This document shows positions 1 to 64,000 of a stretch of 64,000 nt of DNA, piece by piece. Source of the stretch: Syntrophaceae bacterium. GTDB taxonomy: Bacteria; Desulfobacterota; Syntrophia; Syntrophales; Smithellaceae. Each line of letters begins with the position of its first letter. The first letter of the stretch is position 1. The translations under genes and the position numbers were made by a program. The notes under the pieces were generated by a model. It was not told where the DNA came from. It saw only the letters and a program-made list of their open reading frames with translations, and did no database searches. The stretch is taken from the NCBI GenBank assembly GCA_009773315.1, contig WRPE01000001.1, forward strand, positions 62,001 to 126,000. The letters run 5' to 3'.

Positions 1-1485
1 GAAATTCAATCCTTCAGCCAGCAGCAGCGTTTCCTCATTCATCAGATAATTAAAAATGGCGTTGGCGCCGAGCGACGCGTAGGACATGACAAAATCCGCG
101 CCGGCGCGGTGCAGCGTAGTGACGTTGCGATCTTCGCTGGAACGGCTCAGGATCTGCATATCCGACCGCAGGCTGCGCAGATACTTGGTCAGATAAATAT
201 TCGTAGCGTCATCATGCGAGGTGATCAGCGCGGCGGGCGCCTTTTCAAACCAGGCCTTTTCCAAGGTCTGAATATCCGCCGCGTCGCCGAATACAAAGTG
301 CGCTTCGTCCTGATTGCGGCGGCGGTTTTTTTCTATGATCAGGTATGGAATATCCGATTCTTTAAACCGGGCGGCAATGGCCTTCCCGACACGTCCGCCT
401 CCGACGATGATGACCGGATCGCCGGCCACCTTGCAGATCTGATAGAAAGAATACACTTCGTCGTATTTCATCAGCGCGTCTTCCGTGCCGGCGAAAACCA
501 GAACGCTGGAACGGTTGATAACCGTGTCCGGTCCCGGGACCAGAAACTTTCCCCGCTCCCAGGTACCGACCACGGTCAGGCCGAAGGTTTCCCGAAGAGA
601 GCTCTGCGCGATGGTCTGCCCGACCAAGGGCGTTCCGATGACCGGCGCCTGGGCAATCACAAGCTGCTTATAGCGACCGATGACGTTGGATTTACAATCG
701 CCGGCCACCGTCCAGGACGCGAGGGACCGTCCGAGAAGTTCATGGAGCTGCAAGACGCGTGAACTACCGGCCAGTTGCAGAATATCCACCGAATGCGGCG
801 AATCCGCCGTCGTAATGATCGGCAAAAACTCATAATCCTCCCGCAGCGTCAGCGTGATGTTGGTGTTCATCTGATCGGAGTTGGTGGCCACGACCAGCGC
901 GGCGTTTTGCACGCACAGCCTCGAATAGGTGTCTAGATCGTCGATGTTGCCCACGACCGCATGAATGTTTTTGTCATAGAGTTCAAGCGCCCGCTGATAT
1001 TCTTCCACTACCACAACGTACTCTTTTTTATAGCTTTCGAGTTTTTCAATGAGCGACGCCGTTACGGGGTCATAGTGCGTGATGATGACGTGGTTGTGCG
1101 TGTCCGACGGCAGTTCCCGCGGGGTCCGGCTTCTGGCCTGCGCGTCCATCCAGGGCGCGAAGAAGAATTTAATAAAAATAAAGGGGAGCATGATCAAAAG
1201 CAGAACCACGCCGGAGAGCAACACCAGAATGGAAAAAGCTCGTCCCATGTCGCTTATGAAAGTGATATCGCCGAAACCGAGTGTGGACATGGTCACGATG
1301 GTCCAGTAAAACCCCGTCAGCCATGAGTGCTGCTGGCCTTCCGCCGCCATAATATAGTGAAAAAGAACGCTATAGAGCGTGATGAGCGAGACAATTAAAA
1401 TCAGATACTTCACAACCAGGGCAATGTTGGCTTTTATGATCTTGCTTGCAAACACAGTGCTGATAACAGCCGGTAGAAATTTCAT
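1..1485 (-). CDS. Potassium channel protein with pore helix and RCK/TrkA-N domains (partial, runs off window start)
   Basis: Minus-strand frame open from ATG at 1485 to the window edge. Translation has YWTIVTMSTLGFGDITF (K+ selectivity filter) and later VIIVGGGRVGKAIAARF (TrkA-N). Missing from the ORF track because it is truncated. Confidence 0.85.
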   Translation of the reverse strand, partial: MKFLPAVISTVFASKIIKANIALVVKYLILIVSLITLYSVLFHYIMAAEGQQHSWLTGFYWTIVTMSTLGFGDITFISDMGRAFSILVLLSGVVLLLIMLPFIFIKFFFAPWMDAQARSRTPRELPSDTHNHVIITHYDPVTASLIEKLESYKKEYVVVVEEYQRALELYDKNIHAVVGNIDDLDTYSRLCVQNAALVVATNSDQMNTNITLTLREDYEFLPIITTADSPHSVDILQLAGSSRVLQLHELLGRSLASWTVAGDCKSNVIGRYKQLVIAQAPVIGTPLVGQTIAQSSLRETFGLTVVGTWERGKFLVPGPDTVINRSSVLVFAGTEDALMKYDEVYSFYQICKVAGDPVIIVGGGRVGKAIAARFKESDIPYLIIEKNRRRNQDEAHFVFGDAADIQTLEKAWFEKAPAALITSHDDATNIYLTKYLRSLRSDMQILSRSSEDRNVTTLHRAGADFVMSYASLGANAIFNYLMNEETLLLAEGLNF

Positions 1486-1658
1486 AGTGCAATCGCCTTC
1501 AAAAAGTTCAGGAATTTTGAATCGGTTAAATCCGTGCCTTGGGAGGAAATATAGAAATATAACCTTGGGCGGTGAACTGGTATAGCCATAGCGGACACCT
1601 AGAAAAGCCTGATGTAGAGACTAAACTATTTGAGGATATTTTTTCATTGTACTGCGCA

Positions 1659-2648
1659 TCAGCACGCCAATGCCGTTTTCAGAGTATCCGTTTTCAGGTT
1701 GCCACCGGACATGATCATCACTACTTTTTTACCGGCCAGGCGATCCTTAATTTTGTAGGCAGCCATCAGAGAAACAGCGCCTGCGGCCTCGGCCAAATTA
1801 TGGGTGGCTGTCAGCGCCATTTTAACGCCTTCCAGTATCTCGTCTTCGGTCAGCAGGACGACATCATTGATAGTGTCCTTGAGAAGAACATAGGGCAGAT
1901 GGAATACCGTTCTGGCGGCCAGGCCGTCTGCAACCGTATGGGCATCATCGAGCGTGACAATTTCTCCCTTTTTCCATGAATTATAGAAGGATGGTGCGTT
2001 TTGAGGCTCCACACCAATGATCTCGATGGCAGGCTTGATGGCACGGGCGATTTTCAGAAGTGATGCACAGCCGGCACCGCCGCCGATAGGACAGATGATG
2101 GTATCCACTTCCGGCAGGTCCTCCAGGATCTCCAGTCCCATGGTGGCCAGGCCGTTTAAAATTTCCGGTTCGTTGCCCTGCTGGACATAGTAATAACCCG
2201 CGCTGTCCACAAGCTCATCGCAGTAAGACTGGGCATCGTAGAAGTCCTCCCCGTGGACAATGACTTCCGCACCGTAGCTTTCGATGATTCTGTTGATTTC
2301 CAGATTGTTGTTTTCCGGTACGACAACCGTGCAGGGCACATGGAACCATTGTCCCGCCCAAGCCATCGCCAATCCGTGGTTGCCTCTTGTCGCAACAAGG
2401 ATGCCCGCTTCCAGCTCTTCCTCAGACATGTGATAAAAGAAATTAAGCGCCCCCCGAATCTTGAATGATCCGGTCGGGTTGTGGTTTTCATGCTTGACGA
2501 AGGCCTTGCAACCGATGAGCCGGGAGAGTTCTGAATAACAGATCAGGTTTGTTCTGTTCAGGTACTTGTAAATAACCGATCTCGCCATGAAAGTTCTTGT
2601 CAGGTTGACCTGCTCGCTTAGCGCCTCGTATTTTTTCTGCATAAACAA
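1659..2648 (-). CDS. PLP-dependent threonine/serine dehydratase family protein
   Basis: ENHNPTGSFKIRGA PLP-lysine motif and IGGGAGCASL glycine loop; no C-terminal ACT domain. Confidence 0.85.
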   Translation of the reverse strand: MFMQKKYEALSEQVNLTRTFMARSVIYKYLNRTNLICYSELSRLIGCKAFVKHENHNPTGSFKIRGALNFFYHMSEEELEAGILVATRGNHGLAMAWAGQWFHVPCTVVVPENNNLEINRIIESYGAEVIVHGEDFYDAQSYCDELVDSAGYYYVQQGNEPEILNGLATMGLEILEDLPEVDTIICPIGGGAGCASLLKIARAIKPAIEIIGVEPQNAPSFYNSWKKGEIVTLDDAHTVADGLAARTVFHLPYVLLKDTINDVVLLTEDEILEGVKMALTATHNLAEAAGAVSLMAAYKIKDRLAGKKVVMIMSGGNLKTDTLKTALAC

Positions 2649-2723
2649 ACCCTCCCCAAGTATTACAGCCAGTATTTTCTTACCATCTTTTCATCGGCTG
2701 TCAAGATAACTTCAGCTTATAAA

Positions 2724-2751
2724 CCTTCAGCCTTCAGTCTTCGGCCTTTGG
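2724..2751. repeat. Short repeat CTTCAGCCTTCAGTCTTCGGC, inverted copy at 4115-4139
   Basis: Reverse complement GGCCGAAGACTGAAGGCTGAAGG resembles GGCTGAAGACTGAAGGCCGAAAG on the other side of waaA. Confidence 0.6.
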
Positions 2752-4040
2752 TCTATCCACCTAATAGCCATTTCTGCATACCGTTCAGCCGCACCCATGT
2801 TTGCACGGACAACTGCCCGGCCTTTCTCGCCACGGGCGCGCAAGTCCTGCGGATCAGACAGTAATTGCGTAATGCCTGTTAATAATTCCCGCGTGTTGGC
2901 AATGCGAATGCCCGCGCCTGCATCCTCCAGAAGCGCCGCCTCCTGGCTGAAATCTTCCATCGATGGGCCGTAAAAAATCACTTTGCCCCAAGCTGCGGCC
3001 TCCAGAATATTCTGTCCGCCTTTTGGAACCAGCGAACCGCCGCAATAGACAATGGTCGCCAGAGAATAAACCTTAAAGAGCTCGCCGATCGCATCGACAA
3101 CAATCACTTTTTCATCCTGACGAGGACGCCCGCTATTGATCTCGGTGACGGTGATCATCTCATTTAAATCCGCCTGTCGAAGAAGATTAATCACATCTCT
3201 GGTTCTTTCAATATGTCGCGGCGCAAGAATTAATCTGAATTCCGGATAACGCGCAAGCAGTTCTTGATATACTTGAATAACAGCGTTTTCTTCGCCCGGG
3301 TGCGTACTTCCTGCAACCAGAAATTTTTCATCTTTGCGAACATTAAAGCGGCGGGCGATGTCATCGTGCAGAGCAGGTGAGGCCATCGCTGCGAGAGCGT
3401 CATACTTGGCGTTGCCCAGCACCCTAATCTTAAAGTCGCTCAAGCCGATCTGCTTGATCCTGGCCGCATCAACATCCGTAATCATCCCTGCCTCGTCTAT
3501 ATTACGCAGGACCGATTTCCAGAAAAAACGAGTGCGGCAGTATTTCTTAAAAGAGCGGGGGGAAATCCGGCCATTCACGATCAACGATAAGACGCCGCGT
3601 TTACAGCAAGCAGCCAGAAAATTCGGCCAGAGTTCCGTCTCCACCAGAACGAAGACATTCGGACGGACAAGATTCAGCATTTTATTGACAGCAAATGGAA
3701 TGTCCAACGGAAAATAAATGAGTGCATCCGCTCCGGCTATCAGCCTGTGCGCCATACCCTGACCGGTTTCCGTGGACGTTGAAAAAATTATCCGTAGCTC
3801 CGGCCTAAGCTTTTTTAAAGCGGTCACGATTGGCGCGGCCGCGGTCACCTCGCCGACGGATACCGCATGAATCCAAACCCGCTTGCCTGCCGGAATGTCA
3901 GCCAAAAGATGTTTTTGTCGGGCGCCGAGTTTTTGGAAAAAACTGTGGCGATATTTACCTGTCATGAGCATCTTGAGTAAAAAAAATAAAAGGCCTGGAA
4001 TCGCGACCATCAGCAAAAGAATGTTATAGAAAATTCTCAT
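2727..4040 (-). CDS. waaA: 3-deoxy-D-manno-octulosonic acid (Kdo) transferase
   Basis: WIHAVSVGEVTAAAPIV, VETELWPNFLAAC, GGSLVPKGGQNILEAAAWGK are typical of KdtA/WaaA. Confidence 0.92.
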   Translation of the reverse strand: MRIFYNILLLMVAIPGLLFFLLKMLMTGKYRHSFFQKLGARQKHLLADIPAGKRVWIHAVSVGEVTAAAPIVTALKKLRPELRIIFSTSTETGQGMAHRLIAGADALIYFPLDIPFAVNKMLNLVRPNVFVLVETELWPNFLAACCKRGVLSLIVNGRISPRSFKKYCRTRFFWKSVLRNIDEAGMITDVDAARIKQIGLSDFKIRVLGNAKYDALAAMASPALHDDIARRFNVRKDEKFLVAGSTHPGEENAVIQVYQELLARYPEFRLILAPRHIERTRDVINLLRQADLNEMITVTEINSGRPRQDEKVIVVDAIGELFKVYSLATIVYCGGSLVPKGGQNILEAAAWGKVIFYGPSMEDFSQEAALLEDAGAGIRIANTRELLTGITQLLSDPQDLRARGEKGRAVVRANMGAAERYAEMAIRWIDQRPKTEG

Positions 4041-4114
4041 GTGCGCATATTCAATGTTTTCACTGACGGTGTCAAGTAGAAAGGCATATAGACTGACCCC
4101 CTTTCAGGGGGCGC

Positions 4115-4139
4115 GAGGCTGAAGACTGAAGGCCGAAAG
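4115..4139. repeat. Short repeat, partner of 2724-2751
   Basis: GAGGCTGAAGACTGAAGGCCGAAAG. Confidence 0.6.
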
Positions 4140-4240
4140 TTCAACGGTTCACGAGATACGAGATACGAACAACGATTGTAGCGATTGACAGCGGCAAGTC
4201 ATTAGTATATTTAAATGGGGACGATAAGGAGAAATATTCA

Positions 4241-4900
4241 ATGAAATTAATTGCCCCTTCGATTCTTTCCGCCGACGGCGGAAGGCTGGGATTGGAAATT
4301 TCTGCGGTGGAAAAGGCCGGCGCGGACTGGATTCACGTGGACGTCATGGATGGACACTTTGTCCCCAATATCACAATGGGGCCCGCAATAATCGCTGCTT
4401 TGCGCAAGACCACGAGGCTGCCTTTTGACGTGCACCTGATGATCAATAATCCGGACAATTATATCGAATCATTTGCCGCCGCGGGCGCGGATTATATTAC
4501 CGTTCATGTAGAAGCGGCCCGTCACCTTCATCGCACCGTTGAACTTATTAAAAAGGCGGGGAAAAAGGCCGGCGTTTCTTTAAATCCCGCAACCCCGCTT
4601 TCTCAAATTGAGGAGATTCTTCCGGACATCGATCTTGTGCTCATTATGTCGGTAAACCCCGGATTCGGTGGGCAGCAATTTATCAAGAACACTTTAGCTA
4701 AAATTAAGCGGGCAAGCAAGATGCTGGCCCAACTGCCGCAAAAACCTTTGCTGGAAGTGGACGGAGGCATCACCCTCTCGAATATTTCCGCAATCGCCCA
4801 AGCGGGAGCGGATGTGCTGGTCGCGGGCGCAGCGGTTTTTGGCACGGATAATTATTCACAAACCATCGCCGCTTTGAAAGCAGCGGCAAACAAAACCTGA
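4241..4900 (+). CDS. rpe: Ribulose-phosphate 3-epimerase
   Basis: IAPSILSADGGRLGLEI, WIHVDVMDGHFVPNITMGP, MSVNPGFGGQQFI, LEVDGGI. Confidence 0.95.
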   Translation: MKLIAPSILSADGGRLGLEISAVEKAGADWIHVDVMDGHFVPNITMGPAIIAALRKTTRLPFDVHLMINNPDNYIESFAAAGADYITVHVEAARHLHRTVELIKKAGKKAGVSLNPATPLSQIEEILPDIDLVLIMSVNPGFGGQQFIKNTLAKIKRASKMLAQLPQKPLLEVDGGITLSNISAIAQAGADVLVAGAAVFGTDNYSQTIAALKAAANKT

Positions 4901-4956
4901 TCCGATCGTCCAATTAAAGACTATTCTAGTAGCTACTTGCAAAAGTCTGCATTCTG

Positions 4957-5031
4957 TCATTTCGACCGCAGGGAGAAATCTTTTCAAAGATATTAAAGAT
5001 TTCTCAGTCACTTCGTTTCTTCGAAATGACA
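4957..5031. repeat. Imperfect inverted repeat (TGTCATTTCGA...TCGAAATGACA)
   Basis: Outer arms TGTCATTTCGA/TCGAAATGACA and inner arms GAGAAATCTT/AAGATTTCTC. Confidence 0.6.
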
Positions 5032-5054
5032 ACTTATTTTCGCAGGTAGACACT

Positions 5055-5099
5055 AGGGAACGGTCTTGCCACCCGTATGGGTGGTCGTGACCGTTCCCT
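5055..5099. terminator. Two-tier hairpin between convergent rpe and 3-hydroxyacyl-CoA dehydrogenase genes
   Basis: AGGGAACGGTC (5055-5065) pairs with GACCGTTCCCT (5089-5099); inner CCACCC pairs with GGGTGG. No clear T-tract. Confidence 0.45.
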
Positions 5100-5109
5100 G
5101 CACATTGTA

Positions 5110-5967
5110 TTATTTCTTGCTATAGTCATAGACGCCGCGTCCGGATTTGCGTCCCAGATTGCCGGCGCGAACCAGTTTCCGCAACAGCGGCGACGGGCGG
5201 TATTTATCGCCTAGCTCCCTGTGCATGCCTTCACATATCCTAAGCTGAGTATCCAGACCGATCAGGTCGCCCAGAGCCAGGGGTCCGATGGGGTGGTTAC
5301 AGCCCAGCTGCATGGCTTTGTCAATGTCCTCCGGTTTTGCCAGGCCCTCATCCAGGACAAAGAAAGCTTCGTTAATCATGGAGCACAAAATACGATTCAC
5401 GACAAACGCCGGCGCTTCATTCACCATGACAACTTCCTTGCCGATTTTCTTGCCCCAGGCTTTGGCGATTTCTACCGTCTCGTCCGAAGTTTGCTGACCG
5501 CGGATGACTTCTAAAAGACGCATCACCGGAACGGGATTGAAAAAATGGGCGCCGATAAAACGCTCCGGCCTTTTCGTAATCGCAGCCATTTCCGTAATGC
5601 TGAGACCGGACGTATTGGTGAAAAACAGACAGTGTGACGGAACAACCGCTTCGAGTTCCGCATAAACTTTTTTCTTCAGATCCATCAACTCAATGACCAC
5701 TTCTACAACAACATCGGCATCCTGAGCGGCTTCTTTTAAATCCAGCGTCGGCTTGATCCTTCCTAAAATCGCATCCATCTGCTCTTGGGTGATCTTGCCT
5801 TTTTCCGCATCGCGGCTCAGGTTCTTTTTGATCGTGTTCATGCCGCCGTCGATGAACCGTTGCTCAATGTCTCTGAGGGTCACATCATATCCTGCCGTGG
5901 CGCAAACCTGCGCGATGCCATTGCCCATCAGGCCCGCGCCCAACACACATATTTTTTTAATTTCCAT
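5110..5967 (-). CDS. 3-hydroxybutyryl-CoA / 3-hydroxyacyl-CoA dehydrogenase
   Basis: [29 protein letters not shown] and [14 protein letters not shown]. Start placed at the internal Met (5967), consistent with other family members. Confidence 0.92.
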
Positions 5968-6140
5968 ATAAACCTCCCAATTATTTATTGTCAAGCAGGT
6001 GCTCCCGCTTTGCAGCCGCAACCAGACTGTTCAACAGCCGGCTAAAGTCAGTGGACGGTAACAGACCGGCAACCATCAAGTCAAGAAAAATACGCATCCT
6101 TTTTATTGAATATGAATCAACAATATGTCACAATTCAGCC

Positions 6141-6668
6141 ATGCATATTTTAATTGACGGCTATAATCTGATCCGGCAGTCCATCAATCTGCGGCGCTTT
6201 GAACGGCAGAGTCTCGAAGCGGGACGCAAAGCTCTGATTGCCTGGCTTTCGGAATACCGAAAAATGAAAGATCACCGCATTACCGTGGTCTTTGACGGTT
6301 GGGAAAGCGGCCAGCCTCAGGAAGAACGCGACTATTCCTCAGGCATACACATCATCTACTCCGGCCGGGGTGTTAAGGCCGATGACGTTCTGAAAAGAAT
6401 CACCGCTTCCACTGATGAAGAAATCCTTATGGTTTCTTCCGATCGTGAAATTGCCTCTTACGCGACGCGCAGGGGCAAAGCCACACTATCATCACTTGAG
6501 TTTGAATCCATTGTTGATAAGTTATTGGCAGCACCGGTCGATAACGAATCCCCGGACCCAAAAGATGAGGACGAAGAAGAAGACAACCGCCCCATGACCA
6601 AAAAAGGACCCGCCCGCAAACTTTCCCGCGCCAAAAGACAGACTCAAGCAAAAATTAAAAAACTTTAA
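6141..6668 (+). CDS. NYN domain (YacP-like) putative RNA-binding/nuclease protein
   Basis: MHILIDGYNLIRQS...RITVVFDGWE...GVKADDVLKRIT...MVSSDREIASYA. Confidence 0.8.
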   Translation: MHILIDGYNLIRQSINLRRFERQSLEAGRKALIAWLSEYRKMKDHRITVVFDGWESGQPQEERDYSSGIHIIYSGRGVKADDVLKRITASTDEEILMVSSDREIASYATRRGKATLSSLEFESIVDKLLAAPVDNESPDPKDEDEEEDNRPMTKKGPARKLSRAKRQTQAKIKKL

Positions 6669-6798
6669 AGAAAAAGTTTTAACTTTATTTTCACAATAAT
6701 ATTCAAGAAATATATTGATATTTCATTATGTTTTTGTTAAAAAAATGACATACGGTTTAGAAAAGCATCCCCCTTTGAGAAAATTAAGGAGAAATAAA

Positions 6799-9432
6799 AT
6801 GAACAAAAGCAAAACGAGAAAGTTGCGCCTGCCCTTATTATCAATTATTTTTTCTCTGTTCTGTCTTGCCGTTCTTTATGGATGCGGAAACGCACCGGAT
6901 TCAGGCACACCACCAACTCCCGGCGCAGCCACTCTGACGTTAAGTTTCTCGGCTAACACCGTAACGTTCGGAACACCGGTCACGGCTACAGCGACGCTCA
7001 AGAACGCGAGCGGAACACCAATACCTAATACGGTTGTTACCTTCACGGCGGATAGCAACCTTGTCGTATTTACCAATCTTCCGGCAGCAGCATTGACTGA
7101 CACCGATGCCGCAGCAACAGTATCAACTGATGCAAACGGCAACGCTTCAGTCTTTGTGAATGCAGCAAGCTTCGATTCTTCCGGCGCTACAAGCATTACG
7201 GCATCAGCGTCCGTTACCACGGGAGGGACCACCTCAACTGTAACCAGCACACCCTTTGGAATAAACGTACGGGGAGCGACGGTTACTATTAATTCACTTA
7301 CTTTGAGTAACCCAACAATCCCTGCTTATGGCAACAGCAGCGTAAGCGCAGCGGTATGGATCAATGGCGCACCGGCCACAGTGCCTGTCTCCGTAACGTT
7401 TACTTCCCCCTGTGTAGCCAACGGCAAAGCAACGCTTTCCACACCGGTAAATACGGTCTCCGGCACGGCAACTTCCACCTATACGGACAACTATTGCGCT
7501 TCAACAACAGACTTGATAACGGCATCTGTATCTGGAGGTAATAATGCCAAAACAACAATAAATGTTACTCTGCCGGCCATCAAGCTAAATGTCTCGTCCA
7601 ACATTGCAACGTATGGAACACCGGTCACAGCTACTGCAACACTAAAGGATTCCAACGGAGCAGCAGTGCCAAATACGGTCGTTACATTCGCGGCAACGAG
7701 TAATCTTATCGTGTTTAGCCAGACAACAAAATTGACTGACGCCAGCGGCGTCGCTTCAGTCACCTTGGATGCGGCAAGTATTAGTTCTTCAGGCGCTACA
7801 AGCATCATGGCATCAGCGCCGGTTACCACGGGAGGGACCACCTCAACTATAACCAGCAAAGCTGAAGGTATCAGTGTTAATGGGGCGGCGGTTACTATTC
7901 AATCGCTTACTTTGGGTTCGCCATCCATTTCCTCTTATGGCACCACTAGTGTAAGCGCACTGGTATGGTTAAATGGCGCGCCCGCAACGGTACCTATCTC
8001 CGTGGCATTTACATCATCATGCGGCAATAAGGCAACACTGGACACTCCGGTAACGACTAACACGGCCACAGGCATAGCGACGTCCACCTATAAGGACAAC
8101 AACTGTGCTTCGGGATCAGACATGATAACGGCATCGGTAACAGGGAATACTAAAAGCGTAACAATAACTGTTGTCCCCCCTGCCGCTAGCAACATTAAAT
8201 TTGTGTCGGCAACACCGGAAATCATCGGGACGAAGGGAACGGGTGCATCAACATTATCACAAAGCTCTGTCGTGAAATTCAAAGTGATGGACAGCAACAA
8301 TAATGCAAACCCAAATGTAACTGTTAATTTTAGTCTAGTGCCAGTCAGTGCGCCTGGCGGCATTACACTGTCTTCTACCTCGGCCACATCGGATGCCAAT
8401 GGAGAAGTTACGACCGCGGTTACTTCGGGTACGGTGCCGACGCCTGTTTGGGTTGTGGCAAAAGTAAGTGACACCATCCTCACTCAGTCCAACAAGTTAA
8501 CGATTACAACAGGCCTACCCGCGCAGGAATTTTTATCGCTGAGCGCCTCAATCTATAATATCGAAGGTTTGACCTTCGACGGCACGAAATCCACATTAAC
8601 CATTATCGCTTCGGATCGTATGGGGAACCCCGTCCCCGACGGAACCGCAATCAATTTTATTACAGCGGGCGCACAAATTACGCCGTCTTGCACAACGACC
8701 AACGGCACCTGCTCCGTTACATTCACGAGCGCTCAATATAAGCCGCCAAACGGCCGGGTGAAAATACTGGCTTATACTCTGGGTGAAAAAAGTTTCATTG
8801 ATGCAGACGGCACCAACAGCTATACGACGGGAGAAACATTTTACGATCTTGGTGATCCTTACGTGGACGCCAACGAAAACGGCCAATGGGATACCGGCGA
8901 AAATTTTATCCCTTCTTCTATAGCAGGGTCTTTAGCATGCCTGACCCAACCCGCAGGCACACCTCTGCCCGTCAGTTACGTGGATGCACCCAGCAGGCAA
9001 AATACCTGCAACGCTCTGTGGGGATCAAACTATGTACGTCGAAGCACGGTCATGCTTCTTTCAGGCTCCACTGCTTACACATCGTCACCGACTACGGTTT
9101 CTATGGGAGCGCTATGTGCGAAGACGTTTTCCTTTTGGTTGCGTGATATAAACAATCACCCCATGCCGGCTGGATCGAAGGTGACTTTAGAGAACGAGGC
9201 TATCTACTATACTTCATCATCGGGGGCGACTTGGACTACGACCAATACCATTAGCGGTACACCTGTTTCCAACTCCAGCGATACCGGGGGAACACAAGTT
9301 AGCCTTACAGTAGATGGGACGTCATTATTATGCGAAGGAGTGGGATCTATTCCCTATCCTAAAGGAACGGTGAATATGGTTATTACGACTCCTAACCTTG
9401 TTAAATCCTACATACCCATAACAATAAATTGA
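6799..9432 (+). CDS. Lipoprotein with tandem bacterial Ig-like (Big_1/invasin-type) domains
   Basis: Lipobox-like LYGCGN; repeated GTPVTATATLK...PNTVVTF...TTGGTTST. Start at 6799 follows AAGGAG. Confidence 0.85.
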   Translation: MNKSKTRKLRLPLLSIIFSLFCLAVLYGCGNAPDSGTPPTPGAATLTLSFSANTVTFGTPVTATATLKNASGTPIPNTVVTFTADSNLVVFTNLPAAALTDTDAAATVSTDANGNASVFVNAASFDSSGATSITASASVTTGGTTSTVTSTPFGINVRGATVTINSLTLSNPTIPAYGNSSVSAAVWINGAPATVPVSVTFTSPCVANGKATLSTPVNTVSGTATSTYTDNYCASTTDLITASVSGGNNAKTTINVTLPAIKLNVSSNIATYGTPVTATATLKDSNGAAVPNTVVTFAATSNLIVFSQTTKLTDASGVASVTLDAASISSSGATSIMASAPVTTGGTTSTITSKAEGISVNGAAVTIQSLTLGSPSISSYGTTSVSALVWLNGAPATVPISVAFTSSCGNKATLDTPVTTNTATGIATSTYKDNNCASGSDMITASVTGNTKSVTITVVPPAASNIKFVSATPEIIGTKGTGASTLSQSSVVKFKVMDSNNNANPNVTVNFSLVPVSAPGGITLSSTSATSDANGEVTTAVTSGTVPTPVWVVAKVSDTILTQSNKLTITTGLPAQEFLSLSASIYNIEGLTFDGTKSTLTIIASDRMGNPVPDGTAINFITAGAQITPSCTTTNGTCSVTFTSAQYKPPNGRVKILAYTLGEKSFIDADGTNSYTTGETFYDLGDPYVDANENGQWDTGENFIPSSIAGSLACLTQPAGTPLPVSYVDAPSRQNTCNALWGSNYVRRSTVMLLSGSTAYTSSPTTVSMGALCAKTFSFWLRDINNHPMPAGSKVTLENEAIYYTSSSGATWTTTNTISGTPVSNSSDTGGTQVSLTVDGTSLLCEGVGSIPYPKGTVNMVITTPNLVKSYIPITIN
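6938..8180 (+). repeat. Two tandem ~600-650 bp coding repeats (approximately 6938-7584 and 7585-8180)
   Basis: Near-identical DNA stretches such as GGAACACCGGTCAC(G/A)GCTAC and GGTTACCACGGGAGGGACCACCTCAACT occur in both copies. Confidence 0.75.
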
Positions 9433-9456
9433 AGACTTCACGTTTGAAGTAATGCT

Positions 9457-9490
9457 AGAAAAGCCGGCCAAAAGCCGGCTTTTCTTTTTC
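9457..9490 (+). terminator. Rho-independent terminator of the Ig-like lipoprotein gene
   Basis: AGAAAAGCCGGC-CAAAA-GCCGGCTTTTCT followed by TTTTC. Confidence 0.85.
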
Positions 9491-9613
9491 ACCACAGCGA
9501 TACTTTTGTTAACTTTACCGTATCAAAACAACTATCTGCTCAGCATAACAGCCACCGTGACACATCCACCCCCTACCCCCGCCAGCGGGGGATAAGCAAA
9601 GAGTCGATGCCCA

Positions 9614-10966
9614 TCACTGCGTGCAGGCTTTGATCAAGAAGCGCTCCAGAAGCAATTGCGGGTCCGTGGTCGAAGATTTCATGGCGCGGTCCATATCCAG
9701 CAGATCATTGAGATAATTCACCAAAACAGGGTAGGAAAACCGGCTGCAATTGCGCAATGCGTTGTAAATAACAAAGGGGTGCTTATTGACCAGCAAATCT
9801 TCCTTGCGGGAGACGTCCGGCGCCACTCCTGCCACAGCGGGATAGATTTTTTTCTGAAACGAGCCATAGTCCATCTTCGGCGTGATTCGGGGCAGTTTTT
9901 CTGAACGAACCAGAAGGGACGCCTGCAAAAGCAAGCGGATTTCGCGGCTGATCATCGTCAGAATCATCAAATGATGCATACCCTGATCAAGCAGGGCTTT
10001 CAGGGCTGTCAGAGCTGCTTTCGCATTTTTTTCAGCCAGCGCCGTTGTTAAATCGAAGATCGAATCTTCCCGGGTCTTGCCAACGACATCCTCGACATCC
10101 TTTTCTTCAATAACGGACCGCTCGCCAACAAACGATATGAGCTTTTCTAGTTCATTTAACGAAGGACGCAGTTGAAATCCTGTCTTTTTCCCCAGCGCAA
10201 TCCAGGCCGCAGGGGTCAGACTTTTGCCACACCGAATCAGCAATTTCTGCGCTTCGTGCTTGAGCGTTTCTTTGGTGGCTGCCTCCCCCTTGATCTCACC
10301 AAAGTGTAAAACAATCCCTGCTTTGTCGATCACTTTAAAAAGCTTTTTTCTTTTGTCAACTGCTTCGGCGGTCAGAATTAAACAATTCCCCGCCGGAAGG
10401 CCCTCAGCAAGGAGTGCTTCAAATTGCTCGGATGGGTCGGTAACGCTGCCGGATGTCCATCCCCGGCTGGTACAAATTTCGATCATCCGCGGCAACCACT
10501 TGTTTCGGTCATCTCCTGAATCTTCCGCCACGGCCTGACGCCATTGCTCATCAGTTATCTTTTGCCATCCGGCGCCTTGCATGTCTTCCCAGGCAAAGCC
10601 GGATATTTTCAGAAAGGTCAGAAAATATTTGGCGGCGCGATCGGGGTGCTCATCGATGTTGTCTCGAATTTTCTGAATCAGATCGCTCAGATTTTCACGG
10701 GATTGAAAAATCGTGGTGTTTTTCACCACGACAACTTTTCGGCCGCCTAAAAGAGACGGCGCAAGAAGATGATCCTTCAGGAGATCAAAGTCCGCATTTT
10801 CGCCGTCGAGAAAAAAAAGGCCGAAATCACGGTCGGCCGGAGGAATGATTATGTCCAGTATTTGATGGAGCGTTTCATGGAGCAGATATTCCTCTTCGCC
10901 GTACAAAAGATAGCAGGGCGCAACGTTTCCCTTCTTTAGGTCAATGATTGCTTTTTCCAGGGTCAT
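9614..10966 (-). CDS. holA: DNA polymerase III subunit delta
   Basis: CYLLYGEEEYLLHETL N-terminus, overall delta/HolA architecture. Confidence 0.85.
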   Translation of the reverse strand: MTLEKAIIDLKKGNVAPCYLLYGEEEYLLHETLHQILDIIIPPADRDFGLFFLDGENADFDLLKDHLLAPSLLGGRKVVVVKNTTIFQSRENLSDLIQKIRDNIDEHPDRAAKYFLTFLKISGFAWEDMQGAGWQKITDEQWRQAVAEDSGDDRNKWLPRMIEICTSRGWTSGSVTDPSEQFEALLAEGLPAGNCLILTAEAVDKRKKLFKVIDKAGIVLHFGEIKGEAATKETLKHEAQKLLIRCGKSLTPAAWIALGKKTGFQLRPSLNELEKLISFVGERSVIEEKDVEDVVGKTREDSIFDLTTALAEKNAKAALTALKALLDQGMHHLMILTMISREIRLLLQASLLVRSEKLPRITPKMDYGSFQKKIYPAVAGVAPDVSRKEDLLVNKHPFVIYNALRNCSRFSYPVLVNYLNDLLDMDRAMKSSTTDPQLLLERFLIKACTQ

Positions 10967-10984
10967 ACATGACTCTCAATAAAA

Positions 10985-11150
10985 TAGAATTCAGAATACA
11001 GAAGTCAGAATTCAGAATGGCCTGCTACTAAAGCGGCTCGGTAGATTGAAAGCGGCACTCCGCATTTTCCCGACCTCAGGGATGTCCGTAGCCAAGTCTC
11101 TCATTCTGACTCCTGACTTCTGACTTCTGTCTTCTGTCTTCTATCTCTTA
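10985..11150. repeat. Intergenic element bounded by inverted AGAAGTCAG-type repeats
   Basis: AGAATTCAGAATACAGAAGTCAGAATTCAGAATGG ... CATTCTGACTCCTGACTTCTGACTTCTGTCTTCTGTCTTCT. Confidence 0.55.
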
Positions 11151-11798
11151 AACGATGACGTATTTCTTGATGTGCTTCACAACGTCTTCTGGTTCGTCAA
11201 TAATCTGTATCATCTCTATATCATAGGGTAGGATCATATTCTGTTGCAGCATGCTGTTTTTCAGCCAGTCCAACAGACCCTGCCAGTATTCACGGCCCAT
11301 CAGGATGACGGGAAAGCTTTTCACGCGTTTAGTCTGGATCAGGGTTAATGCTTCAAAAAACTCGTCCATGGTCCCGTAGCCACCCGGCATGATCACATAG
11401 GCAACAGCAGATTTGACAAACATGACTTTGCGAATGAAAAAATATTTATAATCAAGTTGAAGATTGGCATAGGGGTTGGGTCTTTGCTCAAAAGGCAGCT
11501 TAATATTCATTCCCACGGATTGACCACCCGCTTCCGCCGCGCCTTTATTGGCCGCCTCCATAATTCCGGCACCGCCACCGGTAATGACGGGAAATCCATT
11601 TTGAGCTAAAAGCTGTCCCAGCTTTTCCGCCATATGATAATACTTGTCGTCGGGTTTGGTACGGGCTGAACCAAAAATAGTCACGGCATTATGGACATTC
11701 GAAAGAACCTCGATGGATTCGACAAATTCCGCCATAATGCGAAAAATCCGCCACGATTCTTCCTTGGATAATGCATCGATAAGATATTGCTTTTCCAT
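11148..11798 (-). CDS. LOG family protein (TIGR00730-type)
   Basis: TIFGSARTKPDD, VITGGGAGIMEAANKGA, VMPGGYGTMDEFFEALTLIQTK. Confidence 0.9.
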   Translation of the reverse strand: MEKQYLIDALSKEESWRIFRIMAEFVESIEVLSNVHNAVTIFGSARTKPDDKYYHMAEKLGQLLAQNGFPVITGGGAGIMEAANKGAAEAGGQSVGMNIKLPFEQRPNPYANLQLDYKYFFIRKVMFVKSAVAYVIMPGGYGTMDEFFEALTLIQTKRVKSFPVILMGREYWQGLLDWLKNSMLQQNMILPYDIEMIQIIDEPEDVVKHIKKYVIV

Positions 11799-11807
11799 GG
11801 TTAATCA

Positions 11808-11999
11808 CTAATTGGTGCGGCGTCGTTGAACCTTGGCCAGTCTGCGGCGCGCTTCGATGGTTTTTCTCTTCTTTTTGACCGAAGGCTTCTCATAGGCCCG
11901 GCGAACTTTCAATTCCTTGAATAATCCGCTTTTCGAAAGTTTGTTTTTCAGAATTTTGAGAGCTTTTTCCACATCGTTATCAATGACTTTTACTTCCAA
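11808..11999 (-). CDS. rpsU: 30S ribosomal protein S21
   Basis: 63 aa, basic: EKALKILKNKLSKSGLFKELKVRRAYEKPSVKKKRK. Confidence 0.93.
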   Translation of the reverse strand: MEVKVIDNDVEKALKILKNKLSKSGLFKELKVRRAYEKPSVKKKRKTIEARRRLAKVQRRRTN

Positions 12000-12144
12000 T
12001 TTTATTCCTCCTCATTCTTATTAATGCTAGCGTGTAATAATATTTACGTTATTTTTGACTTTTAAACACAAAAAAAGGGCAGCACGACACAAGCATAATC
12101 ATCTTGCGCCGTCAACTACCCCTAAATTTCCAATAAACTTTAAA

Positions 12145-13221
12145 TCACGCTCCTTGCTCGGAAACCACTCTTTGCAGAGCCTTTAAAAAAGTCTCATTTT
12201 CCTGGTGATTTCCCACGGTTACCCGCATACAATTTGTCATCCGCGGCGGCACATTCAAATTTTTCACCATGATACCCTGCGCGGCGAGATTTGCATATAT
12301 GTGATCCGAATCAAAATTGCAACTAAAATAAATAAAATTAGCCTGTGATGGATGTGGCGTAATTCCGGTGATCTTCTTTAAACCGGCAAAAAGCTCCTCG
12401 CGCCGGTGCACAATGTCATCGACTTGCCGGTCAAATTCATCAATATTATCCAGAAAAAAATTGGCGGTAAGTTGCGATAGGGCATTAATATTATAAGGCA
12501 ATCTAACTTTATTGAGCTGCTCTAAAATCTCCGGATGGCCGAGAAGAAAACCCAGACGAATCGAAGCCATTCCCAGTTTGGACAATGTCTTTAAGATAAG
12601 CAAATTATCGTATTTCTTGGTCAGAGTCAGCAGAGTTTGCCCGGAAAAAGCTCCATAGGCCTCGTCCACAATAACCAGACCCGGTGCTTTTTTAATCACG
12701 GTCTCTATTTTATCCCGATCAAATAAATTTCCCGTGGGGCTATTGGGATAACTTAAAAAAATCAAAGACGGAAAACCGGCGCTGACCTTCTCCAACATGG
12801 CGTCAAGGTCGAGATCAAAATTTTCATCCAGTGGGACTTCCATCACCTTTTGTCCGGCGTTGACGGCAATAATTTTGTACATCACAAAAGTCGGGAAAGG
12901 CGCCATCACACCGCTGATCTTGCCTTTCATGGTCAGGCAAAGTATTTGAATAAGCTCATCGGAACCATTTCCCAGCATGACCCTATCCTGATCAACACCA
13001 CAGTATTTAGCCAACCTTGCACGCAATTCGGGATTGCCGGCCTCGGGATAACGGTTGAGTTCAACTTTTTTGAGCTCTTCCATCAGTTTTCTTTTTAAGG
13101 GCTCCTCAAGGCAAAACGGATTTTCATTGGCATCCATTTTGATCGCGCCGGAATACACAGGAGCTTTATAACCGCTCTGCTGATAAATTTTGTCCGCTAC
13201 TAAATCCTTTAAAATCATCAT
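12145..13221 (-). CDS. hisC: Histidinol-phosphate aminotransferase
   Basis: KMDANENPF, NRYPE, GNGSDELIQ, TLSKLGMASIRLGF. Confidence 0.92.
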   Translation of the reverse strand: MMILKDLVADKIYQQSGYKAPVYSGAIKMDANENPFCLEEPLKRKLMEELKKVELNRYPEAGNPELRARLAKYCGVDQDRVMLGNGSDELIQILCLTMKGKISGVMAPFPTFVMYKIIAVNAGQKVMEVPLDENFDLDLDAMLEKVSAGFPSLIFLSYPNSPTGNLFDRDKIETVIKKAPGLVIVDEAYGAFSGQTLLTLTKKYDNLLILKTLSKLGMASIRLGFLLGHPEILEQLNKVRLPYNINALSQLTANFFLDNIDEFDRQVDDIVHRREELFAGLKKITGITPHPSQANFIYFSCNFDSDHIYANLAAQGIMVKNLNVPPRMTNCMRVTVGNHQENETFLKALQRVVSEQGA

Positions 13222-13226
13222 ACCGG

Positions 13227-14060
13227 TTAACCTAATTTAAATGCGTCCCTTTTTCGTTCCCAATTCCAGGCGTCACTCTCATATTTTTTGACCAGTTGAC
13301 TGCTCAATGCCTTTTCGGCGGGTGTTAACGGCCCTTCTGAGAGATCAATACCTAATTCGTCGATAAAACCCTTTTGCAAAACCGAGCAGAGAGTCTCTGC
13401 GCTGACAGGTGAAGGAATCACTTCATTCACGGCCGTGACGGAACGTCTGAGTTTTTCGGTCGAGTCCGTCACCTGCGACATCAGGATCAAGGCGGCGGTT
13501 TCAACCGGATCAAACGTCATCAGCAGCGACCCGTGCTGCAAAAAACCTCCGTGCGTTCGCATTTGTGCGCTGCCGCAAATTTTTCTGCCGCCGACCAGCA
13601 GTTCATTGCCGGACGGTACGGAAAAACAACAGGACGTCATATCCGGCTTTTTGCCTGAGGCGCCTGAGGCGGCTTTCGCGAGATGAGCCTTGATCCCCAG
13701 CCCAGATAATCCCTGCGCCAGACAAAGACTGATTATTTCATACGTCCCGATAATAGAATCAGGAAACAGCTTTTCCGAATCTCCGGCCGTAAGGGAATAG
13801 GTAATTTCATCGCAGTGATAAACGGCTTTCCCTCCCGTTATCCTGCGGACTATATCAACCCCGGACAATCGGCACCGGTTAAAATTGACTTCGTTTTTCA
13901 ATCCCTGAAAATAGCCGATAGAGACAGCCGGTCGGCGCCAACCATAGAAACGTAACGTCGGCGGTCTTTTATTTTTTATCGTTTCTTGAAAAACAGCTTC
14001 ATCGATGGCCATGTTTTCAGAGGCGCTGTTGGACCGATAATTGAGTAAACGCCATACCAT
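13227..14060 (-). CDS. Lipoate-protein ligase A family (BPL_LplA)
   Basis: RRPAVSIGYFQ, VRRITGGKAVYHCDEITYS, GRKICGSAQMRTHGGFLQHGSLL. Confidence 0.88.
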   Translation of the reverse strand: MVWRLLNYRSNSASENMAIDEAVFQETIKNKRPPTLRFYGWRRPAVSIGYFQGLKNEVNFNRCRLSGVDIVRRITGGKAVYHCDEITYSLTAGDSEKLFPDSIIGTYEIISLCLAQGLSGLGIKAHLAKAASGASGKKPDMTSCCFSVPSGNELLVGGRKICGSAQMRTHGGFLQHGSLLMTFDPVETAALILMSQVTDSTEKLRRSVTAVNEVIPSPVSAETLCSVLQKGFIDELGIDLSEGPLTPAEKALSSQLVKKYESDAWNWERKRDAFKLG

Positions 14061-14069
14061 AAGAGGGCT

Positions 14070-14465
14070 TCAGTCAGCTTCCTGCTGCATGATAAAATCA
14101 TGATAACCTGCCGCATCCAGAAGCTCATCCAGTTGCTCCATATCATCCATCTCAATGACAACCAGCCAGCCGGTATCATGAGGATCGCTGTTGATGATGC
14201 CGATATCATCATGAATATCTTCGTTGATGCTGACAATCGTCCCGTTGACCGAAGCAATCAGATCCACAACCGCCTTGGTGGATTCAATAGAACCGAAAGC
14301 TTCGTCACGTTCCACATACGTGTCAATTTCAGGAAATTCTATAGACAGGATTTCTCCCAGACTTTCCTGGGCATAATCCGTAATCCCCAGCGTAGCCATG
14401 TCCCCGTCAACACGCACCCAAATATGTTCGCGACTGTAAAGTAGGTCTTCTGGAAATACCTTCAT
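14070..14465 (-). CDS. gcvH: Glycine cleavage system H protein
   Basis: YSREHIWVRVDGDMATLGITDYAQESLGEI; FGSIESTKAVVDL lipoyl-lysine site. Confidence 0.95.
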   Translation of the reverse strand: MKVFPEDLLYSREHIWVRVDGDMATLGITDYAQESLGEILSIEFPEIDTYVERDEAFGSIESTKAVVDLIASVNGTIVSINEDIHDDIGIINSDPHDTGWLVVIEMDDMEQLDELLDAAGYHDFIMQQEAD

Positions 14466-14484
14466 AACAGCATAACCTCAAAAT

Positions 14485-15573
14485 TTATTTAATGATGATG
14501 AGCTTTTTATTCATCTTTGTAATTATTTCGCAACTACTTTCTTTCACAAAAACTGTGTCCTCAATGCGAATGCCCCACCGATCAGGATAATAGAGACCAG
14601 GTTCAACCGTGACAACCATTCCAGCGGTCAAAACGTCCTGTGAATTCGGCGCCAGACGCGGCGCTTCATGAACCTCCAGACCAACGCCATGACCTGTTCC
14701 ATGAACAAAATAACGGCTGTATTTTTCACCCAATATGCCGCGAACCAAAGCATCGACATCAGCCGCGTCTACTCCTGCCCGGATGGAAGCGATGGCCTCA
14801 TCATGAGCCCGCAGAACGGCACGATAAGCATTTTTTTTATCACCTGTCAATTCCCCAATTGCGAATGTGCAAGTTTCATCGGAACAATAACCCTGATATT
14901 TAACACCAAAATCAATAACAACAAAATCTCCATTCCTGATTTTCCGATTCGTAGGCCTGGCGTGAGGAAGCGCCGCATTCTCTCCAGAAGCGATAATCGT
15001 CTCAAACGCAATCTGCTCGGCTCCCGCCCGGCGCGCCGTCATTTCCAGCTGCAGAGCCGTTTGAAGTTCCGTCCAGCCGGGTTGTATTTCGCAGGCCAGC
15101 GCAGCTAACGCTTTCGATGCGATCGCCGCAGCTTTTCTCATCAAATCTATTTCATGCTTATCCTTGTAAGCCCGAAGCAATCTCAACTCATTACCCAGTG
15201 GAACAAGCTTTGTCTGTTTTAACCTTTGCTTTAAATCATCGTACATTTCCACATTAACAAAAGGCGCTTCAAAACCGATCCTGTTCAGCCCCAACTCCTT
15301 CACGGCCTGTTCAATTCCCTGAACTTTATTTTGATACTGGACAACGGAGATCCGTTGAACTTCGGCAGCAGCTTGTGTCGTGTAACGGCCATCGACAAGC
15401 AGCCAGGCGGCATCTGAACTTAAAACCAAAACGCCGTCACTGCCCGTAAATCCCGACAGATAGCGGATATTGCTCATGCTGGAAAATAGAATGCCATCGA
15501 CCTGATAGTTGGAAAAGTTTTCCCGAACTGCATGAATTCTGGAGAGGGAAGAATCATTTATTGCTTGCGGCAT
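14485..15573 (-). CDS. M24 Xaa-Pro aminopeptidase/dipeptidase
   Basis: FSSMSNIRYLSGFTGSDG, VIDFGVKYQGYCSDETCTF, HGTGHGVGLEVHEAP. Confidence 0.92.
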   Translation of the reverse strand: MPQAINDSSLSRIHAVRENFSNYQVDGILFSSMSNIRYLSGFTGSDGVLVLSSDAAWLLVDGRYTTQAAAEVQRISVVQYQNKVQGIEQAVKELGLNRIGFEAPFVNVEMYDDLKQRLKQTKLVPLGNELRLLRAYKDKHEIDLMRKAAAIASKALAALACEIQPGWTELQTALQLEMTARRAGAEQIAFETIIASGENAALPHARPTNRKIRNGDFVVIDFGVKYQGYCSDETCTFAIGELTGDKKNAYRAVLRAHDEAIASIRAGVDAADVDALVRGILGEKYSRYFVHGTGHGVGLEVHEAPRLAPNSQDVLTAGMVVTVEPGLYYPDRWGIRIEDTVFVKESSCEIITKMNKKLIIIK

Positions 15574-15621
15574 GAGTTTTGATCCTATGAATATTGGCCA
15601 TCCATCCCGATCGAGTATCTG

Positions 15622-16383
15622 TCACTTCAAAGACTGTAAATACTCTCGCGCCTTTTGCCCAAAAGGCGATTGCGGGGCAAGCTTCATGACTTGCTGAAAG
15701 GACTTTTGTGCACTTGCCGTGTCTTTTGTTTTCAAATAGATCTCAGCCAGAAAGAAATGAGCGTCATAAAGAGAGGGATTCAAGGCAACAGCTCTTTCCA
15801 AATGCTCCTTTGCCTGGACCAGATTAGATTGCTTGATATAGATTAATCCGATATTTTTTTCGATTTGCGGTTGCCAGGCGGACATCCCGTCTTCTCGCAA
15901 TGCCTGCTGATAGAGGGACAGGGCCCTATTATAATTTTGCAGGTTATAATAAGCCCAACCGGAATTATAAAGAGCAAACGCCGGCGTCGCATAAAGATAA
16001 TTCTTCAACGCTTTATCAAAAGAATCAATGGCCTTCTCCCATTGTCCCATGTCCAAATAGATGGCGCCTAAATAATTATGGGCTTCAGAATAATCCTTCT
16101 TCAAGAATATCGCTGTCTGAAAGCGTTCCATGGCCATGTCTCTGAGACCCCGGCCGTGATAGGCGATACCCAAATAATAATTAATCACGGGATCATTGGG
16201 CGCATTCTTATCCGCTTCCAGTAATTCTTTGAGCGCACCGATATATTGTCCGGCCTCAAGTAAAGCCATCCCTTTTTTCAAATATACATCTGCCTGATCT
16301 CTGTGCCAGGGTGTGTTGGTACAGGATATAAGAAATAATTGACAAAGTAACACGGATAGAACGATCAAGATTTTCAGTTTCAT
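15622..16383 (-). CDS. PilF/PilW-like TPR lipoprotein (type IV pilus biogenesis)
   Basis: Lipobox LISCTN, multiple TPRs, directly downstream of pilQ. Confidence 0.8.
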   Translation of the reverse strand: MKLKILIVLSVLLCQLFLISCTNTPWHRDQADVYLKKGMALLEAGQYIGALKELLEADKNAPNDPVINYYLGIAYHGRGLRDMAMERFQTAIFLKKDYSEAHNYLGAIYLDMGQWEKAIDSFDKALKNYLYATPAFALYNSGWAYYNLQNYNRALSLYQQALREDGMSAWQPQIEKNIGLIYIKQSNLVQAKEHLERAVALNPSLYDAHFFLAEIYLKTKDTASAQKSFQQVMKLAPQSPFGQKAREYLQSLK

Positions 16384-16436
16384 GGTTTAATCAACCCGAT
16401 AAAAGCGCAATGAATTAATTTTGTTCATTCACCGAT

Positions 16437-16473
16437 AAAAATCCCTCTGCAAATATATATGGAGAGGGATTTT
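16437..16473 (-). terminator. Terminator downstream of pilQ
   Basis: AAAATCCCTCT/AGAGGGATTTT stem; T-rich tail on the minus strand. Confidence 0.7.
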
Positions 16474-16493
16474 GTGTCCTGAAGAGTGTTTTT

Positions 16494-18293
16494 CTATTTC
16501 CGGTTGCGGCAACGATCTAAATTATCGAGATTCGTCGTATCGCACTCATCTTCAACATATCCGGCTTCAGACAATATCTTCGGCGTAATAAATATCAGCA
16601 ATTGTTGTTTATTCTTCGTGATGTTTTCCGTTTTAAACAGCCATCCCAGAACGGGGATCTTATAAAACCAGGGGATACCGCTTTCTAGTTTAGACTCATC
16701 ATTTCGGGAGACACCGCCAATAACAACAGTGTCTCCATCTGAAACGACAACCGTGGATGACAATTCATTCTTACGAAGGGGGGTAGGGATCCCATACTTG
16801 ACGCCTTTTGCATAATCCGGTGTGTCATTCTTCGCTGTAATTACCATGGAAATCCGTCCCTCACCGGTAATTTTCGGTTTGACTTCCAATAGCAACAGAG
16901 CTTCTTTGAACGTAACGGTCGCAGGCGAAGTGCCCGATGCCGGCGTGACGTAGGGTACTTCCTCACCTTGTTTGATAACGGCCTTTACATCGTCCATCGT
17001 CACGACTTTGGGCGCTGAGATTACTTTACCTTGAGCGGTCGATTCCAGCGCTGATAATTGCGTTTCAATGAAACCGCGTGCATTGCCGAAAACAAGGCCA
17101 AAAGTCGGACCGAGTATAGCGGAGGGCAAATTAATGGCCGCCATTGTTAATGGTAATGGTTCTTTGCCCCCCGTGGTCCAGTTAATTTCCGGTGGATAAG
17201 TCTGTCTACGGGCATTGGTTTGTGTAAGGGGATTGGTTCCACCAGATAAACCCAGTCCATAAGATCCCACTGATTGCGAATTGCCGAATCCCCATTGGAC
17301 GCCCAGGTTTCTGACAAACTCTTCCGATGCTTCCACAATTTTTGCTTCAATCAGTATTTGCCGTAATTTCCCTTTCTCGACCAGCGCTTGCAGTTCTCTT
17401 GCCTTACGATTATCTTCTGCTTTACGCATCTCCTCTTCCGCCATCTTTTTGTTTTGTTCATCTTTTCTCTGTCTTTCCAAGGTCATAACCGTGATGATAT
17501 CACCCGTTTGCTGTTTTGCCAAACCGTGAATTTTCAGGATGGCGTCCAACGCCTGATCCCAGGGCACATTTTTCATGGATAAAGTAACATTGCCCTTAAC
17601 ATCATCGCCGGAAATAATACTGGCCTTGCCGTATTCAGCCATTAACCGTAAAACGCTCTTAATATCCGCATCCTGGAAATCAAGCGATATCATTCTATCC
17701 GTATATCTTTTTGTTGACTCGCGTCGCGCCGGTATTCTTATCTCATTTCCTTCATAGGTAGCGTCGCCGGCTGAAACTTCTCTGGATTTTATGGAATCTT
17801 GTTGTTTCATGGCGCCTAATTTTGCCTCTATGCTGGAAATATTAAAATCAATAACAACAATCTTTCCTTCCTGTCTTATGGAATAAGGAACATTTTCTTT
17901 GAGATTAATTTTCAAATTAACCCATTGCTTGCCTGCTGCCGCCTGCTGTTGCGCCTGCACACCAGTCACATTAAGCAGTTGCCCAACCCCGAGAGTTTGC
18001 CGCATGTTGTCGGGGGCAAACAAATTTTCCAGTCTGATGAGTAAGCTATTATCTAATTGAATGGAGGGAGGAGCAATCAAGGGCTGCTGAGAAACAACAA
18101 GACTGACCCTTTCCCGACCGGATAACTTTTCAAATAATATATTTTCCAGATAACCTACATTTGCTGTTTCATTTTTAGCACCTGTGACATTATTTTGATC
18201 TGCACGTAAACCCGTAACCACGCCAACCGGCATATATAAAAAAATCCAAAGGATGATGAAAACAGGGATTATTTTGGATAAATATTTTTTCAT
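16494..18293 (-). CDS. pilQ: Type IV pilus secretin
   Basis: ISLDFQDADIKSVLRLMAEYGKASIISGDDVKGNVTLSMKNVPWDQALDAILK and C-terminal secretin domain VVIGGVSRNDESK...LLIFITPKIL. Confidence 0.95.
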   Translation of the reverse strand: MKKYLSKIIPVFIILWIFLYMPVGVVTGLRADQNNVTGAKNETANVGYLENILFEKLSGRERVSLVVSQQPLIAPPSIQLDNSLLIRLENLFAPDNMRQTLGVGQLLNVTGVQAQQQAAAGKQWVNLKINLKENVPYSIRQEGKIVVIDFNISSIEAKLGAMKQQDSIKSREVSAGDATYEGNEIRIPARRESTKRYTDRMISLDFQDADIKSVLRLMAEYGKASIISGDDVKGNVTLSMKNVPWDQALDAILKIHGLAKQQTGDIITVMTLERQRKDEQNKKMAEEEMRKAEDNRKARELQALVEKGKLRQILIEAKIVEASEEFVRNLGVQWGFGNSQSVGSYGLGLSGGTNPLTQTNARRQTYPPEINWTTGGKEPLPLTMAAINLPSAILGPTFGLVFGNARGFIETQLSALESTAQGKVISAPKVVTMDDVKAVIKQGEEVPYVTPASGTSPATVTFKEALLLLEVKPKITGEGRISMVITAKNDTPDYAKGVKYGIPTPLRKNELSSTVVVSDGDTVVIGGVSRNDESKLESGIPWFYKIPVLGWLFKTENITKNKQQLLIFITPKILSEAGYVEDECDTTNLDNLDRCRNRK

Positions 18294-18302
18294 GATATTA
18301 CC

Positions 18303-18806
18303 TCAGTGTAGGTTTTTATGCAGTTGCATGATAATTCTTTTTACTTTTTTTCCGTCCAACTCATTCACCACTACCCGGTCGGCCAGGATATCCGTTACTT
18401 TTCCATTATGAAGACCAATGCGTGTTCCGATAAAAAGCGGATAAAACTTTTTGGCTGAATCTTCAACCACTGCGACGCGACGGATTTGGTCCCCCATAAT
18501 TCCAACAAGTCTGAAACTTTCTACTTCCTCTCTCTGTAGCGGGAAAATAGATCCCCCTTTACCATCTTTTCCTTTTCCCACGGCCGTAATTTGCACATCA
18601 ACAAAAGGTTTGAACGGATCCGGTTTACCCAACGGATTGTAACTATAAGTATGATCCCGTGTCTGTAAAACCTGCGGCAAAGAGGGCGTCTGCGTTTGCA
18701 AAAATGGTTTATTTGCTTCAGCGCAAAACGCATAAAAAACTGTCGTAAAAAGAATCAATAAATTGCATAAAATGATAGCTTTATTTTTTTTCATTTTTCT
18801 TTTCAC
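18303..18806 (-). CDS. pilP: Type IV pilus assembly lipoprotein-like PilP
   Basis: PLGKPDPFKPF...FRLVGIMGDQIRRVAVVED, between pilO and pilQ. Confidence 0.88.
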   Translation of the reverse strand: MKRKMKKNKAIILCNLLILFTTVFYAFCAEANKPFLQTQTPSLPQVLQTRDHTYSYNPLGKPDPFKPFVDVQITAVGKGKDGKGGSIFPLQREEVESFRLVGIMGDQIRRVAVVEDSAKKFYPLFIGTRIGLHNGKVTDILADRVVVNELDGKKVKRIIMQLHKNLH

Positions 18807-19524
18807 TTGGTTGCTCTTTTTTATCTACAAACATGTACGTTTTTACAGTACAAGATGTAGTAATGAGATATCCCCGCCCTTTAACTTCTTTGCGATCACC
18901 CATGGAAATATCGGAAATATTGACAATGCGCGGCAACTTGGCCACTTTTTCGAAAAAACGAACAGTATTTTGAAAATTACCTGTCACGGTCACTTTTACG
19001 GGTATTTCCTCGTAAAAAGGTTCCGGCGTCGGTAGATTCTTTCCGTCACCGGACTTAGCCGGCGGCGTAGCCGGTTTTTGAGCTTCTGCTTGTTTCTGAC
19101 CGGAAGGTTTAAGCATTGCGGAAGCCTTGGGAGATCCGGCAGGTTTATCCAGAACTTTAGGCACAGCAGCTTTCGGCTCAAACAATAAAAACTCAATACC
19201 CGCATCCCTGCCCGCCAGCGCGACAGAATGAAAAAGGCCTGGGATTTCCCGCTGGTCGGGAAGTTTTAACAAAGCCATTTTATAATTTTGCTTCAGCGCT
19301 TCGACTTCAGCTTTGTACTTATCGAATTGCAGCGCTATTTTTTCTTTCTGCTTAATCTGTAATTGAACGTCCTGATAATCTTTATCAAGCTCTGACATTT
19401 TGGATAAAATATCGGATAAAAAATAGAAGTAATACAAGTAAGCGATGATAAAAACGATTAAAATGATAATCAGGGCTTTGGCCTGTGGAGACAATTTTTT
19501 AATATCGTTAAGGGTGATGACCAT
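18781..19524 (-). CDS. pilO: Type IV pilus inner membrane protein PilO
   Basis: Single N-terminal TM, coiled coil, LLKLPDQREIPGLFHSVALAGRDAGIEFLLFEP; position. Confidence 0.9.
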   Translation of the reverse strand: MVITLNDIKKLSPQAKALIIILIVFIIAYLYYFYFLSDILSKMSELDKDYQDVQLQIKQKEKIALQFDKYKAEVEALKQNYKMALLKLPDQREIPGLFHSVALAGRDAGIEFLLFEPKAAVPKVLDKPAGSPKASAMLKPSGQKQAEAQKPATPPAKSGDGKNLPTPEPFYEEIPVKVTVTGNFQNTVRFFEKVAKLPRIVNISDISMGDRKEVKGRGYLITTSCTVKTYMFVDKKEQPSEKKNEKK

Positions 19525-19527
19525 AAT

Positions 19528-20076
19528 TTAAAAGCCCTTTTTCATTTTGCAGGAAAAAATAAACTGCTGCAAGGTTGTACCGGAAATCTCCACTTTTTTT
19601 GATGAAACTAAATCGACCGACATGATGGGGGGAAAATTTTCGATGGTTTTCATGAAATCAGCAGCGGCAATATTGTCACGGCCAATTCCCTCGATCATCA
19701 AACTATCATTATTTTGCGTAATTTTTGTAAGCCAAATGCTTTTTTGCGGAACCAGCATAGATAAATCATCAAGCGTTTTTACCGGTAATAATCGATTTTC
19801 TTCCAGCGTCCCAATCACCCCAAGTTTTAACTCCAACTCCGCTTTTTGTTGTTTAAACTTTTCCAAATTGCCGACTTTTTCATTTAAAACTTTTAAAGTT
19901 TGCCTGGAATCCGTAAGCTTTGCTTCTAAACCTTTTATTTGAGAAGCCATATGGAGCTGCAACCAGACGAGACAAAGGATAAAAATGATAAATGAACCCG
20001 CAATAATCGTTATCTGTCTTGAAAGATTTTCTTTTTTTTCTTTTTCACGGTAAGGTAAAAGATTAATCTTAATCAT
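19528..20076 (-). CDS. pilN: Type IV pilus assembly protein PilN
   Basis: MIKINLLPYREKEKKENL; ATGA overlap with pilM. Confidence 0.93.
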   Translation of the reverse strand: MIKINLLPYREKEKKENLSRQITIIAGSFIIFILCLVWLQLHMASQIKGLEAKLTDSRQTLKVLNEKVGNLEKFKQQKAELELKLGVIGTLEENRLLPVKTLDDLSMLVPQKSIWLTKITQNNDSLMIEGIGRDNIAAADFMKTIENFPPIMSVDLVSSKKVEISGTTLQQFIFSCKMKKGF

Positions 20077-21149
20077 TTATCACCTGTTTTCCTTAACCCC
20101 AACCCAATGGCCACAGCACCGATTGTTTTGATGCTGTCGAGCTTTTCCGTATCAATATTTTTCTTGTTATATCCGATTTTTAAAAGTGGATTGATTAACT
20201 CCGTCTCTATATTTAATCTCTGCGACAAATGGCTTTTTAAACCGACAACTCTTGACGATCCACCGGATAGATAAACATGTTTGATATAATCACCCCCGAA
20301 GGTTGAACGGAAGTAATCAATGGATCTTTCGATTTCTGAACATATCGGATCGGCACAATCTAAAATGGTATTTCTCAGATCCATGTTGTCGGGCTCAGCA
20401 CCGGGAACACCTTCTATTTTCATTCTTTCCGCTTCATCCGCCGACACATGGTATTTTTTCTGCAAACCTTCAGTGATCGCGTTTCCTGCAACAGTAAAAT
20501 CTCTGGTGAAGATGGACATTCCGCCTTTAATAACATTAATATTGGTCAAATTCGCACCAATATTAACAATGACGATGATTTCATTATCTTCAAATGCATA
20601 ATTGGCTTCATACATGGTTTCCAGCGCAAAAGAATCTACATCCATGATCTTCACGGTGAGACCGGCTGCGGTAACCGCATTCAGGTAACCGTCGACATCC
20701 GCCTTTTTAGCGGCAACAATCATGATATCCATTTGACTGGGATTATATTCATTGTCTCCCAGAATCTGGAAATCATAATTCACATCATCCATGTTATCAA
20801 AAGGGAGGTACTTACCGGCTTCGTCACGAATTAAATCGCGCAGATCCGTCTCTTCCATTTGGGCAAGGGTTACTTTTTTAATAATAACAGAACTACCGGA
20901 GAGAGAGATGACAATTCCTTTTCCTTTGCAACCGGAATTACGGAATAATTCTTTGATAATCGCTGATAAAGCGCCGGCATCCTCTAAAACACCATCAACA
21001 ATAATTCCGGGAGGAACAGGCATCTGAAGGAACCGGTTAAGAATATGGCCATGAGATGCACTAACGATCTCAGCGAGTTTTAGAGAGCTTGAACCGATGT
21101 CCAAGCCGACAAGTTGCTTTGTCCCTGTAAATAATTCTTTTAAATCCAT
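20073..21149 (-). CDS. pilM: Type IV pilus assembly ATPase-like PilM
   Basis: LVGLDIGSSSLKLAEI, VNIGANLTNINVIKGG, VYLSGGSSRVVGL. Confidence 0.95.
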   Translation of the reverse strand: MDLKELFTGTKQLVGLDIGSSSLKLAEIVSASHGHILNRFLQMPVPPGIIVDGVLEDAGALSAIIKELFRNSGCKGKGIVISLSGSSVIIKKVTLAQMEETDLRDLIRDEAGKYLPFDNMDDVNYDFQILGDNEYNPSQMDIMIVAAKKADVDGYLNAVTAAGLTVKIMDVDSFALETMYEANYAFEDNEIIVIVNIGANLTNINVIKGGMSIFTRDFTVAGNAITEGLQKKYHVSADEAERMKIEGVPGAEPDNMDLRNTILDCADPICSEIERSIDYFRSTFGGDYIKHVYLSGGSSRVVGLKSHLSQRLNIETELINPLLKIGYNKKNIDTEKLDSIKTIGAVAIGLGLRKTGDK

Positions 21150-21191
21150 TGAAGCACCGTCATATTATTTTTAACGTAAAAAGGTTTTCCG

Positions 21192-21458
21192 TCATTTTGC
21201 CAGTCGGTAAACAACGTCTCCTTTTTTTACCATCCCCAACTCATTGCGCGCTATAGACTCAATGTATGCCGGATCACTTCTTAATAAAAGTATTTTCCCC
21301 CCCAGTTCCTTGTTTTGCCTTTCCAGGTCATCATTGTCCACTTTCAGTTGCGAGAGCCTTTTGCCCATTAAATAATTATCAACAACCCCCCTATTGCCGA
21401 AGGTAATTAAAAGAGTCATTAAAAACAAAAAAATAACTAAATATCTGCCAATCTTCAT
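21192..21458 (-). CDS. FtsB/DivIC-type septum formation initiator protein
   Basis: N-terminal TM, coiled coil, DPAYIESIARNELGMVKKGDVVYRL. Confidence 0.85.
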   Translation of the reverse strand: MKIGRYLVIFLFLMTLLITFGNRGVVDNYLMGKRLSQLKVDNDDLERQNKELGGKILLLRSDPAYIESIARNELGMVKKGDVVYRLAK

Positions 21459-21508
21459 TATTTACAAGCAACGCCTCCATCTGAAATATCATAAAAATGC
21501 CGTTTGCC

Positions 21509-21706
21509 CTACTGAGAAAAAACTTCCTCATAAGCTTTCTGCAAAGCTTTGGCCACTTTTAGCTCTGAATGCTTTCGTGTAGGTAACCCCTTTTCCATTT
21601 TGGCAATCGTTTGCGGCGTCAATTCAGCCTTACGGGCAAGTTCGGAAATGCTCAGCGGAATGGACTCTCTAAACTTTTTTACTCTGTTTTTCTTGATATT
21701 TTCCAT
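21509..21706 (-). CDS. Small XRE-type HTH transcriptional regulator
   Basis: RESIPLSISELARKAELTPQTIAKMEKGLPTRKHSELKVAKALQKA. Confidence 0.85.
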   Translation of the reverse strand: MENIKKNRVKKFRESIPLSISELARKAELTPQTIAKMEKGLPTRKHSELKVAKALQKAYEEVFSQ

Positions 21707-21882
21707 AATGATTTAAAGTAACACCTTTTAGTTTGTATCTAAAAGACGATAATCAAAAGAAAATGTCAAGAAAAAACTTAATTATCATTAATGTTCTTTA
21801 ATCTTAATTAATATTAATATAATTACAATGTCGAAACTGGATTAAGGCAAAAGAGACACGCTTTGAAAGAATCTTCGGGAAA

Positions 21883-23058
21883 TTAAATATTAACAGAAGG
21901 CAAGCACTGTTGCGGCTCGCCGAGCAGGAATTTGCCGCTTTCGATCCAGTCTTTCAGGATATTGGCAATTTGATTGGCCTTGTAATAACTGGACAAAGGA
22001 GCGGTGATGACTTTTTTATCGTCGATGATAATCGCGCCGCTACGCAGATCCTTATAAGTAACCTCCGCTATAGGTTTGGAGTTGCCTTTGGGATAGTCCA
22101 TACTGTAATCATAAACCTGAGCGTAAATATCTGCGTCTTTCACAGCGGTGAAGCGCGCCATGCCTTCATCCAGAACAGGAATGGGAATACCAATACCGAC
22201 AAACAGCGAAATACCGTAACCTAAAATACTGGCGCCGGTCAGCCATTCGGGGCTCATTTCCTTTAAATTACCAATGACGGCTATGGTGCCTGCGCCCTCT
22301 TTGGGTACACCATTAGGACCTCTTGCCACATTGGGATTATGCTGCGTGCCCGGCCAGGCCACAAACCCTTGCGCTCCACCTAAAAATATCCGCGTGCCGA
22401 TACCAATCGTGCGGTAGTAAGGATCATTAAACAAAGGACTCAACTGGCCTGCCGTCGCATAAGATGCATTGGCCATTCGCGGTCGCAGCATGCCCATATA
22501 GGTATAGATGGTGGTATCCGACATGTTTACGGCACAATTATAGTTTTGATAGGCATTACGCGGATTGAATAAAACGGCGTCTCTCAGATCGTTGATGGTG
22601 ATATTTTTTTCAAATTTGCGTGACGGGTAGCAATCAGTGCCATAGCCCTCAGCTCTTAGCTTCACAGCGTTGCCAGCCACCAGGTCTTCAATCACATGGC
22701 CGCCGCCATAATTGAACTCGCCGGGATAAACACTGTTTTGCGGATCACCCTCCACCACTTCCGTGGCGCCCAAATAACAATCCACGGCCGCGATGCCGCC
22801 GTAAGCCGGCACATCGTTGAGCCATACTTTGGAAGCCCGGATACGCGGAGAGGTATGGCCGAAATTGAGAAAAGCCCCCGAAGAACACATCGCGCCGAAT
22901 GTTCCGGTGGTAACAACGTCAATCCGCCGCGCCGCTTCCACGTCGCCATGCTTTTCCACGACATCGATCATTTCTTCAGCGGTGACGACAACGGCGCGTC
23001 CCTGCTTGATCTTTTCATTGATTTCCTGAAATGTTTTTTTAACTTTGTGTTTTTTCAT
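21883..23058 (-). CDS. DUF39 (COG1900) homocysteine biosynthesis protein, without fused CBS or ferredoxin domains
   Basis: TTGTFGAMCSSGAFLNFGHTSPRIRASKVWLNDVPAYGGIAAVDCYLGATE; VYPGEFNYGGGHVIEDLVAG. Confidence 0.85.
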   Translation of the reverse strand: MKKHKVKKTFQEINEKIKQGRAVVVTAEEMIDVVEKHGDVEAARRIDVVTTGTFGAMCSSGAFLNFGHTSPRIRASKVWLNDVPAYGGIAAVDCYLGATEVVEGDPQNSVYPGEFNYGGGHVIEDLVAGNAVKLRAEGYGTDCYPSRKFEKNITINDLRDAVLFNPRNAYQNYNCAVNMSDTTIYTYMGMLRPRMANASYATAGQLSPLFNDPYYRTIGIGTRIFLGGAQGFVAWPGTQHNPNVARGPNGVPKEGAGTIAVIGNLKEMSPEWLTGASILGYGISLFVGIGIPIPVLDEGMARFTAVKDADIYAQVYDYSMDYPKGNSKPIAEVTYKDLRSGAIIIDDKKVITAPLSSYYKANQIANILKDWIESGKFLLGEPQQCLPSVNI

Positions 23059-23130
23059 GAACCAGTCTTATTGATACGATTTTGTTTTTCATACCACTGT
23101 TTAAAGACAAATGCAAAATGCTAGAAACAC

Positions 23131-23574
23131 TCAGGTATGCCCAAAGCCTCCTTTGCCCCTGGTCGTTGCATCCAGCTCGGCTGATTCGACCCATTGGGCC
23201 TGGCAAACCCTCTGGATCACCATTTGAGCCATGCGCATACCTCTTTGAACTACAAAAGACTCAACGCCATGGTTAATGACAATCAAAGCGATCTCACCCC
23301 GGTAATCCGCGTCAATCGTGCCGGGTGAATTCAGAAGCGTGATTCCCTGATGAATAGCCAAGCCGCTGCGTGGTCGGATTTGCGCCTCATATCCTTCGGG
23401 CAAGGCAATAGCAATACCAGTCGGGATTTTCTTGCGCTGACCAGGCAAAATCGTTTCAGAGAGTATAACCGCCGCAAAGATGTCCATCCCCGCTGCCTGT
23501 CCGGTCATGTACGCAGGCAGAGGAATATCCTCGTTACCCGCGATTTTCTGAATGTGAACTTTTATTTTTTCCAT
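23131..23574 (-). CDS. dut: dUTP diphosphatase
   Basis: [41 protein letters not shown]-terminal GKGGFGHT. Start moved to MEKIKVHIQ (23574) because the ORF-track extension reads through a perfect hairpin. Confidence 0.92.
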
Positions 23575-23587
23575 GAGAATGAAAGAA

Positions 23588-23625
23588 TCCATTCCGTGTC
23601 CGCTTTTTTGCGGACACGGAATGGA
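23588..23625 (-). terminator. Perfect 16-bp stem hairpin between pnp and dut
   Basis: TCCATTCCGTGTCCGC-TTTTTT-GCGGACACGGAATGGA; only a weak T-tract (TTCTTTC) on the minus strand. Confidence 0.7.
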
Positions 23626-23634
23626 CAAACTATT

Positions 23635-25755
23635 TTATTTTACTTCAGCATCCATCGCTTCTTTGCGGCTGAGACGAATCTTGCCCGTTTTGTCCACTTC
23701 CAGTACTTTGACCATGACTTCGTCGCCTTCCTGCAGGACATCCGTCACTTTGGCAATTCGCTCCTTGGCAATCTGTGAGATATGCAGCAAACCCTCCGTT
23801 CCGGGCAGAATTTCGACAAACGCACCGAAATCGACGATTTTCTTCACGGTGCCGCGGTAAATTTTCCCGATTTCAGCTTCCTCGGTCAGCCACTTCACCA
23901 TCGCCACGGCACGGGCGGCCGCTTCGGCGTCGGAGGACGCAATCGTCACGGTACCGTCGTCTTCCACATCGATGGTCACACCGGTTTCACTAATGATCTG
24001 GCGGATATTCTTGCCGCCGGAACCGATCACTGTGCGAACCTGATCTGCCTTCACCTTAACGGTCGTAATACGTGGTGCGTAAAGTGAAATATCCCCGCGG
24101 GGCGCGGTCATCGTCTCGCGGATCTTCCCGATGATATGAATGCGGCCCTCTCTGGCCTGGGCCAGAGCCTTGCGCAGAATGTCCTCGGTCAGACCATCGA
24201 TTTTAATATCCATCTGCATGGCAGTAACACCTTTTTCCGTGCCGCAAACTTTGAAATCCATATCACCGGCATGGTCTTCATCACCGAGAATATCGGATAA
24301 AATGACCACTTCTTCACCTTCTTTGAGCAGTCCCATGGCAATTCCCGCGACTATGTCCTTCACCGGCACACCGCCGTCCATTAAAGCCAAGATACCGCCG
24401 CAGACGGAGGCCATGGACGATGATCCGTTGGACGCCATAATTTCCGACACTATACGGATAGTATAGGGAAACGTTTCAGCAGACGGCAGGATAGGAACCA
24501 GCGCCTTACGCGCCAGCGCGCCGTGGCCAATTTCTCTCCGGCCGGGACTGCGTAACGATTTGGCTTCACCCACACTGTAGGGCGGGAAATTATAATGCAG
24601 CATGAACGATCTCCGTTCTTCACTGGCAATATAATCCATCCGCTGCTCATCGGCGGAAGTGCCCAAAGTGAGCACGGCCAGCGCCTGCGTTTCACCACGG
24701 TTAAACAAGGCCGAACCGTGAGCACGGGGCAACACACCGACTTCCGAACTGATCGGACGAATATCGGTCGAAGACCGGCCGTCGATTCTCTTCTTTTCCT
24801 GAAGAATCATATCCCGAAGAATTCGGGATTCCAGATGTTCGATAATCGCCGCTACTTTTTTACTCAGTGCCGCATCTCCATCGCCAATGCTTGTGATAAC
24901 GGCTGCTCGAACATCACCCAACTTGCTGTAGCGTTCCAACTTACGCGGTATGCCGTAACCTTCCTTTAAACCGGGTAGAGCCTGCGCCCGTACACGCGCG
25001 ATGAGTTCCTCATCCACTTCCGCTTCTTCCACCGGTCTCTTAGCTTTGCCAATCTCCACACGCATCTTATCCTGCAAATCTATGACCGGACGGACAGCTT
25101 CCAGTCCAAAATTGATGGCATCGACAATAATGTCTTCCGCAACCTCTTTGGCTTCGCCTTCCATCATCACGAGTTCCACATCATAAGGACGGCCTGTTTT
25201 ACCAGGTGTGACTTTACGTCCCACCAGGAAAAGGTTCATCTCACTTTCCTGCATTTTTTCCGCCGAGGCATTGGCCACCAGTTCGCCGCCAATCCGACCG
25301 ACGCGCACACCGGCAATCGGTCCTTTAAACGGGGCATCGGACATTTCCAGAGCGGCGGAAGCGCCGATCATCGCCGCGACATCCGAATCGTTTTCCTTAT
25401 CCACGGACAGCACCGTGGCCACGATCTGTGTTTCTGAATAATATCCCTTGGGAAACAAGGGACGAATCGCCCGATCAATGATACGCGACGTTAAAACTTC
25501 GCGTTCATTGTTCCGCCCCTCTCTTTTAAAAAAGCCGCCGGGAATTTTTCCGGCCGCAAATGTCTTTTCCTGATAGTCCACCGTCAGCGGCAAAAAATCC
25601 ACGCCTTCCCTGACGCTCTTTAAAGAGACCGCCGTCACCAGCACGACCGTATCGCCATAATAAACCAGCGCCGAGCCGTCCGCCTGCGCGGCCACGTAAT
25701 TGGCCTTAATCGAAAAATTACGCCCCGCAAAATCCGTACTAAATACGTTACTCAT
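23635..25755 (-). CDS. pnp: Polyribonucleotide nucleotidyltransferase
   Basis: RPLFPKGYYSETQIVATVLSVD, KH domain VIGSGGKNIRQIISETG, S1 domain. Start at MSNVFSTDF preceded by GGAGGA. Confidence 0.97.
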   Translation of the reverse strand: MSNVFSTDFAGRNFSIKANYVAAQADGSALVYYGDTVVLVTAVSLKSVREGVDFLPLTVDYQEKTFAAGKIPGGFFKREGRNNEREVLTSRIIDRAIRPLFPKGYYSETQIVATVLSVDKENDSDVAAMIGASAALEMSDAPFKGPIAGVRVGRIGGELVANASAEKMQESEMNLFLVGRKVTPGKTGRPYDVELVMMEGEAKEVAEDIIVDAINFGLEAVRPVIDLQDKMRVEIGKAKRPVEEAEVDEELIARVRAQALPGLKEGYGIPRKLERYSKLGDVRAAVITSIGDGDAALSKKVAAIIEHLESRILRDMILQEKKRIDGRSSTDIRPISSEVGVLPRAHGSALFNRGETQALAVLTLGTSADEQRMDYIASEERRSFMLHYNFPPYSVGEAKSLRSPGRREIGHGALARKALVPILPSAETFPYTIRIVSEIMASNGSSSMASVCGGILALMDGGVPVKDIVAGIAMGLLKEGEEVVILSDILGDEDHAGDMDFKVCGTEKGVTAMQMDIKIDGLTEDILRKALAQAREGRIHIIGKIRETMTAPRGDISLYAPRITTVKVKADQVRTVIGSGGKNIRQIISETGVTIDVEDDGTVTIASSDAEAAARAVAMVKWLTEEAEIGKIYRGTVKKIVDFGAFVEILPGTEGLLHISQIAKERIAKVTDVLQEGDEVMVKVLEVDKTGKIRLSRKEAMDAEVK

Positions 25756-25800
25756 TAATTTCCTCCACCTTCTTTTGGTTGTTGCCTGGAACAGGAACTT

Positions 25801-25882
25801 CAAGGGCGAAACGCAAAAGCCGATTGACGCAGGTATTGATCAATACTTGTCCAATCGGTTACACTTTTGCCTTCCGCCCTTG
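25801..25882 (-). promoter_or_regulatory. Long imperfect hairpin in the rpsO-pnp intergenic RNA
   Basis: CAAGGGCG..GCAAAAG..CCGATTG..GTATTGATCAATAC..CAATCGG..CTTTTGC..CGCCCTTG: four matched arm segments separated by small internal loops. Confidence 0.85.
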
Positions 25883-25893
25883 AATGGCTCTTG

Positions 25894-26160
25894 TTATTTC
25901 CTGAGACCCAAGCGTTTGATTATGTTTCTGTAACGCTCCACATCGTCTTCTTTGATATAATTGAGCAATCTTCTTCTCTGGCCGACGAGCTTCAACAGAC
26001 CGCGCCGTGAGTGATGATCTTTCTGATGCGCCTTAAAGTGCTCCGTCAGATATTCAATTCTGGCGCTCAAAAGAGCAATCTGTACTTCCGGTGAACCGGT
26101 ATCTTTCTCGTGAAGCCGGTAGTCCTCAATTAATGTTTTTCTCTTTTCCAAAGTTAACAC
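25894..26160 (-). CDS. rpsO: 30S ribosomal protein S15 (probable GTG start)
   Basis: [34 protein letters not shown]...[26 protein letters not shown] at 26160 preceded by GGAGGAAAGAAGC. Confidence 0.95.
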
Positions 26161-26201
26161 GCTTCTTTCCTCCCTGTTCATTCCTTGTTTATTTCAGTCG
26201 T

Positions 26202-27143
26202 TCATTTATTTGTACTTTTAAATACCCTGAGTATCGTGGCTGCCGGGGTTCTTCCCTCCTGATTAGCCATCTCGCTAGCCGGTATCAGCATTTGGGCCAC
26301 CGCCACCAAGTGGCCGCCGGGGGTGATGAACTTTAGCATATCTCCCGCCGCAAGAAAAGGAAGAACATTTTGCCGCACCATTTCCACATCCGGCTGAAAT
26401 CCTGCACGCAGTTTGTCGGTCAGCGATTCACTGACTTCAATGGCGGCAAATGTGGGCAGGGCTTTTGCCATCGGCAACATTTTAAACAGCAATTCCTCTT
26501 TTTTCTCCGCCAGAGCTTTATTGTCCAGAGATATAGCCATGTCTTCGGTAAAAAAGCCACTCTGGAGTCTGCGCAAACCTGATAAACACGCCCCGCAACC
26601 TAACGCATTACCGACATCGGAGCAGACGGTCCGGATATACGTGCCCTTGGAGCAGGAAATATCAAACGTCACGTAAGGCAAGGAAATATCCCTCACATTC
26701 AAACGAAATATTTCCACTTCCCGCGCCGGTATTTCAGGAAACTCTCCTCGTCGCGCATACTTGTACAAAGGCTTGCCTTTGAGCTTCAGTGCCGAATAAG
26801 CGGGCGGAACTTGTTGTATCTTCCCCACCACTCGCCTGAGCGCCTCCCGAATATCTTCTTCGGAAGCAACCCTGTCCGATTTTTCAGTTACCTTCCCTTC
26901 GGTATCCTGCGTATCCGTCCGAATCCCCAACAACATGGTCGCCAGATAGGTTTTCTTTTCCGCCAACAAAAACTGAGCCAGTTTTGTCGCCTCATTAATA
27001 CAGACCGGCAAAACACCTGTGGCCAGCGGGTCCAGCGTTCCGGTATGTCCTGCTTTTCGGGCACCCAGAATTTTTTTGATTTCACTCACGACATCGTGGG
27101 ACGTATACCCTGCCGGTTTGTCAATCACTACAATACCGTCCAT
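26202..27143 (-). CDS. truB: tRNA pseudouridine(55) synthase
   Basis: MDGIVVIDKPAGYTSHDVV, GHTGTLDPLATGVLPVC, CSKGTYIRTVCSDVG. Confidence 0.96.
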   Translation of the reverse strand: MDGIVVIDKPAGYTSHDVVSEIKKILGARKAGHTGTLDPLATGVLPVCINEATKLAQFLLAEKKTYLATMLLGIRTDTQDTEGKVTEKSDRVASEEDIREALRRVVGKIQQVPPAYSALKLKGKPLYKYARRGEFPEIPAREVEIFRLNVRDISLPYVTFDISCSKGTYIRTVCSDVGNALGCGACLSGLRRLQSGFFTEDMAISLDNKALAEKKEELLFKMLPMAKALPTFAAIEVSESLTDKLRAGFQPDVEMVRQNVLPFLAAGDMLKFITPGGHLVAVAQMLIPASEMANQEGRTPAATILRVFKSTNK

Positions 27144-27149
27144 AAGCGT

Positions 27150-28100
27150 CTATAATTCCCTGACCGCTTCGAGCACCCGCCGCTTGATCTCATCGATATT
27201 GCCCTCGACCCTGCAGGCCGCCGCATTGATATGTCCCCCGCCGCCGAATTTTCGAGCGATTTTTTCCACGTTGACCTTACCCTTGGAACGCAGGCTCAGC
27301 TTGAAATGGTTTCCCTCCGTTTGCGTGTAGAGCATCGCGATGTCAATCCCTTTAACCGTCCGGGGAACATCAATAAAGCCGTCCGTGTGTTCCATCATCG
27401 CGCCTGTGTCCTGCAAATGTTGCTGAGTAACCACCAGTGATGCGGTTTTGGTTTTCATATCCAGTGTCAATGTTTCCAGAACTCTGGACAACAACTGAAG
27501 TTTCACCGGCGGATCGCTTTCATAAATATTTTCGGAAATCCACTGCGGGCTGGCGCCGCCTTCCACCAGATCGCCTGCGGCCCGGAGCGTTTCCTGATGT
27601 GTGCTGGAATAGCGGAAACCGCCCGTATCTGTTAGAATGGCCGCATAAAGGTTCGTACAGATATCTTTCGTCATCTTCACGTGCATCTTACGCATCAAAC
27701 GGTAGAGGAGTTCACCTGTGGAGCTTGCCTTCGGATCCAGCAGCTTCAATTGACAAAATCCGCCATTGGACACATGGTGATCAATATTAATCAATGTCTT
27801 AACCCGGACAATATCCCCGGAAATTTTGCCCACGCGGTCCAATTCGGAACAATCGAGAATAAAAGCGACATCGTATTTCTCGATATTCTCCAGTTCATGA
27901 ACAATACGCTCAGCCGCCGGCAAAAACCGGTAGTGCTCAGGCGTGGCATCCTGATTGCAAATCACCGCTTCCTTACCTAAATCCTTTAACATCAAATACA
28001 GCGCCAGTTCCGAACCCAGCGCGTCTCCATCCAATCGAACATGTGCGGTAATTAAAAATTTTTCTCCTTGGGCAATTGCTGCAAGTATTTCTTTAATCAT
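27150..28100 (-). CDS. nrnA: DHH/DHHA1 family bifunctional oligoribonuclease/pAp phosphatase (NrnA-like)
   Basis: VRLDGDALGSELAL, LINIDHHVSN, GGHINAAACRVEG. Start MIKEIL overlaps the rbfA stop. Confidence 0.9.
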   Translation of the reverse strand: MIKEILAAIAQGEKFLITAHVRLDGDALGSELALYLMLKDLGKEAVICNQDATPEHYRFLPAAERIVHELENIEKYDVAFILDCSELDRVGKISGDIVRVKTLINIDHHVSNGGFCQLKLLDPKASSTGELLYRLMRKMHVKMTKDICTNLYAAILTDTGGFRYSSTHQETLRAAGDLVEGGASPQWISENIYESDPPVKLQLLSRVLETLTLDMKTKTASLVVTQQHLQDTGAMMEHTDGFIDVPRTVKGIDIAMLYTQTEGNHFKLSLRSKGKVNVEKIARKFGGGGHINAAACRVEGNIDEIKRRVLEAVREL

Positions 28101-28452
28101 TAACTTTTTCCTGTTTAGCGATCTCGGCGAGCAGTTTTTCAATACGGTTGCCATAGCCGAACGATGTGTCATGCACAAAAACAATATCCGGCACTAAGCG
28201 GAGCTGCAGGCGATGGCCCAACTCCCGCCGCACAAAGCCCTTGGCTTTACTCAAGGCCGACTGAATCTCTTCGTTTAATTCGTCTTTGCCCATTTCGACA
28301 AAATAAATTTTGGCATGGCGCAGATCATCCGTCATTTTGACCGCCGTGATCGTCACCGCGTGCAGGCGGGGATCTTTGATAACTTTGAGCAGAATATCGG
28401 ACATTTCCGCCAGAATCAATTCGCCTACTCTATCCGCCCTTTTAAAATTCAT
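28093..28452 (-). CDS. rbfA: Ribosome-binding factor A
   Basis: MNFKRADRVGELILAEMSDILLKVIKDPRL...VTITAVKMTDDLRHAKIYF. Confidence 0.95.
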   Translation of the reverse strand: MNFKRADRVGELILAEMSDILLKVIKDPRLHAVTITAVKMTDDLRHAKIYFVEMGKDELNEEIQSALSKAKGFVRRELGHRLQLRLVPDIVFVHDTSFGYGNRIEKLLAEIAKQEKVND

Positions 28453-28500
28453 CGTACTTGCCTGATTCCCAATCCACGGCTTCGAGAAAATTCGAAACCA

Positions 28501-31170
<2,670 letters not shown>

Positions 31171-31213
31171 TCCCGAAACTCCCTCAAGTTAAATATTGGG
31201 TCCCTGAAAAAAA

Positions 31214-32476
31214 TTACGCTTTTTTATTATCGTTCATTTCCTCGTCCAAAAGCCTGACGGCTTCTTCAATCCATTCTACGCTGGTCTTTTCACCGACGCC
31301 GGGTATTGCAGACAGCGCTTCCGGCTCCATCGCCGCCAGCATCGCGATACTTTTAATGCCCTGGGCAAAGAGTTTTTCCGCCATCGCCGGTCCGATACCG
31401 GGAATTTGCATCAGCGCCTTATGCCCGTTGTCGTCCTTTTCAGCGGCCATGGTTTCGCTCTTCACGTCGATTTTCCACCCGGTCAGTTTGACCGCCAGAC
31501 GAACATTCTGACCGTTCTTCCCAATGGCCAGCGACAACTGGTCATCGGGAACAATCACCGTCATCGCGCGGTTTTCTTCATCGACAAACACGCGATTGAC
31601 CTTGGCGGGAGACAGGGCGCTCGAGACAAACTTGGCCGCATCTTCCGTGTAGGGAATAATATCAATTTTTTCGCCGCGCAATTCCTGCACAACGCTTTGC
31701 ACACGTGAGCCTCTCATGCCCACACAGGCGCCCACCGGATCAATGTCCTTGTCTTTGGCCCTCACGGCGATCTTTCCACGCTTGCCCGGCTCGCGGGCTA
31801 CGCTGACAATGTCAATGAGCCCTTCGGAAATTTCCGGTACTTCCACTTCAAAAAGCGCCTTGAGGAAAGCGGGATGGGTACGCGACAGAATAATCTGCGC
31901 CCCTTTTGTATTTTTTTTCACTTCGAAGAGATACGTCCGGATGCGTTCGCCGCGTTTGTAGGTTTCGCGGTGAATCTGCTCCGCGGGGGGCACTACGCCT
32001 TCAGCGCGTCCCAGGTTCACAATGATGTTGCCGCCTTCAAACCGCTGGACAAAACCGTTAATTAATTCGCCCTTGCGGTCCTTATATTCGTCATAGATAT
32101 TGTCACGCTCCGCATCTTTAACGCGTTGAATAATGATTTGCTTGGCCATCTGGACGGCGATACGGCCAAAGGAACTGGTTTCGATCTTCATGCCCAGGGA
32201 GTCGCCCGGTTCCGCACCTTCATCGAGGGTTTTTCTGGCTTCCTCTTTGGAAATTTGTGTTTCGGGATCGAGCACTTTATCCACAACCGTTTTAAACTGA
32301 AATACCTCAATTTCTCCAACGTCGTCATTGTAGTGTGCTTCAATATCCACGTTGGCCCCCAATTTTTTGCGCGCCGCGGTCAACATGGCGGCCTCGAGGG
32401 CTTCTGTAATGATGAGCTTGTCGATGCCCCTGTCCTTACCCATCTGCTCAATCAGACGTTTAAGTTCTTGCAACAT
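31214..32476 (-). CDS. nusA: Transcription termination/antitermination factor NusA
   Basis: S1/KH architecture: DPVGACVGMRGSRVQSVVQELRGEKIDIIPYTED; LSLAIGKNGQNVRLAVKLTGWKIDV. Confidence 0.97.
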   Translation of the reverse strand: MLQELKRLIEQMGKDRGIDKLIITEALEAAMLTAARKKLGANVDIEAHYNDDVGEIEVFQFKTVVDKVLDPETQISKEEARKTLDEGAEPGDSLGMKIETSSFGRIAVQMAKQIIIQRVKDAERDNIYDEYKDRKGELINGFVQRFEGGNIIVNLGRAEGVVPPAEQIHRETYKRGERIRTYLFEVKKNTKGAQIILSRTHPAFLKALFEVEVPEISEGLIDIVSVAREPGKRGKIAVRAKDKDIDPVGACVGMRGSRVQSVVQELRGEKIDIIPYTEDAAKFVSSALSPAKVNRVFVDEENRAMTVIVPDDQLSLAIGKNGQNVRLAVKLTGWKIDVKSETMAAEKDDNGHKALMQIPGIGPAMAEKLFAQGIKSIAMLAAMEPEALSAIPGVGEKTSVEWIEEAVRLLDEEMNDNKKA

Positions 32477-32538
32477 TTACAAATTCCTCCCTTTTCTTCT
32501 CTTGGGCTGTGTCACATTTCAGCCTGTCGGCGTTTCTT

Positions 32539-33024
32539 TTATTCTAAGATCACAGCGGTTTCATCAATCAGGTTAGCTTTGGCGATTTCATTTTTTGGGA
32601 TACTGCTTATGTTACCCGCCAAATCAATCCGTACAATCTTCCTGCCGTTTTCTTCCACGTAATCCACCAGCGTCCCCTGAAAATTCTTCACGCCGTTGAT
32701 CTTTATATGGGTCTTGATTCTTACTTGAGCCCCTCTGAATCGCTCAAAATCGCGGTCGCGCGAGATGGGACGGTCGAGGCCCGGCGAGGATACTTCCAAT
32801 GTATAGGGTCCGTAGGACAAATCATGAACATCCAGAATATCACCCAGTTGATTGCTGACTGAGGTGCAGTCGCCCAGCGTAACACCGCCTTCTTTGTCCA
32901 GGAAAAGCCGAAAAACCCAGCGCGAATGCATTTTCAGGCATTCGACATGAATCAGTTCCATCCCTTCGGAGAGCGCAACCGGTTCGGCCAATTGCCATAT
33001 TTTGTCTTTTAAATCATCGCTCAT
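32539..33024 (-). CDS. rimP: Ribosome maturation factor RimP
   Basis: VTLGDCTSVSNQLGDILD, YTLEVSSPGLDRPI; immediately upstream of nusA. Confidence 0.93.
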   Translation of the reverse strand: MSDDLKDKIWQLAEPVALSEGMELIHVECLKMHSRWVFRLFLDKEGGVTLGDCTSVSNQLGDILDVHDLSYGPYTLEVSSPGLDRPISRDRDFERFRGAQVRIKTHIKINGVKNFQGTLVDYVEENGRKIVRIDLAGNISSIPKNEIAKANLIDETAVILE

Positions 33025-33040
33025 AATCAATCGCTTCAGA

Positions 33041-33069
33041 AAATAAAAAAGTGGGCAAAAGCCCACTTC
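33041..33069 (-). terminator. Terminator following tRNA-Gly (minus strand)
   Basis: AAGTGGGC-TTTT-GCCCACTT followed by TTTTATTTTC on the minus strand. Confidence 0.8.
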
Positions 33070-33172
33070 AGCATACTACTTTCAGTGATGGTTGGAAATG
33101 CAACTACCATATAGAAACAGGCATTGCAAGCACTATTTACTGGCCAAAGCAAGCCTGCCTGCAGGCTAAAAA

Positions 33173-33247
33173 TGGAGCGGGCGACCGGGCTCGAACCGGC
33201 GACGTCCAGCTTGGGAAGCTGACATTCTACCACTGAATTACGCCCGC
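33173..33247 (-). tRNA. tRNA-Gly (anticodon CCC), encoded CCA
   Basis: GCGGGCGTAATTCAGTGGTAGAATGTCAGCTTCCCAAGCTGGACGTCGCCGGTTCGAGCCCGGTCGCCCGCTCCA: full cloverleaf, loop TTCCCAA. Confidence 0.95.
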
Positions 33248-33404
33248 TCACGGCCTGTGACCTTTATTCAACATGCTTTTTTTGTCAAGGATTTTTTAGG
33301 GAAACCCGATCATATGGCCGCATGAGACATACATTAAAGTTGATAGGGTTTGTTTTCTTGTCTGTTGACAGGAGGGAATATATTGGTTAAAGAAGGTTTA
33401 AAGA

Positions 33405-33427
33405 CGGGCATATGCCCGCTTTTTTTA
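33405..33427 (+). terminator. Plus-oriented intrinsic terminator immediately upstream of prfC (candidate attenuator)
   Basis: CGGGCATATGCCCG palindrome followed by CTTTTTTTATTT. Confidence 0.65.
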
Positions 33428-33477
33428 TTTAATGCCACAACTTTTACAGCTAAATGCGAAACGGCAAAGAGGTAATT

Positions 33478-35064
33478 TTGAGTAAGCAACTGCAAAAAGA
33501 AATCGAACGGCGACGTACCTTCGGAATCATCAGCCATCCTGACGCGGGGAAGACGACGCTTACTGAAAAACTGCTGCTTTTCGGCGGCGCCATCCAGATG
33601 GCCGGCGCGGTAAAAGCCCGTAAAGCATCAAAACACGCATTGAGCGACTGGATGTCCATTGAAAAGGAACGCGGCATTTCCGTCACATCGTCCGTTATGA
33701 AGTTTGAATATGCCGATTGCGAAATTAACCTACTGGACACCCCGGGCCATCAGGACTTTTCCGAAGACACGTTTCGCGTACTCACCGCAGTGGACAGCGC
33801 ACTGATGGTAATCGACGGCGCCAAAGGCGTAGAGACGCAGACACAGAAGCTCATGGAAGTCTGCCGTCTGCGCAACACACCCATCATCACCTTTATCAAC
33901 AAAATGGACCGCGACTGCCTGGCGCCACTGGACATCCTGGCGGATATCGAAGATAAGTTGCAGATTGAATGCTCCCCTCTGTCCTGGCCCATCGGCATGG
34001 GCAAGCGATTCAAAGGCGTCTACAATCTGTACGACAAAAAGCTGCATCTCTTCACGCCGGGCAAGGCAAAACGTTCGGAAGGCGGGATTGTGATCAGCGA
34101 TTTGTCCGATCCGTTACTCGATGAACTGTTGGACAGCCAGGCCGGAGAACTCCGTGAGGAAATCGCTCTCTTGGAAGGCGCGGCCAATCCTTTTGACATT
34201 AGAGACTATTTAAAGGCCGGCCAGACACCGGTTTTTTTCGGCAGCGCCATCAATAACTTCGGTGTCAAGGAACTGCTCGACGCCTTTGTGGAAATCGCCC
34301 CGCCGCCGGTCGCGCGCCCCACAACCACCCGACAAGTCAGTCCGGATGAAGACGATTTTTCCGGCTTTGTTTTTAAAATTCAGGCCAACATGGACCCGGC
34401 GCACCGTGACCGCATCGCCTTCATGCGGATTTGTTCGGGCAAATTCGAGCGCGGCATGCACGTGATACATCATCGGATCGACAAGGAAATCTCCTTATCC
34501 AACGCCACCATTTTTATGGCGCAGGACCGAACCAATATCGACGAAGCCTATCCCGGCGATATCATCGGCATCCACAATCACGGCACCATCAAAGTGGGCG
34601 ATACGTTCACACAAAAGGAACCGCTCAAATTCACCGGCATTCCGCATTTTGCCCCGGAGCATTTCTGCCGCGTGCGGCTCAAAGACCCATTGCGCCTGAA
34701 ACATTTGCAGAAAGGACTGACGCAGCTTTCTGAAGAAGGCGCGATTCAGGTTTTTAAACCTTTATGGGGATCGGATAATATCCTGGGCGCCGTCGGCGCG
34801 CTGCAATTTGATGTGACCATGTCACGACTGAAAAACGAGTACAGCGTTTATGCCGACTATGAAAAGACGGACTATGCCGCCGCCCGCTGGGTTACCTGTG
34901 ACGACGCCAGAAAAATGGAAGACTTCCAGAAAAAAAATCTGACGAACCTGGCGATGGACACGGAAGGGAATCTGGTTTATCTGGCAATGAGCGATTGGCG
35001 GCTTTCCCATACCATGGAAGAATGGCCGCAGATACAATTCCACAAAACCATGGAAAAAAGCTGA
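33478..35064 (+). CDS. prfC: Peptide chain release factor 3 (probable TTG start; track ORF starts at 33454)
   Basis: [39 protein letters not shown] Shine-Dalgarno precedes TTG at 33478. Confidence 0.93.
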
Positions 35065-35191
35065 AATATTCTTTGTGGCTTTAGAAACGTCCCTGCCTGA
35101 TGCCAGCAGGGCCCCCCGAAACTGCGATAACCGCGATTTTACATTTATTTCATTGACTGGCAAAACAGATTCTCCTATACGGATAATTCAT

Positions 35192-36466
35192 ATGATCTTC
35201 GTTAAATACCGCTATCTGATATTCGGCATTCTGAGCGCCGCTTACATGCTTGTTTTTTTCCACCGGCTTGCTCCGGCGATAGTCGCCGTGGACATGATGC
35301 GTGATTTAAAAACCGGCGGTGCATTGATGGGCGTCCTGGCATCTGCTTATTTCTATTCCTATGCTTTGATGCAGATTCCCGCGGGCCTGTTATCCGATTC
35401 CTGGGGACCGCGCCGGTCGGTAACGTTCTTTTTTATCTTTGCCGCAGTAGGATCAATCCTTCTGGGTTTTGCACAAACCGTGGGCATGGCAATTGCCGCC
35501 CGGATTTTGGTGGGCCTCGGTGTGGCTATGGTTTTTGTGCCCACATTGAAGATTCTTACCAACTGGTTCGAGTCGGAAAAATTCGTTCGCATGAACGGGT
35601 TCCTGATCTCACTGGGCGGAGTAGGAGCCTACACGGCGGCAACGCCCCTGGCATTACTGAGTGATAGTATTGGCTGGCGCGGCAGTATGATTTTTATCGG
35701 GGTAGTCTCATTGGCTGTTGCCCTGGCCGTATGGCTGCTGGTCAAGGATACACCACAGGAATCAGGTTTTCAGCCCTTAAATGATTCCGTAAAATCCACA
35801 AAGCCCACAGACAGAATTGGCATACTGGCAGGAATTGTAATGGTAATCAAAATGCCCTGGTTCTGGCCGCTGGCATTATGTAGTTTTTTAGGCGCCGGAG
35901 TATCTTTGAGCTTCGTCGGCCTATGGGGCGGTCCGTTTTTGATGCATGTTTACGGAATGCCGAGAGCACAGGCGGGCGCCGTCTTATCAATGTTTGCCAT
36001 TGGTCTGATTATTGGCGCTCCGACCATGAGCTGGCTTTCCGACCGGGTACTACACTCCCGTAAAAAAGTAATCGTTCTCAACCAGATTTTCGCGCTGCTT
36101 GTGTTTATCCCGCTGGCCTTTTTTACCGGCAATTTCCCCAAGGGTATGCTCTATGTCTGGTTTTTTACTTACAGCTTTGTGTTATCGGGCATGGCTTCGC
36201 TTGGCTATTCATCCGTCAAGGAATTGTTCCCGAAGCAGATTTCAGGCACAGCCACCGGCTTGATGAACATTTTTCCCTTTGCCGGAGCCGCTTTGGGCCA
36301 GCCACTGATAGGCTGGTATCTGGATTCTTTTGGATCTGTCGACGGTCGATACAGTGCTGATGGTTATTCGGCTGTGTTGAAGGTTTGCTTAATTGTTATC
36401 ATTGGCGCGCTGGTAGCCAGTACTCTGGTGAAAGAAACACATCCCAAAGAATCTTCCATTCTATAA
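35192..36466 (+). CDS. MFS transporter
   Basis: 12-TM-like hydrophobicity; YALMQIPAGLLSDSWGPRRSVTFFFIF; ARILVGLGVAMVFVPTLK. Confidence 0.88.
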   Translation: MIFVKYRYLIFGILSAAYMLVFFHRLAPAIVAVDMMRDLKTGGALMGVLASAYFYSYALMQIPAGLLSDSWGPRRSVTFFFIFAAVGSILLGFAQTVGMAIAARILVGLGVAMVFVPTLKILTNWFESEKFVRMNGFLISLGGVGAYTAATPLALLSDSIGWRGSMIFIGVVSLAVALAVWLLVKDTPQESGFQPLNDSVKSTKPTDRIGILAGIVMVIKMPWFWPLALCSFLGAGVSLSFVGLWGGPFLMHVYGMPRAQAGAVLSMFAIGLIIGAPTMSWLSDRVLHSRKKVIVLNQIFALLVFIPLAFFTGNFPKGMLYVWFFTYSFVLSGMASLGYSSVKELFPKQISGTATGLMNIFPFAGAALGQPLIGWYLDSFGSVDGRYSADGYSAVLKVCLIVIIGALVASTLVKETHPKESSIL

Positions 36467-36493
36467 AAGCATCCAATAAATCTTTATTCCTGA

Positions 36494-37840
36494 TTATATG
36501 GGCAGCGACGCAACATGCCCGGCGGCGCTTTCGCCTGCCACATAGCCTGTCGAAAAAGCGGCCTGTAAATTATAGCCGCCCGTGTCCGCGTCAATATCCA
36601 TCACCTCGCCGCAAAAGTAAAGACCAGGTCGTTTTTTGGACGCCAGCGTGCGCGGATCAATTTCATCAAGAGCGACGCCACCCGCCGTCACAATAGCTTT
36701 AGTCAGCGGCAGGGGGGCTTTTACGTTGAAACGCAGTGCTTTGAAAAGATCGATCATTTTTTCCCGCTCGCCGGCGCTGACCTGATGCGCCAGTTTTTCT
36801 TGGTCCATACCGGAAAGAACAACAAAAGGGTCAATCATTTTCGACGGCAGATATTCTTTCAGAATACTCGCGATTTTTCTTTTGCCGAAATTGTTTAAAT
36901 CCGACTGCAACCGTTTCCGTAATTGTTCTTTCGTCAAGGCAGGTTTTAAATCGATCAGGATGGAAACAGGTCCGTTTGCCAGAGCTTCAACAACGGCCAG
37001 ACTCATGAGCAGGATAATCGGTCCGCCCAGACCGAAATGCGTAAAGAGCATTTCACCGAAGCGGCTCTCAAGAAGAGGTGACCGAGGAATTTTCTTTTCG
37101 CCGCGGCCATAATCGCAACCGGGCGTGAGCGCGGCATCAACCGTCGCGGCCTCTTTCTGCCACGCGGTGGCGCGGACATTACGCAAAGAGACACCCTGCA
37201 TGGACTTGGCCAGCTTTTGCTCGAGGACAACCAAAGGTATCAATGCCGGCTTGGGCAAAACAATGGTGTGGCCAAGCGTCGCGCTAATTTTATAGCCGTC
37301 GCCCTCGGAACCGGTGCTAGGCCAGGAGGCGCCGCCGGTGGCGATAATAACGGACGGGGAAAGATAATGACCACCCGTTGTTTGAACGACGAATCTGGAA
37401 TTTTTGTCCGGGATGATGGAGCTAACCCGGGCATTGAAAATAGTGCGTACTTTATTTTCAGTCAGATATTTTTGAAAAGCACGCACCACGTCGCGGGCAT
37501 CATCGGAAACGGGAAATATTCTGCCGCCACGTTCCACTTTTGTGGTCACGCCATAATGTTCAAAAAAGGCCAGCAGTTCCGGACGGAAGAAACGGGAAAA
37601 CGCGCTGTGCAGAAAACGGCCATTTTGCCCGTACATGGCAATGAACGCTTTGAGTTCGGCGGCATTGGTCAGATTACAGCGCGTCTTGCCGCTGACCAGG
37701 ATCTTTTTACCGCAGCTGTCCGTTTTTTCCAAAAGCAACACGCGGGCACCCAGCTGGGCGGCCCGTCCGGCGGCCATCAGGCCTGCCGCACCCCCGCCGA
37801 CGACCACAACATCGGCATCTATGCCTGTTTCATTTTTCAT
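36494..37840 (-). CDS. HI0933/YhiN family NAD(P)/FAD-dependent oxidoreductase
   Basis: DVVVVGGGAAGLMAAGRAAQLGARVLLLEKTDSCGKKILVSGKTRCNLTN; GLYFCGEVMDIDADTGGYNLQAAFSTGYVAG. Confidence 0.92.
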   Translation of the reverse strand: MKNETGIDADVVVVGGGAAGLMAAGRAAQLGARVLLLEKTDSCGKKILVSGKTRCNLTNAAELKAFIAMYGQNGRFLHSAFSRFFRPELLAFFEHYGVTTKVERGGRIFPVSDDARDVVRAFQKYLTENKVRTIFNARVSSIIPDKNSRFVVQTTGGHYLSPSVIIATGGASWPSTGSEGDGYKISATLGHTIVLPKPALIPLVVLEQKLAKSMQGVSLRNVRATAWQKEAATVDAALTPGCDYGRGEKKIPRSPLLESRFGEMLFTHFGLGGPIILLMSLAVVEALANGPVSILIDLKPALTKEQLRKRLQSDLNNFGKRKIASILKEYLPSKMIDPFVVLSGMDQEKLAHQVSAGEREKMIDLFKALRFNVKAPLPLTKAIVTAGGVALDEIDPRTLASKKRPGLYFCGEVMDIDADTGGYNLQAAFSTGYVAGESAAGHVASLPI

Positions 37841-37979
37841 TTAATTTTCACACCATTGGCGTGACAGCTATCACAGATCGGCAAGAACGGTCAATTGATC
37901 AATTTGCCTGGTCTTGTTATACGAGCGCGCCTGTGCTAAAGACTTGCCAACTTAATGGCCAGGACAAAAGGAGCGGGAC

Positions 37980-39035
37980 TTGCAGGTACCGACCAATTTC
38001 ATATCGCTGACGACTAAAATGATCCTGAAGGTACAACCGGTGACACATTCATGTCTGCGGCAATGGAAGGAGCGGGCCCAAAAAATTCCCGATCCGGAAT
38101 TGCGCAGACAGGCGCTTGCCAGCATTGCAACCAAAACATTTCACTGCGAAGGCGGCTCTCTTTACGGTTTGCTGGCACGTCACCATTATAAAGACGCGAT
38201 TAAATTTATTGTCGCCTATCAAACCATCAGCGATTATCTCGATAATCTTTGCGACCGCAGCACATCGCAAGACCCGAAAGATTTCCGCGCGTTGCATGAA
38301 TCGATGCTGCACGCCCTGACGCCGAAAGCACCGCTTACCGCCTATTATCGTTTCCGGCGGGAACAAGACGACGGCGGCTATCTGGCCGCTTTGGTACAGG
38401 CCTGCAGGGAAGTTCTCGGGCATCTTTCCAGCTATCATCTGGGCGCGGCGGCCCTCCAGGAATTGGCGAGTGTCTATATTGATTTGCAGGTGCACAAGCA
38501 TGTTCGAAAAGATGAGCGCCTGCCTAGGCTGCAAGCATGGTTTGCCGGGCACGAAAAAGGCTTGCCTCAGATGGCCTGGTATGAATTTGCCGCTTGCGCC
38601 GGTTCAACGCTGGGTATTTTTTGCATCGTCTCGCAACTGTTCAATCCGGCAACGACTGCCGAGCTTATTGGCAGAATCAAAAACGCTTATTTCCCCTGGG
38701 TTCAGGGATTGCACATCCTGTTGGATTATCTGATTGACCAAGAGGAAGACCGCACCGGGTCGGATTTGAACTTTTGCTCTTATTATGAAGACAGCGAGCA
38801 CCTGTCTTGCCGCCTCAGTCATTTTTACAGCCAGGCGCAAGCGAGTGTTGCAAGTTTGCCCAACGCAAAATTTCATCATTTAATTACTTGCGGTCTCCTG
38901 AGCATCTATCTGGCCGATCATAAAGTCTCCCGGCAAAAAGACGTCCGGGTCATTTCCAAAAAACTGCTGAGTCTGGGCGGGAGCGAAGCATTTTTCTTTT
39001 ATCTGCACTGCTGGATTTATCGCAGGCTAACATAA
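37980..39035 (+). CDS. DUF2600 family protein (tetraprenyl-beta-curcumene synthase/YtpB-like)
   Basis: Asp-rich motifs DYLDNLCDR and LLDYLIDQEEDR, all-helical 351-aa protein. Confidence 0.8.
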   Translation: MQVPTNFISLTTKMILKVQPVTHSCLRQWKERAQKIPDPELRRQALASIATKTFHCEGGSLYGLLARHHYKDAIKFIVAYQTISDYLDNLCDRSTSQDPKDFRALHESMLHALTPKAPLTAYYRFRREQDDGGYLAALVQACREVLGHLSSYHLGAAALQELASVYIDLQVHKHVRKDERLPRLQAWFAGHEKGLPQMAWYEFAACAGSTLGIFCIVSQLFNPATTAELIGRIKNAYFPWVQGLHILLDYLIDQEEDRTGSDLNFCSYYEDSEHLSCRLSHFYSQAQASVASLPNAKFHHLITCGLLSIYLADHKVSRQKDVRVISKKLLSLGGSEAFFFYLHCWIYRRLT

Positions 39036-39172
39036 TCAATTGATGCATTTTTCTCCATCGTCTGGGGCGTTATTCCCCCTTTTGGCCAATTTTCAAAAAA
39101 GAGCAGGCCGCTGAGAAATAATTTCATTCATAATTACAAGTGAATAGACAACCGATAGGCTGATGCTAAAGT

Positions 39173-39188
39173 TGGCATGCTCATTGCT
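39173..39188 (+). promoter_or_regulatory. Candidate sigma-54 (-24/-12) promoter
   Basis: TTGGCAT-GCTCA-TTGCT against consensus TGGCAC-N5-TTGC(A/T); 36 nt upstream of ATG 39225. Confidence 0.5.
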
Positions 39189-39224
39189 AATTATCGGCCA
39201 GCAAGGATCGGGAGATCGCAATTG

Positions 39225-39620
39225 ATGAAAAAAGCTTTGGTTTGCATAGCAGGACTGATTTGTATTTTGGCCGCGTTTAGTTATGCCGCCGATAAGCCTG
39301 CAGCAGAGACAAACAAAAGCGCTGCATTGAAAACGGCTAACGTCAAAACGGCTAAAATGAATGCCAGCGGGAAGGTTGTAGAAATTTCCAGCACGGCCAT
39401 TAAGATTGAACGAAGTATTAAAGGCAATGCAGAGATCATGGAATTCGCTCTGGAAAATCCGGTGCAGGGTGTCGTGGTAAACGATTCCGTAAAAATTGAT
39501 TACAGCGTTAAAGACGGGAAGTTGACGGCATCCAGAGTGGCCAAGCCGGGAGCAGCAAAAAATCCCGGTAAAAATGGACCGAAGCAGACAAAAGAGAAAC
39601 CAGCATCCGCTATGAAGTAA
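39225..39620 (+). CDS. Small secreted/periplasmic protein, OB-like (DUF5666-like) core with Lys/Ala-rich tails
   Basis: Signal peptide MKKALVCIAGLICILAAFSYAA; GKVVEISSTAIKIERSIKG...VNDSVKIDYSVKDGKLTASRV. Confidence 0.6.
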   Translation: MKKALVCIAGLICILAAFSYAADKPAAETNKSAALKTANVKTAKMNASGKVVEISSTAIKIERSIKGNAEIMEFALENPVQGVVVNDSVKIDYSVKDGKLTASRVAKPGAAKNPGKNGPKQTKEKPASAMK

Positions 39621-39704
39621 TTTGTGCGATGCCTTTCGATAGGTGGAGTCCCTTAAAAAAATTTAGGGGTTAATCAAAGAACTATTAACAAGGAGGATTT
39701 TAAA

Positions 39705-40019
39705 ATGAAACGTTTAGTATTGTTAGTTGTAGCATTGATGTTCGCATTCAGCACCGCAGTAATCGCCGCTGACAAGGTTGTCGCTCCCGCAAAAGCAGAT
39801 GCAGCAAAGGTTGAGAAGAAGGCTGATGATAAGAAAGCCGCCGCCGATCTGAAAGCTGATGAAAAGAAAGCAGCCGCCGATAAGAAGGCAGCAGACAAGA
39901 AAGCAGCCGCCGACAAGAAAGCAGCAGACAAGAAAGCAGCCGCCGACAAGAAAGCAGCAGACAAGAAAGCAGCCGCCGACAAGAAGGCAGAAGCAGCTCC
40001 GGCTCCCGCAGCAAAATAA
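39705..40019 (+). CDS. Secreted Ala/Lys/Asp repeat protein
   Basis: Signal peptide MKRLVLLVVALMFAFSTAVIAA then DKKAAADKKAA repeats; strong SD AAGGAGG. Confidence 0.75.
   Translation: MKRLVLLVVALMFAFSTAVIAADKVVAPAKADAAKVEKKADDKKAAADLKADEKKAAADKKAADKKAAADKKAADKKAAADKKAADKKAAADKKAEAAPAPAAK
39858..39989 (+). repeat. 33-bp tandem repeat (GCAGACAAGAAAGCAGCCGCCGACAAGAAAGCA), exact starts at 39891, 39924, 39957
   Basis: Direct 33-nt periodicity encoding ADKKAAADKKA. Confidence 0.85.
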
Positions 40020-40042
40020 GTTTATTACGACTTATATAATGC

Positions 40043-40078
40043 AAAAAAGGGATGGATGAAAATCTATCCCTTTTTTTA
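40043..40078 (+). terminator. Rho-independent terminator of the repeat-protein gene
   Basis: AAAAAAGGGATGGAT-GAAA-ATCTATCCCTTTTTT. Confidence 0.85.
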
Positions 40079-40147
40079 TTCGTGAAACGCCACTGCCGAA
40101 AAGTCATCGTGGTTTATTTTATTTCTTTCTGTTATAAGTTCTTTATT

Positions 40148-41692
40148 ATGTTGAAAAATTTGCTGGCAAAAATTATCGATTATAATAGCAATTTGACCGT
40201 CCGCGTCAGGGTCATTGCGTTGACGGTCGCAGGGCTCGCCGTGACCATGGCCATCTGGGGCATTATTCAGCTGACCGCCTTGAACAGAATTCTGGTCGAT
40301 CAACAAGTTAAAAGACTCGAAGGCGTCGCCGAAACCGTCAGTACTTTTTATCAACGATTTCCGACCAGACAAGGCATTGCCACCCTCGATTCCGCGCTGA
40401 AAGACCACATCCAATCCGATGTGCGTCTGGCCAGAATCGATATTTTTGACATCCGGAGTAAAAATGTCGATTATATCGCCGGCGCCAGCCGCGTTCAATA
40501 TGAGTGGCCGGATAGTATCGTAGCCGAGGTCAGAGCCAAAGGAAAATCCCGTTATGTCAAACTGGAAACAGAGGCCGGACCGTCGCTGGGGCTGCTCTAT
40601 CGCGTTTCCGGAGAAACCAGGGATTCCCACATTATTGTCGGTATCATTGCTTTTTCACGGGCGAACACGGAAATCATGAGCCGCGCACGGCAGTTGCTGT
40701 TTTTTAGCAGTGCCGGACTTTTGCTGGCCATCCTTTTGTTGTTGGGAATCAGCTATGGCTGGATAATCGGCAGACCGCTCAAGCTTATTATCGGAACCAT
40801 TGATGCTTTTCAGAAAGGACAATACGTGGAGCGTATTCCCATCATTCGAGAGGATGAGTGGGGGCAGCTGGCCGATCATTTCAATCAGATGGCCGACGAA
40901 ATTCAAAATGTTATGGCCAGGAATCTTGATCTGACCAGACATCTGGAAGAGCGTGTCCGCGAAGAGACGCTCAATGTGGTTCAACTGCAAAAACAAGTTG
41001 ATGATTTGAAGCAATTAACCGCCCTGGGACATTTAACAGCCAATCTGGCTCATGATTTAGGGACGCCGCTTCATTCCATTGCGGGACTCGCCAAACTGAT
41101 GCTGGAGCGGGAAGGCTGGCCGCCAGATGTCGTGCATAAGTTAAGTTTGATTGTCGAACAGACACAAAGGCTGGACAACGTCATTCAAAATGTTCGTAAA
41201 GCCACGCGCCTTCCGGAACCTCATTTTGAATTGATGACCGTTCATAAAATATTAAGTGACACACTGCCGCTGGTCGAGCCTCTGATACAAACAAACCATG
41301 TAACCATCGATGTAAATATTGACCAGTCTGTTGCATCTTTATACGTTGATCGTTACCGGATTCAGACAGCGCTTCTAAATATCATTCAAAATTCCATCGA
41401 TGCTATGCCGGACGGCGGCAAAATCATCATATCCGCCGAAGATGACCGCGCAACAAAGACCATCAAAATCTTGATTGCCGATGACGGACAGGGCATTCCC
41501 GCTGATTTTCTGAAAAAAGTCAGCGAACCATTCTTCAGCTCCCACAAGGATGAAGGAATGCGCGGTCTGGGGCTGGCCATTGTTCGTGATATCGTCAAGG
41601 CGCATGGCGGTCAAATGGAAATTCAAAGCACACTTGATAGTGGAACTTCCGTCATCCTTTACCTGCGGACGACGGATGAGATGATTGATTAA
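40148..41692 (+). CDS. Sensor histidine kinase (HAMP, HisKA, HATPase_c)
   Basis: LGHLTANLAHDLGTPLHSIAGLAKLM; NIIQNSIDAMPDGG; ADDGQGIP; GLGLAIVRDIVKAHGG. Confidence 0.93.
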   Translation: MLKNLLAKIIDYNSNLTVRVRVIALTVAGLAVTMAIWGIIQLTALNRILVDQQVKRLEGVAETVSTFYQRFPTRQGIATLDSALKDHIQSDVRLARIDIFDIRSKNVDYIAGASRVQYEWPDSIVAEVRAKGKSRYVKLETEAGPSLGLLYRVSGETRDSHIIVGIIAFSRANTEIMSRARQLLFFSSAGLLLAILLLLGISYGWIIGRPLKLIIGTIDAFQKGQYVERIPIIREDEWGQLADHFNQMADEIQNVMARNLDLTRHLEERVREETLNVVQLQKQVDDLKQLTALGHLTANLAHDLGTPLHSIAGLAKLMLEREGWPPDVVHKLSLIVEQTQRLDNVIQNVRKATRLPEPHFELMTVHKILSDTLPLVEPLIQTNHVTIDVNIDQSVASLYVDRYRIQTALLNIIQNSIDAMPDGGKIIISAEDDRATKTIKILIADDGQGIPADFLKKVSEPFFSSHKDEGMRGLGLAIVRDIVKAHGGQMEIQSTLDSGTSVILYLRTTDEMID

Positions 41693-41704
41693 GGCAAAAA
41701 ACTG

Positions 41705-43036
41705 TTATTTTGCATCTTGCAGACCATAGCGGCGGATTTTCATACGCAATGTTTTGCGGTCAATGCCCAGAATATCGGCGGCTTTGGACTGATTCCAGGA
41801 GGTTGTTTTGAGGGTCTGGAGAATTTGCTCCCTTTGCACTTCTTCCAGCGGCGTCATCTCCAGCAGATCGATGCCCTTTTTGGCTTCCACCTTGTGTCGG
41901 AACCGGTCCGGTAAATTTTCCGGCAGAATGACCACAAAAGGAGAAAGTAGCAGGGTCTGCTGCAAGACATTTTCCAGCTCGCGTACATTGCCCGGCCAGT
42001 CATAGGCCATGAGTAGCTCCATGGCCTCTACCGAAAGACGCACGCCGAGATAGCCCAATTTCTTCAGCATGGCTTCGATCAGCAGAGGGATATCAGCCCG
42101 ACGTTCCCGCAATGGCGGAATGCGCAGACGCACAATGAAGCGATACAGAAGATCCAGGCGGAAGCGGCCAAAACCGACCTCTTCATCAATATTTTTATTG
42201 GCGGCCGCGACCACGCGAACCGCGACGTGGCGAACTTCATGTCCGCCGATTCTGCGCACTTCACCATCCTGCATGAACCGCAAAAGTTTGCTTTGCAGCG
42301 CTGTGGACATTTCCGTTATTTCATCCAGAAAAATGGTGCCGCCCTGGGCGGATTCAATCAGCCCCATATGCTGATGATCCGCGCCGGTAAAGGACCCTCG
42401 CTCATAACCGAAAAGCTCCGATTCGAGTAAGTTATCAGGGATAGCGCCGCAATGCACGACCACAAAAGGTTTAAGGCGACGCAACGACATAGAATGCAGG
42501 GACCGCGCGGTCAGTTCCTTGCCGGTGCCGCTTTCGCCCTCAATGAGCACGCTTGCGGGGGAATCGGCGACTCTGGCAATTTGTTTGTAGAACTCAACCA
42601 TGGTGGATGAAGAGCCTATCAACTTCGCCTCTTCGATGGCTTCCAGCGGCCCATTCGACCGTCGCTCACGTAACTCCCGGACCTCCAAAACTTTTTTAAC
42701 GAGTGTGCGGCAATCTTCAGGCGAAAAAGGTTTGCTGATATAATCCCACGCGCCCAGACTGATTGCTTCCATAGTGGTTTCCAGAGACCCGTACGCGGTC
42801 ATCAAGATGACGGGCATGTTCGGCCATCTTTTTTGAACTTCGCTTAAGAATTGCAGGCCGTCCATGCCGGGCATACGAATATCAGACATCAATAAATCAT
42901 ATTCGGACAGGTCTTGTTCAAGAGCGGCCAGAGCGGAGGTAAACGCGGCGACATCATAGCCGTCGCGCAGCAGAACTTCCTGGAGAAATTCACAAGCGAC
43001 AGCGTCGTCATCAATGACTAATATGCGGGCTTTCAT
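41705..43036 (-). CDS. Sigma-54-dependent NtrC-family response regulator
   Basis: Receiver [17 protein letters not shown]+ [25 protein letters not shown]; Fis-type HTH C-terminus. Confidence 0.95.
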
Positions 43037-43072
43037 AAAAAAACCTGCCATGCTTTGCGAGGGGGAAAAATA

Positions 43073-43522
43073 TCAGGGCAGCGCGGCCACGAAAAACCCC
43101 GTGAGCTTTCTGCTGCCTTGCGCGTCCTGGGCAATAATATCGCAACGGATTCTTTTCTCGCCATTTTCTTCGTACTTTTCAATCACTTTGCCTCTCACGG
43201 TGATGGTTGCCCGGCCTTTTGTGTTCTCAAAATCATCCAAATTAACCGTTTGGGTCATACTCAGGAAATGCACGGAAAATTTTCTCAAATATTTGTTGTC
43301 GATCCAGGAGGTGATGGCTTCACCCGCGATACCCATAATAAACATGCCATGGACAATAACATTATCCATGCCGATCATTCTGGCAAAGGTCTCATCGTGG
43401 TGCAGGGGATTGAAATCGCCGGATGCGCCGGCATAGCGCACAAGTTGTGTTCGCGTGATAGGCGCGGCCGTATAGGACGGTATCGCATCTCCAACGGCAA
43501 CCTCATCGAAATTAATCGTCAT
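43073..43522 (-). CDS. MaoC-like (R)-hydratase/dehydratase
   Basis: YAGASGDFNPLHHDETFARMIGMDNVIVHGMFIMG hydratase-2 motif. Confidence 0.88.
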   Translation of the reverse strand: MTINFDEVAVGDAIPSYTAAPITRTQLVRYAGASGDFNPLHHDETFARMIGMDNVIVHGMFIMGIAGEAITSWIDNKYLRKFSVHFLSMTQTVNLDDFENTKGRATITVRGKVIEKYEENGEKRIRCDIIAQDAQGSRKLTGFFVAALP

Positions 43523-43532
43523 ATCGTCAGGC

Positions 43533-44006
43533 CTATCTTTCCATAAAAGTCGTGCGCGCCTTGAGAACCAATTCCCCTCTTTGGTTGATTAATTCCGTCT
43601 CCAGAATCGTCACCTGGACATGCCAGCCTTTTCGCCCCGGCCTGCCTCTATCATACATATCCACAACCTTCATTTTGCGGGTAATCACATCCCCCGCACA
43701 GATCGGCGCGTAATATTCGTATTCTTCTTCACTGTGCAGCAGTTTGTTCAAATCAGCGCCCACAGCTTTGATGGTGGCCAGCAAACCGCCGCCCGTCCAG
43801 AATGCAAAACTGGTGGGAAAAGTAGGCGGGATAGGAATGTTTTCATAACCGGCGTTTTTGGCCGCCTCGACATCGCGATAAATCTCTTTGATGTGATCCG
43901 TGTCTTCTTTCTGTTCGACAGCCGCGGCAAATTCTACGATCTTGTTTTCTGCAACTTTAATGGAATAAAGTGGGAACTCCATGCCGAGTTTCGACTTATC
44001 CGCCAT
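43533..44006 (-). CDS. MaoC N-terminal/FAS1-type dehydratase subunit
   Basis: IPIPPTFPTSFAFW; HSEEEYEYYAPICAGDVITRKMKVVDMYDRGRPGRKGWHVQVTILETELINQRGELV. Start at MADKSK preceded by GGAGG. Confidence 0.8.
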   Translation of the reverse strand: MADKSKLGMEFPLYSIKVAENKIVEFAAAVEQKEDTDHIKEIYRDVEAAKNAGYENIPIPPTFPTSFAFWTGGGLLATIKAVGADLNKLLHSEEEYEYYAPICAGDVITRKMKVVDMYDRGRPGRKGWHVQVTILETELINQRGELVLKARTTFMER

Positions 44007-44113
44007 AGCAACCTCCGGAGGAATAGTGATGTATGCCATATCACATCCCGACTGGAATTTCACGTTTAAATGACAGAGGGGTGTAGCAAGAAGCACAGAA
44101 CCATGAAAGTCCC

Positions 44114-44143
44114 TTGACAAGAATCACGCATTGCCTGTATTTT
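44114..44143 (+). promoter_or_regulatory. Candidate sigma-70 promoter placing the start site at the ATG (leaderless)
   Basis: TTGACA - 18 nt - TATTTT, then 7 nt to ATG 44151; no Shine-Dalgarno. Confidence 0.45.
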
Positions 44144-44150
44144 TACAACC

Positions 44151-44429
44151 ATGAAAATCTGCCAGCATTGTAAAAAAGAAATTCCCGCTGATTGGTTTGT
44201 CGGCAGACAGGGGCAATGTCCTTTTTGCGGAACCGATCTTCATAGCTGCCTCAACTGCGTTTTTTATGAACGCGTCGCCTATAATGATTGTCGGGAGGGA
44301 CAGGCCGAGAGAGTCCTGGATAAAAGCTGCTCCAATTTCTGCGACTACTTCAAATTCAAAGTGAACCCGGGAAAATCCGGTACACCGCCTGCTGATCCCA
44401 AAGATAAGCTGGAAGTCTTATTTAAATAA
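44151..44429 (+). CDS. Small Cys-rich zinc-ribbon protein
   Basis: CQHCKKEIPADWFVGRQGQCPFCG plus CxxC..C..C motifs. Confidence 0.7.
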   Translation: MKICQHCKKEIPADWFVGRQGQCPFCGTDLHSCLNCVFYERVAYNDCREGQAERVLDKSCSNFCDYFKFKVNPGKSGTPPADPKDKLEVLFK

Positions 44430-44530
44430 GAAACGGCAGTCATCGATCGGTAAAACCGGCCAAATAACCGGACGTTTTACGGATTTAAATTCCGCTGAGA
44501 CCACGACAACAAAGACCCGCTTTCAGCCGG

Positions 44531-45028
44531 CTAGAGGTCATACAACGTTTCATTTTTGCGAGGTTTTCGCGAAACAGGCATCTTGATCTTGCTGCCCTGC
44601 TTTTCCCCAAACGGATCTTCACCCGACAGAATATCTCCCATTTCTTCATCGATCTTATCCGGGTCTTCACCCGCCTCCAGGCGCTGCAAGGCTTCCTGAA
44701 AACCGTTGCCCAGCTTCATCCCTGTCGTTTCCGACAATTTTCGCATCAGCTTTGCTGCGGCTTGCGGATCGTCATCTTTCATTTTTTCCGCTTGGGCCGC
44801 AAACTGCATCATGGCTTTTTCCATTTTGCTTTCATCAAAGCCTTTCCAGGGATCATCTGCGGCATCGTCTTTTCCTGAGCCGGTAATCGCCGCGAACACG
44901 GACATCTGGCGCACAAGCGTTACATTTTTACATGTCGGACAGGAAGGAACAAGGCTTGTGTTGACCGATTTGGAAAAGAAATTATATATCGTGTTACATT
45001 TTCTGCAATAAAATTCGTAAATCGGCAT
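44531..45028 (-). CDS. FmdB family zinc-ribbon protein
   Basis: MPIYEFYCRKCNTIYNFFSK...CPTCKN. Confidence 0.85.
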   Translation of the reverse strand: MPIYEFYCRKCNTIYNFFSKSVNTSLVPSCPTCKNVTLVRQMSVFAAITGSGKDDAADDPWKGFDESKMEKAMMQFAAQAEKMKDDDPQAAAKLMRKLSETTGMKLGNGFQEALQRLEAGEDPDKIDEEMGDILSGEDPFGEKQGSKIKMPVSRKPRKNETLYDL

Positions 45029-45269
45029 ACGGGAGGCTCCTTGAAGGTTTGCCGGTTATATAATCCATTGCTTGCAAATAATCAACCACCTCGCGAGCTC
45101 GCTACGGAGAATGAACGCTCGTCCCGCTTAAGCGGGATTCAATACGTACAGTAAGCGGTAAAGGGAGTCAGGCGTTTTGTAAAGTTATTTATTGTTCCCG
45201 GATATGCCGTGGGATTGGCGGAGATGTTGCATGCAACGTCTTCACGGATTTGAATTTGATCATTGCAAA

Positions 45270-45312
45270 GACGCCCCGAAGTTTTTCAACTTCGGGGCGT
45301 CTTTTTTATAAT
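45270..45312. terminator. Strong hairpin with T-tract on the plus strand
   Basis: AAAGACGCCCCGAAG-TTTTTCAA-CTTCGGGGCGTCTTTTTT. Confidence 0.8.
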
Positions 45313-45356
45313 CGCCCGTAAGACCACAATAGTCTAGGTGGGCGCCCTTAGAGAAT

Positions 45357-46226
45357 TTATTTCTTGTAGCTGTACCAGCCTTCGCCGGTCTTCTGGCCGA
45401 ATTTGCCTTCGGTGTACTTCTTGACGACACTGGGGGACGGGAGGTCTGCCGGATTGCCGGACTCATAAAAATGGCTCATGCAGATATCGTAGGTCAGATC
45501 GATGCCTGTCAGGTCGTTGAGTCGGAAGGGACCCATGGGGTGACCGGCGCCATAGACACAAGCCTTGTCGATATCTTCGGCTGACGCAACGCCCATTTCG
45601 AGCATCCAGAGGGCTTCTTTTGAAATGACGCTGAAAATACGATTCAGAACAAAGCCGTCCACTTCCTTTTTGATCAAAATGGGCACCTTGTCAATCTTCA
45701 GACAGAAGGCCATCATACACTGCGCCGTTTCATCCGAAACATGGGGACCTTGCACCACTTCAACCAACTTCATCACGAGGGCCGGGTTGAAGAAATGCAG
45801 GTTGCATACCTGAGAGGGACGATTGGTGGCACTGGCAATTCTTGAGCTCACAATGAAAGAGCTGTTGGAGGCCAGAATTGCTTTAGCCGGAGCAATCTTG
45901 TCCAGATCGGCAAAAATTTTGCGCTTCAGGTCGATTCTTTCCAGAACGGCTTCAATGACGACATCGGCATTACCGGCGGCTACTTTCAGATCACCGGTGA
46001 ATGAGATATTCGCGCGGGTAGTCTTCGCGACCTCTTCCGTTAGTTTGCCTTTCTGTACGCGACCGGCCAGGTAGCTGTCGACAAACTTTTCGGCTTTTTC
46101 CAGAACCGCCGGGATAACATCCGTGCAAATAACTTTGTACCCGCTGAGAGCACATTGCAGGGAAATCTGGTGACCCATGTTACCTGCGCCAACGACACAT
46201 ACATTTTTTACATCTTCAATCTTCAT
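45357..46226 (-). CDS. 3-hydroxyacyl-CoA dehydrogenase family protein (second paralog)
   Basis: NVCVVGAGNMGHQISLQCALSGYKV; FFNPALVMKLVEVVQGP. Confidence 0.9.
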   Translation of the reverse strand: MKIEDVKNVCVVGAGNMGHQISLQCALSGYKVICTDVIPAVLEKAEKFVDSYLAGRVQKGKLTEEVAKTTRANISFTGDLKVAAGNADVVIEAVLERIDLKRKIFADLDKIAPAKAILASNSSFIVSSRIASATNRPSQVCNLHFFNPALVMKLVEVVQGPHVSDETAQCMMAFCLKIDKVPILIKKEVDGFVLNRIFSVISKEALWMLEMGVASAEDIDKACVYGAGHPMGPFRLNDLTGIDLTYDICMSHFYESGNPADLPSPSVVKKYTEGKFGQKTGEGWYSYKK

Positions 46227-46380
46227 GTTTCATCCTCACTTTCGTTTAATAATTTTATACAATAAGCCTCTTTTAATAATGGCCCTTACCCTGATATCTC
46301 TTTGTCGCGGTCTGTTTCCGGCCGGAAAGAAATCTATCGATATATTAATGGTCATAATATTGTCAAGACAAAAAACGGAG

Positions 46381-46884
46381 TTATCTTTGACCACCCGATG
46401 CGCGCCTGGGCTTCAACCTAGGATACAACAGGCCCTCGCAGGTCAGAATAACAACCGGCCACTCCACGCCACGAATAAAGGCTAACTGTGCAGAATATTT
46501 GCCTTCTCCGGGTTGCCAATTTTGAGGCGTCACAAATTCCATTTGCCACAAAGGCTGGTTATCCATTAAAACCAATCCCAGATATGATTCATGGCGATTT
46601 GATTCCGCGTCGGTCCACTGATGAATGCTGATCTCGACGGCACCCTCTTGTTTCAGGCCCTCCCTTAAACCCCTGGCGGCATTGCTGATGTGCGGGGTAG
46701 TCTGCCAGATGGCGAACGCGATGAGAGAAAAGGCCAGCGCAATGCCATAAAAAACTGGATTGCAGGTTATCGCGCCGACAAGCACCAAACCCGCAACCAG
46801 TGCCAAAACACCCGGACGGGCCAGATGCATTATTTTACCCGATCCCATCCGGGTCAATTCGGCAATTTGTTCCTCAAGGGTCAT
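46381..46884 (-). CDS. Hypothetical membrane protein
   Basis: MTLEEQIAELTRMG start, two hydrophobic helices, no recognised family. Confidence 0.5.
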   Translation of the reverse strand: MTLEEQIAELTRMGSGKIMHLARPGVLALVAGLVLVGAITCNPVFYGIALAFSLIAFAIWQTTPHISNAARGLREGLKQEGAVEISIHQWTDAESNRHESYLGLVLMDNQPLWQMEFVTPQNWQPGEGKYSAQLAFIRGVEWPVVILTCEGLLYPRLKPRRASGGQR

Positions 46885-47002
46885 CGGAAAGGAATATAAG
46901 ATAGCTAAAATACAGTCAAGTGGCAAAAGCGAGATTATTTTAGTTCCAATTGGTACAAAACAGTTTGGGCTTAGTCAGAACTTCCGACGTTTGTGAAAAA
47001 CA

Positions 47003-47030
47003 TTGACAAAAACAGTAATCAATATATAGG
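47003..47030 (+). promoter_or_regulatory. Candidate sigma-70 promoter for tat genes
   Basis: TTGACA - 16 nt - TATAGG upstream of tatA/B. Confidence 0.4.
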
Positions 47031-47062
47031 TAGGTCTCAATATTTAAAGGAGCTGTCCATCC

Positions 47063-47353
47063 ATGTTTGGTATCGGAGTTCAGGAACTGATTATCATCGC
47101 GATCATCGCGCTTTTGATCGTTGGACCCAAAAAACTGCCTGATCTGGCTAAAACCCTGGGCAAAGGCTTTAGAGATTTCAAAAATGCAACCGAAGGCGTC
47201 ACAGAGGATCTGAAAGACGCCTTGAAAGAAGAAGATAAACCCAAACCCGATGATGGCTTGAAAAATTCTCTTCTGTTTAAAAAGTCCGAATCGGAAGAGG
47301 CAAAAAATGAAGCATCCGGTGATGCTGCCAGGAAAAAACAAAATCCAACATAA
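47063..47353 (+). CDS. Twin-arginine translocase subunit TatA/TatB family
   Basis: MFGIGVQELIIIAIIALLIVGPKKLPDLAKTLGKGF. Confidence 0.92.
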   Translation: MFGIGVQELIIIAIIALLIVGPKKLPDLAKTLGKGFRDFKNATEGVTEDLKDALKEEDKPKPDDGLKNSLLFKKSESEEAKNEASGDAARKKQNPT

Positions 47354-47389
47354 CTTCTACAATTCAAGTATCCAGCAAAACGGCACATT

Positions 47390-48166
47390 ATGGAATCCAA
47401 CGAAGATCTAAAAATGTCTTTGACTGAACATCTGATTGAATTGCGCAAAAGACTGACTAACTCATTGATTGCCTTGGGGCTTGGCTTCTTCGTCTGCTAT
47501 TATTTTAAGGACTGGCTGTTCAGCGTCTTTACGAAACCTTTAATCGACGCTCTGCCAAAAAGTAGCTATCTGATTTACACCGGCTTGACTCAGGCTTTTT
47601 TCACCTATATGAAAGTCGCTTTTTTTGCTTCCCTGATTCTAACCAGCCCTTTTATCTTTTATCAGGTATGGAAATTTATCTCGCCTGCCTTGCTTCCCAA
47701 CGAAAAAAAGTATGTGTTGCCCTTTGTCTTGTCTTCCACAATACTTTTTTTGAGCGGCATCATTTTTGGTTATTTTGTCGTCCTGCCGCCAGCTTTTGCG
47801 TTTTTTGTAAGCTTTAACCATCAATATTTACAGGCAATGATTTCATTCAATGAATATCTTTCTCTTTTCATTAAGTTTTTACTGGGATTCGGTGTGTCAT
47901 TCCAGTTGCCTGTTTTAATTTTCTTTCTGGCAAAACTCGGCATCGTCAACAATAAAATGCTCTCCAAGAACAGAAAGTATGCCATCCTGCTGATATTCAT
48001 TACTGCCGCAATCTTGACGCCTTCACCGGATGCCTTAAGCCAGATTTTGATGGCCGTCCCCCTGCTGTTTCTTTATGAAGTGAGCATATTTGTGGCGAAG
48101 TTTGCCGCCAGGAAAAAAGAACTCCCTGAACCCCATAAAGACGATGATGAAGAACAGGAAGCATAG
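47390..48166 (+). CDS. tatC: Twin-arginine translocase subunit TatC
   Basis: LTEHLIELRKRLTNSL; FGVSFQLPVLIFFLAKLGIV. Confidence 0.95.
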   Translation: MESNEDLKMSLTEHLIELRKRLTNSLIALGLGFFVCYYFKDWLFSVFTKPLIDALPKSSYLIYTGLTQAFFTYMKVAFFASLILTSPFIFYQVWKFISPALLPNEKKYVLPFVLSSTILFLSGIIFGYFVVLPPAFAFFVSFNHQYLQAMISFNEYLSLFIKFLLGFGVSFQLPVLIFFLAKLGIVNNKMLSKNRKYAILLIFITAAILTPSPDALSQILMAVPLLFLYEVSIFVAKFAARKKELPEPHKDDDEEQEA

Positions 48167-48176
48167 GGATTAGATT

Positions 48177-50207
48177 ATGCCTGAACGCAAAAAAAAGAGG
48201 GGACCATCGGGACAAGGCGTTAAGCTGCCCAAAATCCTCAAAATTTTATTGGTTGTGTTTTTTTTAGTTTTGCTTACGACCGTCGGCGGAACCGTTACCT
48301 ACTACGTTATGACCATGGACTTACCGGGAATTGACGCACTTAAGGATTACCGGCCCAGCATTGCTTCCCGTGTCCTTGCCGAAAATGATGAACTGATTGA
48401 TGAATTCTTTCTGGAAGACAGAAAGATGGTTAAGATTACCGACGTTCCGAAAATCGCTCAGCATGCTTTTGTCGCAGCCGAGGATTCACGGTTTTATCAC
48501 CATCAGGGGTTCGACCTGCAAAGTATTTTCCGCGCCATGTTTAAAAATGTGGAAGCGGGTAAAATCGTGCAGGGCGGCAGCACCATTACACAGCAAGTCG
48601 CCAAACTGATGTATCTGACACCGGAAAGAAAATACATCAGGAAATTCAAGGAAGCCATCCTTTCTTATCGAATTGACAAATATCTGACCAAAGATGAAAT
48701 TCTGAGTTTGTACCTTAATCAGATTTATTTGGGTCACGGCACCTACGGAATCGAATCGGCGTCGATTGGTTACTTCGGCAAAAGCGCCAAGGATCTGACG
48801 CTGCCGGAAGCCGCGCTCATTGCCGGTTTGCCGAAAGCGCCCACCACCTACTCCCCATTTCTCTATTTCGACCGCGCGAAGCAAAGGCAGGTTTACGTTT
48901 TGACCCGCATGAAGGAAGACGGTTTTATTACCAAAGAACAAATGGATAAAGCCGTCGCTGCTCCTCTGAAATTAAGACCCATGAAGCCAAAGGACAAAGT
49001 CGCCGCCTATTTTGTCGAACATGTCCGCCGTTATGTGCAGGAGAAATACGGCGCGGACGTACTCTACAAAGAAGGGTTAACCATCTACACGACCCTGAAT
49101 TTATCGGCGCAAAAAGCGGCCCGCGACGCACTCATTAAGGGTTTGACGGAAATGGAAGAACGGGGCAAATACGAGAAAGGTCTGGTGCAGGGCGCGCTTT
49201 ATTGCATGGAGGTTAAAACCGGTGCAATTCGCGCTCTGGTCGGAGGACGCGATTTCAGCAAAAGCGAATTCAACCGGGCGATTCAGTCACGCCGTCAGCC
49301 GGGCTCCGCTTTCAAACCGCTGATCTATACGGCGGCGTTTGATAAAGGCCTGAATCCGTCCACGCGGTTTGTGGACTCTCCGATCGTCTTTGAAGACCCG
49401 TCGCAGGAAGATGGTCTGTGGAAACCGAAGAATTTTGACGAAAAATTCCTGGGGCCGATTACCATGAGGACGGCTCTGGTACAATCCCGAAATGTTGTAA
49501 CCGTTAAAATTTTACAGGATATCGGCATTGATTACGCCACATCCTACGCTGCCAATATGGGCATTGAATCTCCGCTGTCCAAAAATCTCTCCCTCGCGCT
49601 GGGATCGTCGGGCGTTACCTTACAGGAATTGGTTCGTGCCTATGGCGTTCTGGCCAATTCGGGTAAAAAAGCCACGCCCTACTTTATTCGCAAAATTGTT
49701 GACCGCACCGGCAATGTTTTTGAAGAGACCAAATTGCTCTCGGAGCAAGTGATTGACCCCCGCATCGCCTTCATGACGTCCTATGTAATGCAGGACGTCG
49801 TGGAAAGCGGCACAGGCCGCAGAGTGAAAAGTATCGGCCGACCGGTTGCGGGCAAGACGGGAACAACTAATGATATCCGTGATGCCTGGTTTGTCGGGTT
49901 TACACCATCTCTGGTTACCGGTGTCTGGATTGGTTTTGATCAGGAAAAAACTCTGGGGAAACATGAGGTTGGCGGTCGCGCCGCAGCGCCGATCTGGCTC
50001 TATTTTATGGAAAAAGCCCTGCAGGGCACACCGGTGGAGACCTTCCCCGTTCCGGAAGGCATTGTTTTTGTCAAGGTGGATCACAAAACCGGACGGCCTA
50101 CGCAAGGATCGGGGGCAGGAACCATCTATGAATGTTTTTTGGATAACGCGTTGCCCGGCGAAAAAGAAGACGATGTAACTGAGGAAAAAGAAGAATTATT
50201 CCGATAA
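48177..50207 (+). CDS. Class A penicillin-binding protein (PBP1A-like)
   Basis: FVAAEDSRFYHHQGFDLQSIFRAM, GGSTITQQVAKLMY, SRRQPGSAFKPLIYTAA, GKTGTTNDIRDAWFVGFTP. Confidence 0.95.
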   Translation: MPERKKKRGPSGQGVKLPKILKILLVVFFLVLLTTVGGTVTYYVMTMDLPGIDALKDYRPSIASRVLAENDELIDEFFLEDRKMVKITDVPKIAQHAFVAAEDSRFYHHQGFDLQSIFRAMFKNVEAGKIVQGGSTITQQVAKLMYLTPERKYIRKFKEAILSYRIDKYLTKDEILSLYLNQIYLGHGTYGIESASIGYFGKSAKDLTLPEAALIAGLPKAPTTYSPFLYFDRAKQRQVYVLTRMKEDGFITKEQMDKAVAAPLKLRPMKPKDKVAAYFVEHVRRYVQEKYGADVLYKEGLTIYTTLNLSAQKAARDALIKGLTEMEERGKYEKGLVQGALYCMEVKTGAIRALVGGRDFSKSEFNRAIQSRRQPGSAFKPLIYTAAFDKGLNPSTRFVDSPIVFEDPSQEDGLWKPKNFDEKFLGPITMRTALVQSRNVVTVKILQDIGIDYATSYAANMGIESPLSKNLSLALGSSGVTLQELVRAYGVLANSGKKATPYFIRKIVDRTGNVFEETKLLSEQVIDPRIAFMTSYVMQDVVESGTGRRVKSIGRPVAGKTGTTNDIRDAWFVGFTPSLVTGVWIGFDQEKTLGKHEVGGRAAAPIWLYFMEKALQGTPVETFPVPEGIVFVKVDHKTGRPTQGSGAGTIYECFLDNALPGEKEDDVTEEKEELFR

Positions 50208-50228
50208 AATTATACATCGGACTGAGAA

Positions 50229-50257
50229 TGCCTCTTGACAAGCGGGGCTTTTTTCGT
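50229..50257 (+). terminator. Possible terminator of the PBP gene
   Basis: GCCTC...GGGGC short stem followed by TTTTTT; overlaps the candidate ilv promoter. Confidence 0.4.
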
Positions 50258-50263
50258 TAAAAG
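50235..50263 (+). promoter_or_regulatory. Candidate sigma-70 promoter of the ilv leader
   Basis: TTGACA - 17 nt - TAAAAG. Confidence 0.55.
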
Positions 50264-50289
50264 AAAGACAAATTCAACAGGAAGTCATT

Positions 50290-50394
50290 ATGTTTCTTAA
50301 AGATTTAGACAGTGGCAGAATTCAAATACAAGCCTATGTAAGATTGCTCGTCGTAGTAGTCGTACTTATGGGGTCTGCCGCCCGGTATCTTTAA
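50290..50394 (+). CDS. ilv leader peptide MFLKDLDSGRIQIQAYVRLLVVVVVLMGSAARYL (34 aa)
   Basis: ATG preceded by AGGAAG; 14 of 34 residues are Ile/Leu/Val including LLVVVVVL; followed by a terminator and ilvBNCD. Confidence 0.85.
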   Translation: MFLKDLDSGRIQIQAYVRLLVVVVVLMGSAARYL

Positions 50395-50407
50395 GAAAAA
50401 AGATATC

Positions 50408-50442
50408 AGCCGCGGGCCCCGAAAAGCCCGCGGCTTTGTTTT
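50408..50442 (+). terminator. Attenuator terminator of the ilv leader
   Basis: AGCCGCGGGC-CCCGAAAA-GCCCGCGGCT followed by TTGTTTT. Confidence 0.85.
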
Positions 50443-50450
50443 ATAGACAC

Positions 50451-50487
50451 AAAGCCGCTTTTTCCTAAAAGAAACTGGCGGCTTTTT
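50451..50487 (+). terminator. Second terminator-like hairpin in the ilv leader
   Basis: AAAGCCGC...GCGGCTTT with TTTTT; its 5' arm is also complementary to 50430-50439. Confidence 0.6.
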
Positions 50488-50548
50488 CAGTTTTTAAAGG
50501 CTGTTGGATACATTTGATAAGTAAAATATAATGGAGGAGTCAAAAAAC

Positions 50549-52252
50549 ATGAAGTTGAAAGGCACGCAAATCCTGCTGGAGGTGCTTAAAGAAGAAAATG
50601 TTGACATTATCTTTGGCTATCCGGGCGGGACGGTCCTGGACATTTATGATCAACTATATAAAAGCGACCTCAAACATATTTTAGTGCGTCACGAACAGGG
50701 CGCGGTGCATGCCGCCGACGGCTACGCACGCGCAACCGGTAAGGTCGGTGTCTGTCTGGTAACATCCGGCCCGGGCGCCACCAATACCGTCACCGGCATT
50801 GCCACGGCGAATATGGATTCCATCCCCCTGGTGGTTTTTACCGGACAGGTGCCGACCGGCCTCATCGGAAACGACGCATTTCAGGAATGCGACATTACCG
50901 GCATCACGCGACCCTGCACCAAACACAATTTTCTGGTGCGCAACATCGAAGAGTTGGCCTCGACGATTAAAGAAGCTTTTCATATCGCCCGCTCCGGAAG
51001 ACCGGGACCGGTGCTGGTTGATCTGCCCAAAGACGTTATGGCCACGCAAACCGACTATGATCCGGCCAATGTCAAATTCCGTAATTATGAAGTAGCGCAC
51101 AAACCGGCGCCCAAAAAAATGGCCAAAGTGTTTGATATGCTCCAAGCCGCTAAAAAACCATTAATCATAACCGGCGGCGGCGTCATCCTCGGTAAGGCAT
51201 CTGAAGAATTAACCCACTTATCGCGAAAATACCAGATTCCCGTGACCGGCACACTGATGAGCCTCGGGTCGTTTCCGGGCAGTGATGCCTTGTGGCTGGG
51301 TATGCTGGGCATGCACGGCACGTATTACGCAAATATGGCGGTCAGCCACTGCGATTTCCTGCTGGCCGTGGGCGTCAGGTTCGACGACCGCGTGACCGGC
51401 ACGATTGAAACTTTCGCCGCCAACGCCAAGATTGTCCATATTGATATTGATCCTTCTTCCATTAATAAAAATGTTACCGTTGATCTGCCGATTATCGGTG
51501 ATACCAAAGCGACGCTCAAGGATCTCCTGCGCTTTCTCGAAGAACATCACTATGCACAGGATGCTGCCTCGCGGAAAACGTGGCTTGACGAAATTGACGA
51601 ATGGCGGGAAAGAGTGCCCCTGACTTACTGTCAGAACGGCGAAGTCATCAAACCGCAATACGTTATTGAAACCCTGCATAAACTCACCTGCGGCGATGCC
51701 CTGATCACAACGGAAGTCGGCCAGAATCAAATGTGGACGGCGCAGTTTTTCCAGTTTGATCGTCCCAATTCTTTTATTTCTTCCGGGGGCTTAGGCACCA
51801 TGGGTTTTGGACTGCCCGCGGCTATCGGCGTCAAATGCGCATTCCCCGATAAGCACGTGGTGGATATCGCCGGCGACGGCAGCATCCAGATGAATATTCA
51901 AGAACTGGCGACGGCCGCCCAGTATAATATCGCCGTGAAGATCGTCCTGTTAAATAACGGTTATCTGGGAATGGTGCGTCAGTGGCAGGAATTGTTTTAT
52001 GAAAAACGCTATTCACATACCGATATGACTTACGCGCCGGATTTCGTGAAGCTGGCGGAGGCTTTCGGCATCATCGGCCTGCGCGCGACCAAGCCTTCCG
52101 AAGTGGAAGCTGTGTTGAAGCAAGGACTTTCCGTCAACAAGCCCGTATTGATGGACTTCCGTGTGTCACGAGAGGAATGCGTCTATCCCATGGTGCGTCC
52201 GGGCGAGTCGATCAGCCAGATGACGCTGGGATCGAGAGAAATGATCAATTAA
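50549..52252 (+). CDS. ilvB: Acetolactate synthase large subunit
   Basis: IIFGYPGGTVLDIYDQLY, HEQGAVHAADGYARATGKVGVCLVTSGPGATN. Start MKLKG preceded by GGAGGAG. Confidence 0.96.
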   Translation: MKLKGTQILLEVLKEENVDIIFGYPGGTVLDIYDQLYKSDLKHILVRHEQGAVHAADGYARATGKVGVCLVTSGPGATNTVTGIATANMDSIPLVVFTGQVPTGLIGNDAFQECDITGITRPCTKHNFLVRNIEELASTIKEAFHIARSGRPGPVLVDLPKDVMATQTDYDPANVKFRNYEVAHKPAPKKMAKVFDMLQAAKKPLIITGGGVILGKASEELTHLSRKYQIPVTGTLMSLGSFPGSDALWLGMLGMHGTYYANMAVSHCDFLLAVGVRFDDRVTGTIETFAANAKIVHIDIDPSSINKNVTVDLPIIGDTKATLKDLLRFLEEHHYAQDAASRKTWLDEIDEWRERVPLTYCQNGEVIKPQYVIETLHKLTCGDALITTEVGQNQMWTAQFFQFDRPNSFISSGGLGTMGFGLPAAIGVKCAFPDKHVVDIAGDGSIQMNIQELATAAQYNIAVKIVLLNNGYLGMVRQWQELFYEKRYSHTDMTYAPDFVKLAEAFGIIGLRATKPSEVEAVLKQGLSVNKPVLMDFRVSREECVYPMVRPGESISQMTLGSREMIN

Positions 52253-52279
52253 ATTTAATATATAGAAAGGAAAAAAGAA

Positions 52280-52765
52280 ATGGAAAAAAAGGCGCATGTC
52301 ATTTCAATTCTGGTGCACAATAAACCCGATGTGCTGGCCAGAATTGCCGGCACATTAGGCGGCAAAGGCTATAACATTGACAGCCTTTGCGTGAATACGA
52401 CAACACAAAACGACATATCGAAAATTGTGATGACCACCGCAGGGTCACAAGCGACCATCACCCGGATTGAAAATCAGCTGCAAAGACTGGTTGATGTAAT
52501 TTCCGTCGATGACCTGACCAATGTTGAATCGATTTATCGCGAAATGGTTCTGGTCCGGCTGAATCTGACGGCCCAGAATTCAGAACCGGTAAAAAAGGCT
52601 ATTGACATGAATAAATGGAAAGTAATAGTGTCGGGCGACAAGTATGTTATTGTCGAAATAACGGGAGATAAAACACAAATTGATTTTTCTCTGGCACGCC
52701 TGGAATCGCTCGGCATTACGGATATAACTCGAACAGGCCTTATCGCCTTGAAATTGGAAGATTAA
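52280..52765 (+). CDS. ilvN: Acetolactate synthase small subunit
   Basis: ISILVHNKPDVLARIAGTLGGKGYNIDSLCV (ACT domain). Confidence 0.95.
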   Translation: MEKKAHVISILVHNKPDVLARIAGTLGGKGYNIDSLCVNTTTQNDISKIVMTTAGSQATITRIENQLQRLVDVISVDDLTNVESIYREMVLVRLNLTAQNSEPVKKAIDMNKWKVIVSGDKYVIVEITGDKTQIDFSLARLESLGITDITRTGLIALKLED

Positions 52766-52817
52766 AATTAACATTCAACAATAATAACTGATAGCAACAT
52801 TATAAATAGGGGGGTTT

Positions 52818-53885
52818 ATGGCAAAAATTAATTTCGGTGGTACGATGGAAGATGTGGTGACCTCAGAAGAGTTCACGGTGAAAAAAGCACAGGAAGTTCT
52901 TAAAAAAGAAGTGATCGCGGTGCTGGGTTATGGGGTTCAAGGTCCCGCGCAGGCTTTTAATATGAAAGACAACGGCGTCAACGTCATTATTGGCCAGACC
53001 AAGGAAGATAAAGTATATTGGGATAAGGCCATTGCCGACGGCTGGGTGCCCGGCCAGACGCTTTTCCCGATTGAAGAAGCGGTGGAGAAAGCAACCATCA
53101 TTCAATATCTGGTTTCCGATGCGGCGCAGATGATCCTCTGGCCGAAAGTCAAACCGCACCTGAAAAAAGGCGATGCGCTCTACTTCTCGCACGGCTTTTC
53201 CATCGTTTATAAAGAACAGACCGGTGTCATTCCGCCTGATTTTGTCGATGTGATTCTGGTCGCGCCCAAGGGATCGGGAACCAGCGTCCGCCGTAATTTT
53301 GTTGACGGCAGCGGCATTAACTCCAGCTTTGCTGTTCATCAGGATGCAACCGGCCGCGCGATGGAACGCACGCTGGCTTTGGGTATCGCCATCGGCTCCG
53401 GGTTTTTATTCCCGACCACTTTCCAGATGGAAGTTTACAGTGATCTGACCGGCGAACGCGGTGTTCTCATGGGTGCGCTTGCCGGCATGATGGAGGCGCA
53501 ATACGCCGAACTTAGGCGTCACGGCCACACACCCAGTGAAGCCTTCAACGAGACGGTGGAGGAACTCACGCAGAGCCTGATCCGCCTGGTCGGCGAAAAC
53601 GGGATGGACTGGATGTACGCCAACTGCTCGGCTACCGCGCAACGCGGCGCTCTGGACTGGCGGCACAAATTCCGCAAAGCGGTAGAGCCCGTCTTCGCCG
53701 AACTCTATAATTCCGTCGCTACCGGCAAGGAAACCGAAGTGGTTCTGCGTGTGAACAGCGCGCCGGACTACAAAGAAAAGCTCAACGCCGAGCTCAAGGA
53801 AATGCGCGAATCCGAAATGTGGCAGGCGGGCGTGGCCGTGCGATCGTTGAGACCGGAAAAAAGAAATAAGGGAGATAACCAATGA
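52818..53885 (+). CDS. ilvC: Ketol-acid reductoisomerase
   Basis: [56 protein letters not shown]. Confidence 0.95.
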
Positions 53886-55543
53886 GAAGCGATCTCATGA
53901 AAAAAGGACTGGAGCGGGCGCCACACCGGTCGCTCTTTAAAGCCATGGGTTATACTGATGAAGAAATTGCGCGCCCGTTGATCGGCGTGGTTAATTCCGC
54001 CAATGAAATTATACCCGGGCATATCCATCTGGACTTAATTACCCAGGATGTTAAGGCGGGAATCCGCATGACGGGCGGCACGCCGGTGGAATTTCCGGTC
54101 ATCGGTGTTTGCGACGGCATTGCCATGGGGCACGCGGGTATGAAATATTCACTCGCCAGCCGCGAGCTGATCGCCGATTCCATTGAAATCATGGCCATGG
54201 CCCACCCGTTTGACGCGCTCGTTTTCATTCCCAATTGCGATAAAATTATTCCCGGCATGCTGATGGCGGCGCTCAGACTCAACATTCCCTGCATTTTCAT
54301 CAGCGGCGGACCGATGCTCGCGGGGAAGCTTCATGGCAAAGCCGTTGACCTCATCTCGGTGTTTGAAGGCGTCGGCGCGGTGAAAGCCAAAAAGATGACA
54401 GTCTCTGACTTGCAACAACTTGAAGACTGCGCTTGTCCCGGCTGCGGGTCCTGCTCCGGCATGTTCACCGCCAACTCTATGAACTGCGTTACCGAAGCGC
54501 TGGGGCTCGGGCTTCCCGGACACGGCACGATTCCGGCCATACTTGCCGCGCGTCATCGCCTGGCTAAATACGCGGGCATGAAAATTATGGATTTGTTTAA
54601 AAAGGGCGTCAAGCCACGCGATATTGCGACGCTCGCTGCGTTTAAAAACGCCATAGCTGTCGATATGGCGCTGGGTTGTTCCACCAATACCGTCTTGCAC
54701 ATTCCGGCCATTGCTCATGAAGCGGGCATCAGGCTTGGTTTAGATCTCTTCAATAAAATCAGCGAGAAAACACCGAACATTTGCAAATTGAGTCCGGCCG
54801 GTCATCACCATATCGAAGATCTGGATTCGGCGGGCGGCATTCAAGCGGTGATGAAGACGATCAGCCCGTTGGGCGTCATTGATGAAAAGGCAATGACCGT
54901 ATCGGGAAAAACAGCAGGGGCAAATTTTAAAAGCGCCCGCGTTTTGAATAATGATGTCATTCGGCCCTTAAACAATCCGTATTCCAAACAAGGCGGTATT
55001 GCTATTTTGCGCGGCAACCTCGCACCGGACGGCGGCGTGGTGAAACAATCCGCGGTGGCTCAAGCCATGCAGATAAACGAAGGCAAGGCCCGCGTGTTCG
55101 ATTGCGAAGACGACGCTATCGCGGCGATCTTAGGTGGAAAGATTAAAGGCGGTGACATTGTGGTTATCCGCTATGAAGGTCCCAAGGGCGGCCCGGGTAT
55201 GCGCGAGATGCTTTCGCCCACCTCGGCGATTGTCGGCATGGGTTTGGATAAGACCGTTGCGTTGCTCACCGACGGACGTTTCAGCGGCGGCACCCAGGGC
55301 GCGGCTATCGGCCATATCTCGCCGGAGGCGGCGGAAGGCGGTCCGATTGCGCTGGTTAAGGAAGGTGATATCATTGCCATTGATATTCCGGCCAAAAAGC
55401 TGAATTTGAAAGTCAGTGAAGCAGAACTTGATAAACGCAGAAAAGCCTTAAAACCTCGTCAACCCGCCATTACCAGCGGCTATCTGGCACGCTACGCGAA
55501 AATGGTCACATCCGCCTCGACGGGAGCGGTGTTTAAAGATTAA
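53882..55543 (+). CDS. ilvD: Dihydroxy-acid dehydratase
   Basis: [69 protein letters not shown] overlap with ilvC. Confidence 0.97.
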
Positions 55544-55587
55544 CCCGATTCCAAATAAAAAAATCATATCCCGCATCAAAATCAAAA

Positions 55588-55620
55588 TCGTAGAGACAGG
55601 TTTAAGACCTGTCTCTACGA
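55588..55620. repeat. Perfect inverted repeat TCGTAGAGACAGGT-TTAAG-ACCTGTCTCTACGA
   Basis: 14-bp perfect stem, no T-tract. Confidence 0.7.
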
Positions 55621-55639
55621 TACCGGTACCTGAAAATTA

Positions 55640-56803
55640 TCAGTTCCACTCCGCGATCATAAATCCCGCGCTGATCCGGTTGATGCTTTTGTTATAATCC
55701 ATCAGGCCCTCCCCGTAGCCGTTAAAATACTGGACGTACAGGCTAAACTTATCGCTGAGGTATTTATCTATCCAGGCTTGGGAAATCAGCCGCCCCAGCA
55801 GCATCCTGCCTAAAGTAGAAGGCGGAATGCTCCAGTCCAACTGGACGGCGCCCAGATTATCCCGTCGGAAGTTATTACGCAGCATCATTGCAAAGCGCAT
55901 GTCTTTCCAGTAGAATGTTGTCCAGAGTTCGCCATATCCCATATAGCGGGTCAGATCGGGATTGTCATCACTGTCTTCATTATCCGGCAAACGATACCAG
56001 GTTTTCAACTGCAATCCGAAATTATTTCTTTCCAGGCCAATATTGGCCACAATGCGGTTCCAGCTGCGGGAAAGCGGCCTCGAACGGCCGTTGGATTGAT
56101 GGTTGAATCCGACATTGATAAAGCGTCCCTTGAAGCCGAGTAGTTCATAATCCGTTCGGAAGTTGATGAGTAATTCCGGCTCATAATTTATATCCCGGAA
56201 AGGCGCAGAGAACGCAGAATTATAAAGCTGCCAGAAGGACAGCTGTGAGTAGGCCACCCAGACATCCAGACCTTTCAACACTTTCATCTTGTCATAGACA
56301 CCCTGAAGCGGTTCCTGCAGAACATCCTCCCAGATTTTTGCCTTGAAACTGAGCTGGAACTTGGCTTCATTGAACTGCGCTTTAGCCGCAGGATCATTTT
56401 CCAAATTTGTTTCATCATTTGGTGACGAATTGTAGGCCACCGGCAAAAAATAATTCACGCGATGAGGTCGGAGAACAAAAGAATGCCGGCGGTTGGCGGA
56501 ATTTAAATCCCAGTTTTTTTCCATAACGGAACGTTTATCCGGTTCTGAAGAAACTTCTTTGGCCAAAGGCATTGTTGCCGTTGCTGCCTTGGCAACTTCC
56601 GGCACTGGATTCTTTCTTCCCGCAAGCGTATCGAAGCATTGCAATCGCGCCGTATTATTTTCAATTTTGGAACAATCGGCCAGGCGATCATTCATTTCAG
56701 CGGCAGCAGAAGGCCCCGGGAAGAAGACCGGCCCTAGTACCAGAAAAAATATGCCGCAGAGAAGCCATTTACTGAATTGACATCTTTTAAAAAAGATCAT
56801 CAT
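55640..56803 (-). CDS. pldA: Outer membrane phospholipase A
   Basis: NVGFNHQSNGRSRPLSRSWNRIVAN; YFNGYGEGLMDYNKSINRISAGFMI; N-terminal signal peptide. Confidence 0.88.
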   Translation of the reverse strand: MMIFFKRCQFSKWLLCGIFFLVLGPVFFPGPSAAAEMNDRLADCSKIENNTARLQCFDTLAGRKNPVPEVAKAATATMPLAKEVSSEPDKRSVMEKNWDLNSANRRHSFVLRPHRVNYFLPVAYNSSPNDETNLENDPAAKAQFNEAKFQLSFKAKIWEDVLQEPLQGVYDKMKVLKGLDVWVAYSQLSFWQLYNSAFSAPFRDINYEPELLINFRTDYELLGFKGRFINVGFNHQSNGRSRPLSRSWNRIVANIGLERNNFGLQLKTWYRLPDNEDSDDNPDLTRYMGYGELWTTFYWKDMRFAMMLRNNFRRDNLGAVQLDWSIPPSTLGRMLLGRLISQAWIDKYLSDKFSLYVQYFNGYGEGLMDYNKSINRISAGFMIAEWN

Positions 56804-56987
56804 TTTATCCTCCCTTGAAGAGCTAATCGTTTTTTGTGCCGAGGCAAAGCCGACAAAAAACATTGGTAATTTGACATTGAATCCACCTGATAATTCTGAT
56901 AGCGTTATGATCAGTATTTAAGCAGATGATATTGGATAAAGCAACAAGCTTATATCTCCTTGTAATCAGATCATAAAGGATTTATTC

Positions 56988-58886
56988 ATGAGAAAGTATA
57001 TCAGTATCATCATCCTGTTTTTTATTGTCTGGAACCTCGGCGGCTGCGCGCTCGTCAAACTGCGGGAAGATGTCCAGTTTTCTAGAGATTCCTGCCTGCT
57101 GATTGGTGAAATCGTCCGTATTTCTCCCCTGAAAAACCCAATTGTTGTCGTCGCTTATCGTAATCAGAACGGTGTTGTAACGATTGCCGATTACACGGTA
57201 TTATCCGGGTCGGGACAATATGAAATGTTGGTTCAGGAGGGAAATTATGAAATTTTTGCCTTTGAGGACAAAAACGGAGATCTCTCTTATAATCAGGACG
57301 AATGGTCGGGCTATTACGGAAAACCCGATTCAGTGAAAACACAGGTGGGCGGCGTTGTCTTCGGGCTGGATATCATCCTGACGCCAAAAACAAAAAAACC
57401 CGCTTCATCCTTTGCCAATATGCTGGTTCAATTTTCCGCTGGAAAAAGAAAACCATCGACTTCAGCCGGAACTTTGGCAAATCTCGATGATCCGGTATTT
57501 TCCGCCGAAAATGGACTGAGTGGTTTCTGGACGCCATTGGAATTTTTTAAACAGATAGGCTGCAATATATTTTTTATAGAACCTTATGACTCCAAAAAGA
57601 CGCCGATTCTTTTTGTTCACGGTGCTGCGGGCTCACCTCAGGATTGGCGTTATTTTATCAATCATATTGACCGTTCGCGTTATCAGCCCTGGATTTTCTA
57701 CTATCCGTCCGGCGCCCGTCTGGACACAACATCTTTCCTGCTTCGGACAAAGCTTTATGACCTGTACAGGAAATATCAATTTGAATCTTTGTATGTTGTC
57801 GCGCACAGCATGGGAGGGCTGGTATCCCGTTCCGCCCTTATCGCCAAGGAGGATAACTACCACGATGCCATACAGCTTTTTGTTTCGATTTCAACACCCT
57901 GGGGCGGGGAGCAGCGGGCGAAAACAGGTGTGAAACAATCACCCGCGGTTATTCCCAGCTGGAAGGATGTGGAACCGGACAGCGAATACATTAAACGGGT
58001 GCTGGGCACGAAACTGGACCCCTCAATACGTTACTACTTGTTTTTCGGGCATAAGGGAGGCGGCAGCCTGTTTCGGCAAAATAATGATAATACGGTCACT
58101 TTGGAAAGCATGCTGGATTTAAGAGCTCAGGCCGATGCCCTTAAAACGACCGGACTTAACGAAGACCATGTCAGTATTCTTTCCAGTCCGGAAATGATGT
58201 CCCAATTTAAATCAGTCTTAGCCGGCACGGAAGCCAATAAAGATAAAACATATGTTCGTTCCAAAGGATACCTGCGTGTTGGACATGCTTTTGATCCGCT
58301 CAACACAAAAATTCCTTCGCAGATGGCTCTTGTGCTGGCTCCTACCGGAACGGATGAAAAGGAAACACAGCTCAAAATTGATCCTTTTCTGCCCGAGCAG
58401 GAAACGGGGGCTATTGTACCTAAAAAATATGATGTCAGTCTGTGCGCTTTGGGTTTTAAAACCGAACCGGATAAAATAACACTGGATATAAAACCGGGGA
58501 AAATAGAGGAAGCAAAATTTGTTTTAAAACCGCAGGGAATGGTTGCCGGTTATATGACGGCGGCGACATCTGCCGATGACAGTTTCTGGGGCTTTTTCAA
58601 AGACTTGCCGGAGCACGTGAAAATCCGCGCTATTAAATTAACCGGTCCGGGGATCTCCCGGTCGCTTGCGCCCAACGACAAGATGAGTGACAGAGAAGCG
58701 CTGACCACCTTTCTTGCTTCCCGGGATTATGCGTTTAAGAATTCTTTTGCTTTCTTTGATCTTCCGGCGGGTGATTATGATGTAACAATTGAAGCCGACG
58801 GTTGCGAGACATTTTCGACAAAAATTAAAGCGCAACCCGGCGAATTCATTCCGCCACCGTTGTTCCGCCTGATTTTGAAGAAATAG
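56988..58886 (+). CDS. Alpha/beta hydrolase (lipase-like) lipoprotein
   Basis: Lipobox NLGGCA; ILFVHGAAGSPQDWRYF; VVAHSMGGLVSRSAL nucleophile elbow. Confidence 0.8.
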   Translation: MRKYISIIILFFIVWNLGGCALVKLREDVQFSRDSCLLIGEIVRISPLKNPIVVVAYRNQNGVVTIADYTVLSGSGQYEMLVQEGNYEIFAFEDKNGDLSYNQDEWSGYYGKPDSVKTQVGGVVFGLDIILTPKTKKPASSFANMLVQFSAGKRKPSTSAGTLANLDDPVFSAENGLSGFWTPLEFFKQIGCNIFFIEPYDSKKTPILFVHGAAGSPQDWRYFINHIDRSRYQPWIFYYPSGARLDTTSFLLRTKLYDLYRKYQFESLYVVAHSMGGLVSRSALIAKEDNYHDAIQLFVSISTPWGGEQRAKTGVKQSPAVIPSWKDVEPDSEYIKRVLGTKLDPSIRYYLFFGHKGGGSLFRQNNDNTVTLESMLDLRAQADALKTTGLNEDHVSILSSPEMMSQFKSVLAGTEANKDKTYVRSKGYLRVGHAFDPLNTKIPSQMALVLAPTGTDEKETQLKIDPFLPEQETGAIVPKKYDVSLCALGFKTEPDKITLDIKPGKIEEAKFVLKPQGMVAGYMTAATSADDSFWGFFKDLPEHVKIRAIKLTGPGISRSLAPNDKMSDREALTTFLASRDYAFKNSFAFFDLPAGDYDVTIEADGCETFSTKIKAQPGEFIPPPLFRLILKK

Positions 58887-58894
58887 AGGAAATA

Positions 58895-59070
58895 ATCAGA
58901 AGATAGAATATAGAAGTCAGAATGAGAGAATCGGCGAAGACATTCGCGGATTTGGTGGTGCTGCAAAGCCCTCTGTGCAAAAGGTTCACCTTGGTAGCGG
59001 TCAGCAAGTTACTTGCGGCTTATTCGCATGCTATGCTGGCTTCTGACTCCTGACTTCTGTCTGCAGCATT
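58895..59070. repeat. Intergenic element bounded by inverted AGAAGTCAG(A/G)A-type repeats
   Basis: AGAAGATAGAATATAGAAGTCAGAATGAG ... GCTTCTGACTCCTGACTTCTGTC; similar element at about 10985-11150. Confidence 0.5.
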
Positions 59071-59815
59071 TTTTTCTTTCCGTCAGAATCCGGCGCACGC
59101 GGTTGAGTTCCTGCTCGTTATCCACTTCCACTGAATCGTGCGGCGTGACGACGCACTTGATTTTGTAACCATATTCCAGCGCGCGCAATTGTTCCAAGGC
59201 TTCGAACTTTTCGAGTTTTCCTTCCGGTAGTTGAGTAAACGTGTCCAGGAAATCCCGGCGATAAGCGTAAATGCCATGATGCTTGTAATAATCGGCTTTG
59301 AGCTTCTTATCGCGCACGTACGGAATCGTCGCCCGCGAAAAATAAAGAGCGAAGTTCTGATGATCGAGAACAACTTTGACGGCGTGCGGATGCGTGATTT
59401 CTTCATCCAAGATAATCTTGTAAATCAATGTGGACATAACGACTATGGGATCATTGATTAAAGGCTGGATCACTTCATCAACCTGCGCCGGCTCAAAAAT
59501 CGGCTGATCGCCCTGAATGTTGACGACGACGGCCTCAGCAGAGAGATTCAGAGATTTTACTGCTTCTGAGATTCTGTCTGTGCCGGAGCGGTGCGTTCGC
59601 GCAGTCATAATGGCATTGCCGCCGAATTTTTTTACCGCGTCATATATTCTTTGATCGTCGGTAGCTACCGCCACATAAGGCACGGCTTGCGCTTGAGCGA
59701 CCCTCTCATAAACGTGCTGAATCATCGGCTTGCCTAAAAGATCGGCCAGGGGCTTTCCCGGAAAACGGCTGGATTCATAGCGCGAGGGAATGATGCAAAC
59801 AATATCTCGTTTCAT
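59009..59815 (-). CDS. kdsB: 3-deoxy-manno-octulosonate cytidylyltransferase
   Basis: CIIPSRYESSRFPGKPLADLLGKPMIQHVYERV; VVNIQGDQPIFEP. Confidence 0.95.
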   Translation of the reverse strand: MKRDIVCIIPSRYESSRFPGKPLADLLGKPMIQHVYERVAQAQAVPYVAVATDDQRIYDAVKKFGGNAIMTARTHRSGTDRISEAVKSLNLSAEAVVVNIQGDQPIFEPAQVDEVIQPLINDPIVVMSTLIYKIILDEEITHPHAVKVVLDHQNFALYFSRATIPYVRDKKLKADYYKHHGIYAYRRDFLDTFTQLPEGKLEKFEALEQLRALEYGYKIKCVVTPHDSVEVDNEQELNRVRRILTERKKCCRQKSGVRSQHSMRISRK

Positions 59816-59915
59816 TCTATCTCCATAGGGTTAATCACGGGTATGAAACTCCAAAGCATGCTGCGCGGCATTACGCCCTCCGCTTTGCGGGATTGTTCGA
59901 CTTACAAATTTCAAT

Positions 59916-60371
59916 TCACTTCGTTTTTGAAATTTGAGTCTCACAATAAAGATCGGCCAGCAAAAGAACGCTGCCCAGCTTTCCGGCCTTTTTCAGATAC
60001 GACGCGTCTGCGGTTAAAAGCGTTCCTTTTCGTTCCAGAGCAACTGCATGATAAACGGCATCATAGAACGTCACCCTGCATTGGTTCATGATCGCCAGAG
60101 TGCGCCCTGCAATCTTTGCTGTGACGGGCGACTCTTCAATCCGATACTCGATAAGCATCCCTAAGAAATCAGAGGCCTTTTCGGGGATATCTCTCCCGAC
60201 AATATTGCCGACCTCATAAATCCAGAGGGACGGAAGCAAAAGGTCGCATTGCCCCTTCGTCCAGTTCTCGAGCAGCGCAAGCGCCGCCTCGCGGTCTGCT
60301 TCTTTGGGGGTATCAAAAACCCATTTGAGAATCACGGATGCATCCGGAACATAGAGGCGGGAAGATGTCAT
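59916..60371 (-). CDS. PIN domain protein (VapC-like toxin)
   Basis: VPDASVILKWVFD...PSLWIYEVGNIV...VTFYDAVYHAVALERKGTLLTADASYLKKA: conserved acidic PIN residues. Confidence 0.85.
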   Translation of the reverse strand: MTSSRLYVPDASVILKWVFDTPKEADREAALALLENWTKGQCDLLLPSLWIYEVGNIVGRDIPEKASDFLGMLIEYRIEESPVTAKIAGRTLAIMNQCRVTFYDAVYHAVALERKGTLLTADASYLKKAGKLGSVLLLADLYCETQISKTK

Positions 60372-60372
60372 T

Positions 60373-60612
60373 TCAGTTCCTTTGCCTGTCTGCAGCTAAC
60401 CGAGAGAGCAGTTTTTTGCCTGATGCCTTAGGTGCCTGTGACCGAAGGTTAAGAAGGCGATCCGTAATGTTTTTTCGACGGTGCAGGGCCAGTTCATGGA
60501 CAATCGCCTGAGTCACAACCTTGCTTCTTTGCCCGGCGGGCACAAGCTTTTCCAATTCGCAGGCAACGTCGTTATCAATCATGAAATTCAGCTTCCGGGA
60601 ATTATGTGCCAT
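60373..60612 (-). CDS. Ribbon-helix-helix-like antitoxin
   Basis: MAHNSRKLNFMIDNDVACELEKLVPAGQRSKVVTQAIVHEL; start 60612 with GGAGG upstream; 1-nt gap to the PIN gene. Confidence 0.75.
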   Translation of the reverse strand: MAHNSRKLNFMIDNDVACELEKLVPAGQRSKVVTQAIVHELALHRRKNITDRLLNLRSQAPKASGKKLLSRLAADRQRN

Positions 60613-60634
60613 AAATATACCTCCATCATATAGG

Positions 60635-60658
60635 TTACATTTGTAAGTATATATTATA
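60635..60658 (-). promoter_or_regulatory. Candidate TA promoter (-10 TATAAT) and palindromic operator TTACAAATGTAA
   Basis: TTACATTTGTAA at 60635-60646 and ATTATA at 60653-60658, just upstream of the antitoxin. Confidence 0.5.
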
Positions 60659-60682
60659 GCGTCAATGCAGTCAAATCTCTTT

Positions 60683-61654
60683 TTATAAATGCGGATCGGA
60701 TTTTTGCAGATAATTGCAGACGTAATCGCGCACGGAATCTTCCAGCGTTGAAAAATCCACCGGGCAACCTGACTGGCCGAGCTTGTCCATTTCCGCCTGT
60801 GTATAGTACTGGTATTGATTGCGCAGCCCCTCGGGCATCTCAATATACTCAATATTCGGCTTGATGCCCATCGCGGCAAAAACGGCGTTGATCAGATCAT
60901 TCCAGGTTCGGGCCTTGCCTGTGCCCAAATTAAAAATGCCGTTGACGTCCTGATTCTTGAAAAGCCACCACATAACGTCAATACAGTCTTTGACATAGAC
61001 AAAATCACGCAATTGCCCGCCATCGGGATATTGGGGCAGATAGGATTTGAAAAGGCGTACCTTACCTGTTTCCTTAATTTGATGAAAGGCTTTAAAGATA
61101 ACGCTGGTCATGTCCCCTTTGTGGTATTCGTTGGGGCCAAAAACATTGAAAAATTTAATGCCGGCAATGTTGTTTTCCCAAGAATGTTTCAATGCTTTTA
61201 AATCAAACACCTGCTTGGAATAGCCATACATGTTGATGGGTTTCAGCTTATTGATTTTGCCGTGGTCGTCCGAAAAGCCCTGCGTTCCGTCACCATAAGT
61301 CGCCGCCGAGCTGGCGTAAATAAAGCGGATACCGTGTTCAATCGCGTATTCGGCCAAAAGGCCGGTATACACATTATTATTTTGCCAGAGGTAATCGGCA
61401 TCGCGCTCCGTTGTGGATGAGCAGGCGCCCATGTGGACAATCGCCTCAACGTCAAAGCGCACCGTGTCGTTATAGATCATTTCATGGAAATCGTCTTTAT
61501 GAATGTAATTAACAAAGCGGAGATTCACTAGATTCTTCCATTTATCCGTGGTTCCCAGGCGATCAACAATAACAATGTCGTCGATGCCTTCCTGGTTGAG
61601 TCTCCAGACAAAAGCACTGCCGATAAACCCTGCGCCACCTGTCACGATAATCAT
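60683..61654 (-). CDS. hldD: ADP-L-glycero-D-manno-heptose-6-epimerase
   Basis: MIIVTGGAGFIGSAFVWRLNQEGIDDIVIVDRLG; NMYGYSKQVFD. Confidence 0.93.
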   Translation of the reverse strand: MIIVTGGAGFIGSAFVWRLNQEGIDDIVIVDRLGTTDKWKNLVNLRFVNYIHKDDFHEMIYNDTVRFDVEAIVHMGACSSTTERDADYLWQNNNVYTGLLAEYAIEHGIRFIYASSAATYGDGTQGFSDDHGKINKLKPINMYGYSKQVFDLKALKHSWENNIAGIKFFNVFGPNEYHKGDMTSVIFKAFHQIKETGKVRLFKSYLPQYPDGGQLRDFVYVKDCIDVMWWLFKNQDVNGIFNLGTGKARTWNDLINAVFAAMGIKPNIEYIEMPEGLRNQYQYYTQAEMDKLGQSGCPVDFSTLEDSVRDYVCNYLQKSDPHL

Positions 61655-61763
61655 AGTGATCGCTCCTGTGATTTTATTAATCCGATTTTCTAGTAATACC
61701 GAATAGACATGCTGTCAATAAGGAAATCGGCAACTTGACCAAGGCCAATGAAGGATTCAGCAA

Positions 61764-63398
61764 TTAACCATTTTTGAATTCCTGCTTCAATATCCGCCTT
61801 AAGAGTTTCCCTGCCGGGTCCCGAGGAATAGCATCGCGGATAAGAATGGTTTTTGGCAATCGATAGTCGGGCATGTTTTCTTTGCAATAATTGAGAAATT
61901 CTTTTTTGTTGCCTTCCAGGCCTTCTTTTAAAACGATCACTGCCACAACAGCCTGTCCCTTGGTTCGGTCAGGAATACCAATAACCGCCGCATCTTTCAC
62001 TTTAGGATGCAGCTTCAGGATGTCTTCGATCTGGCCGGGGTAGATGTTGAAACCGTTGGAGATGATTAAGTCATCTTTCCTGTCCACCAGGTAGAAGTAT
62101 CCCTCTTCATCGACACGCGCCATATCGCCGGTGTAAAACCAGCCATCACGCAAGACTGCGGCGGTAAGGACCGGGTTATTCCAGTATCCCTGCATGATCT
62201 GCGGCCCTTTCACAACAAGTTCGCCAACCTCTCCCACACGGCATTCTCTTCGGCCGGTTTCCATGTCCAGAATTTTTACATCTGTGTCAGGAAGAGGCAG
62301 CCCGATAGAGCCTCTTGGCGCGCCATTGGGACAAGGTGTTATGTGGGTAGCCGAAGAGGCCTCGGACAAACCATAGGCTTCCATAATCTTCCTGCCGGTG
62401 ATCTCCTCATACTTGTCATGGACTGAGGGCGGCAGCGGCGCTCCTCCGCTGATCGCAACCCGAATGGAAGAAAAATTGGCCCTGGCGGCCTCGGGAGGAA
62501 GGGACATCATGGCCGCCCACAGACTGGGCACAGCCGGAAAGGATATGGGTTTGTACGTCTCGAGCATCTTCGTCAGGGAAAGAATGTCCATCAGGTCAAT
62601 GCGGGGCAGAAGGATCATCCGGTATCCCTTGAGCACGGAAACCAGCATACAGGCCGACATCCCGAAAACATGAAAAAAGGGGATCACGCACATGACGGCG
62701 GCATTTCCTGCGCCCGTTACGCCCATCCAGATATTGGATTGGAGCACACTGGCCACAATGTTGGCATGGGTCAGGGTTGCCGCCTTGGGCATTCCGGTGG
62801 AGCCGCTGGTATATTGCAGCACGGCAACATCCCGGGGGGAAATTTCACCTGCCGGCTCTGCGGCGCTTTCAATCGAATTGAGCAATTCGAGGAATACTTG
62901 TGGATGAGGCATGCCTTCTTCCAAAGACAGTTTTTTTTCCAGACCGAAAACAGAGTGAAGGATGACTTTTTTGACGGATGTTTTTTTGACCACGTTGTAG
63001 AGATTTGGAGCAAACAGATCCAGAGTGATGACGGTTGTTACCTCCGCATTATTCAGACAGTGGATGAGTTCCTCGCCTGCAATGCCGACGCTGATGTTGA
63101 CCACAATCGCGCCAAGCTTCATTGCCGCAAAAAAAGCGATGACATAGGTGGGGGAATTCACCATGATGAAAGCGATTCTGTCGCCTTTTTTCACGCCGCT
63201 ATTTTCCAAGACCAGGGCAAATTTATTTACCTTTTCATTGAGCTCCCGGTAAGAAGTATTTTGATCGTTGAAGGTCATGGCCACATCATCCGGATGTTTG
63301 GCTACAGTGTCTGTCAGAAAATGGTGTATGGGCGTCTCGGGATAGCGGATGGTATGGGGAACGTGTTGTTCATAATGTTTAAACCAGGGAAATTTCAT
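61764..63398 (-). CDS. AMP-dependent long-chain acyl-CoA synthetase/ligase
   Basis: VLQYTSGSTGMPKAATLTHANI; GWFYTGDMARVDEEGYFYLVDRKDDLIISNGFNIYP. Confidence 0.93.
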   Translation of the reverse strand: MKFPWFKHYEQHVPHTIRYPETPIHHFLTDTVAKHPDDVAMTFNDQNTSYRELNEKVNKFALVLENSGVKKGDRIAFIMVNSPTYVIAFFAAMKLGAIVVNISVGIAGEELIHCLNNAEVTTVITLDLFAPNLYNVVKKTSVKKVILHSVFGLEKKLSLEEGMPHPQVFLELLNSIESAAEPAGEISPRDVAVLQYTSGSTGMPKAATLTHANIVASVLQSNIWMGVTGAGNAAVMCVIPFFHVFGMSACMLVSVLKGYRMILLPRIDLMDILSLTKMLETYKPISFPAVPSLWAAMMSLPPEAARANFSSIRVAISGGAPLPPSVHDKYEEITGRKIMEAYGLSEASSATHITPCPNGAPRGSIGLPLPDTDVKILDMETGRRECRVGEVGELVVKGPQIMQGYWNNPVLTAAVLRDGWFYTGDMARVDEEGYFYLVDRKDDLIISNGFNIYPGQIEDILKLHPKVKDAAVIGIPDRTKGQAVVAVIVLKEGLEGNKKEFLNYCKENMPDYRLPKTILIRDAIPRDPAGKLLRRILKQEFKNG

Positions 63399-63523
63399 GA
63401 TTCTCGTATTCCTTCACTTTTTTATTTTCAGGCTTACCGGTTCATTCAGTTTGGTTTACGACTATCTGTAATACTGAAAGCAATACTCTGTCAATAAAGA
63501 AAAAATATTATCCGGCTTCGTGG

Positions 63524-63569
63524 AATAAGAAATCCCCCCAAGACAATTGCCTTGAGGGGATTTCTTATT
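63524..63569. terminator. Bidirectional hairpin terminator
   Basis: AATAAGAAATCCCC...GGGGATTTCTTATT. Confidence 0.75.
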
Positions 63570-63600
63570 GAAACAGATCATGTCGACGCTTATGAAACTA

Positions 63601-63876
63601 TCAGGTCACGATAATTTTCACAATGTCAATCACGGGGTTTGTGAACAGCGCCATCAAAATCGTGTAGAGAGCAAAGACACCGACTGCTTCAGTTGTGTAC
63701 ATCTTGTTATACCGTCTTTTTAATCCAATCAGAAACAATCCGCCAAGAATCAGCATGCCCATTTGGAAGTAAGGGAAATTGGTTGTTCCCGTTGCCGCGT
63801 ACTCGGCAAATCCGAAAGTTGCCGTCAAAAGAACCACTGCCGCCGCTACCATCATTGTTCCTAATGTCTTTTTCAT
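63601..63876 (-). CDS. Small hydrophobic membrane protein of unknown function
   Basis: 91 aa, signal-like N-terminus plus two predicted TM segments; SD TAAGGAGG. Confidence 0.7.
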   Translation of the reverse strand: MKKTLGTMMVAAAVVLLTATFGFAEYAATGTTNFPYFQMGMLILGGLFLIGLKRRYNKMYTTEAVGVFALYTILMALFTNPVIDIVKIIVT

Positions 63877-64000
63877 GATCTGTTACCTCCTTAGGGTAGT
63901 TTGTGTTATTTGCCTTTATACTAATGAAATTTGCGTGCCAAAGTTTCCGGCCAAATAAATATATATTTTATTCTATTGATATTACTGAAGAATATACGAT

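Follow-up and report, generated by a model that had tools for sequence, protein, structure and literature searches.

We examined if the region upstream of the ilvBNCD operon in a Syntrophaceae bacterium (Smithellaceae; GCA_009773315.1, contig WRPE01000001.1) holds an attenuator and, if so, of what design. The 64,000-nt stretch of DNA that was analysed is called the window, and all positions are window coordinates (Table 1). The nearest named relatives of its ilvB (a Syntrophaceae MAG, Smithella sp. SDB_sulfate1 and Smithella sp. SCADC) point to the Smithella lineage. The gene ilvB was located in 52/59 relatives, and 33 loci of Smithella and kin, within Syntrophales (hereafter the family), were compared. 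Our reading, which we hold with good confidence, is that the leader is a ribosome-mediated transcription attenuator of ilvBNCD sensing charged tRNA-Val, with six RNA segments and two tandem intrinsic terminators. As modelled, it is classical peptide-mediated attenuation with his-like topology, in a tandem-terminator variant, and the regulation is predicted. The first-pass annotation had proposed ribosome-mediated attenuation of the operon via a Val leader; this was still the best reading, and both leader and Val run were conserved in the family. The promoter and Shine-Dalgarno sequence were also as it had claimed, and were read in the sequence (TTGACA 50235-50240, 17-nt spacer, TAAAAG 50258-50263). 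TTGACA was present in 31/32 family leaders, the remaining leader having an N gap there, and a Shine-Dalgarno-like purine stretch lay upstream of most family leader ORFs. The sole Rfam hit at the gathering threshold across the whole window was a tRNA gene at 33176-33247 on the minus strand.

Table 1. Features of the ilvBNCD leader and operon, in window coordinates
Feature	Position	Strand	Basis or remark
Sigma-70-type promoter TTGACA-N17-TAAAAG	50235..50263	+	read directly
Shine-Dalgarno AGGAAG for leader ORF	50279..50284	+	sequence
Leader peptide ORF, 34 aa, MFLKDLDSGRIQIQAYVRLLVVVVVLMGSAARYL	50290..50394	+	ORF translation; intact in 32/33 family loci
Segment 1, arms 50293-50304 and 50312-50318	50293..50318	+	pairs with segment 2 as protector helix 1:2, -20.1 kcal/mol
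Control codons GTC GTA GTA GTC GTA (5 Val)	50350..50364	+	sequence; Val run kept in family
Segment 2, GGGGUCUGCCGC..GUAUCUUU(AAGAAA)	50370..50398	+	overlaps leader end and stop codon; partner is segment 1 or 3
Segment 3	50399..50420	+	partner is segment 2 (antiterminator 2:3, -27.1 kcal/mol) or segment 4
Terminator 1 (3:4), stem 50408-50417/50426-50435 and U tract	50408..50443	+	-22.6 kcal/mol
Relay helix 4:5, 50430-50439 with 50449-50458	50430..50458	+	-15.8 kcal/mol; excludes both terminators
Terminator 2 (5:6), outer 50451-50458/50478-50485, inner 50461-50464/50471-50474, U tract	50451..50490	+	-13.0 kcal/mol
ilvB, acetolactate synthase large subunit (TIGR00118)	50549..52252	+	family match
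ilvN, AHAS small subunit	52280..52765	+	family match
ilvC, ketol-acid reductoisomerase	52818..53885	+	family match
ilvD, dihydroxy-acid dehydratase	53882..55543	+	family match

The coordinates first given for the 34-aa ORF and its five Val codons agreed with the sequence and its translation. The ORF has a putative ribosome-binding site and candidate control codons for the product of the operon, as is expected of an attenuator. GTA, which fills three of the five positions in the run, is the rare Val codon locally: across six genes of the window it accounts for 9% of 219 Val codons. A run that mixes GTC and GTA probably draws on both Val isoacceptors. Were 33 residues drawn at random with Val as frequent as it is locally, VVVVV would occur with P ~8e-5. 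Val is the main signal, and Leu and Ile merely flank the run; the earlier description of a Leu/Val leader thus held for its Val run, which is present and conserved, but not for Leu as a main signal.

That proposal had staked itself on leader and Val run being found in orthologous leaders, and when relatives were aligned both were conserved. The element was carried by 33/33 family loci, with leader, Val run and pairing RNA arms retained in 32 of them; the longest Val run was 3-5 in 31/32 intact leaders. The sole exception, L010 (G017:C262, upstream of ilvB), keeps segments 2-6 and has lost segment 1 along with the leader start and a portion of the peptide; in this fragmented MAG the deletion reflects natural mutation or misassembly. 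Counted from the ATG to the last codon of the run, length was the same modulo 3 in 32/32 aligned leaders, whereas lengths from the run to the terminator were spread over all three frames (13/4/15 leaders), and nucleotides GGGGUCUGCCGC..GUAUCUUUAAG were retained even where they encode other tails (GSAALYL, GLPLRIFKK, GSAALCIFKK). The run must therefore be translated, and the remainder matters as RNA: on the evidence of these alignments, coding constraint ends at the control codons and RNA constraint takes over there. These results bear upon a different explanation, that the short ORF is a functional small protein, or that an sRNA is the product, with hairpins that just end that transcript. The ORF is indeed well conserved, and leader peptides can work in trans, e.g., peTrpL (PMC7298713); however, its C-terminus shifts frame freely while the nucleotides stay, and homologous elements (described below) encode unrelated peptides whose runs (W, F/Y, L or V) fit the next gene, and we consider a small-protein or sRNA function highly improbable.

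The attenuator leader is a chain of six segments, each of which pairs with its neighbours (1:2, 2:3, 3:4, 4:5 and 5:6). Protector helix 1:2 ties the leader start to the leader stop by pairing UUUCUUAAAGAU, directly after the AUG, with AUCUUUAAGAAA at the stop codon; a second part of this helix pairs GUGGCAG with CUGCCGC. The full antiterminator 2:3 joins 50370-50381 with 50409-50420 (11/12 pairs, one C-C mismatch) and 50385-50392 with 50399-50406, and the arms of relay helix 4:5 are GCGGCUUUGU and ACAAAGCCGC. The first-pass annotation had placed the terminator 1 stem and its U tract right to the base, and an intrinsic terminator thus lies between leader ORF and ilvB, as in other attenuators. 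Its competing pairing, 50380-50392/50399-50417, was correct in kind but too short, and it had missed protector helix 1:2, the second terminator (50451-50485) and the 4:5 link between terminators.

All five helices had 90-99% of family cells paired, compared to 42-55% when whole termination or antitermination structures were slid 1-3 columns. The outer stem of terminator 2 reached 99%, and protector helix 1:2 reached 90% vs 44-53% for the slid termination structure (a whole-structure figure). Double changes in the termination structure occurred in 11 cells vs 2.8 in shuffles, and 0/500 shuffles had as many. The antitermination structure (2:3, 4:5), the arms of which barely vary, did not beat the letter-shuffle control within the family, and a broader sample of sequences improved the covariation evidence only in part. 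The C-C mismatch within the antiterminator helix (50379/50411) was invariant in 32/32 aligned family leaders; as the same nucleotides are needed in 1:2 and 3:4, the imperfect pairing may be what leaves the switch reversible.

To the anatomy, the conservation and the mutually exclusive pairings, folding added a predicted switch. In the absence of a ribosome, 1:2 would lock segment 2 away and both terminators would form. When valine is scarce a ribosome would stall in the GUC/GUA run, and segment 2 would be free for segment 3 before segment 4 emerges; freed segment 4 would then pair with segment 5, terminator 2 would also fail, and polymerase would enter ilvB. What we infer in this scheme is that the leader is translated, that ribosomes stall, that transcription does end at the terminators and that the system responds to valine. 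Folding with and without a ribosome footprint, a check suggested along with the first-pass annotation, gave predicted structures that switched with ribosome position: the RNA without a ribosome formed 1:2 and both terminators (-76.1 kcal/mol); a ribosome placed on the stop codon likewise allowed both terminators to form; and with the ribosome stalled at the second Val codon 2:3 formed, then 4:5 once segment 5 was made (read-through). The antiterminator is thus predicted in silico to be mutually exclusive and dependent on ribosome position, as in attenuators generally. The leader was 5.7 sd more stable than dinucleotide shuffles (z -5.7; 0/200 shuffles as stable), and the same fold switch was obtained in 80-100% of elements for most gene classes (86 elements tested). 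At equilibrium, RNA ending at 50444 in the stalled state favoured terminator 1 (-35.9) over 2:3 alone (-28.1), so that bypass of terminator 1 must be kinetic; 2:3 was complete about 15 nt before terminator 1, and with 4:5 in place the read-through fold became the favoured structure (-47.1 by 50470). The stalled ribosome would sit in the 1:2 loop, leaving segment 1 uncovered, and disruption of 1:2 would be steric.

We judge the 4:5 relay to be the least certain step of the mechanism. Two U-tailed hairpins (strict hairpin rule) were present in 86/96 elements, and duplication could account for the similarity of terminators 1 and 2. A generic terminator consensus was rejected as the cause of their likeness, the GCCGC/GCCGU stem being found in just 2/26 strong terminators (one of which is the trpE attenuator). 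It could be argued that only one terminator is regulated, terminator 2 being a redundant or partly effective stop that is alike by duplication and 4:5 a by-product, for if one stem resembles another, complementarity in 4:5 follows of itself. Trp leaders with a single terminator do occur in the phylum: in a sample of trpE loci drawn independently of the model described below, about 14/22 Trp leaders had two terminators and 8/22 had one (judged by eye). The existence of the latter means that the second terminator is dispensable to attenuation in general, the tandem form being common but optional. In addition, swapping segment 5 between gene classes cost little in the LivK and aroG classes. Nevertheless, an unconditional terminator 2 would hold the operon off under scarce valine, and in the 359 kb of this genome that were scanned, which hold 26 strong terminators, there was no other tandem pair. 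The 4:5 energy of the window pair was -18.1 by duplexfold, with means near -16 across the elements, whereas random pairs of genomic terminators gave -7.0 +/- 3.5, and 0.8% reached -18. Moreover, 4:5 reaches past the terminator 1 stem into the U tract, and one pair beyond that stem shows compensatory changes (GC 18, UA 4, UG 3); the link is kept in stems of differing sequence (GCCGC vs GCCGUG); and swaps of segment 5 showed a clear native-partner preference, though only in trpE, ADTH and single cases. Regulation of a single terminator is, on this evidence, unlikely. The reading that we lean towards, with some reserve, is that tandem-terminator relay attenuators are a distinct phylum-wide Desulfobacterota architecture, in which one stall, via 2:3 then 4:5, disarms two serial terminators, and in which the module is fitted with Val, Leu, Trp or Phe/Tyr sensor peptides before biosynthetic and transport genes.

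The distribution of the module was followed with a covariance model of segments 2-6, trained on 32 ilvB leaders only, with the coding run left out. It matched 145/155 Syntrophales genomes, with many matches away from the original ilvB: before a second AHAS paralogue, before trpE and before Peripla_BP_6 transporter proteins. Leaders before the second AHAS paralogue carry Val runs (..GTAARFL), those before trpE include MKTAIKILTLNNWWWWNLTGRLIRR, and Phe-run leaders, e.g., MIRQIGNIANSGFFFSFFSFFGEVCRPRS, precede the Peripla_BP_6 proteins. In other Syntrophales families a Val element lies before the second AHAS large subunit (GADIVLQ.. type) at L168-L175, L178, L179, L181, L185 and L186; in genomes G053 and G055 the other ilvB, with a single-terminator leader of its own, lies ~2.7 kb downstream of the Val element. 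The genome of the window has trpE with the same two-terminator element (L161; G000:C5:7046-7174, minus strand) and leader MKKIAVTFNLNSGWWWSLTGRIFRR; its weak model hits L162 (a glutamate-dehydrogenase-like locus), L163 and L167 were judged to be plain terminators. At L180, L182, L183, L184, L191, L192, L196, L197, L273 and L276, genes for Peripla_BP_6-type ABC transporter binding proteins follow tandem-terminator leaders that have Phe or Tyr runs. Such leaders predict that these binding proteins serve aromatic, not branched-chain, amino-acid uptake.

Outside Syntrophales, 43 of ~379 phylum genomes matched at E <= 0.001. The downstream genes there were leuA, leuB, ilvB, trpE, aroG-type and other DAHP synthases, ADTH synthase, 3-dehydroquinate synthase II, class I/II aminotransferases and a tryptophan-synthase-like PLP enzyme. 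A cognate-type codon run was present in leaders of 41/46 examined extra-order hits, none of which was used in model training, compared to 3.4 (max 7) in dinucleotide shuffles. Trp runs numbered 14 (vs 0.08 in shuffles) and Phe/Tyr runs 21 (vs 0.2); the Val/Ile/Leu and Leu classes taken alone were less decisive (8 each vs 1.1 and 2.6). Four hits (L228, L264, L275, L277) were without a convincing leader, and L251 had a codon run and no clear gene.

Rfam families, including the His, Trp, Leu and Thr leaders, gave no match at the gathering cut-off for the window leader or 20 other loci, nor did a T-box covariance model; a permissive Rfam threshold yielded merely chance sub-threshold matches. This argues against another kind of leader mechanism (T-box, riboswitch or protein-binding attenuator) to which the ORF would be incidental. 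A leader position and alternative folds, as seen here, are common to all such systems, but the frame conserved up to the Val run and the cognate runs elsewhere favour ribosome sensing, and we give such a mechanism almost no weight.

In comparing the putative ribosome-sensing leader with known systems, the E. coli ilvGMEDA, ilvBN and leu attenuators are alike in having branched-chain codons in a leader peptide upstream of ilv genes; they differ in that the leader described here matches none of them by sequence or Rfam and has tandem terminators, and that its run, unlike theirs, is nearly all Val. Attenuation of E. coli ilv/leu type, as first suggested, was thus right as to the kind of system, whereas the topology is a six-segment, his-like one with two terminators and not a four-segment switch. 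The his attenuator of E. coli/Salmonella is likewise a six-segment chain with alternate pairing, the outcome of which is decided by a ribosome on successive control codons (PMC10989985, PMC1183508); its stem-loops AB/CD/EF alternate with BC/DE, with uridines after EF only (PMC10989985). In the window 1:2/3:4/5:6 alternates with 2:3/4:5 in the same manner, but both 3:4 and 5:6 have U tracts, so that the middle hairpin is also an intrinsic terminator and two terminators are switched; the amino acid and gene also differ, and Rfam His_leader did not match. The Corynebacterium ilvBNC attenuator (ilvB-II motif), with mutation-tested antiantiterminator, antiterminator and terminator hairpins, shares the protector-antiterminator-terminator logic before ilvB and a Val/Leu leader, but has one terminator and differs in sequence and phylum (PMC11857589). 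In the literature searched, a tandem second terminator was described only for the rimP-leader of Gammaproteobacteria, which has a possible antiterminator as well but is without link to an amino-acid leader peptide or amino-acid operon (PMC2965389).

Leader-peptide attenuation has been described for gamma-proteobacteria, Actinobacteria and some Firmicutes (literature searched, including PMC3766115 and PMC2965389). An RNA regulon survey suggested a possible gamma-proteobacterial origin of amino-acid attenuators, transfers being very rare, and pointed out that Rfam had no Ile/Val or Phe attenuator (PMC3766115). From the present matches, leader-peptide attenuators appear near-universal in Syntrophales and frequent elsewhere in Desulfobacterota, with at least four amino-acid classes. 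Our search for tandem-terminator attenuators or Desulfovibrio leader peptides returned nothing; Lopatovskaya et al. 2010 (Mol Biol 44:128; cited in PMC4833913), reportedly a broad attenuation survey, lay outside that search and may list some leaders. Within the literature and databases searched, what is new is the chain of tandem terminators and the way in which it is reused, with differing sensor peptides, across the phylum; the tandem design before Trp, Phe/Tyr, Leu and Val genes is in none of the RNA-family databases searched. The extra hairpin of the his operon has been argued to give very low basal read-through (PMC1183508), and tandem terminators are a testable means by which leaders of this kind might attain it. 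The covariance model is ready for annotating Desulfobacterota genomes.

Two further leader types were seen. In the genome of the window, model hit 22993-23113 on G000:C82 (L164) has a citramalate synthase gene (TIGR00977, Ile pathway) after an Ile-rich leader, MNTFLIRQIIITYIIICFPIGALAVE, with a single terminator and a possible antiterminator pairing CCTGGCTGTGG with CCGCTGCCAGG. A second, unrelated ilvB leader type has an Ile/Val-rich peptide, often with a GAG* end, then GGTGATGG and the single terminator AACCGTTACC..GGTAACGGTT; it was found at L036, L037, L040-L044, L046-L050, L072 and L088.
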